Under the pieces are notes generated by a model. The model was not told the DNA's origin. It did not search any database and saw nothing but the letters and a program-made list of their open reading frames with translations. Shown here one piece after another: positions 1 to 57,343 of a stretch of DNA of 57,343 bases. The stretch's first letter is position 1. Each line of letters begins with the position of its first letter. Origin of the DNA: a bacterium (GTDB taxonomy: Bacteria; Zixibacteria; MSB-5A5; WJJR01); assembly GCA_021813505.1 (NCBI GenBank), contig JAKAKI010000058.1, forward strand, positions 1-57,343, read 5' to 3'. The position numbers and the translations under genes were made by a program.

Positions 1-34
1 TTCACCGTTGTCGCACCGAGAGGAGGTCGCGTAC

Positions 35-1063
35 ATGGGAATTCTCACTGTTCAAGGGTCGCTCCGCGTGGCACAATTCTGGCCAAAGGGGGGCGCCGAT
101 GCCGACACAGCCACCGTAGAGGTTGTGATTACTCGCAAGGATGCCTTCATGTACACCGATGACAATGGTCGGAAGCGGATCACCAGAGTATTCAAGAATG
201 CGGCCGTGATCGGACGTGGGCGTGAGCTGCCCGTCCTGAAGCATGACAAGAGGCGCAATGTCGATAAGATCAATGTACGGCTCCAAGGTATAGATGCGCC
301 GGAGTTGCATTTTTCACCATATTTGCCCGGTTCCAAGGGTTTCAACGGCAAGTTTCGGCAGTGTTTCGGTGAGACCTGCGCGAATGCACTGCTCCAGTAC
401 CTCTCCAAATTGAATCTGCAGGATATCCCTTGCGAGGTCCGTTCGCGCGTCGCAAAGCCTTCTGATGTGTGCGACGTCTACGGTCGGATTGTCGGGAATC
501 TTGTTATCATCCTGGACGGTTCACATGTTGATCTGAATCACTGGATCATTAGCGAGGGATGGGCTCTGCCCAGCATTTATAACTCCATGACAACCGGCGA
601 GATTCGACAAATCCTGGCTGATTACGCTGTGGCGAAAACAAGCAAGCGGGGGTTACACAGCGGCCGGTTTGTGTCAGCAAAATTGGTCGCCTTCAATGAC
701 AAGCGCCGGTATAGAAAGGGTTCAGACTCATTCAAGGCCTACAGTGACAAGGGAAGCATCAACACAGCGAAGTTCTTCCGTCGCCAGGCGGAGCACCACG
801 TGAGGCGCGCATTCAAACCTGACGAGACTCCCATCAGATTTCCCGACTTCATTGCATCAAGGAAGGAGGACAAAGCCGTCGATATGGACTCATTCCTGAC
901 TCACCGAGGACCTGCAACGGCGAAATCCTTCGGCAAGAAACTCAGGCAGCTTGGTACGTTTGTCAAGCGGGGTAGCTATCCGATCGGGACAGAGCTTGTC
1001 TTCTGGGAAGCAGCGGCCAAACTCGTGAAGGCTGGGACGAAAAAGGAGATCACATCCTGGTAG
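35..1063 (+). CDS. Staphylococcal-nuclease-fold (thermonuclease-like) protein
   Basis: A 342-aa protein with an SNase-like (OB-fold) domain in its first 220 residues or so. VRLQGIDAPEL places the equivalents of SNase Arg35, Asp40 and Glu43 at R82, D87 and E90, and DVYGR gives the second catalytic Arg at R151. I do not see a clear equivalent of the early calcium-binding Asp. About 120 basic residues follow the domain (many K/R, for example around 215-260), which I do not recognise and which could bind nucleic acid. The start is ATG at 35 because AGGAGGT at 21-27 sits 7 nt upstream; an in-frame TTG at 8 is less likely. I see no signal peptide, so the protein may be cytoplasmic, unlike many secreted SNases. 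The family usually cleaves DNA or RNA phosphodiesters with calcium. The next gene converges on it, so it looks like a single-gene unit. Confidence 0.75.
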   Translation: MGILTVQGSLRVAQFWPKGGADADTATVEVVITRKDAFMYTDDNGRKRITRVFKNAAVIGRGRELPVLKHDKRRNVDKINVRLQGIDAPELHFSPYLPGSKGFNGKFRQCFGETCANALLQYLSKLNLQDIPCEVRSRVAKPSDVCDVYGRIVGNLVIILDGSHVDLNHWIISEGWALPSIYNSMTTGEIRQILADYAVAKTSKRGLHSGRFVSAKLVAFNDKRRYRKGSDSFKAYSDKGSINTAKFFRRQAEHHVRRAFKPDETPIRFPDFIASRKEDKAVDMDSFLTHRGPATAKSFGKKLRQLGTFVKRGSYPIGTELVFWEAAAKLVKAGTKKEITSW

Positions 1064-1193
1064 ACACCGGCGAAGAATCACATGCGGTATCACGAATCCG
1101 GTCCTGGCCGCAAAAGATAGCCGTTGCCGGATACGGAACGCGTTTTCACGCGATGCCGAGATCACCTGATCAGGCTGGCACAAATGTTAGCGC

Positions 1194-4100
1194 CTAATTG
1201 GGTCTCACCAGCCAGAAATCGCGTGGATAGAGCCGATATACTGTCGCGTCGCCTTCGGTGCTCCGGAGATACTGTTCATATGATTTGAACTGCTTTTCCG
1301 GGCCGACGATGAAATAGACTGCGTCCGCGACATCTGCCTTCTTGGGCCCGTAACCTGGGAGCACCTGGCCATAGGTGTACTCCATCCGCGAGTTCAGATC
1401 GCCGAAGAGATCGCGTGAATCACGCTGCGCAAGCACGCCCTGGCGGAATCGGCGGACAGCATCCGGTGTCACACCGTCTTCAAGGTCGGCAGCCATCGCT
1501 TCGCCGCGTTCCTCGAACGAGGAACCCGAACGGTATTCGGCGAACGCCCGGGAAATGGCGTATTCGGCGAGCGATGTGTCGTAGGGTGCCTTCTTCAGTT
1601 CATTCACGACAAACTGCATAGTCTGTGCCAGATCGGGACACCGCTCGGCATAATAGATCAGGCGGCCCTGCGATTCGTCGTAGCGCAAACCATTTGAGTA
1701 CGCCAGACCGGCGCTCCACGTCTTCATGAACATGCTGTGCGCACCATGTCCGCCGTACAATCGCGCCGAGAGAAACTTCTTGATCGCCTCTGGGTCGAAA
1801 TCGACGAAACTGGCGCCTTTGACGGAATTAACAAGAACGCCTGAGCGCGTGTTCTCATTGAGGAGTCCGACAAATACCGGCCGCCCGAGTCCGGGCGTGC
1901 GCTCGCGCAGGCGGTTCACGATTCGTGGGCTGCCGCTGTAGGCCAGATGCTTGGAGGGAGACTGATCCAGCCCTGCCAGAAGCGCCTGAATTCGCGGCTC
2001 GAGGGCCTTCTGATTGGGCGTATTGCCAATGACAAAGCTGCGGACATTGTCAGCGTGCCGAAGCAATTTCATTACGCTGCCAAGTTCCGCGAGCGCGGTC
2101 TTCGGCGGAACCGCGAGATCGGCGCTCATCTGATGGCAGAGATAGGTCCAGTCTCCCTGAAGGCTGTTGTCCGGAAGATCCGCGAGCGTCAGCTGCAGGT
2201 CATTGGCAGCGTCACGCACCAGCTCTCTTGTTGCCGGCGAGAGTGCATCGCATTTCGATTTCGCGGCGGTGATCGCATCATTGAGTTTCTCGGCGGCGAC
2301 GTCTTTGCCTTGCAGGATGGCCAGCGCCGAGGCCAGATGATCTCGATCTGTCTGCGAGGGCATGGCGGCGAGTTTATCCATGAAACCGCTAAACTCGGCA
2401 AGGGTTGCCGGAGAACCGGCATCCTTCAGGCGCCACCGCAAACGGTGCAGGGCGTGAGTCTGAGTCAGAAAGCAGCCGGTGGTCAGAATCAGGGGATTGG
2501 TCTGCCGCCAGTAGGCGTTCGCCGGATCCATGACCCAGGATTCCTCGGAGCCTCGCATCGTGTTGCGAAGCGATCCCAGCGATAGGTCGATGGCATCGCG
2601 GAGGCGCGGCAGATTTTCGATACGCCAGTCGGCGTCGTACAGTATCGATCCCAGCCAGTCCATCGCGATCTGAGACTCGGCGGCGTCATTGCCCGATGCT
2701 TTCGCGACCAATTCCACCCGCTCGGTGCGGTCGTTCACGCTGAAGTATGTGCGCAGGTCATAAATCTCGCGGCGAATCCGCTCTTTCATGTCATCGTAGG
2801 AAACCGGCTTGCCGTCCTTGAGCACGCCAACCTCGGTGAGCAGGGTGGGCAGTGCGGCCGCATAGAACAGCAGCGACTCGGGAACGACATCCATCCGGAA
2901 CGCCAGACCCACGGTGGCGCTACTCATATTCTCGAATGTTGAGTTCACTACCCGACCGCCGCCGGGCAGTTTGTGATTCGTCCACCGCAATTGGTCATCA
3001 AGCGTCATCGGAGGATTGCTGATGAACTTGGGCATCGGGATCTTGCGCGCCTCGCCGTCGATGACCGCCGTCTTTACGTCGTAGTCCGCCTTGAAACGGC
3101 GCATCGCGACCTCTTTGCTGGATACCCCATACTGCTGCTGCAATCCAGCGATGTAACTGTCGATGCGGGCGGTCCGTGCGGCTTCTGTCTCTTTGATCAT
3201 GTCAGCGCTGGGACGGGCAGCGACACCATAGGGGATGTGTTCGAGCAGGCCCCATTTCTGAATGTAGTCACGCCAAATGTTCTTCGCTGAGGCAAGTTGG
3301 GTCCCGGCGAATTGCAGTTCGGAGTCCAATGTCAGCCGTTTCCGGAATCCAGGAGCTTTCCGGAGATGCTGAAGATGGCCGAACCAATCGGCGACGCCGC
3401 CACGGAATCCGAATCCGGGAGGCGTGTTGAGCAGCTTCTTCAAATCCCGGTTTCGTTCCATCACGCGGCTGCGGGCACGCTTGTTGAACTCTTTCAGCGC
3501 GTCCGAGCCATCCGGCATACTGGCGATGGCGCGGAGTTCACTCAAAATCACCGAACGGACGGAATCGATCATCGACTCGGTTGCCACTTCGCGCTTGATG
3601 TTGTTGAGCCCGATCGATACGGGATGTCCCTTGTCGGAGCTGACCCAGCCGAAGACGGCATTGGCCCCGAGGTCCATTGCGCGGGTTTGCGAGTCGATGA
3701 ACTTTCGGTACAGATTCGACGTTTCGCCTCCCGCAAGATTGGCGATCAGCAAGTCGAGCAGGTAGCCCTCGTTGTTGTCGTACGACAACGAGGGCGTCCA
3801 TCCGTAGATCAGCAAACCGGGCTGGTCTTCATTTTCGTTGGGAAACGACACGATCCGAATCGCCCCTGGGGCTGCGCTCCGGGGGGGAGGAAGCCGGTCA
3901 TCCAGTGTCGCTGGGTCATCGCCGATTTTGGCGTCGGGTTCGACTTTGGCGAGGAGCGCCGATGTCTTGGCGAGACAGTCGTGAAGTGTGACATCATCGG
4001 GGAGTGCGACAATCACGCCCATGTTGTTCAGATGGTATGTGTTCTCGATGAAGCGCCACATGTCTTCGGGGACCATGGCGCGGATCGAGTCCGGAAAACC

Positions 4101-4775
4101 GCCGGCGTCGTTGCAGAGTGGATGGCCGGCGCCATACTGGAGCAATCCCATCTCGCGGCCCAGGTACGACCACGGACGCTCGTACCCACTCACCATTTCG
4201 TTGTATACAGTGCCCTTCTCTTCAAGTCGCAGGCTGCTATCGGCCGGATTGACGGTGTATCCGACATTGCAGACTTCGCGCCGGATTTCCTCATCGGAGA
4301 AATTGGGATGCAGCAATGCGTCCAATTGGTGCTGCATCAAATTGAAGAAGACATCGGCCCCTGCCGGCGTGTGAAAGTGATAGCATGTCTGGAGCTGGGC
4401 CGTGAATGCCGAGCTATTCCCAAGCGACATCGCCTCCAGCGATCCGACGTACCTCCCTTTGGTGCCCTTTCCCAAAAGCAAGTGTTCGCAGGTGTGCGGC
4501 TCGCCTTTGTCCGAGGGCGGGATCGAGTTGACCCAGATGAAGGCCTGCGGGACCGATTGTATGCGCAACAAATCCAGAATGAATCCGCTGGGCACATGTC
4601 GGAACCGTCCGCCCATCGCCTTGCCGGCGTCATCCTCGTAGACCGTCTCGATCCGGAAATCGGAGATGACCTGATTGGGTTTCAGGGATTCGAACGCAGG
4701 ATCAGCGGCGGCAGACGAGACAATCATGGAAGTGATACACACCATCACGGCGGTTAAGAAGAGCTGCTTACACAT
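1194..4775 (-). CDS. Secreted M16C (PreP-like) insulinase-family zinc metalloprotease
   Basis: An 1193-aa protein beginning with a signal peptide (hydrophobic residues 6-20, cleavage near SSAAA-DP). The inverted zinc motif HxxEH is HTCEH at 94-98, and the distal Glu ligand lies in the EKGTVYNEM segment typical of M16 peptidases. PreP-type enzymes are about 970 aa with four homologous domains forming a closed chamber that degrades short unfolded peptides; this one is longer. Residues beyond about 500 should be the catalytically silent half. With a signal peptide the protein probably works in the periplasm or outside the cell, as a peptide scavenger. It is isolated: the gene to the left converges and the next minus-strand gene is 180 bp upstream. 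The family assignment is firm; the substrate is not known. Confidence 0.88.
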   Translation of the reverse strand: MCKQLFLTAVMVCITSMIVSSAAADPAFESLKPNQVISDFRIETVYEDDAGKAMGGRFRHVPSGFILDLLRIQSVPQAFIWVNSIPPSDKGEPHTCEHLLLGKGTKGRYVGSLEAMSLGNSSAFTAQLQTCYHFHTPAGADVFFNLMQHQLDALLHPNFSDEEIRREVCNVGYTVNPADSSLRLEEKGTVYNEMVSGYERPWSYLGREMGLLQYGAGHPLCNDAGGFPDSIRAMVPEDMWRFIENTYHLNNMGVIVALPDDVTLHDCLAKTSALLAKVEPDAKIGDDPATLDDRLPPPRSAAPGAIRIVSFPNENEDQPGLLIYGWTPSLSYDNNEGYLLDLLIANLAGGETSNLYRKFIDSQTRAMDLGANAVFGWVSSDKGHPVSIGLNNIKREVATESMIDSVRSVILSELRAIASMPDGSDALKEFNKRARSRVMERNRDLKKLLNTPPGFGFRGGVADWFGHLQHLRKAPGFRKRLTLDSELQFAGTQLASAKNIWRDYIQKWGLLEHIPYGVAARPSADMIKETEAARTARIDSYIAGLQQQYGVSSKEVAMRRFKADYDVKTAVIDGEARKIPMPKFISNPPMTLDDQLRWTNHKLPGGGRVVNSTFENMSSATVGLAFRMDVVPESLLFYAAALPTLLTEVGVLKDGKPVSYDDMKERIRREIYDLRTYFSVNDRTERVELVAKASGNDAAESQIAMDWLGSILYDADWRIENLPRLRDAIDLSLGSLRNTMRGSEESWVMDPANAYWRQTNPLILTTGCFLTQTHALHRLRWRLKDAGSPATLAEFSGFMDKLAAMPSQTDRDHLASALAILQGKDVAAEKLNDAITAAKSKCDALSPATRELVRDAANDLQLTLADLPDNSLQGDWTYLCHQMSADLAVPPKTALAELGSVMKLLRHADNVRSFVIGNTPNQKALEPRIQALLAGLDQSPSKHLAYSGSPRIVNRLRERTPGLGRPVFVGLLNENTRSGVLVNSVKGASFVDFDPEAIKKFLSARLYGGHGAHSMFMKTWSAGLAYSNGLRYDESQGRLIYYAERCPDLAQTMQFVVNELKKAPYDTSLAEYAISRAFAEYRSGSSFEERGEAMAADLEDGVTPDAVRRFRQGVLAQRDSRDLFGDLNSRMEYTYGQVLPGYGPKKADVADAVYFIVGPEKQFKSYEQYLRSTEGDATVYRLYPRDFWLVRPN

Positions 4776-4956
4776 TTGTGGACCTCGATGACAGGGGAGA
4801 CTTGGAGAGATCGATTACATCGAACGGCATTCCCCTATATAGGACGGACAGGCCACCTTCGGCAAGCGGTTGTCGAGCGCCAATGGCACGCACGGCGGGT
4901 GACCGCACTGTCGAATCAGCTTCTTGCTTGGGGAGCGAACCATTCCCGCAAGTGAG

Positions 4957-5889
4957 CTACTGCTTGAACATATCAGTGCTAAGGTACTTTAGCCCTGAAT
5001 CCACCATCAGTGTCGCGATGGTAGCATCAGGGCCGAGGTGCTCGCCGATTCGGATCGCTGCCACGACATTGGCACCGGACGAAGTTCCGGCGAAGAGGCC
5101 CTCTTCACGGGCGAGACGGCGGGCCATTGCTTTGGCTTCGTCGGTCTTGACTGTGGCGATTTCGTCGACGAGACCGGGCTCCCAGAGCGGGGGCGTGTAG
5201 CCGACGCCGACACCTTCGATCTTGTGCGGCCCCGGTTGGCCGCCAGACAAAACGGCGGACTCGGCCGGCTCGACAACGACGATCTTCACGCGGGGATTGT
5301 GGCGCTTCAGGATCGTCGCCACACCGCGCGAGGATGCCGCCGTGCCCACACAATGAACGAATGCATCGACCTTCCCATCTGTCTCGTTCCAGATCTCCTC
5401 GCCTAACGAATAGTAGCCGGCGATTGAATCAGTGTTGTTGAGCTGGTCGGTCCAGAACGTGTGCGGCTTCTTGCTGAACTCGCGGGCGGCCTCGATCATG
5501 TCGAGAATCAGTTTCTTGGTGGTGAGGCCTCCCTCGCTGGGCACCAGGGTCAGCCTGGCGCCGAAGGCGGCCATGTGATTCAGTTTCTCCCGGCTGAAGG
5601 CGTCGGATGAGACGATGTGGATGGGGTATCCCTTCCCCACGCAGATTAACGCCAGCGAAATCCCAGTGCTGCCACCGGTGTACTCAAGCACGGTATCGCC
5701 GGGCTTTAATCGGCCGTCGTCCTCGGCCTTCGAAATTATCGCCAGGGCCGCACGATCTTTCATGCTGCCGGTGGGGTTCTCCCATTCCAGCTTGGCGAAG
5801 ATCTTCGCGCAACCGGGCGGAACAACTTTGCGTAGTTGTACCATGGATGTGTTGCCGATGGCCTGCAGAATATTCAGATCGACGCCCAT
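4957..5889 (-). CDS. cysK: PLP-dependent cysteine synthase family protein
   Basis: A 310-aa fold-type II PLP enzyme. The lysine forming the Schiff base is K44 in NPTGSMKDR, the phosphate-binding loop is TGGSTG near residue 71, and GTSSGAN lies close to the C-terminus, all as in O-acetylserine sulfhydrylases (CysK/CysM) and the related cystathionine beta-synthase catalytic core. The expected reaction is O-acetyl-L-serine plus sulfide to L-cysteine. The asparagine loop is NPTGS rather than the common NPGGS, so a related beta-replacement activity is possible. The ATG at 5889 gives the usual family length; the open frame runs 80 codons further upstream but that part has no family resemblance and overlaps the divergent gene's leader. 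No other sulfur genes are nearby. Confidence 0.85.
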   Translation of the reverse strand: MGVDLNILQAIGNTSMVQLRKVVPPGCAKIFAKLEWENPTGSMKDRAALAIISKAEDDGRLKPGDTVLEYTGGSTGISLALICVGKGYPIHIVSSDAFSREKLNHMAAFGARLTLVPSEGGLTTKKLILDMIEAAREFSKKPHTFWTDQLNNTDSIAGYYSLGEEIWNETDGKVDAFVHCVGTAASSRGVATILKRHNPRVKIVVVEPAESAVLSGGQPGPHKIEGVGVGYTPPLWEPGLVDEIATVKTDEAKAMARRLAREEGLFAGTSSGANVVAAIRIGEHLGPDATIATLMVDSGLKYLSTDMFKQ

Positions 5890-6048
5890 ATGATCGCGTT
5901 CCGTGGTGACCTCAACTGCTCTGATCGAAAGAAATGTGAATCTCCGTGCAGTCGCAATCCGGAAAGTCCGGGGCGATGATACGGATGCGTGGCGCGAATC
6001 GATTCGCTCGTGATCATTTCCACGATGACTCGCTGGCATAACTCTTTG

Positions 6049-6077
6049 TTGACATCCTGCGGGAACAGTCCAACTTG
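6049..6077 (+). promoter_or_regulatory. Candidate promoter for the MDR oxidoreductase gene
   Basis: A perfect -35 box, TTGACA, at 6049-6054 lies 65 nt upstream of the start. The region 17 nt downstream (6072-6077) is AACTTG, a poor -10 box, so only the -35 is convincing. Confidence 0.25.
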
Positions 6078-6119
6078 TCCAAATCCGGCAGAGTCCGCGT
6101 GGCGGATCAGGAGAGTCCA

Positions 6120-7097
6120 ATGAAAGCAATGGTTTACCATGAGTACGGCCCGCCCGAAGACGTTTTAACGCTGGATGACATCGACAAACCCGTTGCCGGC
6201 GATAACCAGGTGCTGATCAAAGTCCACTCGGCTGGTGTCGATCCCAGTGTCTGGCATCTTGTGACCGGATTGCCATTTCTGGTGCGCATCATGGGCTTCG
6301 GTTTGTTGAAGCCAAGATACACCATAGCGGGATGGGACGTCGCGGGGCAGGTCGAAGCAGTCGGGAAGAATGTTCAGCAGTTTCGACCCGGCGACGAAGT
6401 CTTCGGAACATGCCGGGGTTCGTTCGCCGAGTATGCCTGTGCCGCTGAGGACAAGTTCATCGCGAAGCCATCCAACCTGACATTGGCGCAGGCGGCCGCG
6501 ATACCGGTCTCGGGGCTCACCGCGCTTCAGGGTCTGCGTGATGTCGCCAAAGTGCAGCCAGGGCAGAAAGTCCTCGTGATCGGCGCAGGGGGCGGTGTGG
6601 GGTCGTACGCGGTACAAATCGCCAAGGCGTTTGGTACCGAAGTGACCGGTGTGTGCAGCACCGCGAAGGTGGACATGGTCCGATCGATCGGTGCCGACTT
6701 TGTCATCGACTACACGAAAGACGACTTGAGCAAGAACGGGCAGCGTTACGATTGCATCATCGACACGGGAGGACGCCGTCCACTATCGCATCTCAGGCGA
6801 GTGCTTGCGCCGGAGGGGACTTTGGTGGGAGTTGGAGGAGAAGGGGGCGGACGATGGACGGGCGGTTTTCTGGGAGACCTGATCAAGACATTCGCGATTT
6901 CGCCATTCACCAGCCAGCGGCTGCGTTCAATGATGGCGAGGACAACTCGCGCGGACTTAGTCGTTCTCAAAGACCTTATCGAAGCCGGCAAAGTCACACC
7001 AGCCTTGGACCGGACCTTCCCGCTCGCCGAAGCCGCAACGGCTATCCGATATCTCACCGACCGAAAAGTGCGGGGGAAGTGTGTGATCACAGTTTGA
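6120..7097 (+). CDS. MDR-superfamily NAD(P)-dependent oxidoreductase (quinone-reductase type)
   Basis: A 325-aa medium-chain dehydrogenase/reductase. The N-terminal catalytic domain has GWDVAGQVEAVG, and the Rossmann fold has GAGGGVGSYAVQIAK at about 150-165, the NADPH-binding motif of zeta-crystallin/quinone oxidoreductases. The Cys/His zinc ligands of classical alcohol dehydrogenases are not apparent, so it is probably a zinc-independent reductase of quinones or enones. CAGGAGAG at 6108-6115 is a good ribosome site 4 nt before ATG 6120; an in-frame upstream extension is unlikely. It is divergent from the cysteine synthase gene and seems monocistronic. The true substrate cannot be read from sequence. 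Confidence 0.85.
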   Translation: MKAMVYHEYGPPEDVLTLDDIDKPVAGDNQVLIKVHSAGVDPSVWHLVTGLPFLVRIMGFGLLKPRYTIAGWDVAGQVEAVGKNVQQFRPGDEVFGTCRGSFAEYACAAEDKFIAKPSNLTLAQAAAIPVSGLTALQGLRDVAKVQPGQKVLVIGAGGGVGSYAVQIAKAFGTEVTGVCSTAKVDMVRSIGADFVIDYTKDDLSKNGQRYDCIIDTGGRRPLSHLRRVLAPEGTLVGVGGEGGGRWTGGFLGDLIKTFAISPFTSQRLRSMMARTTRADLVVLKDLIEAGKVTPALDRTFPLAEAATAIRYLTDRKVRGKCVITV

Positions 7098-7316
7098 GGC
7101 GGTGGACGACCAATCTGACGAAGCACATCTCCGGGTATCCCAGGAGTCCACTCATTGAAGTCTTTGGGGTTCAGCGAATTAGGATCGCGTCGGGGGCTTC
7201 CCTTTGGCAAATAGCAAGTGATTGCCCGCTCCTGTTTCCGCGTGTCTCTTGGAGGATTGGTGGGCCCTACGTGGATAACGTGGCAGAAGGATCGGGCCAA
7301 ACAGGCCGGGTGCCGT

Positions 7317-7334
7317 GTTCGTAATATTACGAAC
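7317..7334. promoter_or_regulatory. Perfect 18-bp palindrome, probable operator of the toxin-antitoxin pair
   Basis: GTTCGTAATATTACGAAC reads the same on both strands and lies 16 nt before the toxin start. It contains TAATAT (7322-7327), which could serve as a -10 box, so a bound dimer would block RNA polymerase. HigA-type antitoxins autoregulate through such sites. No good -35 box is visible. Confidence 0.6.
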
Positions 7335-7350
7335 AGAAGGGGGAGGATGA

Positions 7351-7725
7351 GTGCCACATGTTGACCTAATCCTCTTTCGGGGAACGGATGGAACAGTGCC
7401 GCTCGTGGAATGGCTTGATGGGCTTATCCCAAAGGCTCGCGACATATGTCTTGAGCGGTTGGGTCGGCTGGAGGATTTTGGACACGAATTGCGCAGACCC
7501 CATGCGGACTATCTCGGCGATGACATCTATGAACTTCGCGCCAAGCACCTCGGAGTCAACTACCGCATGCTGTATTTCTTTCATGGTACCAAGGTCGTGG
7601 TTGTCTCGCATGGTCTCTCAAAGCAGGAATCTAAAGTCCCGAGGCAGGAGATCAGCCGTGCTATTCGCCGCATGAACGAGTTTTGCGCGGCACCGGCAAG
7701 ACATTCAGCAAGACTGGAGCAGTGA
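7351..7725 (+). CDS. HigB/RelE-like type II toxin (phage Gp49-like family)
   Basis: A 124-aa protein of the RelE/ParE superfamily, Gp49-like (HigB) branch. The core strands and basic patch typical of the family are visible as LGDDIYELRAKHLGVNYRMLYFF followed by VVVVSHGLSKQ and a basic helix ending RAIRRMNEF. Members usually cleave mRNA on the ribosome. The start is GTG 7351 with a strong GGGGGAGG ribosome site at 7339-7346. The stop lies 2 nt before the antitoxin ATG, so the two are translationally coupled, and toxin-first order is typical of higBA. The palindrome just upstream is the likely autoregulatory operator. Confidence 0.82.
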   Translation: MPHVDLILFRGTDGTVPLVEWLDGLIPKARDICLERLGRLEDFGHELRRPHADYLGDDIYELRAKHLGVNYRMLYFFHGTKVVVVSHGLSKQESKVPRQEISRAIRRMNEFCAAPARHSARLEQ

Positions 7726-7727
7726 TC

Positions 7728-8057
7728 ATGAAGACGAAGAAGACAAGATCGCAGACCATGGAATATCTTCACAAGCGCTACATTGGATCCGACCCGGAAC
7801 GTATTGCTTCGCTCGAAGAGGCGCGGGTAAACGCGGATATTGCCCAAACGATCCATGATCTACGCACCAAGGTAGGGCTGACCCAGCGCGAATTGGCGAA
7901 ACTTGTCGGCACGACCGCATCCGTCATCTGCCAACTGGAGGACTCTGATTATCAGGGGCATTCGCTGTCGATGCTGCAGAGAATTGCGGCTGCGCTGAAC
8001 AGGCGGGTGGAGGTGAGATTGATTGCAATTCGACCGCGGGGACGGGCTACCAGTTGA
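7728..8057 (+). CDS. HigA-like XRE-family antitoxin
   Basis: A 109-aa protein with an XRE/Cro helix-turn-helix: LRTKVGLTQRELAKLVG is helix 1-2 and TTASVICQLE is the recognition region, roughly residues 47-75. A basic N-terminal stretch (MKTKKTRSQ) precedes it. Its job would be to neutralise the upstream toxin and repress the operon at the 7317-7334 palindrome. ATG 7728 follows the toxin stop by 2 nt. The frame is open further upstream inside the toxin gene, but that part is only overlap. Confidence in the pair rests on order, spacing and folds together. Confidence 0.82.
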   Translation: MKTKKTRSQTMEYLHKRYIGSDPERIASLEEARVNADIAQTIHDLRTKVGLTQRELAKLVGTTASVICQLEDSDYQGHSLSMLQRIAAALNRRVEVRLIAIRPRGRATS

Positions 8058-8154
8058 CTAACCGACGGCGCGAATTCGGGCGATCCTGAGTCACTGAAAC
8101 TCAAATTGCCATCACTTTTTATCGGCTTATTGTGCATGTCGAAGGAGAGAAATC

Positions 8155-8763
8155 GTGGATCCGAAACAAGCGGTCGCCGACATCGTTCGAATCAATGAGC
8201 ACATCGCGAGTTTCTGGGGGGATGGCAGCTGGGCTCCCGAAGGGGCGGCCCAATTGCTTTCCAAATCGCGCTTGAATTGGCAAGTATCCCTTTCGAGAAT
8301 GCTCGAGAGATGGATTGAGCCTCCGGAATTGGATTTACAAGACGCGCATCTCATTCTTGCGTGGGCAAATCTCGGTGCCCTCCTTGAGGGAACTTTGAAG
8401 TGGTTTCTCTGCGTGTACTACGACAACTATTCCGAAAGCCCAGTGAGGCGTAAAGAGAAATTGATCGAACCGGATGAATTGTGTTTCAAGAGACTCGTGG
8501 AGTTCTTTTCAGCGACGGTATGGACAAGATCGCAGTCTGAAGAGTTGACGCCTTTTGCGGATGGCATCCGAAATAAGCGCAATGCGATTCACGCCTACCA
8601 AGATCGGAAATTGGGCACCCACGAGGAATTCCGCAAGGCAGGTGTGAAATATCGGAGTTTCCTTCTCGATCATGAAGGGCAAGTCCCTTGGCCGAATGAG
8701 CAATACGACTATCCGGTCGATATACGAAAGATGCATTTGGATGGGACAGCCTTGCAAGAGTAG
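8155..8763 (+). CDS. Uncharacterised protein with HEPN-like RNKRNAIH motif
   Basis: A 202-aa, mostly helical soluble protein that I do not recognise as a named family. Residues 139-146 (RNKRNAIH) fit the R-N-x(4-6)-H catalytic motif of HEPN ribonucleases and sit near the end of a predicted helical bundle, as in HEPN proteins. A Trp-rich helix (HLILAWANLGALLEG, about 65-79) could be the first HEPN helix. Translation starts at GTG 8155 after GAAGGAGAG. It follows the toxin-antitoxin pair by about 100 bp and precedes a tRNA gene, so it may be part of an accessory or defence patch. HEPN membership is my inference from one motif. Confidence 0.6.
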   Translation: MDPKQAVADIVRINEHIASFWGDGSWAPEGAAQLLSKSRLNWQVSLSRMLERWIEPPELDLQDAHLILAWANLGALLEGTLKWFLCVYYDNYSESPVRRKEKLIEPDELCFKRLVEFFSATVWTRSQSEELTPFADGIRNKRNAIHAYQDRKLGTHEEFRKAGVKYRSFLLDHEGQVPWPNEQYDYPVDIRKMHLDGTALQE

Positions 8764-8950
8764 CGTTTTCCTGTAGCTGAGCTCTGCACCGAGATGCTGC
8801 TCCCCCGGAGGCCACGCCAATCCTGCAGGGTCGCTCTGCGCAAGTCGTTGAACTTCATCGTGCGCAAGAATCAGAATCAAGCACATCCGTTCGCGGATCC
8901 AACACGGTTGTTAGAAAACCCGGTTTCTGAAGGCATCGCCCCCAAGAACG

Positions 8951-8982
8951 AACTCCCCGAAGTGTTTCCACTTCAGGGAGTT
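8951..8982 (-). terminator. Terminator-like hairpin after tRNA-fMet
   Basis: Arms AACTCCC-c-GAAGTG and CACTTC-a-GGGAGTT form a 13-pair stem with one internal mismatch and a TTTC loop, 5 nt beyond the tRNA 3' end. On the minus strand the stem is followed by CGTTCTT, a weak U-rich tail, so it fits a rho-independent terminator of the tRNA. Confidence 0.55.
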
Positions 8983-8987
8983 AAGCT

Positions 8988-9064
<77 letters not shown>

Positions 9065-9073
9065 GCCGGGCAG

Positions 9074-9103
9074 GAAGTAGCAGGGCCGGCGCCGGCAAGT
9101 CAA
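9074..9103 (-). promoter_or_regulatory. Promoter of tRNA-fMet
   Basis: On the minus strand TTGACT (9098-9103) and TACTTC (9074-9079) are 18 bp apart, and the -10 box ends 9 nt before the tRNA 5' end, the ideal distance for a tRNA start. Confidence 0.6.
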
Positions 9104-9173
9104 GCGAATCATCGCCAGGGTAAACCGTCATTTTAGGGGGGATTTGCTTCCGCAGGCGACTTTATTTCCCTGC

Positions 9174-9728
9174 ATGATGAATCGCGACGATGCCCTGGCC
9201 CTGCTCAACGAGTACACGAAGAACCCCGCTCTGATCAAACATGCACTCGCTGTCGAAGCGGCGATGCGGGCGTATGCGCGCAAGTTCGGTGAGGATGAGG
9301 AGGTGTGGGGCGTGATCGGGTTAATCCATGACTTCGATTACGAACGGTACCCGACCGCCGCCGACCATCCGTACCGTGGGGCGGAGATTCTACGCTCCAA
9401 GGGAGTCGCTGAGGACTGGATTCGCACCATCATGTCGCACGCCGAATACACGGGCGTGCCGCGCGACACGGTCCGATCCAAAGCGCTCTTCGCCGTCGAT
9501 GAACTCTGCGGATTCTTGACGGCGGTGACTCTTGTCCGTCCCGAAAAGAAGATCGCCGCCGTCGAGGTGGCGTCTGTGCGCAAGAAGATGAAACAAAAGG
9601 CATTTGCCGCCCAGGTGTTGCGCGAGGACATCACCAACGGCGCGGCTGATCTGGGCGTCGAGCTGGATGAGCACATCGCGTTCGTGATCGGCGCGCTGGC
9701 GGGGATTGCAGACGAACTGGGGCTGTAG
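9174..9728 (+). CDS. HD-superfamily predicted hydrolase
   Basis: A 184-aa HD-domain protein. HALAVEAAM supplies the first His, LIHDFDYERYP the HD dyad, and HAEYTG a further His, as in the metal-dependent phosphohydrolases of the COG2316 type. Members likely cleave phosphate esters of nucleotides or similar small molecules, but none is well characterised. Two adjacent ATG codons (9174, 9177) are possible starts; neither has a clear ribosome site, and a TTG at 9144 sits too close to a G-run to be better. It stands alone, converging on the DUF2238 gene across a hairpin cluster. Confidence 0.75.
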   Translation: MMNRDDALALLNEYTKNPALIKHALAVEAAMRAYARKFGEDEEVWGVIGLIHDFDYERYPTAADHPYRGAEILRSKGVAEDWIRTIMSHAEYTGVPRDTVRSKALFAVDELCGFLTAVTLVRPEKKIAAVEVASVRKKMKQKAFAAQVLREDITNGAADLGVELDEHIAFVIGALAGIADELGL

Positions 9729-9737
9729 AGGCAGGGT

Positions 9738-9814
9738 AGCATGGGCTTTTCCAGCCCATGCTGCACGGGCAGGATGCCCGTGCCACCATACGCAGGGTGG
9801 GCAGAGCCCACCCT
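9738..9814. repeat. Cluster of three perfect hairpins between convergent genes
   Basis: Three stem-loops in 77 nt: AGCATGGGCT/AGCCCATGCT (9738-9762, 10 bp), GCACGGGCA/TGCCCGTGC (9763-9783, 9 bp), and AGGGTGGGC/GCCCACCCT (9794-9814, 9 bp). The last overlaps the stop codon of the DUF2238 gene and shares its core with a pair at 22107-22163. They may act as a two-way terminator or as a REP-like dispersed repeat. Confidence 0.75.
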
Positions 9815-10520
9815 ACTCATGTCGTTTGAATTCGGCGAGCTTGCGTTCGCCCAGCGGCTGCCGCCGTTTGATGCGAATTGACTCACGGCACTCGGAGCGG
9901 AATCCCGGGTTCATCACCAGATTGACGATGAACGTAATCGCCATCGTGATCGCCGCTCCGAGCGCGGCCAGCGCCATGTCTTTCTGGGCATCCCATGGGT
10001 CGCCCTGGGCGCCGAGGAAAGCGATGCCCGCCTCGGGATTGACCACAATCGTCGAAGCCCATTCGACCAGTTCATAAATCGCCGAGAACGAGATCATCAA
10101 GTCCAGCGGAAGTACGATTCCCCAAATTCCGCGTGTACCGATCACGCGGTAGTACAACTCGCGGACCGGGTACGCCAGCAGGAGGCCGAAGCAGAAGTGG
10201 ACCACGCGGTCGAAGTTGTTGCGCTGCCATCCGAAGATCGGAGCCATCCATTCGCCCAGCGGCGTCTCGGCGTAAGTGTAGTGCGCGCCGATGGCGTGCA
10301 GAATCATGAAGATGGTCAACGGAATGTACGAGAGATTCGACAATGGGAACGCGCGATACGTCGCCACAAAGAACAGCACGCCCAAGATCGCCAGGATGTT
10401 CTCCAGCAGCCAATCGGCGGGATACACTGGATTGATCGCCATGATCGCCCAGACGATGGCATAGATCCCCAGGCAAATGAGCGGAACGATACGGGGCTTG
10501 GGCCGCTGATGTTGTTCCAC
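9813..10520 (-). CDS. DUF2238 (YjdF-like) integral membrane protein
   Basis: A 235-aa protein with about six membrane segments, beginning IVPLICLGIYAIVWAIMAI. The family signature FDRVVHFCFGLLLAYPVREL and the acidic segment FSAIYELVEW are present, matching DUF2238/YjdF; function is unknown. I place the start at GTG 10520 because GGAGGG lies 9 nt upstream and this gives the family length; the frame continues upstream into the MITE-like repeat. It follows purA on the same strand after a 370-bp gap filled by that repeat, so it is probably transcribed separately. Confidence 0.75.
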   Translation of the reverse strand: MEQHQRPKPRIVPLICLGIYAIVWAIMAINPVYPADWLLENILAILGVLFFVATYRAFPLSNLSYIPLTIFMILHAIGAHYTYAETPLGEWMAPIFGWQRNNFDRVVHFCFGLLLAYPVRELYYRVIGTRGIWGIVLPLDLMISFSAIYELVEWASTIVVNPEAGIAFLGAQGDPWDAQKDMALAALGAAITMAITFIVNLVMNPGFRSECRESIRIKRRQPLGERKLAEFKRHE

Positions 10521-10627
10521 GAGAGAATTCCCTCCGGCGCAATATCCGTTAAGGGACGGATGGCGGCAATGTCCAATCTGAATCTGATGGAATCGGGCAC
10601 GGCGTTTTGGCGGCAGAGGCAGGATCG

Positions 10628-10852
10628 GGGTGTTGAAGAAGTCCTTCGAAAGGTGGCGGCAGTTGTGTAAGGGGGAGGTTGCTTCGGCGCAAAGAGCCGC
10701 GCCTCGCAACGACATCACACTGGTCGTTGGCAATGCAAAGGCACAGATGTCGTTGCGAGGAGCGTCTCCGCCTAAGGCGGAGGGAGCGACGAAGCAACCT
10801 TCCCCTTACACAACTGCTGCGATCTCGAGGACAAGCTTTTCAACAGGTCCAG
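10628..10852. repeat. MITE-like long palindromic element
   Basis: The outer arms match imperfectly over about 55 bp: the left arm contains GGCAGTTGTGTAAGGGGG then GGTTGCTTCG, and the right arm is its reverse complement, CGAAGCAACC, TTCCCCTTACACAACTGC. Inner arms CTCGCAACGACAT and ATGTCGTTGCGAG continue the symmetry. The element therefore could fold into one hairpin of about 100 bp. No reading frame of its own; terminal TTGAA/TTCAA. It fills the gap between purA and the DUF2238 gene. Confidence 0.7.
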
Positions 10853-10891
10853 GATACGCATGCCACCGAATTGCCAGCGCGTTAATGCCCG

Positions 10892-12196
10892 TCAGGCGCC
10901 GACGAGGCTGTGATGATTTTCGAGCAGGATCGTCTCTTCCCGTTCAGGGCCGGTGGAGACCATGAGCAATTTCACATGCAACGAATCGCAGACGAATTCC
11001 AGATAGTCCTTGGCGGCGGACGGGAGATCATCGAAGTCAGTCAGGCCCACGGTGCGTTGCTTCCAGCCGGGCATTGTTTTGTAGACCGGTTTGACCTCAT
11101 CGAGACGCGCGCCGTCGAAGGGGACTTCGCTGATGCGCTGGCCATGATGTTCGTAGGCGACGCACACAGGGATTTCGGCGAATTCGTCGAGGACATCGAG
11201 TTTGGTGACCGCGATGTGTGTTATGCCATTGACTCGGACCGCGTATTTGAGGGCGACCAAATCCAGCCATCCGCAGCGTCGCGATCTGCCGGTGGTTGTG
11301 CCGAACTCATTTCCACCCGCCTGAAGCCGATTGCCGTCATCGTTGAGCGCTTCGGTAGGGAAGGGACCGTTGCCGACGCGCGTTGTGTACGCCTTGACCA
11401 CGCCGATCACGCGTCCGATTGCACTGGGCGGGATCCCCAGTCCGGTGCAGGCGCCACCGACCGTGGTGCTCGACGACGTGACATACGGGTATGTCCCAAA
11501 ATCGATGTCGAGCAAGACTCCCTGCGCGCCCTCATAGAGGATCGATTGCCCGCGACGGACCGCGTCATCCAAAAGCAGGGGACCGTCAACGATCATTGGT
11601 GTCAGCCGGGCGATACACGGTTGAAGTTCCTGAAGCACCGATTCGGCTGTGCAGCCCTTGGAACTCAAGAGTCCGTTGGTGATGCGATTCCAGTAGTCGA
11701 TCGCCTGGCGAAGGCTCCGCCCCAGCCTGTCGGGATCGAGCAGATCGCCGGCACGGACGCCGCGTCGAGCGATCTTGTCGGCGTAGGCCGGGCCGATGCC
11801 ACGCATGGTTGTGCCGATCTTCTCGGCGCTTGACCGGCACTCCTCGCCTTGTTCCTCCAGAAGTTTGTGGTGAGGGAGGACCAGATGCGAAGCGGAGGCG
11901 ACGAACAGCCGGCCTTCAACTTCAATGCCGGCTTTGATCAGGCTGTCGATTTCGTTAAAGAGCGCTGGCAAGTCCAGGACCACTCCGTGGCCGATGAGGC
12001 AGCGCGCCTGGGGGGAGAGGATGCCGGTCGGGACGAGGTGCAAAGCGAACTTGGTCTGCCCGACTTTAACTGTGTGTCCCGCGTTGGCCCCTCCGGCGTA
12101 GCGCGCCACCCAGTCTGCCGACTTGGCGAGCAAATCGACGACCTTCCCCTTACCCTCATCGCCCCATTGGGCTCCAAGCACTACACAGTTCGACAT
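10892..12196 (-). CDS. purA: Adenylosuccinate synthase
   Basis: A 434-aa enzyme of normal length that makes adenylosuccinate from IMP, aspartate and GTP, the first step from IMP to AMP. GAQWGDEGKGK at the N-terminus is the GTP P-loop with the catalytic Asp, GGANAGHTV holds the catalytic His, and the C-terminus has the LPSAAKDYLEF segment. AGGAAGG precedes ATG 12196; a TTG two codons earlier is less likely. The gene starts 13 bp after engB, so the two are probably co-transcribed. Confidence 0.97.
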   Translation of the reverse strand: MSNCVVLGAQWGDEGKGKVVDLLAKSADWVARYAGGANAGHTVKVGQTKFALHLVPTGILSPQARCLIGHGVVLDLPALFNEIDSLIKAGIEVEGRLFVASASHLVLPHHKLLEEQGEECRSSAEKIGTTMRGIGPAYADKIARRGVRAGDLLDPDRLGRSLRQAIDYWNRITNGLLSSKGCTAESVLQELQPCIARLTPMIVDGPLLLDDAVRRGQSILYEGAQGVLLDIDFGTYPYVTSSSTTVGGACTGLGIPPSAIGRVIGVVKAYTTRVGNGPFPTEALNDDGNRLQAGGNEFGTTTGRSRRCGWLDLVALKYAVRVNGITHIAVTKLDVLDEFAEIPVCVAYEHHGQRISEVPFDGARLDEVKPVYKTMPGWKQRTVGLTDFDDLPSAAKDYLEFVCDSLHVKLLMVSTGPEREETILLENHHSLVGA

Positions 12197-12208
12197 GGAC
12201 AATCCTTC

Positions 12209-12820
12209 CTATTTTTTCAACGGCGCGCGCGTTCGTGCCCGCCGCAAATCATCGATCCATTGCCAGAGATGATCCTTGCCGTCACCGGTGTTCGAGGAAA
12301 ACAGTAACGGGGACTCCTGACCGCTTGCCACCGCCGGAGCCCAGCGCCGCAATGACTGCGCCTGTTCGCTCCGCGTCAATTTATCACTCTTGGTCAGCAC
12401 GACAAGAGATGGTTTCTCCCACTGTCCCAGCCATGCCAGCCAGTCCTGATCCTCGGCCGTGGGGTCACGCCGCGCATCGAACAGCGCCACCAGTCCAACG
12501 AGCTGTTTCGATTTGTTGAGGTATGTCTCAATAAGCGCTCCCCAATCCCGCCGCATCGACTTGGACACCTTCGCGTAACCGTAGCCAGGCAGATCAACCA
12601 AGTAGAATGCCCCGGCCGCGCCCGGTTCGATCCGGAAGTAGTTCAGGCATTGTGTCTTTCCCGGTGTGCCGGAGGTCTTCGCCAGTTGGCGCCGCCCGGT
12701 CAGCTTATTGATCAGTGACGACTTCCCGACGTTGGATTTGCCGGCGATGGCCACCTCGACGAGCCGATCCTGAGGCAGATCGTCGATCTTGTAGACGCTT
12801 TTGACGTAGCTCGACTCCAT
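12209..12820 (-). CDS. engB: Ribosome-biogenesis GTP-binding protein EngB/YsxC
   Basis: A 203-aa TRAFAC-class GTPase with every G motif visible: G1 GKSNVGKSS, G2 TSGTPGKTQ, G3 DLPGYG, and G4 TKSDK. EngB assists late assembly of the large ribosomal subunit. It sits between clpX (67 bp upstream) and purA (12 bp downstream) in a same-strand housekeeping run. Confidence 0.95.
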   Translation of the reverse strand: MESSYVKSVYKIDDLPQDRLVEVAIAGKSNVGKSSLINKLTGRRQLAKTSGTPGKTQCLNYFRIEPGAAGAFYLVDLPGYGYAKVSKSMRRDWGALIETYLNKSKQLVGLVALFDARRDPTAEDQDWLAWLGQWEKPSLVVLTKSDKLTRSEQAQSLRRWAPAVASGQESPLLFSSNTGDGKDHLWQWIDDLRRARTRAPLKK

Positions 12821-12887
12821 ACCTTTTCACACATTCCGGCGTAATCTCACGGATGTCTCGCAGCTTGGAGCGCACTGCGGGTGACCG

Positions 12888-14162
<1,275 letters not shown>

Positions 14163-14278
14163 CCCATTCCACCGGTTCTGAGTCGTTTCCGCCCGGGAAC
14201 CTCGTCAGTATCCATTTCCAAACAAAAGGCCGAGCGGTTTGCCCGCATCGGCCCGATCTTGTGCCGTGATAGAATATA

Positions 14279-14881
14279 CTACGCCTTGGCGGGCGGCGTC
14301 ACTTTCTTTTCGTATACGATATCGATGATCCCGTACGCTTTCGCTTCTTCGGCCGACATGAAATAATTCCGGTCGGTGTCGTGCTCGATCTTCTCGATCG
14401 GCTGATTGGTGTGTTTCACCAGAATCTCGTTAAGGCGCTGCTTGAGGGCGAGCAATTCCCGGGCGTGGATTTCGATGTCGGACACCTGGCCCTGGACTCC
14501 GCCCCATGGCTGGTGGATCATGACGCGGGCGTTGGGGAGAGCGGTCCGCTTGCCGGGCGCGCCCGCGGTCAAGAGCAGTGCTCCCATCGATGCGGCCATA
14601 CCTACGCAGGTGGTGGCGACGTCAGGCTTGACAAACTGCATGGTGTCGTAGATCGCCAGTCCGGCGGACACGACTCCTCCGGGAGAGTTGATGTAAACAA
14701 AGATGTCCTTCTCCGGATCCTCTGCCGCCAGGAACAGCAACTGCGCGATGACCACGTTGGCGACGTTGTCGTCGATTGGCGTGCCAATGAAGACAATCCG
14801 GTCCTTGAGAAGCCGCGAGTAAATGTCATACGAGCGTTCACCACGCCCTGTCTGTTCGACCACAAATGGTATCAACGTCAT
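14279..14881 (-). CDS. clpP: ClpP protease subunit with Asn in place of the catalytic Asp
   Basis: A 200-aa ClpP with normal fold markers. The nucleophile S98 (GMAASMGA) and H123 (VMIHQP) are present, but the third triad residue, Asp171 of E. coli in the motif RDRF, aligns with N172 in DTDRNYF; the codon is AAT. Spacing from H123 is 49 residues, exactly as in E. coli. Ser-His-Asn triads are known in some bacterial ClpPs, for example Listeria ClpP1, which is weak or inactive alone. The neighbours are tig and clpX, so this is the standard clpP locus. Whether a second ClpP exists elsewhere in the genome cannot be seen here. Confidence 0.95.
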
Positions 14882-15021
14882 TCTCCAGTTCTCCTTGTGA
14901 TTGTCCGTGCAAATCCGTTTCGCTGGCCGGCGGAACGTCTTGCCCCTCCCTGCTTTAAAGATCGGCTGCCGGCCTTATCCCGTTCACCATGCCACTTGGG
15001 CCGGAATGACAGATTTAACCC

Positions 15022-16284
15022 TCAGGGAATCAGAATCTTGGGGTTCAAAACCTGGGCCGCCTCGGTGACTTCCGCGTTGGCCACGATGAAGTCGTAGATC
15101 TTGTTCTCCAACAGGGTCTCGCGGATCTTTTCCTCCGATGGTTTCTCCTTGGCATCATCGGGCCAGGTGGCTTGGATGTCCGTCACTTCCTGGTCCTGTA
15201 CGGCGATTCCCTCTTTGCGCGCGATCTCAAAGACGATGTAGTCCCAGCGGAATTGCTCGATGGCCAGTGGTGAGAACTGATTACGAATCGCCTCTGGAGT
15301 CAGGGTCTTGTCCGCCTGCTGCAGCCGTGACGTGACACCTTCGAGATACTCATCCAGGAAGCCCTGGGGCACATCGAAGGGATTGGCTTCCACAATCTGC
15401 TGCCGAACCTGCCGGGCCAAGTCCTTAATGGCCGCGCTGTCGGCCCGCCGCCGCAAGTCCGCCGCGACTTTCTCGCGAAGATCGGCGAGTGACGTGAAGG
15501 TGCCGAGCTTCTTGGCAAACTCATCATCGACCACGGGGAGAATGCGCTGGGAGACGGATTTCAGCCAGGTCCGGAAGAGGACAGTGTTGCCTCTCAGATC
15601 CGGGTCCCGTTCGTCATCGGGGTACTGCACTTCAATTTCCTTCCCCTCACCGACGGTCATCCCGAGAACACCCTTCATGAATTCCGGGCGGGCTCTTCCA
15701 TCGCGGAGATCGAGGCGCACGTTTTCGAACTTGTTCTTTTTCACCTGATTGCGCTTGTCGTAGATCTTCTGGAGATCGCACACCACGACGTCCCCGATCT
15801 GCGCTGGGCGGGTCACCTCGGTGAAGGTCGAGGACATTTCCCGCAATTCCCCGATCGCCGGATCGACGTCGTTGTCGGTGATCTGGTAGATGTGCTTTTG
15901 GAGCTTGAGTCCCTTGTAACCGGTTATATCGACCTGGGGCCGGATTTCGACCTCAATGCTGAAGATCATGTCGGAACCGCGCTCGAGCTTCACCTTGTCC
16001 AGTTTGGGTGAGCCGATCGCCGAGATACCGAGTTGTCCCAGTGCCGCTTCGTAGGCCTTTGGGATTATGTCTTCCAGGACATCCTGGCGGATTTCCGTGG
16101 CAAAACGTGCCGCCGCCATTGTTGCGGTCGCCTTGCCGGGCCGGAAGCCGGGGAATTTCGCCTCTTTCCGGTAGCGCTCCGTGAAGTTGTCGAATGTCGA
16201 ATCAACCTCGGCAGCCGGAACGGTCACCTGAAAGGTTCTGGACCAGCCCTTCTCAGCGGTAATCGTTGCCTGGACATTCATCAT
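15022..16284 (-). CDS. tig: Trigger factor (ribosome-associated chaperone, peptidyl-prolyl isomerase)
   Basis: A 420-aa protein with the three trigger-factor parts: the N-terminal ribosome-binding domain with the signature FPGFRPGKA, the central FKBP-type isomerase domain starting near GDVVVCDLQ, and the C-terminal helical arms. It folds nascent chains at the ribosome exit. ATG 16284 or 16281 is the start, after a GGTGGA ribosome site; an ATG seven codons earlier overlaps that site. It heads the tig-clpP-clpX run. Confidence 0.95.
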   Translation of the reverse strand: MMNVQATITAEKGWSRTFQVTVPAAEVDSTFDNFTERYRKEAKFPGFRPGKATATMAAARFATEIRQDVLEDIIPKAYEAALGQLGISAIGSPKLDKVKLERGSDMIFSIEVEIRPQVDITGYKGLKLQKHIYQITDNDVDPAIGELREMSSTFTEVTRPAQIGDVVVCDLQKIYDKRNQVKKNKFENVRLDLRDGRARPEFMKGVLGMTVGEGKEIEVQYPDDERDPDLRGNTVLFRTWLKSVSQRILPVVDDEFAKKLGTFTSLADLREKVAADLRRRADSAAIKDLARQVRQQIVEANPFDVPQGFLDEYLEGVTSRLQQADKTLTPEAIRNQFSPLAIEQFRWDYIVFEIARKEGIAVQDQEVTDIQATWPDDAKEKPSEEKIRETLLENKIYDFIVANAEVTEAAQVLNPKILIP

Positions 16285-16366
16285 CAATCCACCAATCTCC
16301 ACCATACGTGACGGTGGACGCGCAAGTTAGGCAAAACCAACAGTCCGTCACAGTCCTTTTCAAATG

Positions 16367-16448
16367 TGCGAAAGGGGGGATTTGAACCCCCATGGGTTGC
16401 CCCACTGGATCCTAAGTCCAGCGCGTCTGCCAATTCCGCCACTTTCGC
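16367..16448 (-). tRNA. tRNA-Leu (TAG)
   Basis: An 82-nt class II cloverleaf without encoded CCA. Acceptor GCGAAAG/CTTTCGC, anticodon arm CTGGA-CTTAGGA-TCCAG (anticodon TAG), and a long variable arm TGGGGCAACCCA. Confidence 0.94.
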
Positions 16449-17005
16449 ATCTGCCGACCCCAGTCACAGCGCGCAAGCGATTGCGCCTCAACGCCGGACC
16501 GGGTTACCACGTGGGCAAATATAGAGGGCGAAGGCGGTCAGGGCAAGGTGGGGGGGACTCCCCCAAAACCCGTCCCAGTCGTGATGATGATACGGAATTC
16601 CATACGGCGATGCGCCAGGGTTGGGGCCGGTTGATCGGCCACTTGTTAATTCCTGGTCTGCGTGGAGCGGCAACATGAACCCGGTTGTGGATTGTCTGAA
16701 CCGGCGGCAAATCAACGAAGGGGACGGCGCGGTCTCACCGTGTGCGAATCAAAAATCCTCGAGCAGTCTATCGCGGTCGGCCGGGCTTTGACTAGATTCA
16801 CTACCGAATTCTCTGAGCGCGTTGAGACTTCCGTAGATCAGGACCTATCCCCGCTGCCATCTCAACTGGTTGTCACTGCCTGCACCGTCCAACTTTGATC
16901 GAGCGTGAGTCCAGGAGTGGTAGGAGAATGATCGATTTGTCCGCCAACGCTAGGGGCTGACCTTTGCCGGCGATTGTCATAAATCCAAATCTGCCCACGC
17001 GGCGC
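16449..17005. other. Gene-free stretch between tRNA-Leu and bfr
   Basis: About 560 bp without a convincing gene. It holds the tRNA-Leu promoter at its left end and a small G7/C5 hairpin near 16550. The short open frames have no ribosome sites or family features. I looked for SRP and other structural RNAs and did not recognise one. Confidence 0.5.
16518..16546 (-). promoter_or_regulatory. Candidate promoter of tRNA-Leu
   Basis: On the minus strand TTGCCC (16541-16546) and TATATT (16518-16523, extended TATATTTG) are 17 bp apart, about 70 nt upstream of the tRNA. The extended -10 matches TAnnTTTG exactly. Confidence 0.45.
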
Positions 17006-17034
17006 TTGAAGAAGGCGTGGACAATCGTTACTTT
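17006..17034 (+). promoter_or_regulatory. Candidate promoter of bfr
   Basis: TTGAAG (17006-17011) and TACTTT (17029-17034, followed by G) are 17 bp apart, giving a leader of about 40 nt before the bacterioferritin start. Confidence 0.45.
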
Positions 17035-17080
17035 GACGGTGAGAAATCCGGCAAGCAGACCAACCACCCTGGAGGAACAC

Positions 17081-17551
17081 ATGAAGGGGAACAGTCGAGT
17101 ACTGAAATCACTGAACGCGATGTTGGCCGATGAGCTGACGGCAATCGGCCAATACATGGTTCATTCCGAAATGTGCAACAATTGGCAATACGGACGTCTC
17201 CACAAGGCCATCGAGCAGCGCGCGATTCAGGAGATGAAGCACGCCGAGAAGCTGATCGCCCGGATTCTGTTTCTCGAGGGGACGCCGGTGGTCAGCCATC
17301 TCAATGAAATCCGGATTGGGCCGGACGTGGCCAAGCAGTTCGCGATCGATCGTGAAGCGGAGGTCGGGGCTGTTGCCGCTTATAACGCTGCCATCAAGCA
17401 GGCAGCCGAGCTTGGGGATAATGGTTCACGCGAGTTGTTGGAATCGATCCTTAAAGACGAGGAGGACCACCTCGACTGGATCGAAGCTCAGACAGACCAG
17501 ATCCACCAGCTTGGGATCCAGATGTATCTGGCAGAACAGATCCGCGATTGA
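17081..17551 (+). CDS. bfr: Bacterioferritin
   Basis: A 156-aa four-helix ferritin that stores iron as ferric mineral and detoxifies it. All ferroxidase ligands fall at canonical positions: E18, E51, H54, E94, E127 and H130. The haem-ligating M52 (QEMKHAEK) is present, so it should bind haem at the subunit interface as true bacterioferritins do. GGAGGAAC ends 2 nt before ATG 17081; an open extension upstream lacks family similarity. It is a single-gene unit with its own candidate promoter; no bacterioferritin-associated ferredoxin gene is nearby. Confidence 0.95.
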   Translation: MKGNSRVLKSLNAMLADELTAIGQYMVHSEMCNNWQYGRLHKAIEQRAIQEMKHAEKLIARILFLEGTPVVSHLNEIRIGPDVAKQFAIDREAEVGAVAAYNAAIKQAAELGDNGSRELLESILKDEEDHLDWIEAQTDQIHQLGIQMYLAEQIRD

Positions 17552-17816
17552 AGCGGCCAGGCGCCCGGCGGTTGAAGATCCCACTGTCCGCCCCCGTCAT
17601 TCGTAGCACACTCCTCGCAAGCGCCGTGCCTTTTGGACATTGGCGTCGATCGCGAAGCGGGAAAGACCGATTAGGCACAACAGTCAGCCACGATTCCTGA
17701 TGCGCCGGGGTCGAAGAACGGATACATTGACGGCGTCAGTGGCTGGTCAGGATCCGTTGGCTTGTCGACGGCTGTCGCGGTGCTGATGTCGTACCGAACA
17801 CGATTGGAGTCTAAGT

Positions 17817-18869
17817 CTGCCAGTCACCGAGCCTAACACCGAGCCCACTGATCACCCCGAAGCGCTGCATCCGTCCCTGCACCCCTACGTCCGACCCGAC
17901 CTCCGCCGCAGCCTTCTGCAGGTGGTGGACACCGCAATCCCATTGGCGCTCTTGTGGATTGCCATGGTGTACAGCCTGAAGATCTCGTACTGGCTGACCC
18001 TGGCGTTGTCGGTCCCGGCGGCTGGCTTGCTGATTCGGCTGTTCATTATCGAGCATGACTGCGGGCACGGATCGTTCTTTGCCAGCCAGCGGCTCAACAA
18101 CGCGCTCGGCTTCATCATCGGGGTTGTGAGCCTCACGCCCTATGGTTACTGGCGGCGCACTCATTCCATCCATCATGCGACTTCCGGCAATCTGGACCGG
18201 CGCGAGTTCGGGGACGTCGCGACGTTGACGGTCGAGGAGTATCTCGCCCTCTCTCCGCTTCGCCGCTTCGGTTATCGCCTGTACCGCAACCCGCTCGTCC
18301 TGTTCGGCATCGGGCCGTGCTATCAATTCATTCTCAAGCATCGGCTGCCCCTGGATCTGCCGCTGTCGTGGCGGCGGGAATGGCGCAGCATCATGCTGAC
18401 GAACTTGTGCCTGGCTGGTTTGATTGTTGTCATGTCAGAGATCGTGGGCTTCACGACCTTCATCAAGATTCAACTTCCGATCACGCTCATTGCCGGATCG
18501 CTCGGCGTCTGGCTGTTCTACATCCAGCATCAGTTCGAGGGCACCTACTGGCGACGGCAACCTGCCTGGAACTACCGCGATGCCAGCATCCAGGGCAGCT
18601 CCTATTACGTTCTGCCAAGTGTGCTCAACTGGTTCACCGGAAACATCGGCCTCCACCACGTTCACCACTTGTGCAGCCGAATCCCGAACTACCGGCTGCA
18701 GGAGTGCCTCCGTGACAATGAGTACCTGCAGCATGTGCCCCGGCTGACGCTGGCCGGCAGCATACGCTATGCGCGACTGAAGCTTTGGGATGAGGATGCG
18801 GGTCAGCTTATCGCCTTCCATCAACTGAGCACAGCTCGTCGAAACGGGCCGTCTGAGACCCACAAGTAG
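17817..18869 (+). CDS. Membrane fatty-acid desaturase, probable CTG start
   Basis: A membrane-bound di-iron desaturase of about 350 aa. The three histidine boxes are complete: HDCGH, HSIHH ([11 protein letters not shown]) and HHVHH. Paired hydrophobic segments near the N-terminus and in the middle ([30 protein letters not shown]) place it in the cytoplasmic membrane. GTG 17922 is the first conventional start codon, but residues just upstream in the same frame ([14 protein letters not shown]) resemble the normal N-terminus of this family. The frame is open back to 17787 with no ATG, GTG or TTG in register, and CTG 17817 lies 7 nt after GGAG (17806-17809). I therefore propose CTG as start. It introduces a double bond into acyl chains, probably for fluidity control; electron donor unknown. 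Confidence 0.8.
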
Positions 18870-18959
18870 GTTCCCAAGTCTCGTTCGGGCGACCCCAGCC
18901 TGGCTGCCAGCGATCAGGTGATGGCACGAATGCCCGCCGCCTTCGGCCCAATGTTGCCG

Positions 18960-19538
18960 TCAGAGATCTGACGGTATCGGCAGGGACCTGGGATAGGCCA
19001 TAGCCCCTGGAGCCATGAACGGCCGCTCGTACCACGGTAGCAAGGCTTCCATCGTGAAGTAGGGATCATCGGAGAAACTCGCGGGGTTCACGAGGATCGG
19101 TGAGCCCTTGCCCCAGTCATTCTGCGGTGCAGGTTTGACCTTCATATCGTCGAGGACAATCCAAAGTTGCTTGTTCGGGCGGTTCTTCAGATGCCGTTGA
19201 ATGGCGTGTGCACCATCAGGGAGGAGATGGATTTCCCATAGCTTGCCGGCGCCGCCGGGCAGCGTTCGTTCGGTCACATAGCGGACGTCGTTGGTGGTCA
19301 CAACCTGGCGCTCGCCGTCGGATACCGCGAATTGGCGCTCCATGGCGAACTGCCTGGCGTCCGCCACCTGCTCCGGGGGGCCGTAGTACTCTTTCAACTG
19401 TTCCGCAGCGGTTCCGCTTCCCAATGCCGCCCGAATCTGCAACTGGAATTTCACCGGCATGAATGGATACGCCAAAGCGCACAGAATGCCGAAGATCAGC
19501 AGCCGCAAGATGACCATTCGCATGTTGATCGTATGCAT
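18960..19538 (-). CDS. Uncharacterised protein with one N-terminal membrane segment
   Basis: A 192-aa protein not assigned to a family. Residues 7-25 (MVILRLLIFGILCALAYPF) form a membrane anchor or uncleaved signal; the rest is polar with several beta-like stretches and should be outside the cytoplasm. GGGGGG is followed closely by ATG 19538; a second ATG at position 6 is possible. No cysteine occurs after the anchor. The gene converges on the desaturase and lies downstream of a hairpin that separates it from the FlgD-like gene. Confidence 0.6.
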   Translation of the reverse strand: MHTINMRMVILRLLIFGILCALAYPFMPVKFQLQIRAALGSGTAAEQLKEYYGPPEQVADARQFAMERQFAVSDGERQVVTTNDVRYVTERTLPGGAGKLWEIHLLPDGAHAIQRHLKNRPNKQLWIVLDDMKVKPAPQNDWGKGSPILVNPASFSDDPYFTMEALLPWYERPFMAPGAMAYPRSLPIPSDL

Positions 19539-19604
19539 TGTTCCCCCCCGGGCGCACGCCCGTTTCACGATTTGCCTGATCCGGACAGCCTATATAATAT
19601 GAAT

Positions 19605-19634
19605 CGGACGCCCAACCGTTAGGTTGAGCGTCCG
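19605..19634. repeat. 13-bp stem-loop between two minus-strand genes
   Basis: CGGACGCCCAACC (19605-19617), loop GTTA, GGTTGAGCGTCCG (19622-19634), one mismatch. It lies 50 nt beyond the stop of the FlgD-like gene. No T-run follows on either strand, so it is at best a factor-assisted terminator. Confidence 0.55.
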
Positions 19635-19684
19635 TGCGATACGATAAAGAATGGAGGCCAGGCAGCAGAGGCCCGCGACATCCC

Positions 19685-20137
19685 CTACCGGATCAGAGTC
19701 ATTTTGCGCAAGTCAGTGTGGCCGTCGGACTCAAGCAGGCAGAAATAGGTGCCGGTTTGAACCACCGCACCTTCGTCGTCGGTCCCATCCCATGCCAGTG
19801 TCATCGTTCCGCCTTCATTTCCGGCAAATGTGCGCACTGCCCGTCCTTGATTATCCTCGACCCGCACAATCCAGTTTGATCCGCGTTTTACCGTGAACGC
19901 GATCACCGTCTGGACCGAGAAGGGGTTGGGCATATTTTGAAACAGTCCGAACCGATCTGCATGCGCTTGAGCGACTGGTGTGTCTGGTGCCGAGTGTGCT
20001 TCCATTGATTCCGTCCACTCTGGCTTTCCGACTGACGGATCGGATCCCGCAAAGCACCGAACCGTCGGCCTGGAAAGCATGCCTTGCTGTAGGATGATAC
20101 CCCCGACCGGGGGTATCGGTGAAATTTCTCCCCCCAC
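19685..20137 (-). CDS. Secreted-type protein with FlgD/T9SS-like C-terminal domain, start uncertain, possibly frameshifted
   Basis: 150 aa can be read from GTG 20137. The last 85 residues match the FlgD Ig-like/type-IX-sorting-like C-terminal fold common in FCB bacteria: NMPNPFS at its start, FTVKRGSNWIVRVED, W-x-G-T-D-D-EG, GTYFCLLES and the final RKMTLIR. The GTG has no ribosome site. A much better start, ATG 20171 with AAGGA 8 nt upstream, lies one frame away; its frame meets this one at a run of six Gs (20130-20135 on the plus strand shows C6), and losing one G would fuse them into one protein. So this is a pseudogene, an assembly error, or a slippage-controlled gene. No long catalytic region precedes the sorting-like domain, which is odd for this class. 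Confidence 0.5.
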   Translation of the reverse strand: MGGEISPIPPVGGIILQQGMLSRPTVRCFAGSDPSVGKPEWTESMEAHSAPDTPVAQAHADRFGLFQNMPNPFSVQTVIAFTVKRGSNWIVRVEDNQGRAVRTFAGNEGGTMTLAWDGTDDEGAVVQTGTYFCLLESDGHTDLRKMTLIR

Positions 20138-20171
20138 AGCCCAATTGTACCAGGTGTCGCAGTCGATTCAT

Positions 20172-20568
20172 TTCTCGGTTCCTTTCCAGCGTATGCAGAA
20201 CACTCTCATCGCGCCGGGAAATGGGCACAACGCAAAAAAGACGCGCCGTTCCGCGGCTTCGTTTAGAGATGTGGGCGCCCGATCAAACTACTGGTCTGGC
20301 GCTGTCACTCAATCACAAGGATTTCTTAGGCAACTCCCGGAGTGCTTGGCTCACTCTCAAGGGTCAAGGTAGTGCGACGCAAAATGCCTGTCAAGCAGAA
20401 AATCGACTCTTGTTGATTTCGTATTCGGGTTATCCGCCCTCTCCACACGGGAAATTGTCAACTGCCCATATGGCAGCCGATTGAAGAACTTGCCGCCATG
20501 CCACAGGCTGTGCATACTCGGTCGGCGATTTGGTGCCGATGAATCCATGCTGGATATCCGTGAGGTGA
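20172..20568. other. Gene-free stretch upstream of PrpD-family gene
   Basis: About 400 bp without a supported gene or clear promoter. A short interrupted palindrome, CTGCCCATATGGCAG (20462-20476), lies 93 bp before the PrpD-family start and could be a regulator site. Confidence 0.4.
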
Positions 20569-21957
20569 ATGTTGGCAGAGAAAAGTGTCTCCCGAATCTG
20601 GGCTGAGTTTGCCGCCCAACTCAAGTACGACCAGATTGACGCGATGGCAGTCAATGCTGCCAAGCGATTCCTCCTGGATTCCTGCGGCTGCGCCCTTGGT
20701 GGATTCCACCATGAGGACGTGGCGATCATGGATCGCACCATGGCCGAGTTCGGCGGCAACGCTGAGGCCACCATCTGGTCGTCCGGGAAGAAGTCCAGCG
20801 CATACCACGCGGCGCTGATCAATTCGCTGGCGATCCGGGTCATGGACTACAACGACATCTACTGGGAAGCGGACCCGTCGCATCCATCGGATTTGATTCC
20901 GGCGGCGACATCGTGCGGTGAGCATTTCCATAGGTCGGGTGCGGATACCATCGCGGGGATTGTTCTGGCCTATGAGCTCGAGATGCGCCTTTGCGAATTC
21001 GGGGTGCCCGGCATCCGCGAACGGGGCTGGCACCACGCCTCTCTGACGCAGATCGCTTCGCCGGTGGTGGCGGCCTACATGATGGGCCTGACGGTGGATC
21101 AAACTGTCAACGCGATCGGAATCTCCACCTGCCACAGTATGACAATGGGGGCAGTGGCCGCCGGGAAGCTGACCATGATGAAGAACACGGTCGATCCGAT
21201 GGCCACGGCATCGGGCGTGATGGCGGCACGGATGGCGCGCCACGGTTACATCGGCACGGAGTTGATCGTTGAGGGGAAAGAGGGGTTCTGCCAGCTTCTC
21301 GGTCCGTCGTGGGAAATGGGACGGCTGACCGATGGACTCGGCGCATCATGGCGCATCGTGCGGTGCGGGTTCAAGGCGTTCCCGACCGAGGCCTTGACTC
21401 ATTCTCCGATCTCGGCGGCGTTGCAACTGGTCAAGGAACACAACATCAAAGCCGACGACGTCACGCATGTCAGAGTGCGCACGGTGGCGCGTGCCAAAGA
21501 TATCCTCGCCGATCCGACGAAGTACCACCCGGAAACCAAAGAGACAGCGGACCATTCGTTGCCGTACGTCGTAGCCGCTGCAATCGCCGACCGAATGATT
21601 ACCCCGCAGCAATTCACCCCGGCCCGCATCGCAGAGCCGAAGTTGCGCTCATTGTTTCCGAAGATCGAAGTGGTTGCCGATGCCGAGTTCGAGCGCCAAT
21701 TCCCCGCCAAGAAGTGTTCGGCGGTGGCGATCACGACGACGGACGGCCGCACAGTTGAGCAGCAGGTCGATTACCCGCGCGGCAATCCCAGCAATCCGAT
21801 GACCGATGCCGACATCGAGGAGAAATTCCGCGCCCTGACATCCGAGGTGATGGACAAATCGGCGCAGGACCGAGTCATCGAAGCAGTGAATTCGCTCGAG
21901 CGCGCACCGGACTTAAGCAAGTTCCTGGCAGCGATGACGGTTGGACATGGGAAGTAA
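20569..21957 (+). CDS. MmgE/PrpD family protein (2-methylcitrate dehydratase-like)
   Basis: A 462-aa protein of the MmgE/PrpD family: the all-helical domain includes LLDSCGCALGG, NDIYWEADPSHPSD and TCHSMTMGAVAAGKLTMMKN, and the alpha/beta lid begins after FKAFPTEALTHSPI. PrpD dehydrates 2-methylcitrate in propionate breakdown; related members act on aconitate-type acids (cis-aconitate decarboxylase). No prpB, prpC or other methylcitrate-cycle gene is adjacent, so the substrate is open. ATG 20569 follows GAGGTGA closely; TTG at the next codon would give better spacing. Monocistronic as far as can be seen. Confidence 0.9.
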   Translation: MLAEKSVSRIWAEFAAQLKYDQIDAMAVNAAKRFLLDSCGCALGGFHHEDVAIMDRTMAEFGGNAEATIWSSGKKSSAYHAALINSLAIRVMDYNDIYWEADPSHPSDLIPAATSCGEHFHRSGADTIAGIVLAYELEMRLCEFGVPGIRERGWHHASLTQIASPVVAAYMMGLTVDQTVNAIGISTCHSMTMGAVAAGKLTMMKNTVDPMATASGVMAARMARHGYIGTELIVEGKEGFCQLLGPSWEMGRLTDGLGASWRIVRCGFKAFPTEALTHSPISAALQLVKEHNIKADDVTHVRVRTVARAKDILADPTKYHPETKETADHSLPYVVAAAIADRMITPQQFTPARIAEPKLRSLFPKIEVVADAEFERQFPAKKCSAVAITTTDGRTVEQQVDYPRGNPSNPMTDADIEEKFRALTSEVMDKSAQDRVIEAVNSLERAPDLSKFLAAMTVGHGK

Positions 21958-22106
21958 GACTGGGCAGAGAAGAGTGTCTGCCCCATTCTTGGTCATGGAG
22001 GTTCTTGTCTCTCAGCGGCGCCCACTCTTGTCCGCGCTCTCGTCTTCAGATGCTGGGATTTTTCAGCGCGCTCTGAAGTCAGTGGCACGCAGTTCCCGCG
22101 AGGACT

Positions 22107-22163
22107 GGTGGGCAGAGCCCACCCTTGGATGTTAGCTGAAATGTAGGGTGGGCTTTGCCCACC
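22107..22163. repeat. Pair of GGTGGGC/GCCCACC hairpins
   Basis: GGTGGGC-AGA-GCCCACC (22107-22123) and GGTGGGC-TTT-GCCCACC (22147-22163) flank 23 bp. The same core forms the third hairpin at 9794-9814. The pair lies between the convergent PrpD-family and propeller-protein genes. Confidence 0.7.
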
Positions 22164-22186
22164 GTCTGAGTTCAACAGCCTGGTTG

Positions 22187-25100
22187 CTAATACGTAAACC
22201 GCCACGCTCCCTGCGGTGCCGGCCCGCTGCCGCTGATGTAGGCCAGCAGGTAGACCACGTCGACCGGGTCGACGGTGCCGCTGAGGTTTACATCACCGCA
22301 ATACGTATCCGGATAGATTTGATTGCCTGAAGAAAGCCAACAGGCGTCAGCGAGATTCACGCACCCATCGTCGTTGACGTCACCCCGCGCAAACCCCGCC
22401 CAGCGTGCCGCCCGTTTGGCCACTTCAACGGCGAGAGCGTCAATCGTCTCGACGTCGTTTGATGTTGCTGGGACGGCGTAGAGCGCCTGCACAACGTTCT
22501 GACTTCCATTCGAGGGTAAGATGAACCCCTTGTTGACGAGAAAGACGCTACGGTCTCCCCGCTCGCCGGCTGGCCCTTGCGGCCCATAGTAATACAAGCG
22601 GTAGGGCGGAGTGGTGGCCATCGCCCAACCCAGACCCCATCCATATACGTCGTTATATCCCGGCCAGCAGTCCCAATGGTAACAGTAGGTGTAGAGGTAC
22701 GAGAGCATCTTGTGAGGTGAATTTGCCGAGGGATCGATTCCGCAATATGATGTGCACAAATCCGGATCGAACATCCCGAACGCGTATTGTGGCGAAGCCG
22801 CGTTCCATTGGGCGTAGCCGTTGAAATTATCCGACAGCAGGCCGACATTCTTGTCATAGGAAACTCCCACGTCCCAGTCTATGTAGGAGCCAGCTTTAAG
22901 GTCCTTTGCGACGGAGTCGCGGTTCTGCAGATTCCAGCAAATCAACTTGAAGTCACCGTACATCGGATCATTCGCGCCGACCTCAGTTTGGAACACGGTC
23001 ACTCCTATGGACGACAACGGGCTCGTGGGCGGATAGTTGGTGTTTGTGTCCGAGAATACCGAAGTTTCCCGGGAGCCCGTAATTTCGACTGGTTGGCCCG
23101 GGCACCCGCCTTGGCGGCGCCAGCCCAGGTGCACGCTTGCTGAACCATCGAATCCGCAGATACTGTCCGAGGGCCTTGGAGAAGCCACGTACAGTCCCGA
23201 GAACTTGTAGTAGTCCAATCGAAATTGAGCACCCCCGAGTTGCGCGGAAGAGTCCCCCACTAAAAGGAATCCACCGTCGTACAGGTTGGCATTGTATCCG
23301 CCATCAGCGCCCCAAACAAGAGCGCCGGAGTGGCCGTCACCCAGCGCGCCATGGTTGTACACTTTCTCCGAGTTAGCCGCTCCGAGTGTGTTCCACGCGA
23401 GAGTCGTGTTTTGCTCGGGGCATCCGCCCACGTACGTGATCTTCAGCGTCGGATATCCGATGACTGAGTAGCTCAAGTCTTCCGGGTAGAAATCGGGGTC
23501 GTTGTTCACAGCTTGGATGTATTCATCGTCGGTCCCGCGTCCGAGGCCGGTTCCGTCATACGTCCACGTAATATTGGTGCTCTGTCCGGGAAGAAGCGGA
23601 TTGGCGCTGTAGGATACGCCGGATGTGCGCAGGATGTCAGTCGCGCCGGCTGCCGTGGCAGCCCGCGTACGATCCTTCGCCACTGACTTCCCGGCGGTCT
23701 CCATCGCCTTGTCAAAGACGGTCAATTCATCGTCAACTCGCGCACCCGCGCCGGCGAGCCTGGCGCGTTTCGAGAGCCTGTCATTGTCAAAGCGGGCTAT
23801 GTAATCACTGCCAACATGGAGATCGACATACGCCGCCGCGTATTGTTCGAGAGCATCAGAGTAAGAGACTGACGCTGGTGCCGGATCACTGATAATCGGG
23901 TTGCCGAATTGCAGACTAATGCAACCATCGTTTCCGAACACTCCCGGCTCTGTGTGAGATAGCCCCGAGCCGGAATTCAACGGGACTTGGATCTCGGTCG
24001 AATAGACATACTGGTGGAGGAATGGCCGGAACTGCTGATGGAAGCGCCACGCCGTGAGGGCACCACGGCCGCTGGGGTCGGTTTGTGAACTGCGGGAATT
24101 GACGATGGCGTAATCGTCGCCATTGACGAAATTGTGTGCGATCGCCGTGCCATTAACAATACCGGTGAACTCGCGCCGCCACTCCAGTGACTGGTCGGAA
24201 GTGTTCAGCAGATACCACCGCCCGAGACGGTCACCGGCGAAAAGATAATTGTCGCAGGTCAACGTGACCGGCAGCGGCACCGATCCAACCCCGGCCAGCG
24301 AGAAATTGTGCACAACGGTCCCAAAGTACTTATCCACCATGAGAATTCCGGCGGATGGATCGTCTTGGGGTATGTAGAGGAAGTTCCGACCAATGGTCGG
24401 CGCGGCGTAGAGCGTCGGGCCCTCAGTTCCCCGCCAACGGATGGCCGCAGGACTCAGCGACGGTCCCGGGCCAGCGAGTGTGACATCAATCGCGTAACGG
24501 TGACTCGCGGACAAGGGAAGCGCTGGGTCATTAGCGTAGGTCGCGCCGTAGAGTATCGTTCCATCAATAGAAACCCCTCCGGGCCAACCTTCCAGAGAAG
24601 CTGTCGCGTCTTTGAAATTCCAGTTTATAGCGCCGGTGGCGGCGTTGATAGAATACAGCGATCCGTCGCCAAAACTTGTATAGGATGAGGTGCCAACATA
24701 GAGATTCGCTCCATCGAAGGCGGGAGTTAGTCTGCAGCCTCGATCGAGGGGGATTGGATTGGTGCCCCAACCATTGTATAAGAAGCCGGTTCGTGCGTCC
24801 AGGGCATACAACCAGCCGTGATTGGCGCTCGTTGACATCTCGGTACCAATTACAACAATGCTGTCCGTGCCGGCGTGATAGACTGCCGTGGCGCCAAATC
24901 GATTTCGGGTTAGTAAAGGGCCGTGAGTTGTTGCCGCGAGCCCTGGCCCAGTGTAGTCGTTCGACCAGTGTACAATCGAGAGTGTCGTGTCCCAGCATGA
25001 GACGGAATTCGCCGCTCCACCGGTAATGAATACGCGGTTTCCTTCCACCGACACATTGCATCGAACCTGATTGTACGCGTACGGCATAGCCCCGACGCTA

Positions 25101-26740
25101 TTGCCCGGTGTTCCGGTCGCCAGGTCGAACGAATTGACTTCGTTGTCCGATGCGACGCATACCTTCCCGCCGGCAACAACCGGACTCGTGAAACTGGACA
25201 ACCTGGGCAGGAACTTCGACCACTCGGCCCGAACTGCACACGGATTCCCGACCGTCATCCCGCTCGCGCCCGTCCTCTGATAGTCATGCATCCAGGTGTT
25301 CCAGTCATCGGCATGGGCCGAGGTACAGGCACTTGGAATCTCAATGACCATCTCTTTGCAGACGTAGGCATCGATATAAGCCTCGTCGTCGTTTCCCGAG
25401 TACTCCCCGCCGTACAACCAGCTTCCCGAGACATTGAACATTGTGTGCGGGTCAGTGGTGCAAGACCCGTATGATCGCGTGCGGGTATACAGCGCATACC
25501 GATTGGCTGGTCCACTTGGCACGGAAAGCGCGACAAACAAATCTTGTGACTGACCACCGTTGAGATTGCCCCAGATTGCATCCGGGATCGGCACGTTGTT
25601 GGTCAATGGCGGGTTCACCAGACTGGCATACGGCACCGTCACCGAGTAGAGCAACGCCCCCGGTATTGTCGTCAAGCCACATGAGGCCCCTGATGTGGCT
25701 CCAAAGATTTCGACCAGCACGTCAGGTGCGCCGGTATAGGGCATTCCCATGAATGCGATTTGCTTGAGCGTGTCCAGTCCGAGCGAGGCAAATCGCGTGG
25801 CCATCCTCTGACGTGTACCGGAAAGGCTGGGGAGCGTATACGCAAAGAGGTCGGGATCGGTTACGGGGTTTGCCACATCACGCCCCACACCATACCACCA
25901 TTGCCAGCCGCATTCGCCCGGCGTACAAAAGGTGGCGGAGTCATTGGGTGTGTACCCTTCTGAATACAGCCGCAGATGATATGCTCCCACGAGATCGTTC
26001 ACCCAGTCATAGAGACCAGAGCCATCGTGAAGGTAATTGTGGCACGGCTGTGCCGGTGGTGACGCAGGTAATGATCCAGCACCGTCGGTCAATACCTGAG
26101 CGATTCCGGGCGACCAGCTCCCGGAAAGATAGACAGCTGCGAAATAGGGGCCGGTGACACAGCACTCGATGACAAACGGCAGCTTGATCAGATAATTCAC
26201 GCCAGCCGTGGAACCACCATTGAGCGTCACCTGGTAGATTGGTCCGGCACATTTGACGCCGCCGGGTATGGGACAACCAGGATTCGTCAGGTCGGCGTCG
26301 AAGACCACCGGCTGAAGACTGAAGGTGAATGGGTTGGGCTGCTCGGATGCCGGACGTTTATTCACGTCGAAGTCGATGGCGGTGGTGTTGAAGGTGTATG
26401 CCGGTGTGCAAGAGGCGCCCCAGGAGTAAGGCAGCGTGCCAGATGGGTCCTGGAGGCTGAAATACGTCTCGCCGCCGGCAAAGGAGAACGTAGCACGATA
26501 CATTCGCGGGCCCATCCAATCGCCAATACAAAACGATCCTGGCAGCGCCAGCGGTGTTCCGGCTTGCGCAATTGTGAGGGGCGTGTTTTCGAGGATGATT
26601 GGCTGCAGATTGCCGGGAGGGGCGTTGCGGACCAATTGGATGACACCATCTTTGAACGGTGGAGACGCTGGCGCAATCGCCGGCGCAATTGCAAACGTCA
26701 GAACTGCAACCGCGATCGCAAAGTCCCTGGGTATTCGCAC
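22187..26740 (-). CDS. Large secreted PQQ-type beta-propeller protein with dockerin-like C-terminus
   Basis: A 1517-aa secreted protein. A signal peptide (FAIAVAVLTFAIAPAIAPAS) opens it. Residues from about 490 to 930 hold blades resembling a PQQ/WD-like propeller (SPVVAGGKVCVAS, VNSFDLATG, LYALDARTG, LYSINAATGAINW). The C-terminus is a dockerin-like pair of calcium loops, GDVNDDGCVNLADACWL and GDVNLSGTVDPVDVVYLLAY. The propeller may bind a ligand or a partner; no enzyme motif is evident. I choose the second of two close GTG codons (26740) because GGAGG lies 5 nt upstream. It has its own promoter at 26838-26865 and follows the protease cluster on the same strand. Confidence 0.8.
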   Translation of the reverse strand: MRIPRDFAIAVAVLTFAIAPAIAPASPPFKDGVIQLVRNAPPGNLQPIILENTPLTIAQAGTPLALPGSFCIGDWMGPRMYRATFSFAGGETYFSLQDPSGTLPYSWGASCTPAYTFNTTAIDFDVNKRPASEQPNPFTFSLQPVVFDADLTNPGCPIPGGVKCAGPIYQVTLNGGSTAGVNYLIKLPFVIECCVTGPYFAAVYLSGSWSPGIAQVLTDGAGSLPASPPAQPCHNYLHDGSGLYDWVNDLVGAYHLRLYSEGYTPNDSATFCTPGECGWQWWYGVGRDVANPVTDPDLFAYTLPSLSGTRQRMATRFASLGLDTLKQIAFMGMPYTGAPDVLVEIFGATSGASCGLTTIPGALLYSVTVPYASLVNPPLTNNVPIPDAIWGNLNGGQSQDLFVALSVPSGPANRYALYTRTRSYGSCTTDPHTMFNVSGSWLYGGEYSGNDDEAYIDAYVCKEMVIEIPSACTSAHADDWNTWMHDYQRTGASGMTVGNPCAVRAEWSKFLPRLSSFTSPVVAGGKVCVASDNEVNSFDLATGTPGNSVGAMPYAYNQVRCNVSVEGNRVFITGGAANSVSCWDTTLSIVHWSNDYTGPGLAATTHGPLLTRNRFGATAVYHAGTDSIVVIGTEMSTSANHGWLYALDARTGFLYNGWGTNPIPLDRGCRLTPAFDGANLYVGTSSYTSFGDGSLYSINAATGAINWNFKDATASLEGWPGGVSIDGTILYGATYANDPALPLSASHRYAIDVTLAGPGPSLSPAAIRWRGTEGPTLYAAPTIGRNFLYIPQDDPSAGILMVDKYFGTVVHNFSLAGVGSVPLPVTLTCDNYLFAGDRLGRWYLLNTSDQSLEWRREFTGIVNGTAIAHNFVNGDDYAIVNSRSSQTDPSGRGALTAWRFHQQFRPFLHQYVYSTEIQVPLNSGSGLSHTEPGVFGNDGCISLQFGNPIISDPAPASVSYSDALEQYAAAYVDLHVGSDYIARFDNDRLSKRARLAGAGARVDDELTVFDKAMETAGKSVAKDRTRAATAAGATDILRTSGVSYSANPLLPGQSTNITWTYDGTGLGRGTDDEYIQAVNNDPDFYPEDLSYSVIGYPTLKITYVGGCPEQNTTLAWNTLGAANSEKVYNHGALGDGHSGALVWGADGGYNANLYDGGFLLVGDSSAQLGGAQFRLDYYKFSGLYVASPRPSDSICGFDGSASVHLGWRRQGGCPGQPVEITGSRETSVFSDTNTNYPPTSPLSSIGVTVFQTEVGANDPMYGDFKLICWNLQNRDSVAKDLKAGSYIDWDVGVSYDKNVGLLSDNFNGYAQWNAASPQYAFGMFDPDLCTSYCGIDPSANSPHKMLSYLYTYCYHWDCWPGYNDVYGWGLGWAMATTPPYRLYYYGPQGPAGERGDRSVFLVNKGFILPSNGSQNVVQALYAVPATSNDVETIDALAVEVAKRAARWAGFARGDVNDDGCVNLADACWLSSGNQIYPDTYCGDVNLSGTVDPVDVVYLLAYISGSGPAPQGAWRFTY

Positions 26741-26837
26741 GCGCACCTCCGGATGGCACTGACGGCAGTTTTCGGAACAGATGTAATATTAGAACAGGGT
26801 GCCGACCACACCTCCGGCTACAAGACTCTCAGAATGC

Positions 26838-26865
26838 AAACTATAAGAAATTGGCCGAATGTCAA
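26838..26865 (-). promoter_or_regulatory. Promoter of the propeller-protein gene
   Basis: On the minus strand TTGACA (26860-26865) and TAGTTT (26838-26843, followed by G) are 16 bp apart, with a leader of about 90 nt. The same layout occurs before the protease cluster at 34968-34995. Confidence 0.6.
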
Positions 26866-26961
26866 GATCGACAACAGCGATTCTCTGGCGCACATCGGCG
26901 CTAGAGAGGCGCATATTCCTGGTACGAAACGCCAAGATCGGAACGGTCCGGCCTTGTGTGC

Positions 26962-29900
26962 TCACGGCTCGCAGGGGGCCGCGCCGCCTCTGAAGATGTA
27001 GTTGATCAGAATGACGACGTCGATCAAATCGGTCCGGCTGTCGCAATTCATATCCGCCGGTTCAAAGGGCGGAAACGCCGGGCCGTTGCGGAATAACATA
27101 TCGATCAGGCGCACCAGATAGATCACGTCGTAAGTGGGCGAAAGAATTACTCCGGAGTTCCAGTTGTCGGCCTGGAATCGCGGCCATGGACGCGCCTTTC
27201 GCGTGAACGGTGTGCCCAGATCCCACATCGCGACGCTGGTCCCGGTCGATTGTACCGTGATCATGTCCGCCAGCCGGTCGCCGTCGACGTCTCCCACGAT
27301 CGGGGCCGACATGATGCTGGAGGAACCCACTCCGAACGTGAGCGGATATCCCGGCACAAAGGCGCCGTCGGGATTCAGTGCCCATATCTGGTCGGGGCCA
27401 AAAAGAAGCTCACCGATTCGAAGCATGATTTCCGGCTGTTGATCATTGTCGATATCCGCGAGAATGACCGCCGATGCTGATCCCGGCAGCGGCGTAAATA
27501 GTCCGTTGGTCGAGTCGGACAATAGCGGCGCGCCGTTGGCGTGGTACGCGTAGAGGAGGCCGTCGCCAAGCGAATACGGCGCCAGGAACAATTCCGGTAC
27601 TCTGTCACCATCGATGTCGCCAGCGGCGAGCGAATACAGGACATATTTGTCCATCGTTTGCGGAATCGTGTGTGGCCATCCCACCAGGGAGGATCCGTTC
27701 GGCTCGATGATGTTGAGGTTGAAATTCCCCGCCACCGCGTCGGTATAGATGTACGCGATCTCCCTGGTGCCGTCATTGTCGAAGTCGCCAATCGCCAGGC
27801 CGTGCGTTGAATGGTGACTCCGGACTTCGACCGAGGCGTTTCCATGGTAGGGCAAGCCAGTGCGTCCGTCGAAGATGAATATCCCGTCGGCGGCAACGAC
27901 CAGCTCTGGACGGCCGTCACCGTCGAGATCACAGATGCTTTCGCGCGGGATGGAGTAGTTGAACGTGGTCGCGCACGGAACAAAGCCGAAATTGGGCGTT
28001 GAGAGCGGTCTGTAAGGCGTGCCGTCCTCGTGCCAGGCATTGATAATGCCGGCGCTGTCAATTGCGACAATCTCGAGCGGGCCTTCTGCATCAAGATCAC
28101 CGATGGCCGGGACCGTCACACCAAATACGTGATCGCGGCCACTGAACGGTCGGGGCCAGCCGGCGTACTGCTCTCCGATAAAGGCGTACACGTACATTGA
28201 ATCGGGTGAAGCGACAATGATTTCATCCTTGCCGTCGCTGTCCAGATCCGCGACCGCTGGCGGTGTCTGAAATCTCGCCAGCGTATCACGCGGCCAGCCG
28301 GGGTAACTGGTTCCGTTTGCCGTCAATACCCAGAGCCCGCGCGTCGTGGGACAGATGATCTCGTCCGTGCCATTGCCATCAATATCGGCGGTGGTGGTGG
28401 CGAATCCGATTGAGGCCGGCAGTTTCACCGGCCAGCCGCTGTGGAATACGGACTCCACGGTGACAGCGACAGAGTCGCGAGTCACTCCTGACGCGGTCTC
28501 GAGCGTCAAGCGGAGCCAATAATTACCCGAAGGCAGCAGATCCACTTCCCAGATTCCAAGCGTGTCGTCCCACACCGGCTGAGTAAACTGACCAATGGGA
28601 TGTACCGTCATTGCGGGGGCCGGTCCCACAGCTTCCAAACGGTAGCCCACAAAATCGGGTGCAATGGCGGTCCCCTTCACCATCGCCAGTAAGTGGACGC
28701 GCTGACCGCTGGTCGGTGATGTTAGTTTCGCGATCGGTGCTTGCGCGAGATTGACCGGTACGTCAAACACGGCATCGGGTCCGGCGTCGAGCCGGACCAT
28801 GTAGGGACCATTTAGGCCGCTGGTATTCCACGTGGCGAGTGCCCCTCCGGAAACGGGCGTCGAGGACGTTGCAATTGTGCTCCACGACGCTGAGGCAGGA
28901 GAGTGTCCGGGCGCGATCTTTACGGAGTACGTTGTGAAGGCACTTCCACTCGCGTACCCGGTGATTGGGACCGGCCCGGTCAGCCACTCGTTGGTCTGGG
29001 GCGATGTTATCTCAACGAACGCTTTGGGAAGAGCCGCGACGGCACGGGCGAGATTGACCCGTCCCCAACCGGTGTAGCGGTCGAATCCCGGCAGATGAGC
29101 GCCGGTTCCATACGGGTCCAGAATGTCATCCGCCGTGGATGTCAGTATCTGGCGGACGCGCGCGGTCGAAAGCCCCGGTGCGATTGACAAGAGCGCCGCG
29201 GCCGCGCCGGTCACATGCGGTGCCGCCATCGATGTCCCGGAGGCGATGTAGTATTTGTCATTGATGATGTGAACGCCCGGCTCCGCGCCAGAGGCATAAA
29301 GATCAGTCCCCACGGCCCGCAATGAGAGGATGTCCTGACCGGGTGCGGTAACGTCGATGGAGTCATTGAACGTGGAGAATGCCGCAAGACGGTCATCGGC
29401 GGTTGACGCGCCAACCCCAATCGTGACTGTGTACGCACTTGGATAGAAGACCGTGCTGTCGCCGGAATTTCCCATCGAGGCAACCAGCACGACGCCGTGG
29501 TTCGAGGCGTATTTCAGTGCGTCCTCCAGCGCCCGCGAAGGATACGCACCGCCCCAACTCATGTTGACCACTCGGGCGCCGCGCAACACAGCGTAATAGA
29601 CGGCCTGAGCGGTAACCGAGAAGTACGCATTGGGAAAGACCTTGATGGCAAAGACACGCGCTGAGTCCGCCATACCAGCGATCCCGATTCCGTTGTTCAC
29701 CTCGGCCGCGACCGTGCCTGCCACGTGGGTGCCATGTCCGATCTGGTCGCTAACGTCATTATCACCGATTATTGTGGTCGGTGACGCACTCACGTCGCCG
29801 GAAAAATCCCAGCCGTAGACGTCATCGACAAAACCGTTATGATCGTCATCGGTTCCGTTCCCCGGAATTTCGTCGGGATTGATGCACAATCTTCCGGCAA

Positions 29901-30537
29901 TGTCCTCGTGGTCTGTCTCGATTCCCGTGTCGATAATCCCGACCGGCACCTTGGCCTTCGGACCGGCGTAGTCATAGGAAGCACGGAATCGGACATCGGC
30001 TCCCGGCGTGCCCGCTAGGCTTGCCAGCGTGTCGTTGTGCTCCCCCGCAACACGCAGAACCGACCAATACGACTGGCCCGTGTTTTCGAGATCCCACTGG
30101 CGTGAATACAGGGCGTCGCTGGGTGGCGCATGCAATTCGAACAGCCGGTCTACCTCAGCCCACTCGACCCAGGGGAGCGGCTGCAAGCGTTTCACGAACT
30201 CCTCTGCCGATACACCGGCATCGGGTTGGAGAAGATACGTACGGTGGGCCGGGTTCTCGCTCTCAGTGATGGCGGCGGCTGTTGGCCACAGCGCCCTTGT
30301 GCTGCTGGCTCCGGCTGCGGCGGCCCACTGGTTGACCCGTCCGGCGGATTTGTCTGTCCCGAAGTCGCTGGGGACAAGATACCCCTGCTGCACTTTGACG
30401 ATAACACAGCCTGAGTATGCCGGACTTGCTGCCCTGTACACCGGCGGCCGGCTGGCCAGGGCATTGGATGAAAGACCAGCACTCACCAGAATGGTGACCG
30501 CGATAAGAAGCGCACGTCCGACTATTCGCATTCGCAT
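26962..30537 (-). CDS. Secreted subtilisin-like protease with FG-GAP propeller and dockerin-like end
   Basis: A 1191-aa S8 protease. After a signal peptide (ALLIAVTILVSAGLSSNALA) and a propeptide-like part, the catalytic domain has D203 (IIDTGIETDHED), H268 (GHGTHVAG), oxyanion N357 and S436 (GTSMAAPHVTG), so it should be active. The second half carries about eight calcium-type repeats of the form D-x-D-x-D-G (ADIDGNGTDEI, ADLDSDGKDEI, GDFDNDGTREI, ADIDNDQQPEI and others), an FG-GAP/VCBS seven- or eight-bladed propeller. It ends with one dockerin-like loop (ADMNCDSRTDLIDVV) and GGAAPCEP. It is the last of three subtilases in a row. The start at ATG 30537 puts the signal peptide at the N-terminus; an ATG two codons on is equally possible. 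Confidence 0.9.
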   Translation of the reverse strand: MRMRIVGRALLIAVTILVSAGLSSNALASRPPVYRAASPAYSGCVIVKVQQGYLVPSDFGTDKSAGRVNQWAAAAGASSTRALWPTAAAITESENPAHRTYLLQPDAGVSAEEFVKRLQPLPWVEWAEVDRLFELHAPPSDALYSRQWDLENTGQSYWSVLRVAGEHNDTLASLAGTPGADVRFRASYDYAGPKAKVPVGIIDTGIETDHEDIAGRLCINPDEIPGNGTDDDHNGFVDDVYGWDFSGDVSASPTTIIGDNDVSDQIGHGTHVAGTVAAEVNNGIGIAGMADSARVFAIKVFPNAYFSVTAQAVYYAVLRGARVVNMSWGGAYPSRALEDALKYASNHGVVLVASMGNSGDSTVFYPSAYTVTIGVGASTADDRLAAFSTFNDSIDVTAPGQDILSLRAVGTDLYASGAEPGVHIINDKYYIASGTSMAAPHVTGAAAALLSIAPGLSTARVRQILTSTADDILDPYGTGAHLPGFDRYTGWGRVNLARAVAALPKAFVEITSPQTNEWLTGPVPITGYASGSAFTTYSVKIAPGHSPASASWSTIATSSTPVSGGALATWNTSGLNGPYMVRLDAGPDAVFDVPVNLAQAPIAKLTSPTSGQRVHLLAMVKGTAIAPDFVGYRLEAVGPAPAMTVHPIGQFTQPVWDDTLGIWEVDLLPSGNYWLRLTLETASGVTRDSVAVTVESVFHSGWPVKLPASIGFATTTADIDGNGTDEIICPTTRGLWVLTANGTSYPGWPRDTLARFQTPPAVADLDSDGKDEIIVASPDSMYVYAFIGEQYAGWPRPFSGRDHVFGVTVPAIGDLDAEGPLEIVAIDSAGIINAWHEDGTPYRPLSTPNFGFVPCATTFNYSIPRESICDLDGDGRPELVVAADGIFIFDGRTGLPYHGNASVEVRSHHSTHGLAIGDFDNDGTREIAYIYTDAVAGNFNLNIIEPNGSSLVGWPHTIPQTMDKYVLYSLAAGDIDGDRVPELFLAPYSLGDGLLYAYHANGAPLLSDSTNGLFTPLPGSASAVILADIDNDQQPEIMLRIGELLFGPDQIWALNPDGAFVPGYPLTFGVGSSSIMSAPIVGDVDGDRLADMITVQSTGTSVAMWDLGTPFTRKARPWPRFQADNWNSGVILSPTYDVIYLVRLIDMLFRNGPAFPPFEPADMNCDSRTDLIDVVILINYIFRGGAAPCEP

Positions 30538-30593
30538 GAGTGTCGTGCGCCGGCCAACGCTGGCTGGCGCCGCTTTCCGCGGGGAATGTGCCC

Positions 30594-30615
30594 GGACATG
30601 AGACGCCTCATGTCC
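30594..30615. repeat. Perfect 9-bp hairpin between two subtilase genes
   Basis: GGACATGAG-ACGC-CTCATGTCC lies in the 89-bp gap between the second and third protease. No T-run follows, so it may be an RNA-stability or partial-termination element rather than a full terminator. Confidence 0.55.
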
Positions 30616-30626
30616 ATCGGTGTGCT

Positions 30627-32615
30627 CTAACCTGCACATGGGTTGCAGGGACCCTGACCCCCTGCGAACACGAAATCGATCAGCGCAATGATGTCAAACA
30701 CATCGTACACATGGTCGCAATTGAAATCCCCGCGATGCAAGTGTGGCGGACAATCGGCGTCGATCGGAGGAGGTTCCGCTCCGGCGAAGACGCCATCGAT
30801 CGCGGCGATGACATCGAAAACATCGAACAGATTGTCGCCCGTGATGTCGCCATGTTTGCTGCAGATGCAGGCATCGTTGACCGTGATTGAAACCTGGCCG
30901 GTATCGGCCAGCACACCATCGCCGGCGATGAACGATACCTGGTATGTTCCCTGCTGAGTGATGCCGGGGACGAACACAAGAGTGCCACTCCCATTGCCGG
31001 CATCGGTAAACGATGCATTCGTCAAGGCAACAACTGAGAGAACAGGGATCGTGAAGTTCGAATCGACCGCTTGAACGGCAATCCGAAGAGTGTCCAATTC
31101 TGTAACAGTCTGTGCTCCCGGAAGAATCAGGACCGGTGGCAGAGCGACGGCCACCGCCTGCAACGCCGCGCGGGCATTGATCCGGCCCCATCCATGATAC
31201 ATGTCCCAACCCAGCGTGTCCTCGGCCGGCCTGCCGACGAGATCTTCGGCGGCCTTCTGAATGATGTCCTGGACCTGCGCCGGTGTAAAGGCGGGCCGGA
31301 GCGCTTTCACCAATCCGGCCAATCCAGAGACATGCGGCGTCGCCATCGATGTGCCGCACTTGTAATCGTAGCTGCCGAATTCAAGCGGAACGGTCGACCA
31401 CACCCAGTCGCCGGGGGCAGAGACATCGATGGCCGGCCCGTAATTCGACCCCGAAGTAGGGGAGAAGCAGAAAGGGAGCGCCCGGTAGTCATGCGAGTCG
31501 GTGGCGCCGACCGCGATGACATTGGGGAGGGCCGAGGGGTAATGAGGATCACCGGAGTTATCGTTTCCCATGGCGGCGCACACCGTCACTCCCGCCGTCA
31601 CGGCAAAATTGATCGCTGTGGCTTCCACTCCCGAATTCTGATACGATCCCAGTGACAGGTTGATCACATTCGCGCCATTGTTGGCGGCATAGTAGATACC
31701 ACCAGCCACCGACGAGGCACTTCCGGACCCACTGGCCCCGAGGACCTTGACGGCCATGAGGCGGCATTTCCAATTCATACCGGCCACGCCAATCCCGTTG
31801 TTGGTGAGTGCGCCAACGATTCCCGCCACATGCGAGCCGTGCGAATGATCATCGTCGCTCAGGAAGTTGCCATTGTTGAAATTCCAGCCTTTGATATCCC
31901 CTGCGTATCCGTTGTGATCGGTGTCAAAGTCTCCCTCCGTCTCGTTGACGTTGACCCAGAGCTTGTCCGCCAGGTCGGGATGGTCCCAATCGATGCCGGT
32001 GTCGACAATCGCGATGACGACGTTGGAGTCTCCAGTCGTGAATGCCCACGCGCTTTCCATATCGATGTCGGCACCGGCGAAACCCGGATCGGCGGGTGGC
32101 TGGCTGCCGGTGTTGCGTAACGGATACTGGTGGGTCAGGTAGTACAAGTCGTTGGGCGTTACGTCCGCTTCGCAGATTCGCACAATGGCATCAAACTCAA
32201 TTGAGACGACGTCCGGCAATACCTCGAGACGCTGTTTGAGTGCTTCGGGATCGGTCCCCGCTGGAACGGGAACCGCAACGAAGTCCTCGAGATGACTGGC
32301 TCGGGCCAGAGGCGCCAGCCGGTGCGAGGGAGCGACCGGGGGAAAGACCTGCTTGATGTTGTTAACTCCGGCCTCGGCGAGGACCCGATCGAATCCGATG
32401 CGCCCGGTGTTGCCCATTGTGATCCGGCGCGCATCGCCGGAAATCGGCGCCAGCTTCACGATGATTCGCGAGCGATCGATATCATCGCGTGGGGCGGCAG
32501 CCGCGGAGACCGGTATCAATTGCCCCGCAACGGCCGCGAGGCTGATGACGACAGCCGCCGCAACGCCTCGAGACGTGTGAGTTGATCTGCGCCAGCGATT
32601 GACGTGTTTTGGCAT
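30627..32615 (-). CDS. Secreted subtilisin-like serine protease with paired dockerin-like loops
   Basis: A 662-aa S8 protease: signal peptide (AAAVVISLAAVAGQLIPVSAA), inhibitor-like propeptide, then D205 (VDTGIDWDHPDL), H259 (HSHGSHVAG), N351 (AAMGNDN) and S423 (GTSMATPHVSG). A putative Ig-like domain (about 460-570, LPPVLILPGAQTV onward) follows, and the C-terminus has two dockerin-like loops, GDITGDNLFDVFDVIAAID and GDFNCDHVYDVFDIIALID, ending GGQGPCNPCAG. Cys pairs (CICS, DCPP, NCD, PCNPC) are shared with the next protease and suggest disulfides. Start chosen at ATG 32615, which avoids overlap with the upstream stop; ATG 32639 is an alternative. Ribosome site is weak, so translation may be coupled. 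Confidence 0.88.
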   Translation of the reverse strand: MPKHVNRWRRSTHTSRGVAAAVVISLAAVAGQLIPVSAAAAPRDDIDRSRIIVKLAPISGDARRITMGNTGRIGFDRVLAEAGVNNIKQVFPPVAPSHRLAPLARASHLEDFVAVPVPAGTDPEALKQRLEVLPDVVSIEFDAIVRICEADVTPNDLYYLTHQYPLRNTGSQPPADPGFAGADIDMESAWAFTTGDSNVVIAIVDTGIDWDHPDLADKLWVNVNETEGDFDTDHNGYAGDIKGWNFNNGNFLSDDDHSHGSHVAGIVGALTNNGIGVAGMNWKCRLMAVKVLGASGSGSASSVAGGIYYAANNGANVINLSLGSYQNSGVEATAINFAVTAGVTVCAAMGNDNSGDPHYPSALPNVIAVGATDSHDYRALPFCFSPTSGSNYGPAIDVSAPGDWVWSTVPLEFGSYDYKCGTSMATPHVSGLAGLVKALRPAFTPAQVQDIIQKAAEDLVGRPAEDTLGWDMYHGWGRINARAALQAVAVALPPVLILPGAQTVTELDTLRIAVQAVDSNFTIPVLSVVALTNASFTDAGNGSGTLVFVPGITQQGTYQVSFIAGDGVLADTGQVSITVNDACICSKHGDITGDNLFDVFDVIAAIDGVFAGAEPPPIDADCPPHLHRGDFNCDHVYDVFDIIALIDFVFAGGQGPCNPCAG

Positions 32616-32683
32616 CGGCTGGGTGCCTTGCCGTCCCATCTCAAATGATGCCAAGAATGCCTTCCAATTGTTGGTCTGCCTCG

Positions 32684-34843
32684 TTAGCAAGGATTGCATG
32701 GCGCAGGTCCTCCGGAGAAAACAGACGTAATCGCGTAGATGACATCAAACACATCGATACTGGCGTCGCAATTGAGATCCGCCCGAGTTGCGACAGGGCA
32801 GGCCGGATCAGTCGGCGCCGGTGGAGCGCCGGCGAAGGCGATGTCGATGAGGGCAATGATGTCGAAGACATCGGTCATGGCATCATTGTTAATGTCGCCC
32901 TGATGGCTGCAGTCGCAGGGATTGACCGAGATGGAACCAGCCGAGAAGAAGTTCGGATACCCGTCCTGAAAGTAGGAGGCGAGCCGTAACCGGGTGCTGG
33001 ACCCCAGCCACGCCGTGTCGACAACAACCGTTCCCCCCGGAATCGAATTGAATCCGGCTGTCACCCACAGATAGGCGACAATGCCGGAGCCACCGGACAG
33101 TGACGGCCCATTGCCGCTGACATTGCCGCGCAATACGTACCCCATCTCTCCGAAGAACTTGTTATCGAAGATCAACTGCACAGATTCGAATGCGGCAGTT
33201 CGGGGGCCCCGGGTCAGCGAGTCAATCGTCATTGGCGTCGAACCCGTCAATACGAACGGCAGGTAGATATCCTGCAGCGGATGGGAGTTCGACAAATACA
33301 CCGGCAGGGCGGCCTGTGACCCTTTGTCGAGGCTGATATGGCCATACGACACCGAGTCCACTGGCGTAAAGAGCGTCCCCAGCGCCGCCTGTAAATTGGG
33401 GCGCGGGCCGATGTGATAGATTTGGTTTGGCAACGGCTGCGGGGAACCGGTAGCCACAAGAAGATCTCGAGCGGAATCGGCATCGATGATCTGGCCGAGC
33501 ATGTTCTTAAAGACACCCGAGACGCACGCGACCGAACCGGTCACGATCGGCGATGCAGACGACGTGCCACTGAATCCACTGGTGTACAGGAAGTCCTTTC
33601 CTCCGGCGCTGTGAAGATCACCGTACCCTGTCGTGTAAACCTGGATTCCGTATCCCTGCAAGTCAACCCGGGACCCATAATTGGAAAATCCCAACTTGTA
33701 ACGATCCGGGTTGCTGGGCCCGGGTGGGAATCCCGCTCCACAAACGATGGCGTGGGAATTCCGGAAGGAGCGTTGAAAGAGCTGCCCGTAGATCAATGTA
33801 TCATCGAAATTCTCGGATCCATTCCCCGCGGCTTCACAGACAATGACGCCTTGGGCGTAGGCATTGACGATGGCGGCGAATTCCGCCGGGAAGTACTCCA
33901 TCGCGACATAACCCCTCTGGTCATCGCGCACGGCATAGTTGAAATGCGGGCCAGGACTGTGCAGTTCGATGAGAATCAGATCACCTGGCTGCGATATCGC
34001 CGTTGCCGAATAGATCGCGCCGGCGACAGATTGAGTCATGACGGAGGAGACGCCGATATCTGCCCCGTGGGCGATGCCCGTCATCCCAATCCCATTCCGA
34101 TCCGCCACCATCTCCCCGAGGACGGCGGTCCCATGATCATTGTCAGTGCTGTTGCCATTGATGATGATGGCGCTGGCACCTTTGGAAAGATCCTCGTGAG
34201 TCAGTTGCCAGCCGTATTCGATATCCGTGATTCGGATTCCGGTACCGGTACCGCCGGGCAATGTCCAAGCCGCGCGGGCATGAACACCGTCCGTCGGCGG
34301 ATTGAGGTAGAGTTGGCCGCTCTCGTAATTGGGCGTCGTCATGGCACCCTGAAACGAAGCGACCTCCGGGCGTGGCTGGAAGTAGGCGATTTCGACTTCC
34401 TCAAGTGCGTTGAGCTGGCGCACAACCTCGGCGGCGGTCGATGGGTCGTTAATCAGTGTGTTGAAGTAGAGCGACAAATCGGGCAGGTTGGCCTTGATCC
34501 GATCCTGGGCCGCCAGTCGGCGGTTCTGGATACTCGCCGGATCATCGACGATCATCGGCTCCAGTCCGGGAAGACGATTGCGGGCAATCACACTAACTGC
34601 GGCGCTCGCGCCGATTCCGGCAAGGCGTGTTGTCCCGCTGGATACAGTGGTTCCTTCGCGGAATTTCACGACGATGTGCCCCGGTCCGGCCGCCGAACTG
34701 ATATTGACCTGGGTCGGTTTCACCATGGGACGCAGAGGCCGATATCCGGGAACAGAGCCCGACGCATCCCGGGCGGCACCGTTTGCAGTGCCAGCCAAAA
34801 CGATGACAGCAAAAAAAGCCAGAGCACCCGGCTTACATCTCAT
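32684..34843 (-). CDS. Secreted subtilisin-like serine protease, first of the cluster
   Basis: A 719-aa S8 protease divergent from the other two. Signal peptide ALAFFAVIVLAGTANGA. The triad reads D207 (RITDIEYGW, where the usual DTG is DIE), H237 (NDHGTAVLGE), N341 (CEAAGNGS) and S428 (SGTSSASPIVTG), so the catalytic residues remain. Two dockerin-like loops (GDINNDAMTDVFDIIALID and ADLNCDASIDVFDVIYAI) and GGPAPCNPC end the protein. AGGAGTG lies 8 nt before ATG 34843. It is served by a strong promoter at 34968-34995 and a terminator-like leader hairpin. The three proteases are spaced 68 and 89 bp apart and probably form one operon. Confidence 0.88.
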   Translation of the reverse strand: MRCKPGALAFFAVIVLAGTANGAARDASGSVPGYRPLRPMVKPTQVNISSAAGPGHIVVKFREGTTVSSGTTRLAGIGASAAVSVIARNRLPGLEPMIVDDPASIQNRRLAAQDRIKANLPDLSLYFNTLINDPSTAAEVVRQLNALEEVEIAYFQPRPEVASFQGAMTTPNYESGQLYLNPPTDGVHARAAWTLPGGTGTGIRITDIEYGWQLTHEDLSKGASAIIINGNSTDNDHGTAVLGEMVADRNGIGMTGIAHGADIGVSSVMTQSVAGAIYSATAISQPGDLILIELHSPGPHFNYAVRDDQRGYVAMEYFPAEFAAIVNAYAQGVIVCEAAGNGSENFDDTLIYGQLFQRSFRNSHAIVCGAGFPPGPSNPDRYKLGFSNYGSRVDLQGYGIQVYTTGYGDLHSAGGKDFLYTSGFSGTSSASPIVTGSVACVSGVFKNMLGQIIDADSARDLLVATGSPQPLPNQIYHIGPRPNLQAALGTLFTPVDSVSYGHISLDKGSQAALPVYLSNSHPLQDIYLPFVLTGSTPMTIDSLTRGPRTAAFESVQLIFDNKFFGEMGYVLRGNVSGNGPSLSGGSGIVAYLWVTAGFNSIPGGTVVVDTAWLGSSTRLRLASYFQDGYPNFFSAGSISVNPCDCSHQGDINNDAMTDVFDIIALIDIAFAGAPPAPTDPACPVATRADLNCDASIDVFDVIYAITSVFSGGPAPCNPC

Positions 34844-34928
34844 GTTGTTCACTCCTGATTCAGATTCGGATGGCGCGACGGGAGTGTGAGGAACACCGAT
34901 GCGTCGGTCCAAATCGTGACCTGAACGT

Positions 34929-34955
34929 AAAAAAGGCGTCGCCATCTTGGCGACG
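34929..34955 (-). terminator. Intrinsic-terminator-like hairpin in the leader of the protease cluster
   Basis: On the minus strand CGTCGCCA-AGA-TGGCGACG (34937-34955) is followed by CCTTTTTT (T-run 34929-34934). It starts only about 6 nt after the predicted transcription start and 86 nt before the first protease. In this place it would act as an attenuator, or as the end of a very short RNA. Confidence 0.65.
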
Positions 34956-34967
34956 TACACTGGACTC

Positions 34968-34995
34968 AATATACCTGCGCTTCAGTCCTTGTCAA
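34968..34995 (-). promoter_or_regulatory. Strong promoter of the secreted-protease cluster
   Basis: On the minus strand consensus TTGACA (34990-34995) is 16 bp from TATATT (34968-34973, followed by G). The transcript would start near 34961, giving a leader of about 118 nt. Confidence 0.65.
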
Positions 34996-35190
34996 GCAGT
35001 GAACTTCAAGGTGTCCAACGAATTGGCGCAACTTCTTTGTGTTCGGAATGTCAAGGTCACGATCGTGTTTAGGCGCCGCGCTCCTGCCCGTGTCAACGAT
35101 AGTGGCTGAGTTGACAGCCTTGCTGGACCTGAGACGATTTGGGTTCTATGTTCCTCACTTGCCCCCGGGGTCGCGGGGGAAGGAGGTTCG

Positions 35191-36333
35191 ATGCGGGTGC
35201 TCATTCTTGGCGCCGGGCTCATGGCACGCGGCGCGGCGTACGATTTTCTCAGGAATCCCAAGGTTTCATCGCTGGTTGTGGCCGATCAGTCGCAGGCGGC
35301 TCTCGATTCGTTTCATCAGAGATTTCCGGATCCACGAGTTCGAATTGCAAAGTGTGACGCACGTAATGCCGGGATGATCGAATCGCTCATGAGGGATGCG
35401 GATGGGGCACTGTGCGCCGTGCATTACGGTTTCAACGTGGTATTCACTGAGACGGCAATTGCCACCAGGACGAATATGGTCGATCTGGGGGGCAATAACG
35501 ACGTGGTCGCGGCACAGCGCGCGCTGTCGGATCGGGCCCAGAAGGCCGATGTGTCGATCATTCCGGATTGCGGCCTGGCACCGGGAATGGTTTCGATCCT
35601 GACCGCGTGGGGGTTGCAACGGTTCGCCTGGGTGGATACTGTGCGAATCCGCGTCGGCGGCTTGCCGTTGAACCCGGTCGCCCCATTCCAATACGAGCGG
35701 CTGTTTTCCGTCGAGGGGTTGATTAATGAGTATGTCGAGCCGCCGGTGTTGCTGCGCAATGGTGACATTGTCACCGGTCCGCCACTGGGAGACGTCGAGT
35801 CCATCGAGTTCAAATCTCCAGTCGGCATGCTGGAGGCCTTCAACACCTCGGGTGGAACTTCCACTCTTCCTGAAACCTACCGTTCCCGGTTGCGCAATCT
35901 CGACTACAAGACGCTGCGATACCCAGGTCACGTGGGCGCGATGCAATGGCTGTTCAATCTTGGACTATTCTCGTCCGAAGCGATTGAGATGAATGGCCAG
36001 AAGTTGGTGCCCCGGCATTTGACGGCAAACAGGATTGCGGCCACCGTGCCGCTGTGCGAACGCGACCGCACTGTTGTTCGCGTGGAGTTTGCCGGTACAG
36101 AGTCCGGCAAGGTCCGGGCACACCGGCTGGAAATCATCGACGAATACGACGCGGCCTCAGGACTGACCTCAATGATGCGGATGACTGCGTTCCCGGCCGC
36201 CATCATCGCCCAGATGCAGTGTGACGGACGGATTCAGACGAAGGGTGTGATTCCGCAGGAGCTCGCCGTTGAGCCAGGGGAGTTCATTCGGGAATTCCAG
36301 GCGCGCGGAGTCAGAATCGAGGGTCTGCAGTAG
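35191..36333 (+). CDS. Saccharopine dehydrogenase-family NAD(P)-dependent oxidoreductase
   Basis: A 380-aa protein with an N-terminal Rossmann fold (LILGAGLMARGAAYDF, GxGxxA type) and the fold's second motif TNMVDLGGNNDVV, then IPDCGLAPGMVSIL, as in saccharopine dehydrogenases and lysine 6-dehydrogenases. These oxidise or form secondary amines or delta-1-piperideine precursors in lysine metabolism; the length (about 380) favours the lysine-6-dehydrogenase-like group, but this is inferred. The ATG follows a perfect GGAGG (start 35191). TTGACA at 35111-35116 is a possible -35 box with a poor -10. No lysine genes adjoin. Confidence 0.82.
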   Translation: MRVLILGAGLMARGAAYDFLRNPKVSSLVVADQSQAALDSFHQRFPDPRVRIAKCDARNAGMIESLMRDADGALCAVHYGFNVVFTETAIATRTNMVDLGGNNDVVAAQRALSDRAQKADVSIIPDCGLAPGMVSILTAWGLQRFAWVDTVRIRVGGLPLNPVAPFQYERLFSVEGLINEYVEPPVLLRNGDIVTGPPLGDVESIEFKSPVGMLEAFNTSGGTSTLPETYRSRLRNLDYKTLRYPGHVGAMQWLFNLGLFSSEAIEMNGQKLVPRHLTANRIAATVPLCERDRTVVRVEFAGTESGKVRAHRLEIIDEYDAASGLTSMMRMTAFPAAIIAQMQCDGRIQTKGVIPQELAVEPGEFIREFQARGVRIEGLQ

Positions 36334-36392
36334 GGGAGAGTCGGGTCGCAGATTGTGAGGGCTGCTCGGTGCACAAGAGCGATCGTCCCAGG

Positions 36393-38384
36393 TCAATTCC
36401 TATGGCCGCGGCCAGAGCCGCCACCGCTCGAACCCGTGCCCTTTGGTTTGGCGCTGTCGATACCGTCATTGGTGCGGACGGATGAATCACGTAACTGCCG
36501 ATCTTCGCTGAGCCGGAATATCCATTCGGCATTGCTCGCTTCACGGTATGACCGGCGGAGCGTTGCCGAGCCTTCCAACTCGTCCTCGGTTCGGCCCCTT
36601 CCATCCCAACGGAGGTGGCGGTTCACGCGCAGTTCCCCCTGATCGAATGTGCGCTTTTCACCGCATTCCCCCAGCGTCATCGGCTGGAAAACGGCGGCGG
36701 GCCACAACTCCGGAGACCATCCCTCCGGGAATCGAACGGATAATGTGTCGTAGGCATTCATCGCGAATCCGGCCCAGCCCGGATCTGGACGACCCAGGAG
36801 AGTATCTGATACCATCCATCCGGCCAGCCGTGGGCGAACGACCATCCGTTGCGGCTCCACCACCGCCCAGCCCATGATTCGACCGGAGATGTGCATGAAC
36901 ACCTCATCCGGCGATATCGCCCTGATCTGGTCCACCGTGGCTTGAATCGCCGGCGGCGCAACGCCGAGTACAATCGCCGCGGTGGCCGCTTGATCGCCAT
37001 TGCCGTGAATCGGCAACATCCGCGCAAAATGCCCGCGGACCGTGACGATCGCGTCGAACGCGAGATTCCCACGGTCATCAAGTTTTCCGTCGCAACGCAC
37101 GACCTGACGGTTTTCGTCACTGGATCGTACCGGGGTCCAGACTAGTCGTCCGCCAAACTCCCCTACGGCCAGTGCCCATCGCGCCTCACACGCCGGAGGG
37201 AGTGACCCCAACCGGTATCGGTGATCGGAAAGGTCGGCGAAGAGGGTATCGCCGTCGATTACGGTCATGCCGATGACATGGTCGAACCAGTCCTTGGGGA
37301 AGTTCGGATCGATTTGCAGGGCATTGCGGGTGCGAATCAGCGCCGGGAACGCCTCCAGCCCGATCTGGCGCATCATGGATATCCAAAGAAAGACGACGTC
37401 TTTGCAGTCGCCGTAGCGATTATCGAAGACATCGTGCGCGGCATGCGGTTGCCATCCGCCCAAACCCACTTCGATGGCGACATATCGCCAATCATCTGAC
37501 ACCCAGTCTTTGAGCGCGGCAGCTTGAGCTCGTGGGCCGACGATGTCGGCGAGGCGTTTCGACACGGCCTTTCCCTGATCCTTGGACAGTCCGATACGAT
37601 TGGCGGTCAGATTCCAGTACCAACGCCCCAGGCCGTCCCAAGTATCAGTTCTCCCTTTGGTCGATCCGACGCGGAATTCCTGCGGCGCAACATAGACAAG
37701 TGGAGTGACCGAATAGTCGCCGTTGGTGCCTTGTGGGGGCGTCCAATCACGAAGAATCCACTTCGTGACTTCGCGGCGGGGCTGCTTTTCTGTGATGCGT
37801 TGCAATGTCGGCAAGACCTGCTGTTGCCGAATCTCATAACGGGGGGGCACCGCCACCCGATAGGAGGTCAGCCGCCGGGGATAGTGGTCGGCCAGCGACC
37901 AATCCGGCCAGAAGAACGGATTGTCGATTTCAACGCGCCATCTGGCTTCGAACACGTATGGTGGCTGTGGTGCCGACAGGTCCACCGCGCGCACCACATC
38001 CCCGGAGTACAGCCGGAATTCAGAGAAGGGCGCTTCCGATCGGACATCCTTCAGTCCGACTGTGTAGAGCACGTTTCCCAACGTATCTTTGACGCCTCCC
38101 TCGAATGAAATCAGGCGTTGGAAGAATGTATCCCAAATCCTCAAGCTCCCTGCGGCGATTCCACCCGACCGATTGACCCGCACAATCCGGTGCGCCTCGA
38201 CCACGAGACCATGAGTTGGAGACCAATCGACTGACCACTCGTCCAGATCGTAGACGGCGGGATAACTGTCCCAGGGAATTTCGCCTTGGGCAGGGGAACT
38301 CAGCGTCAGGATTGGAAGCACTAAGGCAATGAACCAGAAGAAGTCCGCTGCTGAGCAAGCCCGCCTTGATGGGGAATTCGACAT
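36393..38384 (-). CDS. Secreted DUF3857/transglutaminase-like protein, catalytic triad intact
   Basis: A 663-aa exported protein: signal peptide (FFWFIALVLPILTLSSPAQG), an N-terminal DUF3857 beta domain to about residue 230, and a papain-like transglutaminase core with C327 (NRYGDCKD), H369 (WFDHVIGM) and D384 (LFADLSDH). Many such proteins are periplasmic in Bacteroidota and relatives; their substrates are unknown. The region after 400 is a second beta-rich domain. Start at ATG 38384 places the signal peptide correctly; no ribosome site is evident. It lies 128 bp after a paralogue (38513-40495) and is likely co-transcribed with it. Confidence 0.82.
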   Translation of the reverse strand: MSNSPSRRACSAADFFWFIALVLPILTLSSPAQGEIPWDSYPAVYDLDEWSVDWSPTHGLVVEAHRIVRVNRSGGIAAGSLRIWDTFFQRLISFEGGVKDTLGNVLYTVGLKDVRSEAPFSEFRLYSGDVVRAVDLSAPQPPYVFEARWRVEIDNPFFWPDWSLADHYPRRLTSYRVAVPPRYEIRQQQVLPTLQRITEKQPRREVTKWILRDWTPPQGTNGDYSVTPLVYVAPQEFRVGSTKGRTDTWDGLGRWYWNLTANRIGLSKDQGKAVSKRLADIVGPRAQAAALKDWVSDDWRYVAIEVGLGGWQPHAAHDVFDNRYGDCKDVVFLWISMMRQIGLEAFPALIRTRNALQIDPNFPKDWFDHVIGMTVIDGDTLFADLSDHRYRLGSLPPACEARWALAVGEFGGRLVWTPVRSSDENRQVVRCDGKLDDRGNLAFDAIVTVRGHFARMLPIHGNGDQAATAAIVLGVAPPAIQATVDQIRAISPDEVFMHISGRIMGWAVVEPQRMVVRPRLAGWMVSDTLLGRPDPGWAGFAMNAYDTLSVRFPEGWSPELWPAAVFQPMTLGECGEKRTFDQGELRVNRHLRWDGRGRTEDELEGSATLRRSYREASNAEWIFRLSEDRQLRDSSVRTNDGIDSAKPKGTGSSGGGSGRGHRN

Positions 38385-38512
38385 AGGGTTCAGAGGTCCA
38401 AGGGCAGGTCCCTGTAGACAGAATACACTATCCCGGCGGTTTGCCAAGCGGAAAGCGACAACGAATACACTCCAGAGGTCTTCCGGCGCTCATTTGCCTC
38501 TGGGAAGTGAGG

Positions 38513-40495
38513 TTAGTCTTTGTACAGGACGATCAGGGCGCGCTCTGAAAGCTGCACGGTATTGAATAATTCCCGAAGCTCGGGGAATCGAATGAGTGGG
38601 AAATCTCTCTTGTCGACCCGCCAGAAACGAGTGGCGACGACGCGGTCGTTGTCTAATCCGACCGCCGACCGGAAGACGAATCCATCGCCGGTCATTTCCC
38701 GTCCCTCCGGGAGATCGTGAATCGCGAATCCGGTGGGCAGCTTCCAGGTGATCTGGCAGTCTTCGGTCCACGGGACATCAAACGACACCGGGTAACGCCG
38801 GGTAGACGTCATCAAGGGATTCGATCCGAGACGGCGCAGAATCGCCGGACGCAGGAAGAGGCGCTGGTCGTCGACTGTTGCCGCCTGCGCCCAATCGAAA
38901 TCTACGGTGAATTTGATCGGTGCCCATTCGTTGTTCGAGTCTGCGGAAACCGCGAAAGATCGCGGGGCGATCTCGGGTAACCATTGGCGTTGCAGGTACC
39001 CCACAGTGTCGCGATCAGCGAGCGCTAGCAGGAGTTCGTAAGCCGCCTCACCGCTCACCGAGGCATTGAGCTGTCCCGTGGCGGAGCCGTCGGAATACAA
39101 TTCAATGGTGGCCGCACCTTTGGATTCACTGTTGACTGGGGGCGCGGAGACTTCGAGGACCACGCTGTCCTCGTATTCAGGGGCATCGATGACCACTCCC
39201 GCTCCCACCTGGTCCTCCGGCGGCAGATAGCCCAGCCAGGCAGCCGGGGCATTGGCATCGCAGAAGATCTTCTCGCCGTTCTCGTCGAGCAGCACCAGCA
39301 CGTGATCGAATTGATCGAGCCGGTGGTCACGCCGGTCGAATCGGATGTGATTGCGACGGGAAATCAGGAACGGGTGAGCCGAAAACCCATTGAACCGCAG
39401 AAGTGACACCAGCAGAAGGTTCTTTTCGATGGGAGTTCCCCGGCGCTGTGCCAGAACATCAGCGACCGGCACGATCTCTGGTCCCGCGATCGATCCAGTG
39501 CCCTCGGTTGAAGCCACCGAATCGCGCACGAACTGGTATATCCGGTTGAGCAGCGCCCGCCGGGCAGTATCCCGGTGTGCGGCGGGGATGCCCTCCGGAA
39601 TGCGGCCCATCTTCTGCCATGTATCTCCGTGGCGCAACAGCGGCTTGTAAACGCGCCTGACCTGGTTGGCCAGATCGGGCCAGCTATCAACAAACTCCCA
39701 GATCTTCTGGCCATCACGGAAGCGAACAATCTGGAAGTCCAATTGCACTTGGTGATCGAAAATAGACGCCACACAGGGCTCCCGGAACAGCGGAGCCAGC
39801 TTCTTTGACCACCAGGTAAACTGGCGAACCTTGACGTCAAACCGAACCGAGGGGAACAGCGCGGAGTCGGGACCATGGACGAAGTCGGTATTATTGAGTA
39901 CCGCCTCATACTCAAAGCCCTCTGGTACACGCACGGATAGCTCGGAGTACTCCGTCGGAACATCGTTCTGGAATATCCAGGGCCGGAGATAATAGAAGTT
40001 GTCGGAAGTCAGGGTGTAACGGTATTCAACCACGCATCCCGGGACCACTCCTGGGAACGCGAATACGCTCGCCACGCGGTCCCCGATTTTGGACTCGAAG
40101 ATCTCGCTGGATGCGACTTCAATGACTTTGCCCTCAGGCGTCAGGGTGTGGGCCTCGATCTTTTCCAGCCGCTCTGACACATGATGAGGGATTTCGACGT
40201 TGGCGAAACGGTAAGCGTCGGCACGAAATATTTGAACCCGACGGTGCCTTTCGAACGTAAACTTAAATCCAGGGCCGACTGTGATCAGGCCTTGATCGAA
40301 GACCACGGCGGCCCCGGCAAAAGGGTCGTCCGAAAGGCGGTCTCGAATCTCGGTGGGGGTTAACTGACCCCAAGAACCGGCGCTGGCGTTTTGGGCAAAA
40401 ACAGGGCGAGCTGCCAGAAGGACAAACCCAAGGGCAGACAAGAGAACTACCTGACGAACACACTTGTCCCGCGGCCAAACTCTGGCAACGCGCAT
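38513..40495 (-). CDS. Secreted DUF3857/transglutaminase-like protein lacking the catalytic Cys
   Basis: A 660-aa paralogue of the next gene, with signal peptide (VVLLSALGFVLLAARPVFAQ), a DUF3857 domain (PHHVSERLEKIEAHTLTPEG) and a transglutaminase-like core. The site that holds Cys in active members reads GTPIEKN (353-359) instead of GDCKD, while H398 and D413 remain. It is probably a non-catalytic member; such variants recur in this family. AGAGG lies 6 nt before ATG 40495. A candidate promoter and an 11-bp-phased direct repeat lie upstream at 40584-40635. Confidence 0.8.
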   Translation of the reverse strand: MRVARVWPRDKCVRQVVLLSALGFVLLAARPVFAQNASAGSWGQLTPTEIRDRLSDDPFAGAAVVFDQGLITVGPGFKFTFERHRRVQIFRADAYRFANVEIPHHVSERLEKIEAHTLTPEGKVIEVASSEIFESKIGDRVASVFAFPGVVPGCVVEYRYTLTSDNFYYLRPWIFQNDVPTEYSELSVRVPEGFEYEAVLNNTDFVHGPDSALFPSVRFDVKVRQFTWWSKKLAPLFREPCVASIFDHQVQLDFQIVRFRDGQKIWEFVDSWPDLANQVRRVYKPLLRHGDTWQKMGRIPEGIPAAHRDTARRALLNRIYQFVRDSVASTEGTGSIAGPEIVPVADVLAQRRGTPIEKNLLLVSLLRFNGFSAHPFLISRRNHIRFDRRDHRLDQFDHVLVLLDENGEKIFCDANAPAAWLGYLPPEDQVGAGVVIDAPEYEDSVVLEVSAPPVNSESKGAATIELYSDGSATGQLNASVSGEAAYELLLALADRDTVGYLQRQWLPEIAPRSFAVSADSNNEWAPIKFTVDFDWAQAATVDDQRLFLRPAILRRLGSNPLMTSTRRYPVSFDVPWTEDCQITWKLPTGFAIHDLPEGREMTGDGFVFRSAVGLDNDRVVATRFWRVDKRDFPLIRFPELRELFNTVQLSERALIVLYKD

Positions 40496-40583
40496 CAAGA
40501 ACCTCTATCGAACCACTCGTCTTCGGCGGGTCGGGGGACCCGCCGCCTTCACGATGGAGGGCGGGATTCTCATATCCCTGTTT

Positions 40584-40635
40584 AAAATACGCAAGAGCCA
40601 ATTTCCCGCAAGCGTAAAGTTGCGTTTAAGTTGCG
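40584..40635 (-). promoter_or_regulatory. Candidate promoter with phased direct repeat upstream of the DUF3857 pair
   Basis: On the minus strand TTGCGG (40606-40611) and TATTTT (40584-40589) are 16 bp apart. Just upstream AAGTTGCG occurs twice (40617-40624 and 40628-40635, plus-strand reading), 11 bp apart, a helical-turn spacing typical of a tandem regulator site. Confidence 0.4.
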
Positions 40636-40950
40636 GTAAAGCCTCGCAAAGTTTGCGCCGGGTCCGACCTGCCGGCGCCTGATCCTGAACCGTGTGTCCA
40701 CTTTGCACTCTTATTCTGTTGACCATCAATCAATTATCATGATCGTTCCGGCTGTCCAGGCTGATGGATGACCGAAAACGCCTGGTTTGGTGTCAGGTTC
40801 CCAGGGACGGCCTTTCGAGTTGGCTTGCTCACGACCGGTTCAGAGGAACTTGGGCGAACTGAATGGGTTCTGCCTATGAAGCCCATGCTCATTTCAGGGC
40901 AAGTCCACGTATATAACTGATTTGTTAAGTCACCTTGGGGGGAGATACTG
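40636..40950. other. Divergent intergenic region before ctaA
   Basis: About 315 bp with no gene. TATAAC at 40912-40917 could be a -10 box for ctaA, but no -35 box stands at the right distance. Confidence 0.4.
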
Positions 40951-41940
40951 GTGGAAACGAAGACCTTGGCTAAAGCTGATCGAATTCAAGATAAGAGCGC
41001 ACTCTTAGGGAATCCCTGGGTTTACCGGCTGGCGCTGGCTTTGGCGGGTGCGACGCTGCTGACGATTCTCATTGGCGGCAGTGTTACGACGATGGGTGCG
41101 GGGGATTCCGACCCGAGCTGGTCACTTCGCTTCTGGGACTGGTTCCGCTCCTGGAGTCAGATGCCCGGGGGGCAGATCTACGAAATCTCCCATCGGCAGA
41201 TTGGTACGATTGTCGGTTTGATTGCTCTCGCCTTCATCATCGTAGTCTGGCGATCCGAGAGGCGGCGATGGGTGAAATATCTCGGCTTGTCCGTTCTTGG
41301 CGCTGTGGTGCTTCAGGGACTTCTCGGTGGACTTAGAGTATTGACAGTCTCCGACCCTACTGTCCAGCAACGCATCCTGGGAATCTCCGGCTTCGCAGAT
41401 GCTCTCAGCGCTCGAATGGCATCGGCGATTGTGCATGCTGGTTTGGCGCAGATCGTATTTGCCCTCACCGTGGTCATTGCGGTCGTGACATCTTCCCGAT
41501 GGCGCCAGATCGTTCAGATGGCACCGCTCCCGGGTGTCAGGAAGATCCGGCGCTTGGGTGTGATTGCGGCGGGCGGTACTTTCATCGAGATGATTCTCGG
41601 TGCGTTTGTTCGCCACGGTTCCAAAGTCGTGACCGAGCACATCGTCGGTGCGCTCCTGGTGTCCTCTCTGTGTGTGCTGCTGGCTCTGCGCGCGATGGCG
41701 GTGGCCGCAGAAGTCCCATTGCTGCGCCGACCGGCCCACACGCTTGGCATGATTGTTCAGCTTCAGCTCTTCTTGGGAGTCGCGTCACTGATGATCGACT
41801 CATTGTCGACCATTGCGCCGACTTTGCATGTAGTTGGCGGGGGCGGAACGCTCGCGGCAACTGTGATTCTCACCGTGCGAGCGTACGGCATCAAGGCACC
41901 GGATGAGGCCCGTGCCATCGTGGAAGCAAAACCGGTATGA
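40951..41940 (+). CDS. ctaA: Heme A synthase CtaA (COX15 family)
   Basis: A 329-aa membrane protein with about eight segments. It oxidises the C8 methyl of heme O to a formyl, making heme A for the oxidase encoded opposite. The four haem-ligand histidines are in ISHRQIG, IVHAGLAQ, TEHIVGA and TLHVVGG, and IGGSVTTMGAG is the family's first-helix end. GTG 40951 follows GGGGGGAGA by 6 nt. The stop overlaps the ctaB ATG by 4 nt (ATGA), so both are translated together. Confidence 0.92.
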   Translation: METKTLAKADRIQDKSALLGNPWVYRLALALAGATLLTILIGGSVTTMGAGDSDPSWSLRFWDWFRSWSQMPGGQIYEISHRQIGTIVGLIALAFIIVVWRSERRRWVKYLGLSVLGAVVLQGLLGGLRVLTVSDPTVQQRILGISGFADALSARMASAIVHAGLAQIVFALTVVIAVVTSSRWRQIVQMAPLPGVRKIRRLGVIAAGGTFIEMILGAFVRHGSKVVTEHIVGALLVSSLCVLLALRAMAVAAEVPLLRRPAHTLGMIVQLQLFLGVASLMIDSLSTIAPTLHVVGGGGTLAATVILTVRAYGIKAPDEARAIVEAKPV

Positions 41941-42842
41941 AAATGTCTCAACAGGCATCGTCGCTTGTGGCTGATCCGGGCCGGTTCACGATGGCCGACT
42001 TTGCGGAGCTGACCCGACTGCGTTTGACGTCCCTGATTCTGGTCACTGCCGCAGTGGGCTTTCTGCTCTTTCCAGGACATGCCGGGATGGGAGTGCGTCT
42101 TCTGTCGGTTCTGATCGGGCTGGGATTCGTTTCAGCGGGCGCGACGGCATTCAATCAAGTGATCGAACGGGACACGGACGCCCGGATGTCACGCACGCAG
42201 AACCGTCCGCTGCCGCGCGGAAGGATTGCGCCGCAGGCGGCCCTCGGGCTGGGTACCATCTTCTGCGCGTTGGGGCTGGTCATTCTGATGACGAAGGCGG
42301 GATTGCCGACCGCGATCCTGGCCGCGGCCAGCGCGGCGATCTACATCGCGGCTTACACGCCGCTCAAACGCCGCTCCTCGCTCAACACATTGGTCGGTGC
42401 TGTTTCCGGGGCGCTGCCGCCGGTGATTGGTTGGGTTGGCGCCGGCGGGCGGCTTGATGGCGGCGCCACAGTCCTGTTCGGAATTCTGTTCGTCTGGCAG
42501 TTAATTCATCTCTTCGCCATCGCGTGGATTTACCGCGACGATTACGCGAATGCCGGGCTGGTCATGGTCAGTGGAACCGATGATGCGGCCGGAACGCTGA
42601 CCATGCGGCTCATCCTGCTCGCGTCGCTCACCATGATCCCGATCAGCCTGCTGCCATCGCTCATCGGCCAGGCCGGACTGCCATACGCTGTGGCAGCGCT
42701 GGTGTTGGGCCTGGGATTCTGCGCCACGGCAATTCATCTGGCGGTCCGCCGCTCACGCGTGGCGGCGCGCCGGCTGTTCCTTGCGTCGATTGCCTACCTT
42801 CCAATTCTGCTATTTGTCCTGGTGATCGATCACGTCAGCTGA
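41937..42842 (+). CDS. ctaB: Protoheme IX farnesyltransferase (heme O synthase) CtaB/COX10
   Basis: A 301-aa UbiA-family prenyltransferase that adds farnesyl to heme B. The diphosphate-binding motif is NQVIERDTDARMSRTQNRPL, as in COX10 proteins; the second Asp-rich region is WIYRDDYANAG. About nine membrane segments. It overlaps ctaA by ATGA, and its product is the substrate of CtaA. It converges with the oxidase operon, with 52 bp between the stops containing a 6-bp GTTGTC/GACAAC hairpin. Confidence 0.94.
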   Translation: MKMSQQASSLVADPGRFTMADFAELTRLRLTSLILVTAAVGFLLFPGHAGMGVRLLSVLIGLGFVSAGATAFNQVIERDTDARMSRTQNRPLPRGRIAPQAALGLGTIFCALGLVILMTKAGLPTAILAAASAAIYIAAYTPLKRRSSLNTLVGAVSGALPPVIGWVGAGGRLDGGATVLFGILFVWQLIHLFAIAWIYRDDYANAGLVMVSGTDDAAGTLTMRLILLASLTMIPISLLPSLIGQAGLPYAVAALVLGLGFCATAIHLAVRRSRVAARRLFLASIAYLPILLFVLVIDHVS

Positions 42843-42894
42843 CAACAGCCGGTGATGGCTCTCGCACGATTCAGTGTTGTCGGTTGAGACAACG

Positions 42895-43503
42895 TCAGTT
42901 CTGGACGATCATTACCAGGAACATTACGACCCAGACTGCATCCAGGAAGTGCCAGTACATGGCGGCATAGGTGATGCCGGGATGGTACTGCGCCGTATAC
43001 GCGCCACGGAATGATCGGCGGGTGACCACTCCAAGCTGGACCAGTCCGCCGATCACGTGGGCCGCGTGGAGACCGGTCAGCATGTAGAAGGTGAACGCGT
43101 ACAGATTGCGCGCCGTCGGCGGCATTTGTGCGGCGGTCAGGGCCAGCCAGTTCACGAATTGATTAACCAGAAATCCGGTACCGAGGACAGATGCGGCCAG
43201 GAGGAATTTTCGTGCCGCGCCAAGATTGTTTCTGCGGGTTTGGACAAGGGCATAGTGAATGACCACGGAGCAGGCAACGAGGATGCCGGTCGATAGCCAG
43301 AGTCCGGACGGAAGCGGCGGCAGATTGGTGGTTCGCCAAAGTTGGGCGCGCATGCGCACAACCAGATAGCCAATGATACTGGCGGCGAACAGGATCGAGA
43401 GCGAGATGAGGAAGATCGCCATGCCGAACCGGCCGGTATTGGCTTCCGACCGCGTCATCCCGGATGGCACCGGACGAGTTTCTCTGTCGTCCTCTGAGTT
43501 CAT
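42895..43503 (-). CDS. ctaE: Cytochrome c oxidase subunit III-like protein, second copy
   Basis: A 202-aa heme-copper oxidase subunit III family protein with five membrane segments; FTFYMLTGLHAAHVIGGL and YWHFLDAVWVVMFLVM are the family landmarks. It is shorter than the other subunit III in the operon (43872-44588) and lacks that protein's long insert. Two subunit III genes per operon are seen in FCB bacteria; one may replace the other or pack beside it. Its ATG overlaps the subunit IV stop by 4 nt. It is the operon's last gene. Confidence 0.88.
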   Translation of the reverse strand: MNSEDDRETRPVPSGMTRSEANTGRFGMAIFLISLSILFAASIIGYLVVRMRAQLWRTTNLPPLPSGLWLSTGILVACSVVIHYALVQTRRNNLGAARKFLLAASVLGTGFLVNQFVNWLALTAAQMPPTARNLYAFTFYMLTGLHAAHVIGGLVQLGVVTRRSFRGAYTAQYHPGITYAAMYWHFLDAVWVVMFLVMIVQN

Positions 43504-43859
43504 TTCCCCAAGAGTTGTTCCTGGCGCAGGTCAATGTTGGGCTGGTATTGGCCGCTGTCGGTGAGCACGAGGGAGACGAACAGCAGGACAAAGACCAGTG
43601 CTGTCACGAAGACGATCGCATGGAATGGCCGGTCATATCGCAAGTGCATGAAATACAGGGCGACCAGCGTCCCTTTGACGGTCGCAATTGCCATGGCAAG
43701 ATAAAGATTGAGATTGCCAAGATCAATGTAAACAACTTCGACGGTCACCACTGTCAATACCATGAGCGCGAGCCAGACAGTGACCAGGATGCGAAACGGA
43801 ACGACGTGCACTGTCGCGTCGGAACCGTGGCCGGGTTGTGAGTGTCCGTGCTCGCTCAT
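43500..43859 (-). CDS. ctaF: Cytochrome c oxidase subunit IV (prokaryotic type)
   Basis: A 119-aa protein with three membrane segments (ILVTVWLALMVLTVVTVEVV, LYLAMAIATVKGTLVALYFM, AIVFVTALVFVLLFVSLVL) after a His-rich N-terminus (MSEHGHSQPGHG). MHLRYDRP between segments two and three is the COX4_pro hallmark. It stabilises the oxidase. It sits 12 nt after one subunit III and overlaps the next by 4 nt. Confidence 0.88.
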   Translation of the reverse strand: MSEHGHSQPGHGSDATVHVVPFRILVTVWLALMVLTVVTVEVVYIDLGNLNLYLAMAIATVKGTLVALYFMHLRYDRPFHAIVFVTALVFVLLFVSLVLTDSGQYQPNIDLRQEQLLGK

Positions 43860-43871
43860 CGGTAGTATTCC

Positions 43872-44588
43872 TCAGCGAATGAGATACAAAAGCGGGAACA
43901 GGAATATCCAGATCAGGTCCACCAGATGCCAGTACAGCCCGGCGTAATCGACCGGGTAGAAATAGCTCGGAGAGAACGCACCCCGCCGCGCCTTGACCAG
44001 AACCCACCCGATGATGGCCATCCCCGCGATGATGTGCAGGGCGTGCAAGCCGGTCATGAGGAAGTAGATTCCGAAAAACACCTGAACATTGGGTGGGCCG
44101 GTGTAGTGTGCTTCGGCAGAATCCGCCGGTGCGGCCTCGCCCGATGGAGCCGCTTCCTCAATCGGATGGTAATGCGTCCCCCACAGCAGCCCTTCCTTCC
44201 ATTTGTTCTGGTACTCGACATACTTCACGCCCAGAAAGATGAAAGCGCAGAGCAATGTGATCGCCAGAAGGTTTACGAGGGCACGTTTCTTGCCGAGTTG
44301 CGCCGCCCGCACCGCCCACGCCATGGTGAAGCTGGAAAAGATGAGCACCGCGGTGTTCAGCGCTCCCAGGTTCTTGTTCAGGAAACGGTGGGCATAGATG
44401 AAGATGTCTGGGTGATTGGCGCGGTAAACGGCGTAGACGCAAAACAAGCCGGCAAAAAGGAGGATCTCCGTAACCAGAAAGAGCCAGATTCCCAATTTGC
44501 CCGATTGATACTGCTGATCCAGCGTATCGAACTGGTGGGCGAGGTGCGCCGACCGATGTTCTCCGTGCTGTTGATGGCTCTGTTGCAT
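43872..44588 (-). CDS. ctaE: Cytochrome c oxidase subunit III
   Basis: A 238-aa subunit III: GKLGIWLFLVTEILLFAGLF is helix 1, FFGIYFLMTGLHALHIIAG and YWHLVDLIWIFLFPLLYLI close the protein. A polar insert of about 45 residues (near KWKEGLLWGTHYHPIEEAAP) separates the halves. ATG 44588, 25 nt after the ctaD stop, gives a normal length; the open frame further upstream would overlap ctaD and lacks similarity. The subunit shields the D-channel side of subunit I. Confidence 0.9.
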   Translation of the reverse strand: MQQSHQQHGEHRSAHLAHQFDTLDQQYQSGKLGIWLFLVTEILLFAGLFCVYAVYRANHPDIFIYAHRFLNKNLGALNTAVLIFSSFTMAWAVRAAQLGKKRALVNLLAITLLCAFIFLGVKYVEYQNKWKEGLLWGTHYHPIEEAAPSGEAAPADSAEAHYTGPPNVQVFFGIYFLMTGLHALHIIAGMAIIGWVLVKARRGAFSPSYFYPVDYAGLYWHLVDLIWIFLFPLLYLIR

Positions 44589-44613
44589 GTGATTTCGCAA
44601 CCGGTATTCCCGG

Positions 44614-46296
<1,683 letters not shown>

Positions 46297-46310
46297 TCGA
46301 ATCAGTCATC

Positions 46311-47294
46311 CTATCGCTTAAGGGTTTTGAGGTACTCAATGATCACTGTGATCTCGTTGTCCTTGAGTTTCCCCTTGTAGGTTGGCATGACCGGTTGGTA
46401 CCCGGCTACAACCTTGGCTTGGGGATCGATGATCGCTTCACGGATGTAATTTTCATCCACAGTCAACTTGGAGCCGTCCTTCATCGCTTCGCTTCGCCCG
46501 AACATTCCGAGGAAACTCGGACCGGTGCTGGCGCCGCCGTCGATGGTGTGGCACTGCTTGCAGCCCCGCGTCAGGTACAGTTTCTCGCCGGCCGCTGCCG
46601 GGGGCAGCTTGCTCAACTCATCTCCCGCTTCGGTGAGCCACTTCTCGTATTCACCCGGCGGATGGACGACGACCCACGCTGACATGTCGGAGTGCCCGCG
46701 GCCGCAGTATTGGGTGCAGAAAATAATGTGCTTTCCTGGACGGGTGACGTTGAACCAGACGGTGGAGTAGCGTCCGGGAACAACGTCCATCTTCTGCCGA
46801 AAATCAGGAATGAAGAAACCGTGGATGACATCCTCGGATGTCATGATGAGCTTGACGGGCTGGTCGACCGGGACATGCAAATCCGGGTCGACGTGTCCGT
46901 TGGGATAGCTAAACAGCCACTGCCACTTTTGGCCGGTGACCTGGATTTCGAGCGCATTCTCGGGTGCGATCTTCATGTCCATGTAGCCTGTAAACCCGAA
47001 GTAGAAGATTACGATGACGATGATGGTCGGTATGACTGTCCAGGTAATCTCCAGCCAGGTGTGATGCGTCGGAGGCTGGCCCGCTTCGATTCCCTGGCGC
47101 CTGCGATATCGCAGCAAGAAGTAAATGGTCAGCACCGCGATCAGCGCGAAGAAGAAGACCGAAATGCCGAGGATCAGATTGAACAGCCAGTCCACCTGTC
47201 CGGCCGCGGCGGTGCCCTCCTCAGGCAGCCAGAAGGCGTTCGATGCCCTCAGCGGGACCAGGGATGCCAGGACGGCAGGCAATGAGTGGATCAC
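46311..47294 (-). CDS. ctaC: Cytochrome c oxidase subunit II with C-terminal cytochrome c domain (caa3 type)
   Basis: A 327-aa subunit II. Two membrane helices near the N-terminus (VDWLFNLILGISVFFFALIA) anchor a cupredoxin domain with the CuA site CTQYCGRGHSDM. A haem c domain follows with GCKQCHTIDGG (CxxCH) and a later Met-containing loop (QPVMPTYKG), so electrons can enter directly from the ACIII haems. I start at GTG 47294, which overlaps the SCO stop as GTGA; an earlier in-frame ATG would lie inside the SCO gene. Confidence 0.93.
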   Translation of the reverse strand: MIHSLPAVLASLVPLRASNAFWLPEEGTAAAGQVDWLFNLILGISVFFFALIAVLTIYFLLRYRRRQGIEAGQPPTHHTWLEITWTVIPTIIVIVIFYFGFTGYMDMKIAPENALEIQVTGQKWQWLFSYPNGHVDPDLHVPVDQPVKLIMTSEDVIHGFFIPDFRQKMDVVPGRYSTVWFNVTRPGKHIIFCTQYCGRGHSDMSAWVVVHPPGEYEKWLTEAGDELSKLPPAAAGEKLYLTRGCKQCHTIDGGASTGPSFLGMFGRSEAMKDGSKLTVDENYIREAIIDPQAKVVAGYQPVMPTYKGKLKDNEITVIIEYLKTLKR

Positions 47295-48127
47295 TTGGCC
47301 ACCCCGGCTAACGTCTGTTTGCGGTGTGCGTCCCGGCGCCATCTAATGCCCAGCATGACGCCCAGCACAACCACGGTGAATAGCCCGGCCAGGCGCATGA
47401 GGTTCATCGCCGCCAGAGCATAGCGTCCGGACTTGTTGTCGTAATGGAAGCAGAAGAGCAGAACCCGGTCGATCGTAGTTCCGATCTTGCCCTGTGATGC
47501 CTCCAGCAGGGAAAACGTCAGTGTCTGGGGCTCGTACATGACCCCGTACAAATACCGCGACAGATGCCCATCGGGAGTACAGACCATCGAGACCGCCGCG
47601 TGGATGTACTGATCCTGCTCCTGATCGTACCTGTAACCGAAGCCAACCGTCCCCGCCAGCGTCTTAATGTTGGTGTCCAGGCCGACAAGGAAGTGCCACC
47701 CCGGACCGGATTCGGGCTGGCCGTATTCTTTCATGTATTTTTGCTTGGTGAGTTTCGCCCGCGTTGGCGATTCACGCGGGTCGATACTGACCGTCACGAT
47801 CTCGTAATCCTGTCCCAGGACCAACTTGCTTCCTTTGAGTCCTTCGACCAGTCCATCAAGCTGAACCTGGCAGAGCATCGGGCAATTGGAATAATTCAAC
47901 GTGAGGACGACCGGCTTCTGTCCGCCGAAGTACTCACCCAGCCGGACTGGCCTGCCGGTTTCATCGGTGAATTCCAGGTCCAGTGGGATGGCGACATCGG
48001 GGTGCTCGGTGATTCCGACGCCTTCCAATTCCGGCGGCAAGGGCTCGATCCGCTCAGTGGCCGATGCAGTCGTGCGAACCACAGTGAAAACCGCGAGTGC
48101 GAATACCATCAGACGGAGTGTCTTCAT
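47291..48127 (-). CDS. SCO1/SenC-family copper chaperone
   Basis: A 278-aa thioredoxin-fold protein that loads CuA in subunit II. Signal sequence at 5-22, copper ligands CPMLC (LNYSNCPMLC) and the distal His in QYIHAAVSMV. A C-terminal membrane helix (LAGLFTVVVLGVMLGIRW) anchors it, whereas many SCO proteins have only an N-terminal anchor. It overlaps the small upstream gene as ATGA and ctaC as GTGA, so it is coupled to both. Confidence 0.92.
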   Translation of the reverse strand: MKTLRLMVFALAVFTVVRTTASATERIEPLPPELEGVGITEHPDVAIPLDLEFTDETGRPVRLGEYFGGQKPVVLTLNYSNCPMLCQVQLDGLVEGLKGSKLVLGQDYEIVTVSIDPRESPTRAKLTKQKYMKEYGQPESGPGWHFLVGLDTNIKTLAGTVGFGYRYDQEQDQYIHAAVSMVCTPDGHLSRYLYGVMYEPQTLTFSLLEASQGKIGTTIDRVLLFCFHYDNKSGRYALAAMNLMRLAGLFTVVVLGVMLGIRWRRDAHRKQTLAGVAK

Positions 48128-48447
48128 TGTGCCACCGCCTTGGCGGGGACTTGGCCATGCGTCGAACCCATAGCCAGATCGCGCACGACCAGTTCCATGG
48201 CGCGGTCAATCGGGATTGTGACCGTCCCCTTGGATCGGTCAATCCACCGGTACCCCTCGAGAAGTTCGAGCTGCCCAGCGCGCAGCGCCGTCAGCTCTTC
48301 CGAGGCGACCGCTTTCCGGGAAATCTCAGATTCCTGAGCCTGATAATACGCGGCCTGAAGCGCGACGATCAGGACTAGAGTGATGAGCACGCTGATGGCG
48401 CCGACGTAAAGCGTTCGCAGGGCATCAGGATCGCTTTGATTACTCAT
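48124..48447 (-). CDS. Small one-pass membrane protein in the ACIII/oxidase operon
   Basis: A 107-aa protein with one hydrophobic segment (LYVGAISVLITLVLIVALQAAYY, about 13-35), then a polar helical part with the sequence QLELLEGYRWIDRSKGTVTIPIDRAMELVVRDL. Its place, 22 nt after actF and overlapping SCO by 4 nt, and its length suggest either an accessory ACIII subunit comparable with ActG (a one-helix subunit in some ACIII complexes) or an assembly factor. I do not recognise a named family in its sequence. Confidence 0.7.
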   Translation of the reverse strand: MSNQSDPDALRTLYVGAISVLITLVLIVALQAAYYQAQESEISRKAVASEELTALRAGQLELLEGYRWIDRSKGTVTIPIDRAMELVVRDLAMGSTHGQVPAKAVAQ

Positions 48448-48469
48448 GATTCACCAACAATTCTAGACG

Positions 48470-49681
48470 CTATACGTTCTCAAACGACAGCGATTCATCC
48501 AGTCTCGGATCCCCCACCGGGATCAACGCACTTCGGCTCAAATTATACGTCACGGCGGCGATCATCAAAGCGCCAACTCCGGCCAGGCAGAGAACATGCA
48601 TGAGTGAAAATCCCAGGCTTGTTGGGGACGACTCCGGCATTGTCAGCCAATAGACATCCAGCAAATGCATGAGCAGCACCCAGGATGCGGCGAATGCCAA
48701 TGTGGCTGGGCGGCGCTTCACACCGCGCGAGATCAAAAGCCAGAAGGGAATCACAAAGTGGCCCAGGAGCAGAATCAGGCTGAAACCCGACCACGGGCCA
48801 CTGAGACGGCGCAGATACCAACTGGTCTCCTCGGGGATGTTCGAGTACCACATCAGCATGAACTGCGAAAACGCGATATATGCCCAGAACACCACGAACG
48901 CGAAGGTCAGTTTTCCCAGGTCGTGGTAATGCTCACGCGTCACCGCGTGCTGAATTCTTCCCCACCGCTGCAGGGACAACGTCAGCAACGGGAGCACGGC
49001 GCAAAACCCGACGACACTGCCGGAAAACAGGTAGACCCCATAGATTGTGCTGTACCAGTGAGGATCACGTGACATCAAAACGTCGAACGAGAAGAACGTG
49101 GCGGTCAGCGCAAACACCACCATTCCCGGAGCACTGAGCCGTTCCATCTTGATGGTCAGGGCCGGATCGCCCGAGCCGTCCTGCCGCGCCGAAGTCCGAC
49201 GGAAGTAGCTTGCCATCAGGCTCCAGATCCCGAAGTAGGCGATCCAGCGGATCAGGAAGAACGGAACATTGAGATACGCGGCCTTCCCGGCGAGCACATG
49301 ATCACTGGCCGCCTCGCCACCCGCCCAGGGATAAATCGAGTGCAGATTGAAGAGCAGCGGAATCGACAGAACCGCAAACAGCGGAAAGACACCGGCGATC
49401 GCCTCCGCGGGACGCCGTACCACAACTCCCCACCCGGCGCCGGTCACATGCTGAAGCAGTACGAAGAACAGCGCCCCCAGTGCGAGGGTCAGGAAGAACA
49501 CAAATGCGGTCAGATAAGCCGTGGCGAATGACTCTCCGCCATCGGAAGAAAGGAGCCCCAAGAGCACGGCTGCGGCAATCGCTACCAGCCCAATCGCACC
49601 GGCCAGCCAGGTGACTTTTGCCGCCCTGGCTCCCAACTGGAGATTGTCTTTTGTGATATCGGCTCTCTGCACTGTGATCAA
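48470..49681 (-). CDS. actF: Alternative complex III membrane subunit ActF
   Basis: A 403-aa protein with about ten membrane segments, related to ActC/NrfD and placed as the last ACIII gene. HSIYPWAGG and WWAYIAFSQFMLMW-like segments (FVVFWAYIAFSQFMLMWYSN) match ActF. It pairs with ActC in the membrane core and may take part in energy coupling. TTG 49681 is the best start: it follows GGTAAGG with a short spacer and 6 nt after the actE stop; GTG three codons on is an alternative. Confidence 0.9.
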   Translation of the reverse strand: MITVQRADITKDNLQLGARAAKVTWLAGAIGLVAIAAAVLLGLLSSDGGESFATAYLTAFVFFLTLALGALFFVLLQHVTGAGWGVVVRRPAEAIAGVFPLFAVLSIPLLFNLHSIYPWAGGEAASDHVLAGKAAYLNVPFFLIRWIAYFGIWSLMASYFRRTSARQDGSGDPALTIKMERLSAPGMVVFALTATFFSFDVLMSRDPHWYSTIYGVYLFSGSVVGFCAVLPLLTLSLQRWGRIQHAVTREHYHDLGKLTFAFVVFWAYIAFSQFMLMWYSNIPEETSWYLRRLSGPWSGFSLILLLGHFVIPFWLLISRGVKRRPATLAFAASWVLLMHLLDVYWLTMPESSPTSLGFSLMHVLCLAGVGALMIAAVTYNLSRSALIPVGDPRLDESLSFENV

Positions 49682-49687
49682 CCGCCC

Positions 49688-50398
49688 TTACCGCAAATCA
49701 GCCTGATGATCCGCGGGCACATCGTTTGGTGACGCATTCTGGCTGCGTTGCAACGCCCGGACATACGCCACGATTGCCCAGCGATCGCTGACCGGGATCT
49801 GAGGTCCGTACGCAGGCATGGTGCGAATCCCGTTCGTGATTGTGTTAAATAGCTCTCCGTCGGTTCGGTCCCGGACGACGTCAGAGTTCAGAGCGGTCGG
49901 TGGCACCCATTTGCCTTCCTGTAGAGCGTCTGCCCGTTTGGCAACCATCCCGTCTCCCATCCCCGCTAGCCCATGGCAGGGTGCGCAGAAGATGTTGAAT
50001 CGCTCGCGTCCCCGGTGCATCACTTCCATCGTGACCGGGAAAGGAAATGTCGTCGTCCAGTTGCCATCGACTTTTCCGCGCATCAAGAGATCGTCGTCAT
50101 CCAGCTCACCATGCGCGACCGTGCCCTCGACCGGCGGTCTCATGGCCCGATGATCGGCAAACAGGGGACTGGCCGTCTGGGTGAGATACTTCGGTTGTTG
50201 GTCCATGTCGGGAATCAGTTGAATCCGCGGCACGTCGGATTTCGTCACTCGGGCCTTGGCAATGAACACCAGTGGAATCCAGGATACCACGACCAGCGTG
50301 ATAATCACCGGCAGGACCCACCGCGGCAGGCGTTCCCCGGCCGCACGGGTGTACTGGCGCACCGTCTGATGATCCTGCAATTCGCGGAGAATCGACAT
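49688..50398 (-). CDS. actE: Alternative complex III monohaem cytochrome c, ActE
   Basis: A 236-aa anchored cytochrome c. One membrane helix (LPVIITLVVVSWIPLVFI) precedes a cytochrome c domain with FCAPCHG (CxxCH) and a later axial Met in RTMPAYGPQI. It lies at the peripheral end of ACIII where electrons leave toward the oxidase. The start is 4 nt after the actD stop. Confidence 0.92.
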   Translation of the reverse strand: MSILRELQDHQTVRQYTRAAGERLPRWVLPVIITLVVVSWIPLVFIAKARVTKSDVPRIQLIPDMDQQPKYLTQTASPLFADHRAMRPPVEGTVAHGELDDDDLLMRGKVDGNWTTTFPFPVTMEVMHRGRERFNIFCAPCHGLAGMGDGMVAKRADALQEGKWVPPTALNSDVVRDRTDGELFNTITNGIRTMPAYGPQIPVSDRWAIVAYVRALQRSQNASPNDVPADHQADLR

Positions 50399-50402
50399 TG
50401 GA

Positions 50403-50990
50403 TTATCCTCGAACCTCTTCTACGGCGCTGCTTCCGAGTGAACGCAGGAAGCCGGCTGTTCCCTCGGCATCGAATTTCGGATCGTCGGCCTCGATGCTGA
50501 TGAAGAATCGGTCGGCCGTCGCACGTCGGAAGCGGTCATTTGTCAGGAGCGGATGATACAAGGCCGGAAGTCCATTCATCACCAGCATGCCCAGGAAGGC
50601 ACCAATGGCGGCACACAGAACGGTGAGCTCGAACATGACCGGAATGTTGGCGGGGATGCTGAAGAGCGGTTTGCCGCTAATGACCAGCGGATAATCAATT
50701 GCATTCATCCACCACTGCATCAGCAACCCCACGGCTCCACCGATCAACCCTCCAGCGAGAACCACATAGGGGAGACGTGTCGGTTTCAATCCCATGGCAT
50801 CGCTGAGTCCGTGGACCGGGAACGGCGTGTGCGAGTCCCAATGAATGTATCCGGCATCGCGCACTTTCTCTGCGGCAGCCATCAACTGGGGGACTGTTTG
50901 AAACTCGGCGAGCAAGCCGAAAACTCCCGTGTCTGGCACAGGGGCGGCGCCTTGAACTGGAGTTCCCGAATGTTTCTGGGCCGCCGTCAT
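50403..50990 (-). CDS. actD: Alternative complex III subunit ActD (DUF3341)
   Basis: A 195-aa DUF3341 protein: soluble N-terminus with [20 protein letters not shown] and [14 protein letters not shown], then two membrane helices ([37 protein letters not shown]). It supports the complex's membrane arm; no cofactor motif. Overlaps actC by 4 nt. Confidence 0.92.
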
Positions 50991-52465
50991 GACTTGCCTC
51001 CGCGATGATGCCCGCCCTTCTCACCATGCTGCTGCGGCATATCGCCCCAGTAGTCGCCGAGTCCCTTATGAATTCCCTCTTCCAAGTGAGCCTGCGGCAT
51101 GACGCTCTTTACCTCGGCCATCGCAACCATTGGCAGGTAGCGGACAAAAAGCAGGAAGAGCGTGAAGAACAAGCCGAAGCTTCCGGCAAAAGTCAGAATC
51201 TCGACATACGTCGGGGTGTAACTCAGCCAGCTTCCCGGAAGAAAATCGCGCGAAAGTGACGTGACGATGATCACGAAACGCTCAAACCACATGCCGACAT
51301 TGATCAGGATGCTGGCCACGAAGAGCACCGGGATGCTGCCACGGAGTTTCTTGAACCAGAAGAGTTGGGGGGTCAGGACGTTGCAACTGACCATGATCCA
51401 ATACGCCCAACTGTATGGTCCCATCGCGCGGTTGAGGAAGGTGAACATCTCGTACGGATTGCCGCTGTACCACGCCATGAAGAACTCGATGGCATAGGCG
51501 AAGCCGACCATCGAACCAGTGGCCAGGATGATCTTGGACATGTTGTCCAGGTGGCGCATCGTGACGATGTCTTTGAGGCCGAAATACTGCCGCGCCGGGA
51601 TGATCAGCATCATCACCATCGCGAAGCCGGAGAAGATCGCGCCGGCCACGAAGTACGGTGGAAAGACGGTCGTGTGCCAACCGGGGAGCTGCGACGCGGC
51701 AAAATCGAAACTCACCACCGAGTGCACGCTGACAACCAGCGGTGTGGCGAGTGCGGCCAAGAGCAGATAGGCGCGTTCGTACCGGTGCCACTGGCGATTG
51801 GAACCGCGCCAGCCCAGACTGAAGATGCCGTAGACGATCTGGCGGACCTTGGTCTTGGCGCGGTCGCGCAACGTCGCCAGATCCGGAATCATCCCCATGT
51901 ACCAGAACATGAGCGACACGAACATGTACGAAGAAACGGCGAACACGTCCCAGAGAAGCGGGCTGCGGAAGTTCGGCCAGACCTGTTGCTGATTCGGCAA
52001 CGGGAAGAGCCACCACGCCAGCCAGATTCGGCCGACGTGGATCGCGGGAAACAGCCCCGCACAGACGACCGCAAAGATGGTCATCGCTTCCGCGAACCGG
52101 TTGATGCTCGTCCGCCATTTCTGGCGGAATAAGAAGAGGATTGCGGAGATCAGCGTACCGGCGTGTCCGATGCCAACCCAGAATACGAAATTGGTGATAT
52201 CGAAGCCCCAGCCGACCGGATTGTTCAATCCCCAGACACCGACTCCGGTGAGGACAAGGTAGCCGATCATCGCCACCAGGACACCGGTGAGCGCCAGCGA
52301 TACGGCGAAAGCGATATACCAGGCGCGGGGGGGACGTGGCCGCTCCATCAGTCCGGCGACCTTATCGGTCACCGTGGTGAAATCGTTGCCGCCGAGAATC
52401 AACTCGGGGCGCACGCGCGGATCGTCAACAGTGGAGTCTGGTATCGCCGTCTTCATTGATATCAC
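50987..52465 (-). CDS. actC: Alternative complex III membrane subunit ActC (NrfD-like)
   Basis: A 492-aa NrfD/PsrC-like protein with about ten membrane helices, the probable quinol-binding subunit. [19 protein letters not shown] and [19 protein letters not shown] are family landmarks. The C-terminal tail is His- and Gly-rich ([11 protein letters not shown]). It shares 4-nt overlaps with both actB and actD. Confidence 0.94.
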
Positions 52466-55400
52466 GCTCGGTCAAACGTCCGGTCACGAAGTTCCTCCGA
52501 CCGGTTGCGCAGTTTCGCCATGTACTTGGTGCGTGGCTTGACGTTCAGTTCTTCCAGCATCGAGTAGGAACGATGATGCTCGTGCAACTTTGCCACGCGG
52601 CTCGCCTTGTCGTTCAAGTCCCCAAAGACGATGGCCTGCGATGGGCAGGTTTGGGCGCAGGCCGGCACAATTTCCCCGTCGGTGATCGGACGCCGGTCGT
52701 TCTTAGCCGTGATCTTGACCGACTCAATCCGCTGAATGCAATAGGTGCATTTCTCCATCACACCGCGGCTCCGGACCGTGACGTCCGGGTTGTACATCAT
52801 CTTGGCGACCTCAGGCGTTTCTTTATGGTAATTGAAGAAGTTGAATCGCCGGACTTTGTAGGGGCAGTTGTTCGAGCAATACCGTGTGCCGACGCACCGG
52901 TTGTAGACCATGACATTCAACCCCTCGGCGTCGTGTGTGGTCGCGGCCACCGGGCAAACCTGTTCGCAGGGAGCATTCTCGCAATGGTGGCAGGCCACCG
53001 GCTGGAACAGGACCGACGGGTGTTCGGGATCACCGGAGAAGTACCGGTCAACGCGAATCCAGTGCATCTCGCGCCCGCGGATGACATTCGCCTTGCCGAC
53101 GATCGGAATGTTGTTTTCCGCCTGGCAGGCCACCATACAGGCGCCGCAGCCGGTACAGGAGCTTAGGTCGATGGCCATTGCCCAGCGATGGCCGTTGTAT
53201 TCATGCTCGGTCCACAGCGATACGAGCGGTGGATGATGCTCACCGTCGTGCGCAAAACCGGGATTTGACTTATAAGTCGAGAGCTCCGCTTCGCGAATCA
53301 GTTCGGGAATCCGGGATTGAATTTCCTTGATACCCACCGCGTCGATCGCGTGATGATCGTGAGTGCAGGCGAGTTCAATCGTGGTTCCGGTTCGGGCAAT
53401 CCGAACCGGGGACTCATGGTCTGGGTTTGCCAAATTTCTTAGCGCGTAGGCATTGGCGCCCACCCCATTGCCCACGTTGCCGCTGGACTTTCGGCCATAC
53501 CCCAATGTGAGGGCAATCGTCCCGGCTGGATGTCCGGGGAGGACATACGCGGGCGCCTCAAGCGATTTGCCGCTTGCCTCAATGCGGACGACGTCACCAT
53601 GGGATACCGCAAGTCTCCGCGCCGTTGCCGGAGCGATCACGGCGACGTTATCCCAGGTTAGCTTGGTCACCGGATCCGGCATTTCCTGCAGCCAGCCGCT
53701 GTTGGCGAATCGGCCGTCGTAGACTTTCGTATCCGGGGTGAATACCAGTTCCAGGTCCTCAGTTCCCGGAGGCGTCAGCGCGGCAAAACGTCCAATTTCG
53801 TCGGAGATCTGCGGCGACATCAATTGCGGCGTAACCGGCGGGCTGGCGCTGCCGTCCAGAATGCCATCGTGGAGCATGCGGCGCCAGGCGGCTTCGAAAT
53901 CCGCGCCACCCGCAATCGGCTGAAGGGCGCGCCGGACAATGTCGTAACCATTCGTCATTTGGTCGCCGGTGACCATCGCCAACAGCTCGATCGGCGACTT
54001 GCCGCTGTACAGCGGTTGGATCAACGGTTGAATCGTGCTGATTGTCCCGTCCCATGCGCGCGCGTCTCCCCACGACTCCAGGTAGTGCGCGCGGGGAAGA
54101 TGCCACTGACAAAGTTGTGAGGTCTCGTCGTCATAGAGCCCGAGATGAATGCTCGTTCCAACTTTCGACAGTGCTTCGGCGAAGTTCGCATCCGCGGCCG
54201 AATTGTAGACGGGGTTTCCGCCGAGAATCACAAGAGTCTGAACGTGACCCGCGCGCGCCTCATCGGTCAGCCTTCGAATCGACTCGGCATCCGGCTTGCG
54301 CAGTATGTCGGGTTCATCAATGTAGGTGACCGTCGAACCGACGTTGCCTAGTATCGTATTGATCAGATGGGCGACTGCATGAACAACGGCGGGCTGCCGT
54401 GGTCCAACCGTGATGATCGATTTGCCGCGATGCGCCAAAAGGTCACGGGCAATGAACGGCGTGATTGCCGAATCGCCGGCGGGTGCCCGGAAGCGTTGCA
54501 GCGAAGACTCCAGCGATCTACCAGTCGGCGGAAGTGATCCACCGGCCTGGGAGTAAAGTTCCGCGGCCAGACGGCCGATCGCCGCTGGGATTTCGGTCGC
54601 CCGCAATCCGACACGATGGTCGGCGGCGGCTCCGGTCAGCGACAGGATGCTCTCGATTGAATAGAGCCGATTCATCTTCCCGTCTTCGGCGCGCCGTCCC
54701 GAGGCGAAATCCCGGGCGTATCGGACCGAGTCTGGGTGTGTCAGCAGGAAGTCGGAATCGAACGAGACGATGACCTCGGCGCGATCAAATGCGTAGTTCG
54801 CGCGTAGCGGTTTGCCGAATGCCAATTGCGCGCCGGTGCGTTCATGGTCGCGTGAAATCGGTTCGTACGTGAGCCACTGGGCGTTGGGGAACGCCGACAG
54901 CAGGCGCCCGCGCATGTCCAGAAGGCTTGGCGAGTTCGATTCTTCGGCGAGAATATACAGGCCTGCGCCTCCGGCCGCACGCAGGCCGGCGAAGTGGGAG
55001 CCGGTAAAGCCCGCGAAGTCATCCCAACTCTGCGTCAATTCCTGGCCATGCTCGCGACGGACTAATGTCTTGCTGCGATCCGGATCGTACATCTCCAGCA
55101 GGCTTGCCTGCGTGATGGCATCGCAAGCGCCACGACTCCCCGGATGCAGCGGATTGCCTTCGATCTTGATTGGCCGGCCATCGAAACTGGTGACCAGCAG
55201 GCCGCGACCGACACCACCCAATTCCGACGACGTGGCAAACTGCTTGGTCTTGCCGGGGATGAATCCCTCGGGATTCCGCGCAAACGGGAGAATCTCTTCT
55301 TTGGGCCAGCGGCATCCGGCCATCCAGGCCAGCGCCAGCGACGCGCCCATCATTTGCATGAATTTCCGGCGCGACACGCCACCATCCGGCTCGGTCGCTC

Positions 55401-55509
55401 CGCCGGGGAATTCATCCTGCGCCCAACGCTGAAATTCCGGCGTGTTGGCCAGTTCGTCCAGACTGCGCCAGTAGAACTGCTTGTTTTCTTGTGCTCTCAG
55501 CGATGACAT
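52462..55509 (-). CDS. actB: Alternative complex III iron-sulfur subunit ActB
   Basis: A 1015-aa fusion of a molybdopterin-oxidoreductase-like domain without the cofactor (residues to about 740) and a four-cluster ferredoxin domain. A Tat-type signal ([12 protein letters not shown], about 46-57) precedes the first part. The clusters are bound by [37 protein letters not shown] and CTYCIQRIE with CAQTCP. It carries electrons from quinol towards the cytochromes. It overlaps actA by 13 nt and actC by 4 nt. Confidence 0.95.
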
Positions 55510-56147
55510 GTCCAGCAGTCCGTTGACGGGTTCAGACCTTCCTGGGCGCGGATACGCTTTCCGAAGGCCACAGGGTCCTCGGGTGGCGTCCAGTCCATTG
55601 ACGTGATCTTGTCTTGCGGCCGTAGCGAAGCCTCGGGATTACGGTGGCAATCCAGACACCAGCCCATGCTCAAAGTCTTAGCCTGGTAGACGACTTCCAT
55701 CCGGTCGATGCGCCCGTGACACGAGACGCAGCCGACGCCACGGCGAACGTGGGCGCTGTGATTGAAATACAAAAAGCCGGGGAGATCATGCACGCGGACC
55801 CACTCGACCGGCTTGCCGGTGGCGTAACTCTCACGCACCGGGAGGAGTTTGGGACTCTCGGAGCGGACCGATTTGTGGCAATTCATGCAGGTCTGGGTCG
55901 GCGGGATGGCGGCCTGGGCGGCGTACTCGACAGTCGAATGGCAGTAACGGCAGTCGATGCCCAGCTTGCCGGCGTGCAGCGCGTGGCTGTACGGGACAGG
56001 CTGCCTGGGCTGGTACCCGACGTCTGTCGTGCTGGGTACGGCCGCATAGACAACGAGCACCACTACATATATTCCCCCCAGAATCGCCAGAATGGGCAGG
56101 ATCAGCACCAGTTTGTTGACCCAGCGGGGGAAGACAAATCGATCCAT
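55497..56147 (-). CDS. actA: Alternative complex III pentahaem cytochrome c, ActA
   Basis: A 216-aa protein with an N-terminal membrane helix (LVLILPILAILGGIYVVVLV) and five CxxCH sites: CRYCH, CMNCH, CVSCH, CLDCH and CWTCH, as in ActA of Rhodothermus. It is the first gene of the 13-gene operon, with its promoter about 95 nt upstream. It relays electrons from ActB to ActE or the oxidase. Confidence 0.95.
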   Translation of the reverse strand: MDRFVFPRWVNKLVLILPILAILGGIYVVVLVVYAAVPSTTDVGYQPRQPVPYSHALHAGKLGIDCRYCHSTVEYAAQAAIPPTQTCMNCHKSVRSESPKLLPVRESYATGKPVEWVRVHDLPGFLYFNHSAHVRRGVGCVSCHGRIDRMEVVYQAKTLSMGWCLDCHRNPEASLRPQDKITSMDWTPPEDPVAFGKRIRAQEGLNPSTDCWTCHR

Positions 56148-56247
56148 TCAAGCTCCGTCAAATCCAACGCGCACTGTGCCAAACCGCGCCGGCCGGTTTT
56201 GTGTTCCGGCGCCGATTGGCCGTCGGCGGCTCGCCAGGCGAGCCACA

Positions 56248-56277
56248 AGCGTAGGGGAAAATGAACACGACAGTCAA
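56248..56277 (-). promoter_or_regulatory. Promoter of the ACIII-caa3 operon
   Basis: On the minus strand TTGACT (56272-56277) and TACGCT (56248-56253, extended TACGCTTG) are 18 bp apart. The transcript would start near 56241. Confidence 0.55.
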
Positions 56278-56445
56278 GTGCATTTCGGGTTTTCCGGCCG
56301 GCAATAACGAAAAAGAGACAATTTCTGCCGCGAATCACCTGTCAAATCCAGGATTGCAGAACGCGCGTGCCGGCCTGTAGCAAAATTCTACTGCCGGCCG
56401 CTGGCTCTGATTTCGAGGGTGATTGGCGCGTAGGACACAAAGAAA

Positions 56446-56517
56446 TAGCGCTACGGGGATTCGAACCCCGGTTAAGTGGCTGAGAACCACCCGTCCTAAC
56501 CCCTAGACGATAGCGCC
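56446..56517 (-). tRNA. tRNA-Glu (CTC)
   Basis: A 72-nt cloverleaf without CCA. Acceptor GGCGCTA/TAGCGCT, anticodon arm GGTGG-TTCTCAG-CCACT (anticodon CTC, first pair G-U), T arm CGGGG-TTCGAAT-CCCCG. Confidence 0.94.
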
Positions 56518-56554
56518 ATTGTTCACCGGCCGCAGGGCGGCCGGGCTCGATGGA

Positions 56555-56583
56555 AAAATGTCCGAAATTTCCCGGCGGGTCAA
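56555..56583 (-). promoter_or_regulatory. Candidate promoter of tRNA-Glu
   Basis: On the minus strand TTGACC (56578-56583) and CATTTT (56555-56560) are 17 bp apart, about 38 nt before the tRNA. Confidence 0.4.
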
Positions 56584-56806
56584 GCGGATTTCGCCTCGTT
56601 GTCAGAGGCGCACCCTCCCGACTCAAGAGTCTCACGGAGCCGCCGATATCTCAAACAGACGTAGTGAATAGGCGCCAACACCAGGCCATAGAGGGCGATC
56701 CTTCCACAAGAAGGGTCGCCTCTGTTGATTTTGGAGTGCGGATTTGGCGTGCCGAGGCATGACGCCGCGAGTTCGCAAAGGGAGCCCCGCGCGATGCGCC
56801 TGTTCT
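56584..56806. other. Unassigned stretch before the tandem repeats
   Basis: No gene I can support. A minus-strand frame ending RYRRLRETLESGG reads through here into the repeats but has no start or family features. A hairpin lies at 56692-56724, GGCGATCCTTC paired with GAAGGGTCGCC. Confidence 0.35.
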
Positions 56807-57210
56807 TGTAGCATAGGGCCTTGTGCCCGTTGTCGGTGGGCACCGGGGCAACATACGGGGCGAGAACACGCGAGCCGGGGCGTGGTAGTGAAATCCAACA
56901 ACGCCCACGAGGGGCTATGCTACAAGTCCAACGCGATCCACCTGTTTTCGTAGCATAGGGCCTTGTGCCCGTTCTCCGTGGGCACCGCAGGAGCATTCGG
57001 GACAGAATCACGCAAGCGGGGCGCGGGGTAGCAAATTCCGACCTCGCCCACGAGGGGCTATGCTACAAGTCCAACGCGATCCACCTGTTTTCGTAGCATA
57101 GGGCCTTGTGCCCGTTCTCCGTGGGCACCGCAGGAGCATTCGGGACATAATCACGCAAGCGGGGAGCGCGGCAGCAAATTCCAACAGCGCCCACGAGGGG
57201 TTATGCTACA
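56807..57210. repeat. Three tandem copies of an inverted-repeat module
   Basis: Units begin at 56807, about 56949 and about 57092, a period of 142-143 bp. Each starts with GTAGCATAGGGCCTTGTGCC and ends with CTATGCTAC, so its ends pair with each other; the middle differs more between copies, and copy 1 is the most divergent. A 24-bp spacer, CCAACGCGATCCACCTG and flanks, separates the units. An IS3-family element begins 7 bp after the third unit. Confidence 0.85.
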
Positions 57211-57216
57211 AGAGAC

Positions 57217-57343
57217 TGGTCTGTCCCCGTTTTTGTTGACACCCGGTTATTGGGTTTTGGCCGCAAGTTGGCACTCGAACTCGTCGGGGCTGAGGTAACC
57301 CAGAGTTGAGTGCAACCGCGTCCGGTTGTACCATCCTTCGATC
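57217..57343 (-). mobile_element. End of an IS3-family insertion sequence, cut by the window edge
   Basis: The 3' tail of an IS3-type transposase (57247-57342) is followed on its 3' side by an end-like sequence that on the plus strand reads TGGTCTGTCCCCGTTTTTG (from 57217). The remainder lies outside the window. Confidence 0.75.
57247..57342 (-). CDS. IS3-family transposase (OrfB, C-terminal fragment)
   Basis: Only the last 31 codons are here: WYNRTRLHSTLGYLSPDEFE is the conserved C-terminal signature of the IS3-family DDE integrase core, followed by CQLAAKTQ and a TAA stop. The DDE residues themselves lie beyond the window. The gene is truncated by the window edge, so whether it is intact cannot be judged. 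Confidence 0.85.
   Translation of the reverse strand: MEGWYNRTRLHSTLGYLSPDEFECQLAAKTQ

Follow-up and report, generated by a model that had tools for sequence, protein, structure and literature searches.

The subtilase locus

The window, which is the whole stretch of 57,343 nucleotides that was analysed, carries two subtilase genes on its minus strand. The first (32684..34843) encodes a subtilase (S8) of 719 amino acids with a PF00082 match (E = 3.9e-13). Its ATG lies at 34843 and is preceded by an AGGAG Shine-Dalgarno site. Judged by reading the sequence, the protein probably starts with a signal peptide and the protease is probably secreted. The second subtilase (30627..32699, minus strand; PF00082, E = 6.9e-57) lies downstream, and its open frame overlaps the end of the first. 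The two genes likely form one operon. A saccharopine dehydrogenase-like gene (PF16653, PF03435) lies upstream of the subtilase in divergent orientation.

An earlier note on this DNA had called the encoded proteins dockerin proteins. Pfam gives no such domain, as the C-terminal stretches of both subtilases match no Pfam domain at E values up to 1. NCBIfam has no dockerin model among its entries. The name thus reflects appearance only.

This genome is designated G000. The sister species G001 is the only other genome of the same genus among the 58 genomes searched. With 92% protein identity, the Candidatus Zixiibacteriota MAG contig JACRMA010000137.1 is the nearest named relative; it is the same sequence as G001:C63. 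Six family leaders were compared, from G000, G001, G002 (C407), G004, G005, and G006. The homolog in G006 has a shortened frame (349 aa), yet its leader is counted among the six. A paralog in G002 (C409), which is without the consensus promoter, and G003, which is without a full-length homolog, were left out.

A promoter shared across the family

The promoter upstream of the first subtilase is composed of a -35 hexamer, TTGACA (34990..34995, minus strand), and a -10 hexamer, TATATT (34968..34973, minus strand), spaced by 16 nt. The earlier note had proposed this promoter, and the comparison supports it. Both hexamers and their spacing are identical in all six family leaders, although alignment of the surrounding DNA is poor beyond the genus. 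Seven of eight more distant homologs also have a TTGAC-type promoter-like site ahead of them, the exception being the leader at L019, which contains no promoter-like site.

The promoter scores 11 of 12 against the consensus. Two promoter-like sites with a score of at least 9/12 occur in the 4 kb between 33000 and 37000, compared with 1.6 in shuffles, and this one is the better. The exact pattern TTGACA-N16-18-TATAWT has nine matches in the 3.89-Mb genome and seven in the sister genome, while its reversed control has none in either. Footprinting across the family is strong evidence, by which the predicted promoter is well supported. A consensus housekeeping-type (sigma-70-type) promoter would be the best explanation of the two hexamers. 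As estimated from the hexamer spacing, transcription is predicted to start at an A located 7 nt past the -10 hexamer, at about 34961 on the minus strand.

Consensus promoters elsewhere are accompanied by different elements. At L083 and L097, a consensus promoter is kept in both species and precedes an inverted repeat, GCCAAC-AGGAG-GTTGGC, whose arms enclose the Shine-Dalgarno sequence and which is directly followed by an ATG. As the predicted start falls within the first arm, the repeat could be an operator, or an RNA hairpin if the start is earlier. At the centre of L088, a consensus promoter contains TGAACGTTTGTTCA in its spacer, which presumably resembles a LexA/Cheo-type box.

A hairpin and T run close to the predicted start

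A perfect 8-bp stem, CGTCGCCA/TGGCGACG, with a 3-nt loop, AGA, occupies 34937..34955 on the minus strand, at about +7 to +25 of the predicted transcript. Six of the eight pairs are G-C, as expected for the G+C-rich stem-loop of an intrinsic terminator. The stem is followed by two C's (34936-34935) and a run of six T's (34934-34929). The earlier note had described a hairpin with a T6 tail immediately after the promoter; the 8-bp stem and the T6 are indeed present, but the T run is not directly joined to the stem. With CC in between, the U's of the RNA would lie 3-8 nt from the stem base. An RNA terminated there would be about 33 nt long, counted from the predicted start. A further 85 nt separate the T run from the ATG at 34843, and the whole leader spans about 120 nt (122 nt were folded). 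The saccharopine dehydrogenase-like gene is divergent, so the hairpin does not serve to terminate a preceding gene on the minus strand.

The first 30 nt of the predicted RNA fold with a z of -3.7 relative to dinucleotide shuffles, and 1 of 500 shuffles is as stable. The value weakens with length, to -2.8 at 40 nt, -1.4 at 50 nt, and -1.6 for the 122-nt leader. Hairpins with at least seven perfect pairs and a T6 within 2 nt are scarce: a search of 407,144 strand-bases of this genome returned six rows, three of them distinct. Division gives a chance frequency of about 3 in 10,000 per 40-nt interval. Of the other two, the hairpin at L057 lies about 30 nt downstream of a predicted gene, and the one at L058 lies upstream of another gene's promoter-like site. 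Both sit where terminators belong.

T-tailed hairpins in general were counted in a crude scan, which found 13 in 26 convergent gaps versus 5 in 83 tandem gaps. The contrast between gap types is rough, because divergent gaps hold 6 hairpins in 19 and two of these are in the subtilase leader. The gap-type counts also rely on crude gene calls and on a scanner that overlooks some terminators because it can extend the stem into the T run. The promoter-site and leader hairpin counts given below were made with a corrected scanner.

Two further observations concern hairpins of this type. A second T-tailed hairpin is located within the first subtilase codons (34834-34816, minus strand). In the sister species a G breaks up its T run, and the hairpin is thus probably a by-product of Phe codons. 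In addition, GGGTGGGCTCTGCCCACC-type hairpins recur at L060 (5356-5376 and 6911-6925) and L050 (3182, minus strand), and possibly belong to a dispersed repeat family.

Comparison with the sister species

In G001, the hairpin reads CGCCGCCA-AAA-TGGCGGCG, which differs from that of G000 by one loop change and one double change from T-A to C-G. The compensated pair is at 34953/34939. All eight pairs remain intact despite the three substitutions in the hairpin. In a simulation, three random substitutions keep all eight pairs Watson-Crick with a probability of 0.009-0.017, which rises to 0.04-0.15 when G-U pairs are allowed.

The CC spacer and the T6 tail are identical in the two species. They are contained in a run of 46 nt (34938-34893), the longest stretch of identity in the intergenic region, which takes in CC, T6, and the next 36 nt, a downstream leader segment (34893..34928, minus strand). 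The run is barely unusual (p about 0.05), since one as long arises in about 5% of trials when 45 differences are scattered at random over 348 columns, and the run reaches well past the T run.

The substitutions in the hairpin occur at the background rate, with 3 in 19 positions versus 45 in 348 in the surroundings, an intergenic divergence of about 13%. The hairpin may therefore be neutral or recently arisen and of little effect, its conservation mirroring the close kinship of the only two species that have it; its absence from the leaders of other genera fits as well. This explanation is nonetheless unlikely, as T6 hairpins beside a promoter are rare and the pairs have been retained despite three substitutions. 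Selection on the pairing and the tail has modest evidence from a single species comparison. A terminator-like hairpin under constraint is thus modestly supported by one sister species, and the leaders compared from other genera lack the hairpin.

The compensated pair preserves the symmetry of the DNA as well as the pairing of the RNA. The 19-bp palindrome could thus be a DNA operator bound by a repressor just downstream of the promoter, and a perfect 8-3-8 dyad at +7 to +25 is at a usual repressor position. With up to two mismatches, the palindrome is found at eight places in the genome, compared with none for the reversed control. However, no other place has zero or one mismatch, and the seven places with two mismatches all lie within open frames of 759-3018 nt. 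The open-frame argument is soft, because the palindrome in the subtilase leader is itself in an open frame (1545 nt). An operator would also leave the T6 run unexplained, and we consider it quite improbable. The genome search gave no clear recurring site for an operator regulon, though such a regulon, like an operator with a single target, may exist.

The leader was also considered as a coding sequence. In both species no stop codon interrupts the frame between the -10 hexamer and the ATG at 34843. From 34945 on, a hand count of the nine differences places five at first, none at second, and four at third codon positions. The lack of second-position differences has a chance of about 0.03 and is a hint toward coding. 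The leader was not taken as coding, because five of the nine differences alter the amino acid, and because a Shine-Dalgarno site and a likely signal peptide accompany the ATG at 34843.

Two short motifs were noted in the leader. CCTCAC (34886..34891, minus strand) is common to five of the six family leaders and absent in G005. It lies 70, 70, 72, 105, and 91 nt after the predicted start in G000, G001, G002, G004, and G006, respectively, in leaders that align poorly. As a genome-wide leader motif it was rejected, with 0.171 occurrences per kb in leaders versus 0.227 elsewhere and hence no enrichment. Within the 203,572 bases of this genome that were covered, the 10-mer TGTTCCTCAC has two copies, one per divergent leader, at 34895-34886 on the minus strand and at 35149-35158 on the plus strand. 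The sister species retains the one that precedes the saccharopine dehydrogenase-like gene.

Distribution of the hairpin

The earlier note had suggested comparing the leaders of related genomes for the same hairpin. In the homologous leaders compared outside the genus, the hairpin does not recur. No T-tailed hairpin is present within 230 nt after the -10 hexamer in the four family leaders from other genera (G002, G004, G005, and G006), nor within 80 nt in the seven more distant leaders that have a promoter-like site. G002 has a weak hairpin at the same place, which is no more stable than shuffles and is followed by TTTA in place of T6.

A covariance model of the 57-nt element, R1, was run against the 58 genomes. 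Its strong matches (E about 1e-23) are confined to G000 and G001, at the subtilase locus in both. In a further 13 genomes the matches are weaker, with E values from 0.02 to 0.92 per genome. Five of these weak matches (L064, L066, L067, L069, and L077), read on their sense strand, are all T-tailed hairpins; by eye, none has a comparable -35/-10 pair in the 75 bases ahead.

The dockerin-type leaders fared no better in the suggested comparison. Among the matches listed for this genome, the arrangement is found in 1 of 18 leaders of genes that are related mostly by their C-terminal domain. In one other of these leaders, a T-tailed hairpin lies at -242 and a promoter-like site follows it at -133. 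The 18 leaders were drawn from 19 scored of 119 first-look candidates, with start codons guessed by a script and some of them perhaps wrong. Two of the 20 listed G000 matches were left out, C79:2356 and another one that lies in a gene already counted. A leader element shared by dockerin-type genes was rejected on the count of 1 in 18 among the matches listed and on the restriction of strong R1 matches to this locus.

Promoters of the same kind were surveyed in a similar manner. Of the 16 exact-consensus promoters in the two genomes, only the one described here, at one site in each genome, has a T-tailed hairpin within 80 nt; in this genome the arrangement accompanies one of nine. Among promoter-like sites with scores of 10/12 or better, counted over 203,572 bases of this genome, the proportion is 1 in 16. 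T-tailed hairpins have a background of 58 in 407,144 strand-bases, or 0.011 per 80 nt. About 0.18 chance neighbours would be expected for 16 promoters, and rarity alone is thus no proof of function. By its distribution, the T-tailed hairpin seems to be a feature of known kind, confined to one gene in one genus.

Terminator strength and possible mechanism

Terminator strength was estimated by a formula of the d'Aubenton-Carafa type, with placeholders for the last five tail bases of the comparison hairpins. The formula gives a d score of -25.5 for this hairpin and -14.8 for that of the sister species, compared with +46.7 and +35.4 for two strong hairpins of the genome. The negative score is due to the CC spacer between the stem and the T run, and without the spacer it would be +25.8. 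The earlier claim that the hairpin would end most transcripts is not supported by such a score. Termination at this site is geometrically possible and likely partial. The U's are 3-8 nt away from the stem base, and reported terminated 3' ends have a median distance of 4-6 nt in vivo and 7-9 nt in vitro (PMC12207403).

The RNA ahead of the stem consists of AGUGUA only, about 6 nt from the predicted start, and folding of the first 40 nt yields the one hairpin only. With so little RNA before the hairpin, an attenuator of the leader-peptide, T-box, riboswitch, or antiterminator type would not fit. Leader RNA downstream of the T run would be made too late to form an antiterminator before the polymerase arrives there. 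Given the predicted start, no antiterminator or sensor of a classical RNA attenuator was found at the 5' arm of the stem. A search of the whole window against Rfam at gathering thresholds returned three tRNAs only and no leader RNA family. One downstream candidate, a partial copy of the 5' arm at 34880-34871 that could pair with the 3' arm, was rejected by reading the sequences, because the polymerase has already left the T run behind when the copy is made, and because the sister species has an altered version. A compact attenuator, as the earlier note had suggested, is possible, but the 6 nt or so ahead of the stem leave no room for the usual sensors. The other suggestion, the source of a small RNA, finds no support: the RNA would be about 33 nt long, and the identical run continues past the T run into the leader.

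We tentatively favour a partial, sensorless intrinsic terminator that is proximal to the promoter, and give it somewhat less than an even chance, with start, termination, and regulation all predicted from the sequence. The consensus housekeeping-type promoter would drive the subtilase operon, probably of two genes. The intrinsic terminator, of moderate or low efficiency, would then free a share of the RNA polymerase after about 33 nt. The remaining polymerase would read through into the leader of about 120 nt with its strong ribosome-binding site. Regulation, if any, would come from factors bound to RNA polymerase (of the NusA/NusG type), from a hairpin-binding protein, or from the speed of elongation. 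If the efficiency is unregulated, the element would act as a fixed throttle. A function of the hairpin as a terminator is open to doubt because of the negative d score, the occurrence in two genomes only, the background substitution rate, and the fading significance of the fold. A more specific version seems highly doubtful, namely a minimal sensorless attenuator, complete within about 33 nt of the start, that gates the secreted protease operon in early elongation, its efficiency being set by polymerase-bound factors.

The weak terminator score fits read-through and is compatible with a stabilising role of the hairpin. In that case, the near-terminal stem-loop and the strong Shine-Dalgarno site would shield the protease mRNA from decay that depends on the 5' end, and the T run would be incidental. 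Only some 6 nt separate the predicted 5' end from the stem, the gene has an AGGAG site, and a precedent exists for the same kind of gene. According to PMC11805744, removal of the 5' stem-loop from the aprE (subtilisin) leader of B. subtilis lowered mRNA stability from over 25 to about 5 min. The aprE leader also resembles the present one in having a stem-loop before a subtilisin-family protease and a strong ribosome-binding site after it. It differs in coming from an unrelated organism; here, CC and T6 follow a stem that begins about 6 nt into the predicted RNA. The 6 or so unpaired 5' nucleotides weaken the case. RppH of B. subtilis needs at least two unpaired nucleotides, prefers at least three, and wants a G at the second position, according to PMC3997798. 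The predicted end AGUGUA suits such an enzyme, and protection would be incomplete if one is present. Moreover, the T6 run is left unexplained, and the start-proximal RNA of the four family leaders from other genera shows no clear gain in stability over shuffles (best z -1.5). A stabiliser is thus a minor possibility.

Relation to known systems

Classical transcription attenuators, including the leader-peptide, T-box, riboswitch, and LicT/TRAP types, place a terminator in the leader ahead of an operon. The subtilase leader shares this layout. Unlike those attenuators, it has no RNA before the hairpin for a sensor or an antiterminator and no Rfam leader match.

Intrinsic termination within a leader is known for ispU/uppS of E. 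coli, where it is the source of IspZ (PMC7815308). In that system, a 6-bp stem is followed by eight U's, and RNAs of 60 and 81 nt are formed (PMC7815308). The two leaders are alike in carrying a terminator-like stem and a U run between promoter and start codon. The present one differs in that CC precedes six T's only, and its RNA of about 33 nt is a prediction from sequence. Among the papers listed in a literature search on the phylum, no transcription studies of Zixibacteria were found.

The hairpin with its T run is a real sequence feature and a plausible, probably partial terminator of one gene in one genus, possibly new but ordinary in kind. If it does not work as a terminator, it is a local curiosity of one gene. 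If it does, it would show that a promoter-proximal terminator can throttle a gene without an upstream RNA sensor. The conserved consensus promoter suggests that housekeeping sigma-70-type promoters are predictable in Zixibacteria, which would help annotation.
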